Part shown: piece after piece, positions 1 through 12,115 of the stretch
Numbering within the stretch: position 1 is the stretch's first letter
Layout: each line of letters opens with the position of its first letter
Assembly: GCA_937911965.1 (NCBI GenBank)
Contig: CALDPL010000387.1
Span: forward strand, 1-12,115
Direction of reading: 5' to 3'
Origin: an uncultured Allomuricauda sp.
GTDB lineage: Bacteria > Bacteroidota > Bacteroidia > Flavobacteriales > Flavobacteriaceae
DNA length: 12,115 bases
Made by a program: the position numbers and the translations under genes
The notes under the pieces: generated by a model
The model's input: the letters and a program-made list of their open reading frames with translations, nothing else
The model's database searches: none
Told to the model about the DNA's origin: nothing

Positions 1-62
1 CGATCCTGTTTGGAAAATGAGGGCGGGCCGCCGGTCATGGTTCCGCTCTCGCGAAGCTGCGC
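1..62 (-). other. Non-GreA tail fused in frame to greA, probable misjoin
   Basis: From about position 62 to the window edge the greA frame encodes about 20 residues without GreA similarity. I tested the other two minus-strand frames: neither restores the expected GreA C-terminus, so a simple frameshift does not explain it. Local codons (GCG, CAG, CGC, AGC, CCG) differ from the AGG/CGG arginine habit of the rest of the window. The ESGTMTGG string resembles the segment after the hinge in some SMC ATPases (form SG-[TA]-MTGG), but 20 residues are too few to assign. A contig-end assembly chimera is most likely; a real recombination or insertion point is the alternative. Confidence 0.55.
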
Positions 63-410
63 CTTCAGGTCGGCCTCGCTTTCGGCCACCAGGGTATATT
101 TCATCTCCATCCCATTGGCCTGGTTCTTGAGTTTAACGGTGGAGAGCACCAAAATCTTCGAGGTATCCAATTGGGATTCATCGATCAAACGGGCATTGGC
201 CAGGAGTTCCTCCATCTTTGAAATCTTCATTTCCAATAGGCCCTGGGCTTCCTTGGCCGCGTCGTATTCGGCATTCTCCGATAGGTCCCCCTTGTCCCTG
301 GCCTCGGCAATGGCACGGGACGCCTTGGGTCGTTCCACGTCCTTCAATTGGTTCAACTCCTCCCTCAATTTCTTCAGGCCTTCCGCTGTGTAATATGATA
401 CCTTGGTCAT
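1..410 (-). CDS. greA: Transcription elongation factor GreA, 3' part missing or replaced
   Basis: GreA binds the secondary channel of RNA polymerase and stimulates cleavage of backtracked RNA. The frame starts at the ATG at 410-408 (MTKVSYYTAEGL) and reads through the N-terminal coiled coil, including the DKGDLSENAEYDAAKEAQG tip region with its conserved acidic residues (about residues 40-60), then into the FKBP-like C-terminal domain as far as ESEADLK (residue 116, near position 63). The family is about 158 residues, and flavobacterial members continue with an ISV-SPIG-GLLG-type segment. Here the same frame instead reads AQLRESGTMTGGPPSFSKQD and runs off the window without a stop, so the end of the protein looks replaced rather than merely cut. 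The gene is divergent from the Rieske-like lipoprotein gene. Identification is firm up to residue 116; the tail is doubtful. Confidence 0.93.
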   Translation of the reverse strand, partial: MTKVSYYTAEGLKKLREELNQLKDVERPKASRAIAEARDKGDLSENAEYDAAKEAQGLLEMKISKMEELLANARLIDESQLDTSKILVLSTVKLKNQANGMEMKYTLVAESEADLKAQLRESGTMTGGPPSFSKQD

Positions 411-484
411 AACGACAAAATTTAATGCAGGACGGCATTGAAGAAAAACAAAAATTTTCCCCAATGGTCCCCTATTATGAAATA

Positions 485-534
485 CAAAAAATCCTCAACG
501 ACTCCCATGGAATCCATGGATTTTGCGAGGATTT
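485..534 (-). terminator. Terminator-like hairpin in the greA leader, possible attenuator
   Basis: On the minus strand AAATCCTC (534-527) pairs perfectly with GAGGATTT (496-489), and the 3' arm continues into a run of six T (491-486), as in an intrinsic terminator. The loop holds two CCATGG palindromes that can pair with each other as an inner stem. No minus-strand gene lies upstream that needs terminating, because the neighbour is a plus-strand gene. The hairpin therefore sits inside the greA leader, between the candidate promoter and the ATG. E. coli greA is known to have a leader terminator that releases short GraL RNAs, and this may be a functional analogue. On the plus strand no T-run follows. 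Confidence 0.5.
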
Positions 535-538
535 AACG

Positions 539-546
539 CAAATATA
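539..546 (-). promoter_or_regulatory. Candidate greA promoter, -7 element
   Basis: The minus strand reads TATATTTG, an exact match to the Bacteroidetes -7 consensus TAnnTTTG. The -33 element is poor: the nearest TTG lies only 13 nt upstream, where 17-23 nt is usual. Transcription would start near 531-534, about 120 nt before the greA ATG and exactly at the 5' arm of the hairpin at 489-534. Support is the motif and its position only. Confidence 0.45.
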
Positions 547-594
547 AGCAATTTTTGTTCAACTTTGCCACCAAATTGCCCTGAAAAGACAAAG

Positions 595-1032
595 ATGAAG
601 CACTTTCTGGTCCCGGCCCTGCTGTCGATCGTATTCTCCTGTAGTTCTGATAGAACCAACAGAAACCCCTACCTCCAGGAAGTCGGGTTCGCCTTTGAAT
701 TGAACCTCGGCCTCCCCCTATACAGCAATCTGAACTCCATAGGCAATCCCATATATGTGGGCAATACCGGGGTGGGCACCCGCGGGATCTTTGTGATGAA
801 GTCCGGCCTGGACAGCTTTTACGCCTTTGAGGCCAGCTGCCCCAACCATGTCCCCAACGACTGTTCCACCATGGAACTGGACGGACAGAACGTGGTCTGT
901 TCCTGTGAAGGGTATGCCTATAGCCTGTTCACCGGCCAACAATTGGACCGGCCCGACGATGGGGGACGCTACTACGACCTGCTTTTCTATAGGGCCACCC
1001 TTAGGGGAAACTCCGTTATCGTATCGAACTGA
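595..1032 (+). CDS. Rieske-like lipoprotein with altered cluster ligands
   Basis: This is a 145-residue predicted lipoprotein. I chose the ATG at 595 because it gives a compact signal peptide, MKHFLVPALLSIVFS, followed by Cys16 in a loose lipobox. The frame is open further upstream (to 523), but that extension has no signal and would overlap the greA leader hairpin. The C-terminal half resembles the Rieske ferredoxin fold: CPNH at 82-85, Cys90, then CSCEGY at 102-107 followed by the typical SLFTGQ. Canonical Rieske proteins use CxH and CxxH. Here the first site is C-P-N-H and the second C-S-C-E, so the second histidine is missing. It may hold an altered cluster, a disulfide, or nothing. It is likely attached to the periplasmic face of a membrane. 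The stop codon directly abuts that of the convergent oxidoreductase gene. I recognise the family type but no symbol or substrate. Confidence 0.82.
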   Translation: MKHFLVPALLSIVFSCSSDRTNRNPYLQEVGFAFELNLGLPLYSNLNSIGNPIYVGNTGVGTRGIFVMKSGLDSFYAFEASCPNHVPNDCSTMELDGQNVVCSCEGYAYSLFTGQQLDRPDDGGRYYDLLFYRATLRGNSVIVSN

Positions 1033-2034
1033 TCAAGGACGGCCCAAGATCTGGTCCATGACCCAGGCGGTGTGCAAGGCAGTCTTCCCCGTGGAGGGAT
1101 GTTCCCCCCTTCCCGACAAATGGGCCCGGATGTTCTCCACATGGTACCGCTGCACATGCAGGGGATTGGGAATTTCCAAACGCTCCTCCCCAAGGGGACC
1201 GTTGAGCAGCAAGGGGGCCTCGTCGAGCACCGAAAAGACCATGGATCCCTTGGAGCCCAAGATCTCCACCCGGTCCCTGCGCTCATGGGTGCCAAAATTC
1301 CAATGGCCCGAACCGGTGATGCCGCCGGGATGAACCCAGCTGGCGGCCATGGCATCGGGAGCCGAGTACAGCTGTTGTTGGTTCATAAGGGTTCCCCGGG
1401 CCTCCACGATGTCCCCCAGCAAAAAATTGAACAAATCAATGCCGTGTGAGGCCAAATCGTCGAAATAGCCCCCTGGGGCCATCCTGATATCGGTTCTCCA
1501 TTGATAGCTCCCCTGAAGGTCCAGGGCAGAGGGCGGCCTGGTCTTTTGCCAGTCAATATGGCGGACCTCTCCGATCATTCCCCGATCCAACCATTGTTTC
1601 ACTTTGAGGAACCTGGGCAGGGAACGCCGGTAATAGGATACAAAAAGGGGCAGTCCACGATCTTCGAAGGCCTGAACAATGGCCAGACTTTCCCCATGGC
1701 TCGGGGCCATGGGCTTCTCAATGCAACAGATCTTGCCCGCCCGGGCCACCTGAAGGGCATAGTGCCCGTGACTGTCCGGGGGCGTGGCGATATAGACCGC
1801 ATCGATGTCGGAACCCAGGATAATATCCTCCGCATGGGTCGTCCAATGGGGAATTCCATGCCTTAGGGCATAGTCCGAGACCCGTTCCGCATTGCGGGCC
1901 ATGACCGCCCGGACCTCAAATTCCGGGCATCCCTTATAGGCGGGCACACTCTTTACCTCACAGACGGCCCCGGCACCGATCACGCCCCAACGCAGCGGTC
2001 GGTCCGAGGAAAAAGCAACAGGAAATCCCTTCAT
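1033..2034 (-). CDS. Gfo/Idh/MocA-family NAD(P)-dependent oxidoreductase
   Basis: This is a 333-residue cytoplasmic dehydrogenase of the glucose-fructose oxidoreductase / inositol dehydrogenase family. The N-terminal Rossmann fold shows WGVIGAGAV (residues 16-24). IATPPDSH at 82-89 and the family hallmark EKP at 106-108 follow, with Lys107 the usual catalytic lysine. The C-terminal alpha/beta domain contains GGYFDDLASHGID (188-200), where Asp193 and His197 fit the catalytic D...H pair. The substrate cannot be told from sequence; the family oxidises sugars, inositols and related polyols. Length is normal and the frame intact. It begins 33 nt after the stop of the TonB receptor gene on the same strand with no terminator between, so it is probably co-transcribed under the TPP riboswitch. 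That would be unexpected for this family. Confidence 0.93.
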   Translation of the reverse strand: MKGFPVAFSSDRPLRWGVIGAGAVCEVKSVPAYKGCPEFEVRAVMARNAERVSDYALRHGIPHWTTHAEDIILGSDIDAVYIATPPDSHGHYALQVARAGKICCIEKPMAPSHGESLAIVQAFEDRGLPLFVSYYRRSLPRFLKVKQWLDRGMIGEVRHIDWQKTRPPSALDLQGSYQWRTDIRMAPGGYFDDLASHGIDLFNFLLGDIVEARGTLMNQQQLYSAPDAMAASWVHPGGITGSGHWNFGTHERRDRVEILGSKGSMVFSVLDEAPLLLNGPLGEERLEIPNPLHVQRYHVENIRAHLSGRGEHPSTGKTALHTAWVMDQILGRP

Positions 2035-2067
2035 GTTCCAAAAGTAGGGAATCCAAGGTCCTTGTCC

Positions 2068-4239
2068 TTAAAAATCCAGGGTCAGGCCCAATAAAAAGTT
2101 GATTCCCGCCTGTGGATAATACCCCGCCCCTTCCACGGTGGTAATGCTGCCCGGATCCGAAAAATCATCATCATAGGTATAGAAATACCCATTGGACACT
2201 ATATCGGCATCAAAAATATTGTTCACCAGGGCCGAGAGGACAATGCGCTTGACAAAGGAGTTGGCCTCCAGGGCGTATTGCACATTGAAATCGGTCTGGG
2301 AATAACCCTTTAAAACGGAACCTTCGGAATCTATGTTCCCCATATACTGCTTGCCCACAAATTTGGACAAAAGTGAAAACTGTAGGTTTTCCTTGGGCCG
2401 GAACCCGATGATATTGCCCGCCACCAACTGTGGGGAGTAGGCGATATGGGTATTGCCCAAGTTTTGGAGTTCCCCGTCCCGTTGAAAAAGGAAATCGAGG
2501 TTGCGGTTGTCGCTCAGGGCGATGTTCGGCCCCCAAGTGAACTTCCGGCCCAATTGGACCTGGGCATCCAGTTCCAGGCCCAGACGGTAGCTGTCCCCCA
2601 CATTGGCCCTTAAGGGGGCCCCCACATCATTGAGGTCCCCGGTGAGCACCAATTGGTCCTTATAGCGCATATAGTACACGTTGGAGTTCAATTGGAAGGA
2701 AGGGGAGACATAGCGCCACCCCAGCTCAAAATCACTGAGGCGTTCGGGTTTGGGACTGCCGCTTTCATAATCGTTCCGATTGGGTTCCCTATGGGCCATG
2801 GCATAGGAAAAATAGAAGTTGTTGTTGGGGTCCATATTGAAACTCACCCCTGCCTTGGGATTGAAAAAAGAGAAACGGTCGTCCACCAAACCGGTGTCCT
2901 CCCCATTGGCCTTATAGCCCACCCCTCGGTATTGCAGGTCCCCGAACACAGACCATCGGCCATCCAAACGATACTTGGCCTTGGCATAGAGGTTAAAGTC
3001 ATTCTTATCGGAATCATCCTCATAATAGCGGTCCCGGATTTCACTGTCCCCTGCGTACCGGGCCCAGATGATTTCCCCGAAATGGTCTCCCCGATATTGG
3101 TTGTACCCCCCTCCGAAGATCAGGTCCAATCGTTCCCCCTGCCTGTTCAGGGAAAAGACCGTCCCATAGAAATCATTGTCCAGCCAGCGCCTGCGTATCA
3201 AATCCGTGGTTTCCACAAGCCCACCCTCCAAAGGGATGGGCTCCAAGCCGTAGTCCTCCAAAGGGTCGTCTTCCCGGAACTGTTCAAAGTAGCCCCTGCC
3301 CCGGGTATAGTGCAGGGCCAGATTGCCGCTCCAACCCGAGCCCAGTTCATGGTCCCAGTGCAGTTGGAAGTGGTCCTGCTTATACTGGTCCACCTCCCGC
3401 TCATAAAATTGGACCTGCCCGCTTTCATCGGTATACCTCCCCGCTGAGTTATAGGTCCTGTCTTCCTCCATTTCCTCTGCGGTGACCCCGTTCCAGGCCT
3501 GGTAGGTCTGTTGTCCCCCTCCGAAGAGCAGGGCCTTGATCGAACCTTTGCCCCCCGTATAGGTCCCTTGGAGAAAATACCCGTCCAGGTCCGAAGCGGC
3601 ACGGTCCACATAGCCGTCCGATTTGATCCGCGACAACCTCCCATCCAGCACAAAATGGTCGTTCAAAAGGCCGGTACTGAATTTCACATGGTTGCGCAGG
3701 GTGGCAAAACTCCCCACAGAGGAGGAAAGTTGCACATAGGCCTCTTGGGAAACCGCATCGGTGAGCAGGTTCAGACTGGCCCCGAAGGCCGCCGCCCCAT
3801 TGGTGGAAGTACCCACCCCCCTTTGCAATTGCAGGCTTTGGGTGGAGGAGGAAAAATCGGGAAGGTTCACCCAAAAGGTCCCCTGGGATTCCGCGTCGTT
3901 ATAGGGGACCCCGTTGATCGTCACGTTCACCCGGGTGGCATCCGATCCGCGGACCCGGATCGAGGTATAGCCCACCCCGGCCCCGGCATCCGATGTGGTC
4001 ACCACCGCCGGCATGAAATTCATCAAAATGGGGACGTCCTGCCCCAGGTTCCTGGAGGACATCTCCTGTTGATCCAAATTTGAAAAGGTAATGGGAAACT
4101 CCTTGGTCACCCGTATGGCCCGGACCAGTACCTCGTCCAGTTCCACTTTTGATCCCACAAGGGAATCGATGGGTTTCTCCTGTGCACTCCCACAGAGCGC
4201 CAGCCCACTGAGGGCAATAGTTGTGAATAAAGTTTTCAT
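2068..4239 (-). CDS. TonB-dependent outer-membrane receptor, probable thiamin/TPP or precursor importer
   Basis: A 723-residue outer-membrane receptor. The ATG at 4239 is preferred over a TTG seven codons upstream because it starts directly with a signal peptide, MKTLFTTIALSGLALCGSA, cleaved before Gln20. There is no N-terminal carboxypeptidase-like domain, so it is not SusC-type. A DEVLV segment near residues 37-41 may be the TonB box. The plug follows, with IRVRGSDATRVNVTINGVPYND, an invariant-type plug signature, then QRGVGTSTNGAAAFGASLNL. The remainder is a 22-strand-type beta barrel ending in the expected C-terminal Phe (GLTLDF). The class would normally be called a siderophore or vitamin receptor. 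The TPP riboswitch in its leader is the decisive clue: THI-box-controlled TonB receptors of Bacteroidetes have been predicted as thiamin-related importers by comparative genomics. The exact ligand (thiamin, TPP, HMP) is inferred. Confidence 0.93.
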   Translation of the reverse strand: MKTLFTTIALSGLALCGSAQEKPIDSLVGSKVELDEVLVRAIRVTKEFPITFSNLDQQEMSSRNLGQDVPILMNFMPAVVTTSDAGAGVGYTSIRVRGSDATRVNVTINGVPYNDAESQGTFWVNLPDFSSSTQSLQLQRGVGTSTNGAAAFGASLNLLTDAVSQEAYVQLSSSVGSFATLRNHVKFSTGLLNDHFVLDGRLSRIKSDGYVDRAASDLDGYFLQGTYTGGKGSIKALLFGGGQQTYQAWNGVTAEEMEEDRTYNSAGRYTDESGQVQFYEREVDQYKQDHFQLHWDHELGSGWSGNLALHYTRGRGYFEQFREDDPLEDYGLEPIPLEGGLVETTDLIRRRWLDNDFYGTVFSLNRQGERLDLIFGGGYNQYRGDHFGEIIWARYAGDSEIRDRYYEDDSDKNDFNLYAKAKYRLDGRWSVFGDLQYRGVGYKANGEDTGLVDDRFSFFNPKAGVSFNMDPNNNFYFSYAMAHREPNRNDYESGSPKPERLSDFELGWRYVSPSFQLNSNVYYMRYKDQLVLTGDLNDVGAPLRANVGDSYRLGLELDAQVQLGRKFTWGPNIALSDNRNLDFLFQRDGELQNLGNTHIAYSPQLVAGNIIGFRPKENLQFSLLSKFVGKQYMGNIDSEGSVLKGYSQTDFNVQYALEANSFVKRIVLSALVNNIFDADIVSNGYFYTYDDDFSDPGSITTVEGAGYYPQAGINFLLGLTLDF

Positions 4240-4257
4240 CCGTAAAATGGTTACGAA

Positions 4258-4267
4258 CAAAAGGGGT
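4258..4267 (-). promoter_or_regulatory. Possible switching strand of the TPP riboswitch
   Basis: The leader carries ACCCCTTTTG about 20-30 nt before the receptor ATG. Its ACCCCTTT is fully complementary to AAAGGGGT in the 5' strand of the aptamer (4401-4408). Without TPP this pairing could form and open the aptamer; with TPP it would be released. No T-run follows the aptamer, so control at translation is more likely than an intrinsic terminator. This rests on complementarity only. Confidence 0.35.
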
Positions 4268-4335
4268 CATTATTCTTGTTGTAAATTGATTTTTGTTTCT
4301 ATAGAAACCTTGAATTTCCATGACGCGCCTTTGCG

Positions 4336-4413
4336 CATTCCCTTGGCGGCATTACCCGCCCAGGTTCATTGGGTATAATCTCAGCCTTTTTTGAAAAAGC
4401 ACCCCTTTGAGAT
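4336..4413 (-). promoter_or_regulatory. TPP (THI-box) riboswitch
   Basis: The minus strand contains all conserved blocks of the thiamin pyrophosphate aptamer in order: AAAGGGGTGC, the P3 hairpin CTTTTT/AAAAAG, GGCTGAGATTATACCC, GAACCTG, a GGCGG/CCGCC stem around GGTAATGCC, and AAGGGAA. The CTGAGA bulge recognises the pyrimidine of TPP, and the helix around GGTAATGCC with its neighbouring loop contacts the pyrophosphate. The match to the E. coli thiM-type core is essentially complete. It lies in the leader of the TonB receptor gene, some 100 nt from its ATG, and presumably lowers expression of receptor and oxidoreductase when TPP is plentiful. Downstream there is a small GCGC-AAAG-GCGC hairpin and a GTTTCTATAGAAAC palindrome but no intrinsic terminator. 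Confidence 0.96.
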
Positions 4414-4417
4414 GGGA

Positions 4418-4449
4418 CAAAGGTAAGCCACAACTTTTGGATTTCACAA
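4418..4449 (-). promoter_or_regulatory. Promoter of the riboswitch-receptor-oxidoreductase unit
   Basis: On the minus strand TTGTG (4449-4445) is followed after 19 nt by TACCTTTG (4425-4418), fitting both elements and the spacing of the Bacteroidetes housekeeping promoter TTG-N17-23-TAnnTTTG. Transcription would begin around 4411-4413, exactly at the 5' edge of the TPP aptamer. That position strongly supports the call and gives a leader of about 172 nt. Confidence 0.75.
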
Positions 4450-4515
4450 TTACTGCAGGGGAAATTTAACTTCTTCCAACGACCTAGCCGCGCAATTCCC
4501 AACGTATATAGGAAT
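4450..4515 (+). other. Upstream region of the sensor kinase gene, no clear promoter
   Basis: The receptor ATG (4239) and the kinase ATG (4516) are divergent, with 276 nt between them. Most of that space is the riboswitch leader and promoter of the leftward unit. In the remaining part before the kinase I find no good TAnnTTTG element on the plus strand (best is TAACTTCT near 4467, without a spaced TTG) and no Shine-Dalgarno sequence. Confidence 0.4.
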
Positions 4516-6960
4516 ATGGATCGACAGCCCAAGTCCAAAAAGAGGTTCACCTTCAACATCATAAGCAGTTATGTGGTCCTTGGAGGCCTGGCCGTATTGG
4601 CCGCCTTTTTCATCTATGGGGAGTTCAAGGACTACACGGCGGCACAGGACACCCAAGGGGAGCGGGACAAATTGCTTAGGACCAATAAGCTCCTCACCCA
4701 ACTCTACGAGGCGGAGAACAGCTCTAGGCGGGCCCTGCAGACCAAAAACAACTTGGACCTCCAGGCCTATGTACAGCGTGTGGACTCCATCAATATACTG
4801 ATCGATTCCCTCAAGCCGCTCACCCTGGAGGACAACGGGATCCGAACTGCCCTGGACAGTGTGCAGGAACTGTTGCAACACAAGGTCCAAAACAATGCGG
4901 AACTGAGAAAACTCAGGGTGCAGGTAGACAATAGGGGCACCTACGATTCCGTCCTGGAGGCCATCCACAAAATGGAGGTGGATTTGGGACGGATCACCCC
5001 CAAGGCCCTGGCCCCGGATTTCGACAAATTGCCCCCATCGGTCCAAAAGCCCATTCAGGATTATGTGGCCTTTCTCAACCAAAACATCCCCGAAACCGAT
5101 GGAACGGTCGCCGCCAAGAACATCGATTCCATTCTGGAGCTGTCCAGATCCATCCTGAACCGGGCCAAATCCGAAACGGCCGCCATCGAACGCTCCATGA
5201 TGCAAAAAGAGCTTCAAATCCACAGGACGGACCTGGAGCTCTCCCAAAAAATAAGGAACGTCATTTCTGGTTTTGAAAATCAAATGATCCAAAATGCCTA
5301 TCTGGACAACCTCAAGCAAGAGGAGGCACTAGGGAGAAGTACCCGCTTGGCTGCCGCTGCCATCCTACTGGGAATCTTGATCGTCATCAGTTTCACTTTT
5401 TTGATCTCAAGGGACTATTGGAAGGCCCAACAGTACAGGGAACAGTTGGAAAAGGAGAAGAAATATTCCGAGTTCCTCCTCAAGAGCCGGGAACAATTGA
5501 TATCCACGGTCAGCCATGACCTGAGGACCCCTTTGACAACCATAGGGGGATACAGTGAACTGATGCAGCACAGTGGGCTGAACGACAAACAGCACAGTTA
5601 TCTGCAGATGGTCAAATCCGCCAGTGGCTATGTGGAAAAACTGGTCAACGAGCTCTTGGACTACTCCAAATTGGAGGCCGGAAAAATGAAACTCGAAAAA
5701 TTGCCATTCGTGCTTTCCAACCTCATCCGGGAGACCGCCATGAACTTTGGGGAGGTAAGTCCCAAAAAAGAGGTGGAACTTATCCTTGACATCGACCCGG
5801 TCCTGGAGCGGCCCATTCTGAGCGACCCTTTTCGAATCAGACAGATTTTGACCAACTTGGTGGGCAATGCCTTTAAGTTCACCCAAGAGGGCCATGTCAC
5901 GATATCCGCCCGACTGGAGGAAAAAGAAGATCGGTCCTGGATCCGAATCCGCATAAAGGACACCGGCATAGGGATAAAACCCGAAAAAAGGGAACTCATC
6001 TTTCAAGAGTTTGCCCAAGGCGGGGAGTCCACCCAAAAGAAGTACGGAGGCTATGGCCTGGGACTCACCATTTCCAAAAAGCTGACCGAGCTTCTCGGGG
6101 GCAGCCTTTTTCTGGAACCCGGGCAAGGGCAGGGCAGTACCTTCACCTTTAGGATTCCCGTACAATTTGCGGAAATCCCCTCCAACCGGCCCAATGAGAC
6201 CGTCCCCCTGGGTCCCCTGGAGCTTTATGTGATCGACGACGACCCCACCCTATTGGAGCTTCTAAGGGAAATCTGCAGGATCAACGACATAAAAATCAGG
6301 ACCTACACCGGCTTCAAGGAACTCCAAAAGGAAGGGATCCCAAAACCCGATCTGGTACTGACCGATATGCAAATGCCTGAAATCGATGGCTTCGAGGTAT
6401 TGAAAAAACTCAGGGACATGGGGTATGAAAACCCGGTGATCGCCATGACCGGCCAAAAGATAAGGGAACCCATGGACTATACCCGGGCCGGGTTCAGTGC
6501 CGTCCTGCAAAAACCTTTTTCCAGTACCGCCTTCCTCCAACTCCTGGGCCAAGCCCATGAAACGGAGGCACGACCCTCCCCGACCACAGCCTTTCCGGCT
6601 ACGGGATCGACGCACTTCGATATCACGGACCTCTCCTGCTTTTTGGACGGTCCCCGTGCCTTGGAGGAAATCCTGGAGACCTTTTTGGGGAATACCCGTC
6701 AGAACCTCGAGCAGCTCCTTGAACATATTGAAAAGGGCAGATTGGACGGAATTCGGGACATTGCCCATAAAATGCTGCCCATGTTCCGACAATTGGAGGT
6801 CCGGGAATGCGTTCCCATTCTGGAGGAACTGGAACGGCTGCCCGATGGGACGGACCCAAAGAAATACACTACTTTGATCTCAGAACTCAAGACCGGGGTG
6901 GGCTCCCTACTTGTCGCCGTGGAGGACTATATGATCAGACTTCGAGTCGATATTGATTGA
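4516..6960 (+). CDS. Hybrid sensor histidine kinase with receiver and HPt domains
   Basis: An 814-residue inner-membrane hybrid kinase. TM1 spans about residues 13-34 and TM2 about 278-297. Between them is a roughly 240-residue, mostly helical periplasmic sensor resembling CHASE3-type helical sensors but not confidently assignable. The cytoplasmic part has HisKA with STVSHDLRTPL (phospho-accepting His334) and an HATPase domain with N box Asn447/Asn451, DTGIGI from Asp482, and GGYGLGLTIS from Gly511. A receiver domain follows with DDD near 574-576, Asp617 in LTDMQMPEIDG, and the KPF lysine near 660. The C-terminal HPt-like domain has His751 in DIAHKMLP. Phosphate should flow His334 to Asp617 to His751, then to an external receiver. 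The convergent sigma-54 activator gene, whose 3' end overlaps by 26 nt, is the obvious partner. The signal sensed is unknown. Confidence 0.95.
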   Translation: MDRQPKSKKRFTFNIISSYVVLGGLAVLAAFFIYGEFKDYTAAQDTQGERDKLLRTNKLLTQLYEAENSSRRALQTKNNLDLQAYVQRVDSINILIDSLKPLTLEDNGIRTALDSVQELLQHKVQNNAELRKLRVQVDNRGTYDSVLEAIHKMEVDLGRITPKALAPDFDKLPPSVQKPIQDYVAFLNQNIPETDGTVAAKNIDSILELSRSILNRAKSETAAIERSMMQKELQIHRTDLELSQKIRNVISGFENQMIQNAYLDNLKQEEALGRSTRLAAAAILLGILIVISFTFLISRDYWKAQQYREQLEKEKKYSEFLLKSREQLISTVSHDLRTPLTTIGGYSELMQHSGLNDKQHSYLQMVKSASGYVEKLVNELLDYSKLEAGKMKLEKLPFVLSNLIRETAMNFGEVSPKKEVELILDIDPVLERPILSDPFRIRQILTNLVGNAFKFTQEGHVTISARLEEKEDRSWIRIRIKDTGIGIKPEKRELIFQEFAQGGESTQKKYGGYGLGLTISKKLTELLGGSLFLEPGQGQGSTFTFRIPVQFAEIPSNRPNETVPLGPLELYVIDDDPTLLELLREICRINDIKIRTYTGFKELQKEGIPKPDLVLTDMQMPEIDGFEVLKKLRDMGYENPVIAMTGQKIREPMDYTRAGFSAVLQKPFSSTAFLQLLGQAHETEARPSPTTAFPATGSTHFDITDLSCFLDGPRALEEILETFLGNTRQNLEQLLEHIEKGRLDGIRDIAHKMLPMFRQLEVRECVPILEELERLPDGTDPKKYTTLISELKTGVGSLLVAVEDYMIRLRVDID

Positions 6961-8275
6961 TCTTGTTGTACAGGGTCTTTCGGGTGATCTGCAAGAGTTC
7001 GGCCGCCTTGCTCTTGTTGAAATTCGTTTGTTTCAAGGCATTGAGAATCCTGTCCCGTTCATATTCCGCCTTGGAGAATTGGGAGCTCATCTCCCGGGCG
7101 GGACCTTGGGCCACCTCCTTGGACAGCGCCTCGGGCAACACCCTGTCCCCCTGGGTGAAGAGCAGGGCCCTTTTGACCACATTCTTCATCTCCCTGAGAT
7201 TGCCTGGCCAGGAATAGTCCATCAACAATTGCTTGGTTTCTTCGGAAAATTCCAACACTTCCCGTCCCAGCTCCGCATTGGCCCGCTCCAGAAAGAAATT
7301 GGCAAAAAGAAGGATGTCCTCCCGCCGCTCCCGAAGGGCGGGCACATGGATGGTGAACTCGTTGAGCCTGTGGTACAGGTCCTCCCGGAATTCCCCCTGT
7401 TCCACGGCTTCCAGAAGGTTTTCGTTGGTGGCGGCAATGATCCTCAGGTCCAATTGGATCTCCTTGGTACTACCCACCCTTTTGATCTTTCGCTCCTGTA
7501 TGGCACGCAGCAGTTGTATCTGGTGCTGATAGGAAAGATTTCCCACCTCGTCCAAAAAGAGGGTGCCCCCATTGGCCGCCTCAAAATGGCCGATCTTGTC
7601 CTCAATGGCCCCGGTAAAACTCCCCTTTACATGGCCAAAGAATTCCGAAGTGGCGATCTCTTTTGGGATGGCCCCACAGTCCACGGCCACAAAAGACCGC
7701 CCTTTTCTGCTGCTGCCCTTGTGGATGGAATGTGCCGTGACCTCCTTGCCCGTACCACTTTCCCCGGTCAAAAGTACCGACATATTGGTAGGGGCCACCA
7801 ATTCCACGTACTGCAGCAATTTCTTGGAGCTCTCACTCTCGCCCAACAGAAAATCATCACTCCGATTTCGATTGGGAAGCGGTTTGGGCTCGGGAGAAAC
7901 TACTTCTTTGGATTGTCCGATACTCAGGGCATTGTTGATCACGCTCAACATCTCTTCCGGGGTAAAGGGCTTGGAGATATAGTCGAAGGCCCCCTTTTTC
8001 ATGGCGCTGACGGCCGTTTTTACCTCGGCATAGCCCGTCATCAAAATGACCTGGGTGGCCGGGGACTGTTTTTTGACCTGCGGGAGCAGGGTCACCCCAT
8101 TCCCCTTGGGAAGCCGCACATCAGAAAGGATGACCTCAAAGGTGGAGGCCTCCAATTGGGACTCCGCTTCTTGGATCGAATAGGCCGAGGACACATCAAA
8201 GCCCTGCCTGGCCAAAAACTTTTGCAGCATTTGACAGAAAGCGGTATCGTCCTCAATGATCAAGATTTTGGGCAT
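6935..8275 (-). CDS. Sigma-54-dependent response regulator, NtrC/AtoC type
   Basis: A 446-residue transcription activator. I use the ATG at 8275 (MPKILIIEDD); the open frame extends upstream to 8377, but that would read through the terminator hairpin of the preceding gene and adds no domain. The receiver (1-120) has Glu8/Asp9/Asp10, phospho-acceptor Asp52 in LSDVRLP, Thr80 and Lys102. The AAA+ domain has Walker A GESGTGKE (171-178), the sigma-54-contacting loop GSFTGA (218-223, Ser replacing the first Ala, a frequent variant) and Walker B FLDEV (240-244). A Fis-type helix-turn-helix ends the protein (KSKAAELLQITRKTLYNKI). Once phosphorylated it should oligomerise and drive sigma-54 promoters. 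It is convergent with its likely kinase. The PepSY-like gene just upstream, with a candidate sigma-54 promoter, is a plausible target. Confidence 0.96.
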   Translation of the reverse strand: MPKILIIEDDTAFCQMLQKFLARQGFDVSSAYSIQEAESQLEASTFEVILSDVRLPKGNGVTLLPQVKKQSPATQVILMTGYAEVKTAVSAMKKGAFDYISKPFTPEEMLSVINNALSIGQSKEVVSPEPKPLPNRNRSDDFLLGESESSKKLLQYVELVAPTNMSVLLTGESGTGKEVTAHSIHKGSSRKGRSFVAVDCGAIPKEIATSEFFGHVKGSFTGAIEDKIGHFEAANGGTLFLDEVGNLSYQHQIQLLRAIQERKIKRVGSTKEIQLDLRIIAATNENLLEAVEQGEFREDLYHRLNEFTIHVPALRERREDILLFANFFLERANAELGREVLEFSEETKQLLMDYSWPGNLREMKNVVKRALLFTQGDRVLPEALSKEVAQGPAREMSSQFSKAEYERDRILNALKQTNFNKSKAAELLQITRKTLYNKINQYRLEV

Positions 8276-8340
8276 ATCTATGGCATCTAATATACGATAC
8301 CAAAAGATGGTTTGTCCAAGGAACATCCATAAAACTATCT

Positions 8341-8373
8341 TAAAAAGAGAAGGGGCCGCTTTCGCGACCCCTG
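8341..8373 (-). terminator. Intrinsic terminator after the PepSY-like gene
   Basis: The minus strand reads GGGGTCGC, a GAAA tetraloop, GCGGCCCC, then TTCTCTTTTT. The eight-pair stem has one G-U pair. It lies 50 nt past the PepSY-like stop and 66 nt before the response-regulator ATG, so the two genes are mostly transcribed separately, with read-through possible. Confidence 0.85.
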
Positions 8374-8378
8374 ACAAA

Positions 8379-8398
8379 CCAAACCAACTAACCTAACC
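8379..8398 (-). other. Four GG runs, possible two-layer G-quadruplex in a 3' UTR
   Basis: Between the PepSY-like stop and its terminator the minus strand reads GGTTAGGTTAGTTGGTTTGG, with GG pairs separated by 3, 6 and 3 nt and no C. Such a strand could fold into a weak two-tetrad quadruplex in RNA. Function is unknown and chance is possible. Confidence 0.3.
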
Positions 8399-8422
8399 TG
8401 GTTTAGAAAACCATTCCCTAAT

Positions 8423-8725
8423 TTATATTTCAATCCAGTTGCCTTCGGCATCGGCATAGACCGTACCGGTGGTTCCATCCTCTAGGGAAAGTTCCAATTT
8501 GTACTGATCCTGGTCATTTTTGTATGCCTTGTCCACCTTGGCAGTGGGATAATCATTGGCCACTGCGGTACTTACCGCTTGGGGAAGATCGGAAACACTG
8601 ATTTCCTCAAAATCCTGGACAACTGTTATGATGGGATCATCCATTTTCAACTCGGTGGATTCTACATTGGCGAAAGCTGTAAGTCCGATAAAGGACAATG
8701 CGGTTGCAAAAACTAACTTTTTCAT
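8423..8725 (-). CDS. Small secreted PepSY-like protein
   Basis: A 100-residue protein with a clear signal peptide, MKKLVFATALSFIGLTAFA, cut before Asn20. It has an acidic mature part. Residues about 45-100 (LPQAVSTAVANDYPTAKVDKA ... YKLELSLEDGTTGTVYADAEGNW) fit the PepSY-like fold common in Bacteroidetes: a helix with the AVxxxYPxAKVxKA pattern, then paired strands ending in DxxGNWxE/I. These proteins are periplasmic or surface exposed; the molecular role is unknown, with peptidase inhibition or envelope-stress buffering proposed for relatives. The gene has its own terminator and a candidate sigma-54 promoter, and sits next to a sigma-54 activator gene, so it is a likely regulon member. Confidence 0.88.
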   Translation of the reverse strand: MKKLVFATALSFIGLTAFANVESTELKMDDPIITVVQDFEEISVSDLPQAVSTAVANDYPTAKVDKAYKNDQDQYKLELSLEDGTTGTVYADAEGNWIEI

Positions 8726-8771
8726 GGGTTCTGATTTTAAATGTTAAACTGTTTTACTTGTCTATTCCTAT

Positions 8772-8786
8772 GAAAAAGTAGTGCCA
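8772..8786 (-). promoter_or_regulatory. Candidate sigma-54 (-24/-12) promoter of the PepSY-like gene
   Basis: The minus strand has TGGCAC (8786-8781), a perfect -24 block, then a 5-nt spacer and TTTC (8775-8772) where TTGC is the consensus -12 block. The GG of -24 and the C of -12 are kept at the right distance, with one -12 mismatch. Transcription would start near 8760, giving a leader of about 35 nt. The neighbouring sigma-54 activator gene makes this more likely than sequence alone. Confidence 0.5.
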
Positions 8787-8855
8787 GATTTCTATTAACG
8801 ATTTTATAACCCACAAGACATTGTATATTAGTTACTTACATAATTTTACTTATTT

Positions 8856-8884
8856 GGCACTCTGTGTAAAAGTGTGTAAGGCAC
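8856..8884. repeat. Phased direct repeats upstream of the sigma-54 promoter, candidate activator site
   Basis: The plus strand reads GGCAC, TC, TGTGTAA, AAG, TGTGTAA, GGCAC. The two TGTGTAA copies start exactly 10 nt apart (8863 and 8873), one helical turn, and are flanked by GGCAC copies 24 nt apart. The block lies about 95-125 nt upstream of the predicted start at 8760, the usual distance for enhancer sites of NtrC-type activators. Those sites are more often inverted repeats, which weakens the assignment. Confidence 0.45.
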
Positions 8885-8941
8885 AAAGAAATATGTGTAG
8901 ATTTTATACGCCGACTAAGTTAATGGGCATGGAATTGACAG

Positions 8942-8990
8942 GACCGACCATATCGATCGATCAGCCTGACTCACCCCTGATGGGTCGGCT
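8942..8990 (-). terminator. Inverted repeat at the end of the DUF4301 operon, weak terminator
   Basis: CCGACC (plus, 8944-8949) pairs with GGTCGG (8983-8988), with a nested ATCAG/CTGAT and an ATCGATCGAT palindrome inside. It spans the DUF4301 stop codon. No T-run follows on the minus strand, so if it ends transcription it is not a classical intrinsic terminator. Confidence 0.3.
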
Positions 8991-10509
8991 TCAAAAGATC
9001 GTTGACCGTCTTTACCGGATTGAAGGTGATCAAGGGCACTTCCACAAAAATGGTGTTCCAAAAGGCCATGGCCCCGTTCCAGAGCCCAGGGAGTTCCAGG
9101 GCCTTAAGTTCCCTTCCCTCTTGGGTCTTGCCGGTGATGAATCCCTGTTTGTGGTCCACAAAATCCAAAAGGTCGTACTTCTCCCCTTTGTGATTGCGGA
9201 TTCCACAGACCAGGTCCACCGGATTGAAATGGGTCGAGTTCCGTAGAATGGCCCGTTGTTGGGGGTTGTTTAGATCGATCTGTGCGGATTCGATGATCTG
9301 TAGGGAAATGTTCCCTTGGGCATCCTCCACCCAAAAAGGGCCTCCCCCGGGTTCCCCCTCGTTCTTGACCATCCCACAGACCCGAATGGGCCTGTTGATC
9401 TTGTCCAAGAGCAACTTCCTCTGCTCCTCCAAATCCCCTTCTTCTTTTTGAGCCGGGAGTTTTACATTCAGGCTTTTCTCCACAAAGGACTGGATTTCAT
9501 CGAGCTGCTCCGGGGAAACCTCCCCTCCCTCCAACAATTTGGCATAGCCAAAGGCCCGGTCCTGCACCTTCAAGAGGACACCGGCCAACATTTTCTTGCT
9601 TTCGGCCACGACCTCCAAGTCCTGGTCCACCACCACATTGTCGATGTTCTTGATAAATACGATATCGGCCTGTATCTCGTTCAGGTTCTCGATCAGGGCG
9701 CCATGGCCCCCCGGACGGAACAATAGAGATCCGTCCCCGTTGCGGAAGGGTTCATTGTTCAGGTCCACGGCCAGGGTATCGGTAGAGGGTTTTTGACTGG
9801 AATAGGAAATGTCGAAGCGGGTGTCGCTCTCCATGGATATCTTGGGCACCGCCCGGTCCTCCTCTTCCCTGAACAGATCCCCATGTTGCTCCGATACCGT
9901 GAAATGCAAACGGGCAAGACCCTGGTGGCTTGCGTACAGGGCCGCTTCCTTCAAATGCTCCTCAAAAGGGGTGGCCACCTGGTCCCCATAGCTGTGAAAG
10001 GGCAAAAGCCCTTTGGGAAGGAACCCATAATTGAGTCCCTGTGGCGATAACAGTTCCTTGACGAACAGGTAGCGTTGCCCATCCCTGGTCCCGGCCTTTC
10101 CCCCGATCCTTTGCATGATGGTTCCATAAAAGGGAAAACTGTCCATTTGTTGCACAAACCTTTCGACCTCGTGATCCCCACTGCGGTCCACATAGGAGGA
10201 GACCCGCTCCCTTTGGGGGTCATAGGCCTCCAAAAAGGTGAACAGGGCCTTGAACATTCTCGAGGCCGCCCCGGAGGCCGGTACGAATTTCAAAAGATCG
10301 AGTGCTTCAGCACGGGCCTCAAAGATTTCGATGAGTTCTTGCCGTTCCTTTGGATCAAACCTCAAGATTCCTTGGCCCACCACGGCCGCCGCCTGCAATC
10401 GGACGTGGGGAATGCCCGCTTTGAAGGTCTCGATCTGATCGAGCACCCGTTTCTTTGAAATACCCATGGAAGCCATTTGCTCCAAGTCCTTCGAGTCGAA
10501 TTCCACCAT
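8971..10509 (-). CDS. DUF4301 family protein, nucleotidyltransferase-like
   Basis: A 512-residue protein that I recognise as DUF4301, a Bacteroidetes family without an assigned reaction. It has no signal peptide or membrane segment. Its conserved blocks look like those of sugar-nucleotide pyrophosphorylases. FVPASGAASRMFK (75-87) resembles the glycine-rich NTP-binding loop with its Arg. LPKGLLPFH (164-172) resembles the substrate-site PK-x-L-x-P block. PGGHGAL (266-272) and IKNIDN (286-291) closely mimic the PGGHGD and NxDN elements of UDP-sugar pyrophosphorylases, the last Asp being a usual metal ligand. The ATG follows the kinase stop by one nucleotide (TAA-a-ATG), so it is translationally coupled as the last gene of the operon. 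Nucleotidyl transfer downstream of the kinase is inference. Confidence 0.9.
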   Translation of the reverse strand: MVEFDSKDLEQMASMGISKKRVLDQIETFKAGIPHVRLQAAAVVGQGILRFDPKERQELIEIFEARAEALDLLKFVPASGAASRMFKALFTFLEAYDPQRERVSSYVDRSGDHEVERFVQQMDSFPFYGTIMQRIGGKAGTRDGQRYLFVKELLSPQGLNYGFLPKGLLPFHSYGDQVATPFEEHLKEAALYASHQGLARLHFTVSEQHGDLFREEEDRAVPKISMESDTRFDISYSSQKPSTDTLAVDLNNEPFRNGDGSLLFRPGGHGALIENLNEIQADIVFIKNIDNVVVDQDLEVVAESKKMLAGVLLKVQDRAFGYAKLLEGGEVSPEQLDEIQSFVEKSLNVKLPAQKEEGDLEEQRKLLLDKINRPIRVCGMVKNEGEPGGGPFWVEDAQGNISLQIIESAQIDLNNPQQRAILRNSTHFNPVDLVCGIRNHKGEKYDLLDFVDHKQGFITGKTQEGRELKALELPGLWNGAMAFWNTIFVEVPLITFNPVKTVNDLLKPTHQG

Positions 10510-10510
10510 T

Positions 10511-11068
10511 TTAAAGGAGTTTATCTATTGCTGATATAGCCCGGGCGAGCCGCGTTGGCTTATCCCCCCTTAAAATAATAAAATTTCGATCATATTGTTC
10601 CAAGGAGGCCTTGAAATATTCAAACATCTGCTTGCGCTCATCGGGTTTGTCCCGAAGATCGTCGGCCACCCAGGGTGTGTCGATATAGGTCAATAGATAG
10701 AGGTCGTATTGATTCTTAAGGGCATAACGCTCCAAAAGGGGATCGCAGGTCCCTGTATAATAGGTCTCGGAATATACCTTGGTTTCCAAAAGGTCGGTGT
10801 CACAGATCAGAATCCCCTTGGCCGTTTTGGCCAATTCGTTCTCCAGGCGCATCTGTCCATAGGCTATGGGCAACAAATCTTTGGGTTCGCAGGTCTTTTG
10901 CTCCCGGTCCCATTTGTCCTGTAGGTATTCCCGGGCATATTCCGGGACCCATTCGGTTTGGTAATGTTCGGCCAATTGTTGGGCCAAGGTGGTCTTCCCC
11001 GTGGATTCCGGTCCGAACAGGACTACTTTGACGAGGTTTGAAGGCTGCTGCCCAAGCTTTTCTTCCAT
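10511..11068 (-). CDS. NadR-like P-loop kinase (ribosylnicotinamide- or thiamin-type)
   Basis: A 185-residue ATPase matching the kinase domain of NadR without NadR's repressor or adenylyltransferase domains. Walker A is GPESTGKT (19-26). VPEYARE (41-47), DTD (90-92) and LRDKPDER in the lid region all follow the NadR ribosylnicotinamide-kinase pattern. Such kinases phosphorylate vitamin nucleosides taken up by PnuC-type carriers and so trap them. I place the start at the ATG at 11068, 18 residues before the P-loop; this makes a 46-nt out-of-frame overlap with the transporter gene. The stop lies one nucleotide before the DUF4301 ATG. Substrate is uncertain: nicotinamide riboside by family, thiamin by genomic context. 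Confidence 0.88.
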   Translation of the reverse strand: MEEKLGQQPSNLVKVVLFGPESTGKTTLAQQLAEHYQTEWVPEYAREYLQDKWDREQKTCEPKDLLPIAYGQMRLENELAKTAKGILICDTDLLETKVYSETYYTGTCDPLLERYALKNQYDLYLLTYIDTPWVADDLRDKPDERKQMFEYFKASLEQYDRNFIILRGDKPTRLARAISAIDKLL

Positions 11069-11664
11069 GCTAAATATCCCTGAATTGCCAAGACTGTGAA
11101 GATGAGGTACTGCAAGGAGAACATGCCCCATCCCCGATAGGCGTACAAAGGTACGGTTATTATGTCCCCTATGATCCACAGGGTCCAGTTTTCCAATTTC
11201 TTATTGGCCATATACCACATCCCGGTAAAGAAAATACCGGAGGTCAGGATGTCCACATAATTGCTTGCCCCGATTTCCGTCCCAAAGATCCGGTACACCC
11301 CGTAGGTTACCCCAATGGTGAGCAGGAACAGCCCAAAGCCGATCCATTTCTCCCTGGCATTGGTGCGGGTGATCTTGACGACCGGATTCCGGTCCTCCTT
11401 CCTTCGGGCCCAGTTCCACCAGCCGTAAATGCTCATGATGGAAAAATAGAAGTTCAGCATCATATCCCCGAGGAGCCGGTCCACAAAAAAGATATAGACC
11501 GTGATGGCCGTGGCCACCAGGCCGGTGGGATAGACCAAAATGTCCTCCCGTTTGGCATAGACCACGGAGGCTATCCCAAAGAAGAAAGCGGTCGCCTCCA
11601 GAATGATCAGGGACAATTCCCGATCCCGGTAGGGCCCCAGAAAAAACTCAAAAATGGGGTTCAT
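11023..11664 (-). CDS. PnuC-family vitamin transporter, possibly thiamin-type PnuT
   Basis: A 213-residue inner-membrane protein with about seven membrane helices. Family marks are SIYGWWNWARR (78-87) carrying the aromatic WNW motif and, near the C-terminus, ENWTLWIIGDIITVPLYAYRG, the conserved NWxxW...D...PLY helix. PnuC carriers are facilitators without an ATPase and depend on phosphorylation of the substrate inside, which fits the kinase gene that overlaps its end. PnuC members carry nicotinamide riboside, while the related PnuT carries thiamin. The thiamine-binding protein gene overlapping the start by 17 nt and the TPP-riboswitch receptor 7 kb away favour thiamin, but sequence alone does not settle it, so no symbol is given. 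Confidence 0.92.
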   Translation of the reverse strand: MNPIFEFFLGPYRDRELSLIILEATAFFFGIASVVYAKREDILVYPTGLVATAITVYIFFVDRLLGDMMLNFYFSIMSIYGWWNWARRKEDRNPVVKITRTNAREKWIGFGLFLLTIGVTYGVYRIFGTEIGASNYVDILTSGIFFTGMWYMANKKLENWTLWIIGDIITVPLYAYRGWGMFSLQYLIFTVLAIQGYLAWKKSLGSSLQTSSK

Positions 11665-11908
11665 AACCGCTTCGGTCCGATTTCACGATTTTTAAGGTGA
11701 GCACCACATGGTCCAGGGAATCGAAGGCTTCCTTGATCTGGACGTTCAAAAGCTCCATCACCCGATCATAGGGTCCGAACACCTGGGTACTGAGGGGATT
11801 TTCCAAAACGGTAAGGCCCGAGGCCCGCAGTTTTTGGATAAAGTCGATGATCGGAGGTTCAAAATCGTCCTGTAAAGGGCTCAAGGTAAGGTCAACGGAT
11901 ATTTCCAT
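11648..11908 (-). CDS. Thiamine-binding protein, DUF77/YkoF-like (MTH1187 family)
   Basis: An 86-residue cytoplasmic protein with one ferredoxin-like domain. The family pattern is clear: MEISVDLTLSPL at the first strand, a helix with IIDFIQKLRASGL, then the hallmark NPLSTQVFGPYDRVMELL (37-54), and a final strand HVVLTLKIVKSD. Relatives such as YkoF bind thiamin or its HMP part; single-domain members form tetramers. There is no signal peptide, so it is not a periplasmic carrier and may sense, buffer or hand over the vitamin inside the cell. It is the first gene of the operon, and its 3' end overlaps the transporter start by 17 nt, implying coupled translation. Confidence 0.85.
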   Translation of the reverse strand: MEISVDLTLSPLQDDFEPPIIDFIQKLRASGLTVLENPLSTQVFGPYDRVMELLNVQIKEAFDSLDHVVLTLKIVKSDRSGYEPHF

Positions 11909-11925
11909 GGGAACATTTTCAGCGG

Positions 11926-11933
11926 CAAAACTA
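11926..11933 (-). promoter_or_regulatory. Candidate promoter of the DUF77-PnuC-kinase-DUF4301 operon
   Basis: The minus strand reads TAGTTTTG, an exact TAnnTTTG -7 element, 17 nt before the DUF77 ATG. No convincing TTG -33 element lies 17-23 nt upstream. I looked for a second TPP riboswitch here and found none. The leader would be only about 10-13 nt, which is short but possible in Bacteroidetes. Confidence 0.4.
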
Positions 11934-11945
11934 CTAAAAGAATGG

Positions 11946-12115
11946 CTAACCCCCCATCATTTTAAGGGCGTATACACAAGTAAAGCCCTCAAACTCCATA
12001 AATTCCACCTCGTATTGGGACTTTTTGCCCTTGTACAGAATCTCCAGCGCCTCGCGGTTGTAGCGAGCACCGTTACACACTTCACATGGCACAAACACGT
12101 CCGGCAGGAAGTGCA
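11946..12115 (-). pseudogene. UvrA fragment joined to an unrelated C-terminus, probable misjoin
   Basis: The minus-strand frame enters from the window edge as [21 protein letters not shown], continuing to LYKGK. This is the second zinc-binding region of excinuclease subunit UvrA, including its CxxC. UvrA should continue for about 150-200 residues (ISEVLDMT-type text). Instead, near position 12024, the frame reads [25 protein letters not shown] and stops at 11946. The last segment looks like the C-terminus of a small beta-rich protein, faintly like DUF4926 in YEVEF, but I cannot name it. The UvrA part also uses CGC, GCT and GGT codons unlike the nearby genes. Either an assembly chimera or a broken gene. 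Confidence 0.6.

Follow-up and report, generated by a model that had tools for sequence, protein, structure and literature searches.

Gene content of the locus

The window, that is, the whole 12,115-nucleotide stretch analysed here (contig CALDPL010000387.1, from an uncultured Allomuricauda sp.), carries the following features:

2068..4260, minus strand: TonB-dependent outer-membrane receptor, proposed thiamin receptor (PF00593 and PF07715)
4322..4416, minus strand: TPP riboswitch aptamer, lacking the P3 arm that Rfam models (RF00059 and our own model)
8971..10509, minus strand: DUF4301 protein, 512 aa, predicted UDP-sugar pyrophosphorylase fold (PF14134, AF2, Foldseek, VIA)
10511..11068, minus strand: NadR-like kinase (AAA_28), 185 aa, without NMNAT domain (Pfam, TIGR01526)
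11023..11664, minus strand: PnuC-family facilitator, read as PnuT (thiamin) (PF04973)
11648..11908, minus strand: TBP, small thiamin-binding-protein-like protein of the Thiamine_BP PF01910 type, 86 aa (Pfam and profile search)

The genes encoding DUF4301, the NadR-like kinase, PnuC and TBP all lie on the minus strand at 8971..11908. The reading frames of TBP and PnuC overlap by 17 nt and those of PnuC and the kinase by 46 nt (the kinase ATG is at 11068), and a gap of 1 nt separates the kinase from DUF4301. This is the arrangement described by the first-pass annotation, and the coordinates and Pfam matches confirm it; the accompanying proposal, that binder, facilitator and kinase are produced together for vitamin salvage, is also supported. 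Relatives repeat the same four-gene order, often with identical overlaps (e.g., L001 and L005). The right edge of the window is the C-terminal end of a PPTase gene, the same flank as in the relatives (at most 81% identity). Only one locus of 67 (L080) lacked this flank, and the unit was intact there.

The carrier matched NMN_transporter PF04973 (E = 4.3e-50; 170.5 bits) and, by profile search of the PDB, the PnuC structure 4qtn (E = 6e-20). From its gene and riboswitch context we propose that it is PnuT, a thiamin facilitator. TBP scored 24.5 bits against Thiamine_BP PF01910, which we take to be the former DUF77, just below the cut-off of 24.9. In the PDB its profile (27 rows) matched 2ibo (E = 7e-6), MJ1052 (E = 6e-4) and, weakly, YkoF (E = 0.011).

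The receptor and its riboswitch point to thiamin

At standard Rfam thresholds no TPP riboswitch was found in the window, nor in 8 loci; the matches came only from a looser Rfam search (in the window) and from our own model, R1. The aptamer of the window scored 49.9 bits against RF00059 (E = 5.7e-9 in a 401-base stretch), below the gathering score of 54.3, and 45.0 bits against R1 (E = 6.9e-9). It precedes the receptor alone, none being found ahead of TBP-PnuC-kinase, a point against the thiamin module proposed below. The likelier start of the receptor is an ATG 21 nt inside the called one. The first-pass annotation had overlooked riboswitch and receptor (2068-4416) as members of the module. 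In most of the 80 loci, DUF4301 has a homologue of the receptor gene on its 3' side and, counting only the 66 loci where the receptor was found, a TPP match precedes it in 58, at -57 to 276 nt from the called start. At one locus (L140), a TPP riboswitch scoring 75.6 bits comes after the PnuC, kinase and DUF4301 genes, together with ThiC, TMP-TENI and ThiD-type genes.

The four genes are probably part of a larger thiamin (vitamin B1) salvage module that includes the riboswitch and the TonB receptor. Since a TPP riboswitch stands before the linked receptor, the vitamin is most likely thiamin and not nicotinamide riboside, which narrows a choice that had been left open.

A candidate for thiamin monophosphate formation

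The kinase matched AAA_28 PF13521 (E = 1.5e-44; 152.5 bits) and NadR chains of the PDB (E = 8e-28 to 3e-15). Its alignment with TIGR01526 covered positions 164-319 of 325 only (118.4 bits, versus a cut-off of 341.15), which is the ribosylnicotinamide-kinase part of the model, confirming the earlier remark that the NMN adenylyltransferase domain is missing. The invariant kinase residues agree with the NadR alignment, and the substrate site showed no clear change.

ThiE/TenI was absent from 21 of the 42 related genomes, and TPK was present in only three of these 21 (G019, G021 and G166). All 18 genomes of the 42 with ThiL and with neither ThiE nor TPK carried the NadR-like kinase (18/18), a count that is partly built in, as the 42 genomes were selected for DUF4301 or the kinase. 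ThiE or TPK is present in each of the four whose locus lacks the kinase (G019, G022, G108 and G178). ThiL scored above cut-off in all 24 genomes examined that contain DUF4301 loci and also in the 10 sample genomes whose kinase gene is separate, and TPK was found anywhere in the genome in 3 of 24 related genomes. Among the families searched, the NadR-like kinase is the best candidate for thiamin monophosphate formation in the relatives lacking ThiE and TPK.

DUF4301: predicted fold and distribution

The DUF4301 protein matched PF14134 with an E value of 1.3e-217. Its AF2 model (pLDDT of 93.6) aligns structurally, by Foldseek and VIA, with yeast Ugp1p (2i5k; 17% identity) and human AGX2 (1jvg; 13%), supporting the nucleotidyltransferase-like fold suggested beforehand. 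DUF4301 shares its predicted fold with the UDP-glucose and UDP-GlcNAc pyrophosphorylases (UDPGP PF01704) but forms a Pfam family of its own. The protein of the window scored 17.2 bits against PF01704, below the cut-off of 22, and 39 of 84 DUF4301 rows matched this model at E ≤ 1 (best, 1.3e-5); the structure alignment (A4) consisted of 84 rows hand-picked from loci L001-L080 and 240 listed proteins. DUF4301 was also considered as a replacement for GalU or UDPGP: the five genomes of 198 in which PF01704 exceeded its cut-off all lack DUF4301, and the galU model matched loosely in 198/198 and above cut-off in 3, a distribution that speaks neither for nor against such a role. Pyrophosphorylases carry a glycine-rich loop where DUF4301 has a near-invariant PASGAA(S/T)RMF. 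Conservation was shared by 94 module-clade and 16 outer standalone rows at 81 columns, with 1 clade-specific column; the near-invariant columns include N-x-D-N and PVK motifs. The tree was made without L044 (broken reading frame), L095 (the same gene as L001), L139 (split match), L140 and L082-L090.

DUF4301 occurs in 32 of 198 Bacteroidota genomes. The observation that the first-pass annotation named as refuting its proposal, DUF4301 lying mostly apart from these genes, was borne out by half of them: in 16/32 the gene is located away from PnuC and the kinase. Ten of the 16 genomes with a standalone gene lack PnuC, and six have no PnuC, no ThiC and no ThiL above cut-off, with TPK present. Conversely, in 3 of 17 genomes (G053, G112 and G131) PnuC and the kinase are paired and DUF4301 is absent. 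DUF4301 is still in place beside the usual flank in five PnuC-less loci, and still beside PnuC in three kinase-less ones (L062, L105 and L109). Kinase and DUF4301 domains are found in one protein in 22 of the 120 proteins listed, through several separate fusions. These recurring fusions, together with DUF4301 beside PnuC where the kinase is missing, favour a functional tie to the module.

Among the neighbours of standalone DUF4301 genes (15 proteins scanned) no common pathway was found; they included carboxyltransferase and LamB/YcsF, cation efflux, STAS and SpoIIE, and NifU proteins. A tie of DUF4301 to de novo thiamin synthesis was considered and rejected, ThiC being present in 67 of the 198 genomes overall, in 9 of the 32 that have DUF4301 and in none of the 16 where that gene stands alone.

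Proposed pathway and alternatives

We consider it probable that the locus is a thiamin salvage system with a NadR-like kinase and that DUF4301 acts outside thiamin salvage. The TonB-dependent receptor would take thiamin across the outer membrane, and TPP would shut down the receptor through the riboswitch. PnuT would let thiamin diffuse across the inner membrane, and TBP may bind it in the cytosol. Phosphorylation by the NadR-like kinase would trap the vitamin as thiamin monophosphate, from which ThiL, whose gene lies elsewhere, would make TPP. DUF4301, as a UDP-sugar-pyrophosphorylase-type protein, would most likely move a nucleotide onto a sugar phosphate or a similar compound, and may have been kept beside the module through old gene order and translational coupling.

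A module for nicotinamide riboside, with PnuC, a ribosylnicotinamide kinase and either DUF4301 or NadD completing NAD, would suit the matches of carrier and kinase to PnuC and NadR models and structures, as well as the NadR-like invariant residues and a substrate site without clear change. We regard it as quite unlikely: the linked receptor follows a TPP riboswitch, a thi operon adjoins the unit in L140, the operon holds a Thiamine_BP-type protein, and the presence of the kinase fits missing ThiE and TPK. On this riboswitch and thiamin gene context, nicotinamide riboside was rejected as the substrate.

Other readings place DUF4301 within thiamin metabolism. That it acts on thiamin phosphates, adding (or removing) a nucleotide for storage, signalling or an extra TPP route, is unlikely, even though the predicted nucleotidyltransferase fold, the translational coupling to the kinase gene, the kinase fusions, the retention beside PnuC in kinase-less loci and the intact unit of L080 would all fit. 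The gene stands apart in half of its genomes, most of these without PnuC, and six standalone genomes have no ThiL above cut-off and therefore no dedicated thiamin monophosphate step; module and standalone settings share the conserved core, three genomes keep PnuC-kinase without DUF4301, and the five PnuC-less loci retain it at the usual flank. A nucleotidylated vitamin as end product, as put forward by the first-pass annotation, is not supported by this distribution, and DUF4301 need not take part in the thiamin route, as ThiL can complete TPP without it. One version of this reading, a two-step machine of NadR-like layout with an unrelated UDP-sugar-pyrophosphorylase-type second half, in which thiamin would be phosphorylated and a nucleotide then joined to thiamin monophosphate, is very improbable. 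DUF4301 might instead be a non-catalytic sensor of nucleotide sugars or nucleotides that tunes the kinase, to which it is fused and coupled and as the motif replacing the glycine-rich loop could suggest; with 81 near-invariant columns, N-x-D-N and PVK among them, that resemble an active enzyme, and with standalone genes, this is quite improbable.

Comparison with known systems and implications

The OMthi-PnuT-Tnr3 operons of Bacteroides combine a TPP riboswitch, a TonB-dependent outer-membrane receptor and PnuT (PMC5613172). Riboswitch, TonB receptor and PnuC-family/PnuT carrier are common to both systems, whereas here a NadR-like AAA_28 kinase replaces Tnr3 (thiamin pyrophosphokinase) beside the carrier, there is an additional TBP gene, the riboswitch precedes the receptor only, and DUF4301 lies within the module. 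In PnuC-NadR salvage of nicotinamide riboside, facilitated diffusion is followed by phosphorylation trapping (PMC7221760). Carrier and kinase domain are homologous, and the same scheme of diffusion and then trapping is proposed here; the present module differs from the system outlined there in having no NMN adenylyltransferase domain, a TPP-riboswitch-linked receptor and a Thiamine_BP-type protein. Among the matches listed from the literature (mostly outside subscription journals; for nucleotidylated thiamin, 15 of 3,140) there was no NadR-like thiamin kinase and no function for DUF4301, which is mentioned once in passing.

DUF4301 gains from this analysis a predicted fold and a ready type of assay, in which NTPs would serve as nucleotidyl donors and phosphate compounds as acceptors. 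If our reading of the kinase is right, a NadR-type kinase would have been re-used as a thiamin kinase by flavobacteria seemingly unable to make thiamin monophosphate, and a testable gene would be named for a step to which the families searched offered no alternative.

Gene content and extent of the module

The window carries four linked genes, for a small Thiamine_BP-type protein (TBP), a PnuC carrier that we read as PnuT, a NadR-like kinase and a DUF4301 protein. In this order, the first two junctions are overlaps of 17 nt and 46 nt, and a single nucleotide separates the last pair. Coordinates, Pfam and NCBIfam bore out this part of the first-pass annotation. The kinase aligns with the ribosylnicotinamide-kinase part of NadR only (NCBIfam).

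Features of the module in the window
11648-11908, minus strand: TBP gene (PF01910, just under the Pfam cut-off)
11023-11664, minus strand: PnuC gene (PF04973)
10511-11068, minus strand: NadR-like kinase gene (PF13521)
8971-10509, minus strand: DUF4301 gene (PF14134)
4322-4416, minus strand: TPP riboswitch
2068-4260, minus strand: TonB-dependent receptor gene

The gene order was compared across 80 fetched loci with DUF4301. Most of them have TBP, PnuC and kinase genes 5' of DUF4301 and a homologue of the receptor gene 3' of it, on the same strand. The vitamin salvage unit proposed earlier thus holds as four linked genes but not as the full extent, to which the receptor and the riboswitch also belong.

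A response-regulator gene lies 3' of DUF4301 in 19 of the 80 loci, together with one to three small PepSY-like genes, and a hybrid histidine kinase is found on the opposite strand in those 19 where the locus is long enough, both as in the window. There (4516-8725), the genes for the histidine kinase (plus strand) and the sigma-54-type response regulator (minus strand) share 26 nt at their 3' ends, next to a PepSY-like gene. A lipoprotein-like frame of 169 aa (523-1032, plus strand) shows a Rieske-like Cys-His pattern by eye and has no Pfam match. Elsewhere, DUF4301 and the regulator gene are each split over two frames in a complete genome (L044:8001-9541), perhaps by sequencing errors or decay, and two Flavo-1 RNAs lie near the module in locus L064 (1110-1193 and 5328-5406).

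The TPP riboswitch points to thiamin

The riboswitch of the window, directly 5' of the receptor gene, scored 49.9 bits in a permissive Rfam search (gathering score, 54.3; E = 5.7e-9). We also trained a covariance model on ten TPP riboswitches from the genomes of relatives, each above the Rfam cut-off; it gave 61 matches at E <= 0.1 in the window and the 80 loci. A match was present in 58 of the 66 receptor-bearing loci, at -57 to 276 nt relative to the start called for the receptor. This model gave none in the other eight (L021, L023, L037, L038, L047, L056, L074, and L077), all of which have the core word CTGAGA upstream, which is weak evidence. Two matches lie away from any receptor, in L055 and in L030; L030 matches by construction, since its genome supplied training sequence L082.

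The first-pass annotation had left the substrate between thiamin and nicotinamide riboside. Thiamin is most likely the salvaged vitamin, because of the riboswitch, the neighboring thi genes and the TBP profile. In L140, a further locus of the L030 genome, the PnuC, kinase and DUF4301 genes precede a TPP riboswitch of 75.6 bits, beyond which lie genes whose products have ThiC, TMP-TENI and Phos_pyr_kin (ThiD-type) domains. In L055, the TPP match comes after DUF4301, as does a frame that by eye looks like ThiC. Searching with the TBP profile gave matches to other Thiamine_BP-type structures and a weak one (E = 0.011) to YkoF, which binds thiamin. A thiamin module is well supported.

DUF4301 within and apart from the module

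In our sample of 198 Bacteroidota genomes, DUF4301 was found in 32 and the kinase profile exceeded 230 bits in 17. Near flanks were read first for 30 of the 32, and the standalone genes and the other two were reread with wider stretches. The neighborhood survey divided evenly: DUF4301 stands beside PnuC and kinase in 14 genomes, beside PnuC without kinase in 2 (L105 and L109) and apart from both in 16. Among these 16 standalone cases, no PnuC match was found in 10 genomes and ThiC in none, and 6 have no ThiL above the cut-off but do have TPK. Conversely, three genomes among the 17 with the kinase (G053, G112, and G131) gave no DUF4301; all three pair PnuC with the kinase, TBP was seen in two, and in one a TPP match of 37 bits lies 3' of the kinase. 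In G045, G049, G092, G178, G194, and G198, DUF4301 and ThiC share a contig and are about 14 to 22 kb apart.

In a quick tree of 110 DUF4301 rows, computed with long-branch warnings, 93 group together (SH-aLRT, 99). Of these, 70 have the module, 14 are fused to the kinase, 3 have PnuC without kinase and 6 are without the module; the genomes of those six gave no PnuC match. One module row, L116, falls outside with unsure placement. A comparison of these 94 rows with 16 outer ones (15 standalone genes of the sample and L072) showed 81 columns that both sets conserve and one that is specific to the 94. The proposal that DUF4301 nucleotidylates the phosphorylated vitamin is not supported, given that half of the genes stand apart and that module and standalone rows share the same conserved columns. 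That DUF4301 is a pyrophosphorylase-fold protein is a well-supported prediction. GalU scored above its model cut-off in only 3 of the 198 genomes and UDPGP in 5, so these models do not readily show which enzyme forms UDP-glucose in most of them.

Adjacency and fusion could still tie DUF4301 to the module. The upstream flank is complete in 67 loci, and in 66 of these a gene that we take to be ahcY and a PPTase gene lie next door, with pcrB in 36 (PPTase and PcrB were named by Pfam in L140). This PPTase also reaches into the window, whose right edge encodes its C terminus (up to 81% identity across the last 37 residues), so the window has the common flank. This edge frame (11957-12115, minus strand) ends like the relatives' PPTase, while its first residues, by eye, presumably resemble UvrA; the contig end is perhaps chimeric. 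Since the flank is widely kept, and DUF4301 keeps its position on the ahcY/PPTase side in five loci without PnuC, the adjacency is partly general gene-order conservation. The sole locus without the flank (L080) has the unit intact, an argument for some tie. A single reading frame encodes both kinase and DUF4301 in L002, L007, L012, L013, L064, L066, and L078 (start cut), in seven sample genomes (L101-L104, L106, L107, and L117) and in 22 of 120 proteins among the matches listed; fused rows occur at more than one place in the tree. These fusions are moderate evidence for a functional tie, because coupled genes can readily fuse by losing the stop codon that separates them.

The kinase and the missing thiamin enzymes

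ThiL is above the cut-off in each of 24 genomes with DUF4301 loci, and TPK was found in 3 of them. In a set of 42 genomes, selected for DUF4301 or the kinase and so a consistency test rather than an unbiased survey, PF02581 (ThiE/TenI) was not found in 21. Three of these have TPK (G019, G021, and G166); the other 18 have neither, yet all carry ThiL and the kinase. ThiL requires thiamin monophosphate, and a thiamin kinase is therefore expected in these 18. The four of the 42 genomes without kinase in the locus (G019, G022, G108, and G178) all have ThiE or TPK. Among the 17 kinase genomes of the sample, the 10 that encode the kinase separately lack TPK and have ThiL at more than 300 bits, and the 7 with the fusion have TPK. 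The fused L012 genome (G004), from outside the sample, is without TPK, so the link between fusion and TPK is not strict. The NadR-like kinase is likely to act as a thiamin kinase.

The Bacteroides OMthi-PnuT-Tnr3 operons (PMC5613172) offer a comparison. Relative to these operons, the module has the NadR-like kinase where Tnr3 stands, adds TBP, includes DUF4301 and carries its riboswitch 5' of the receptor only.
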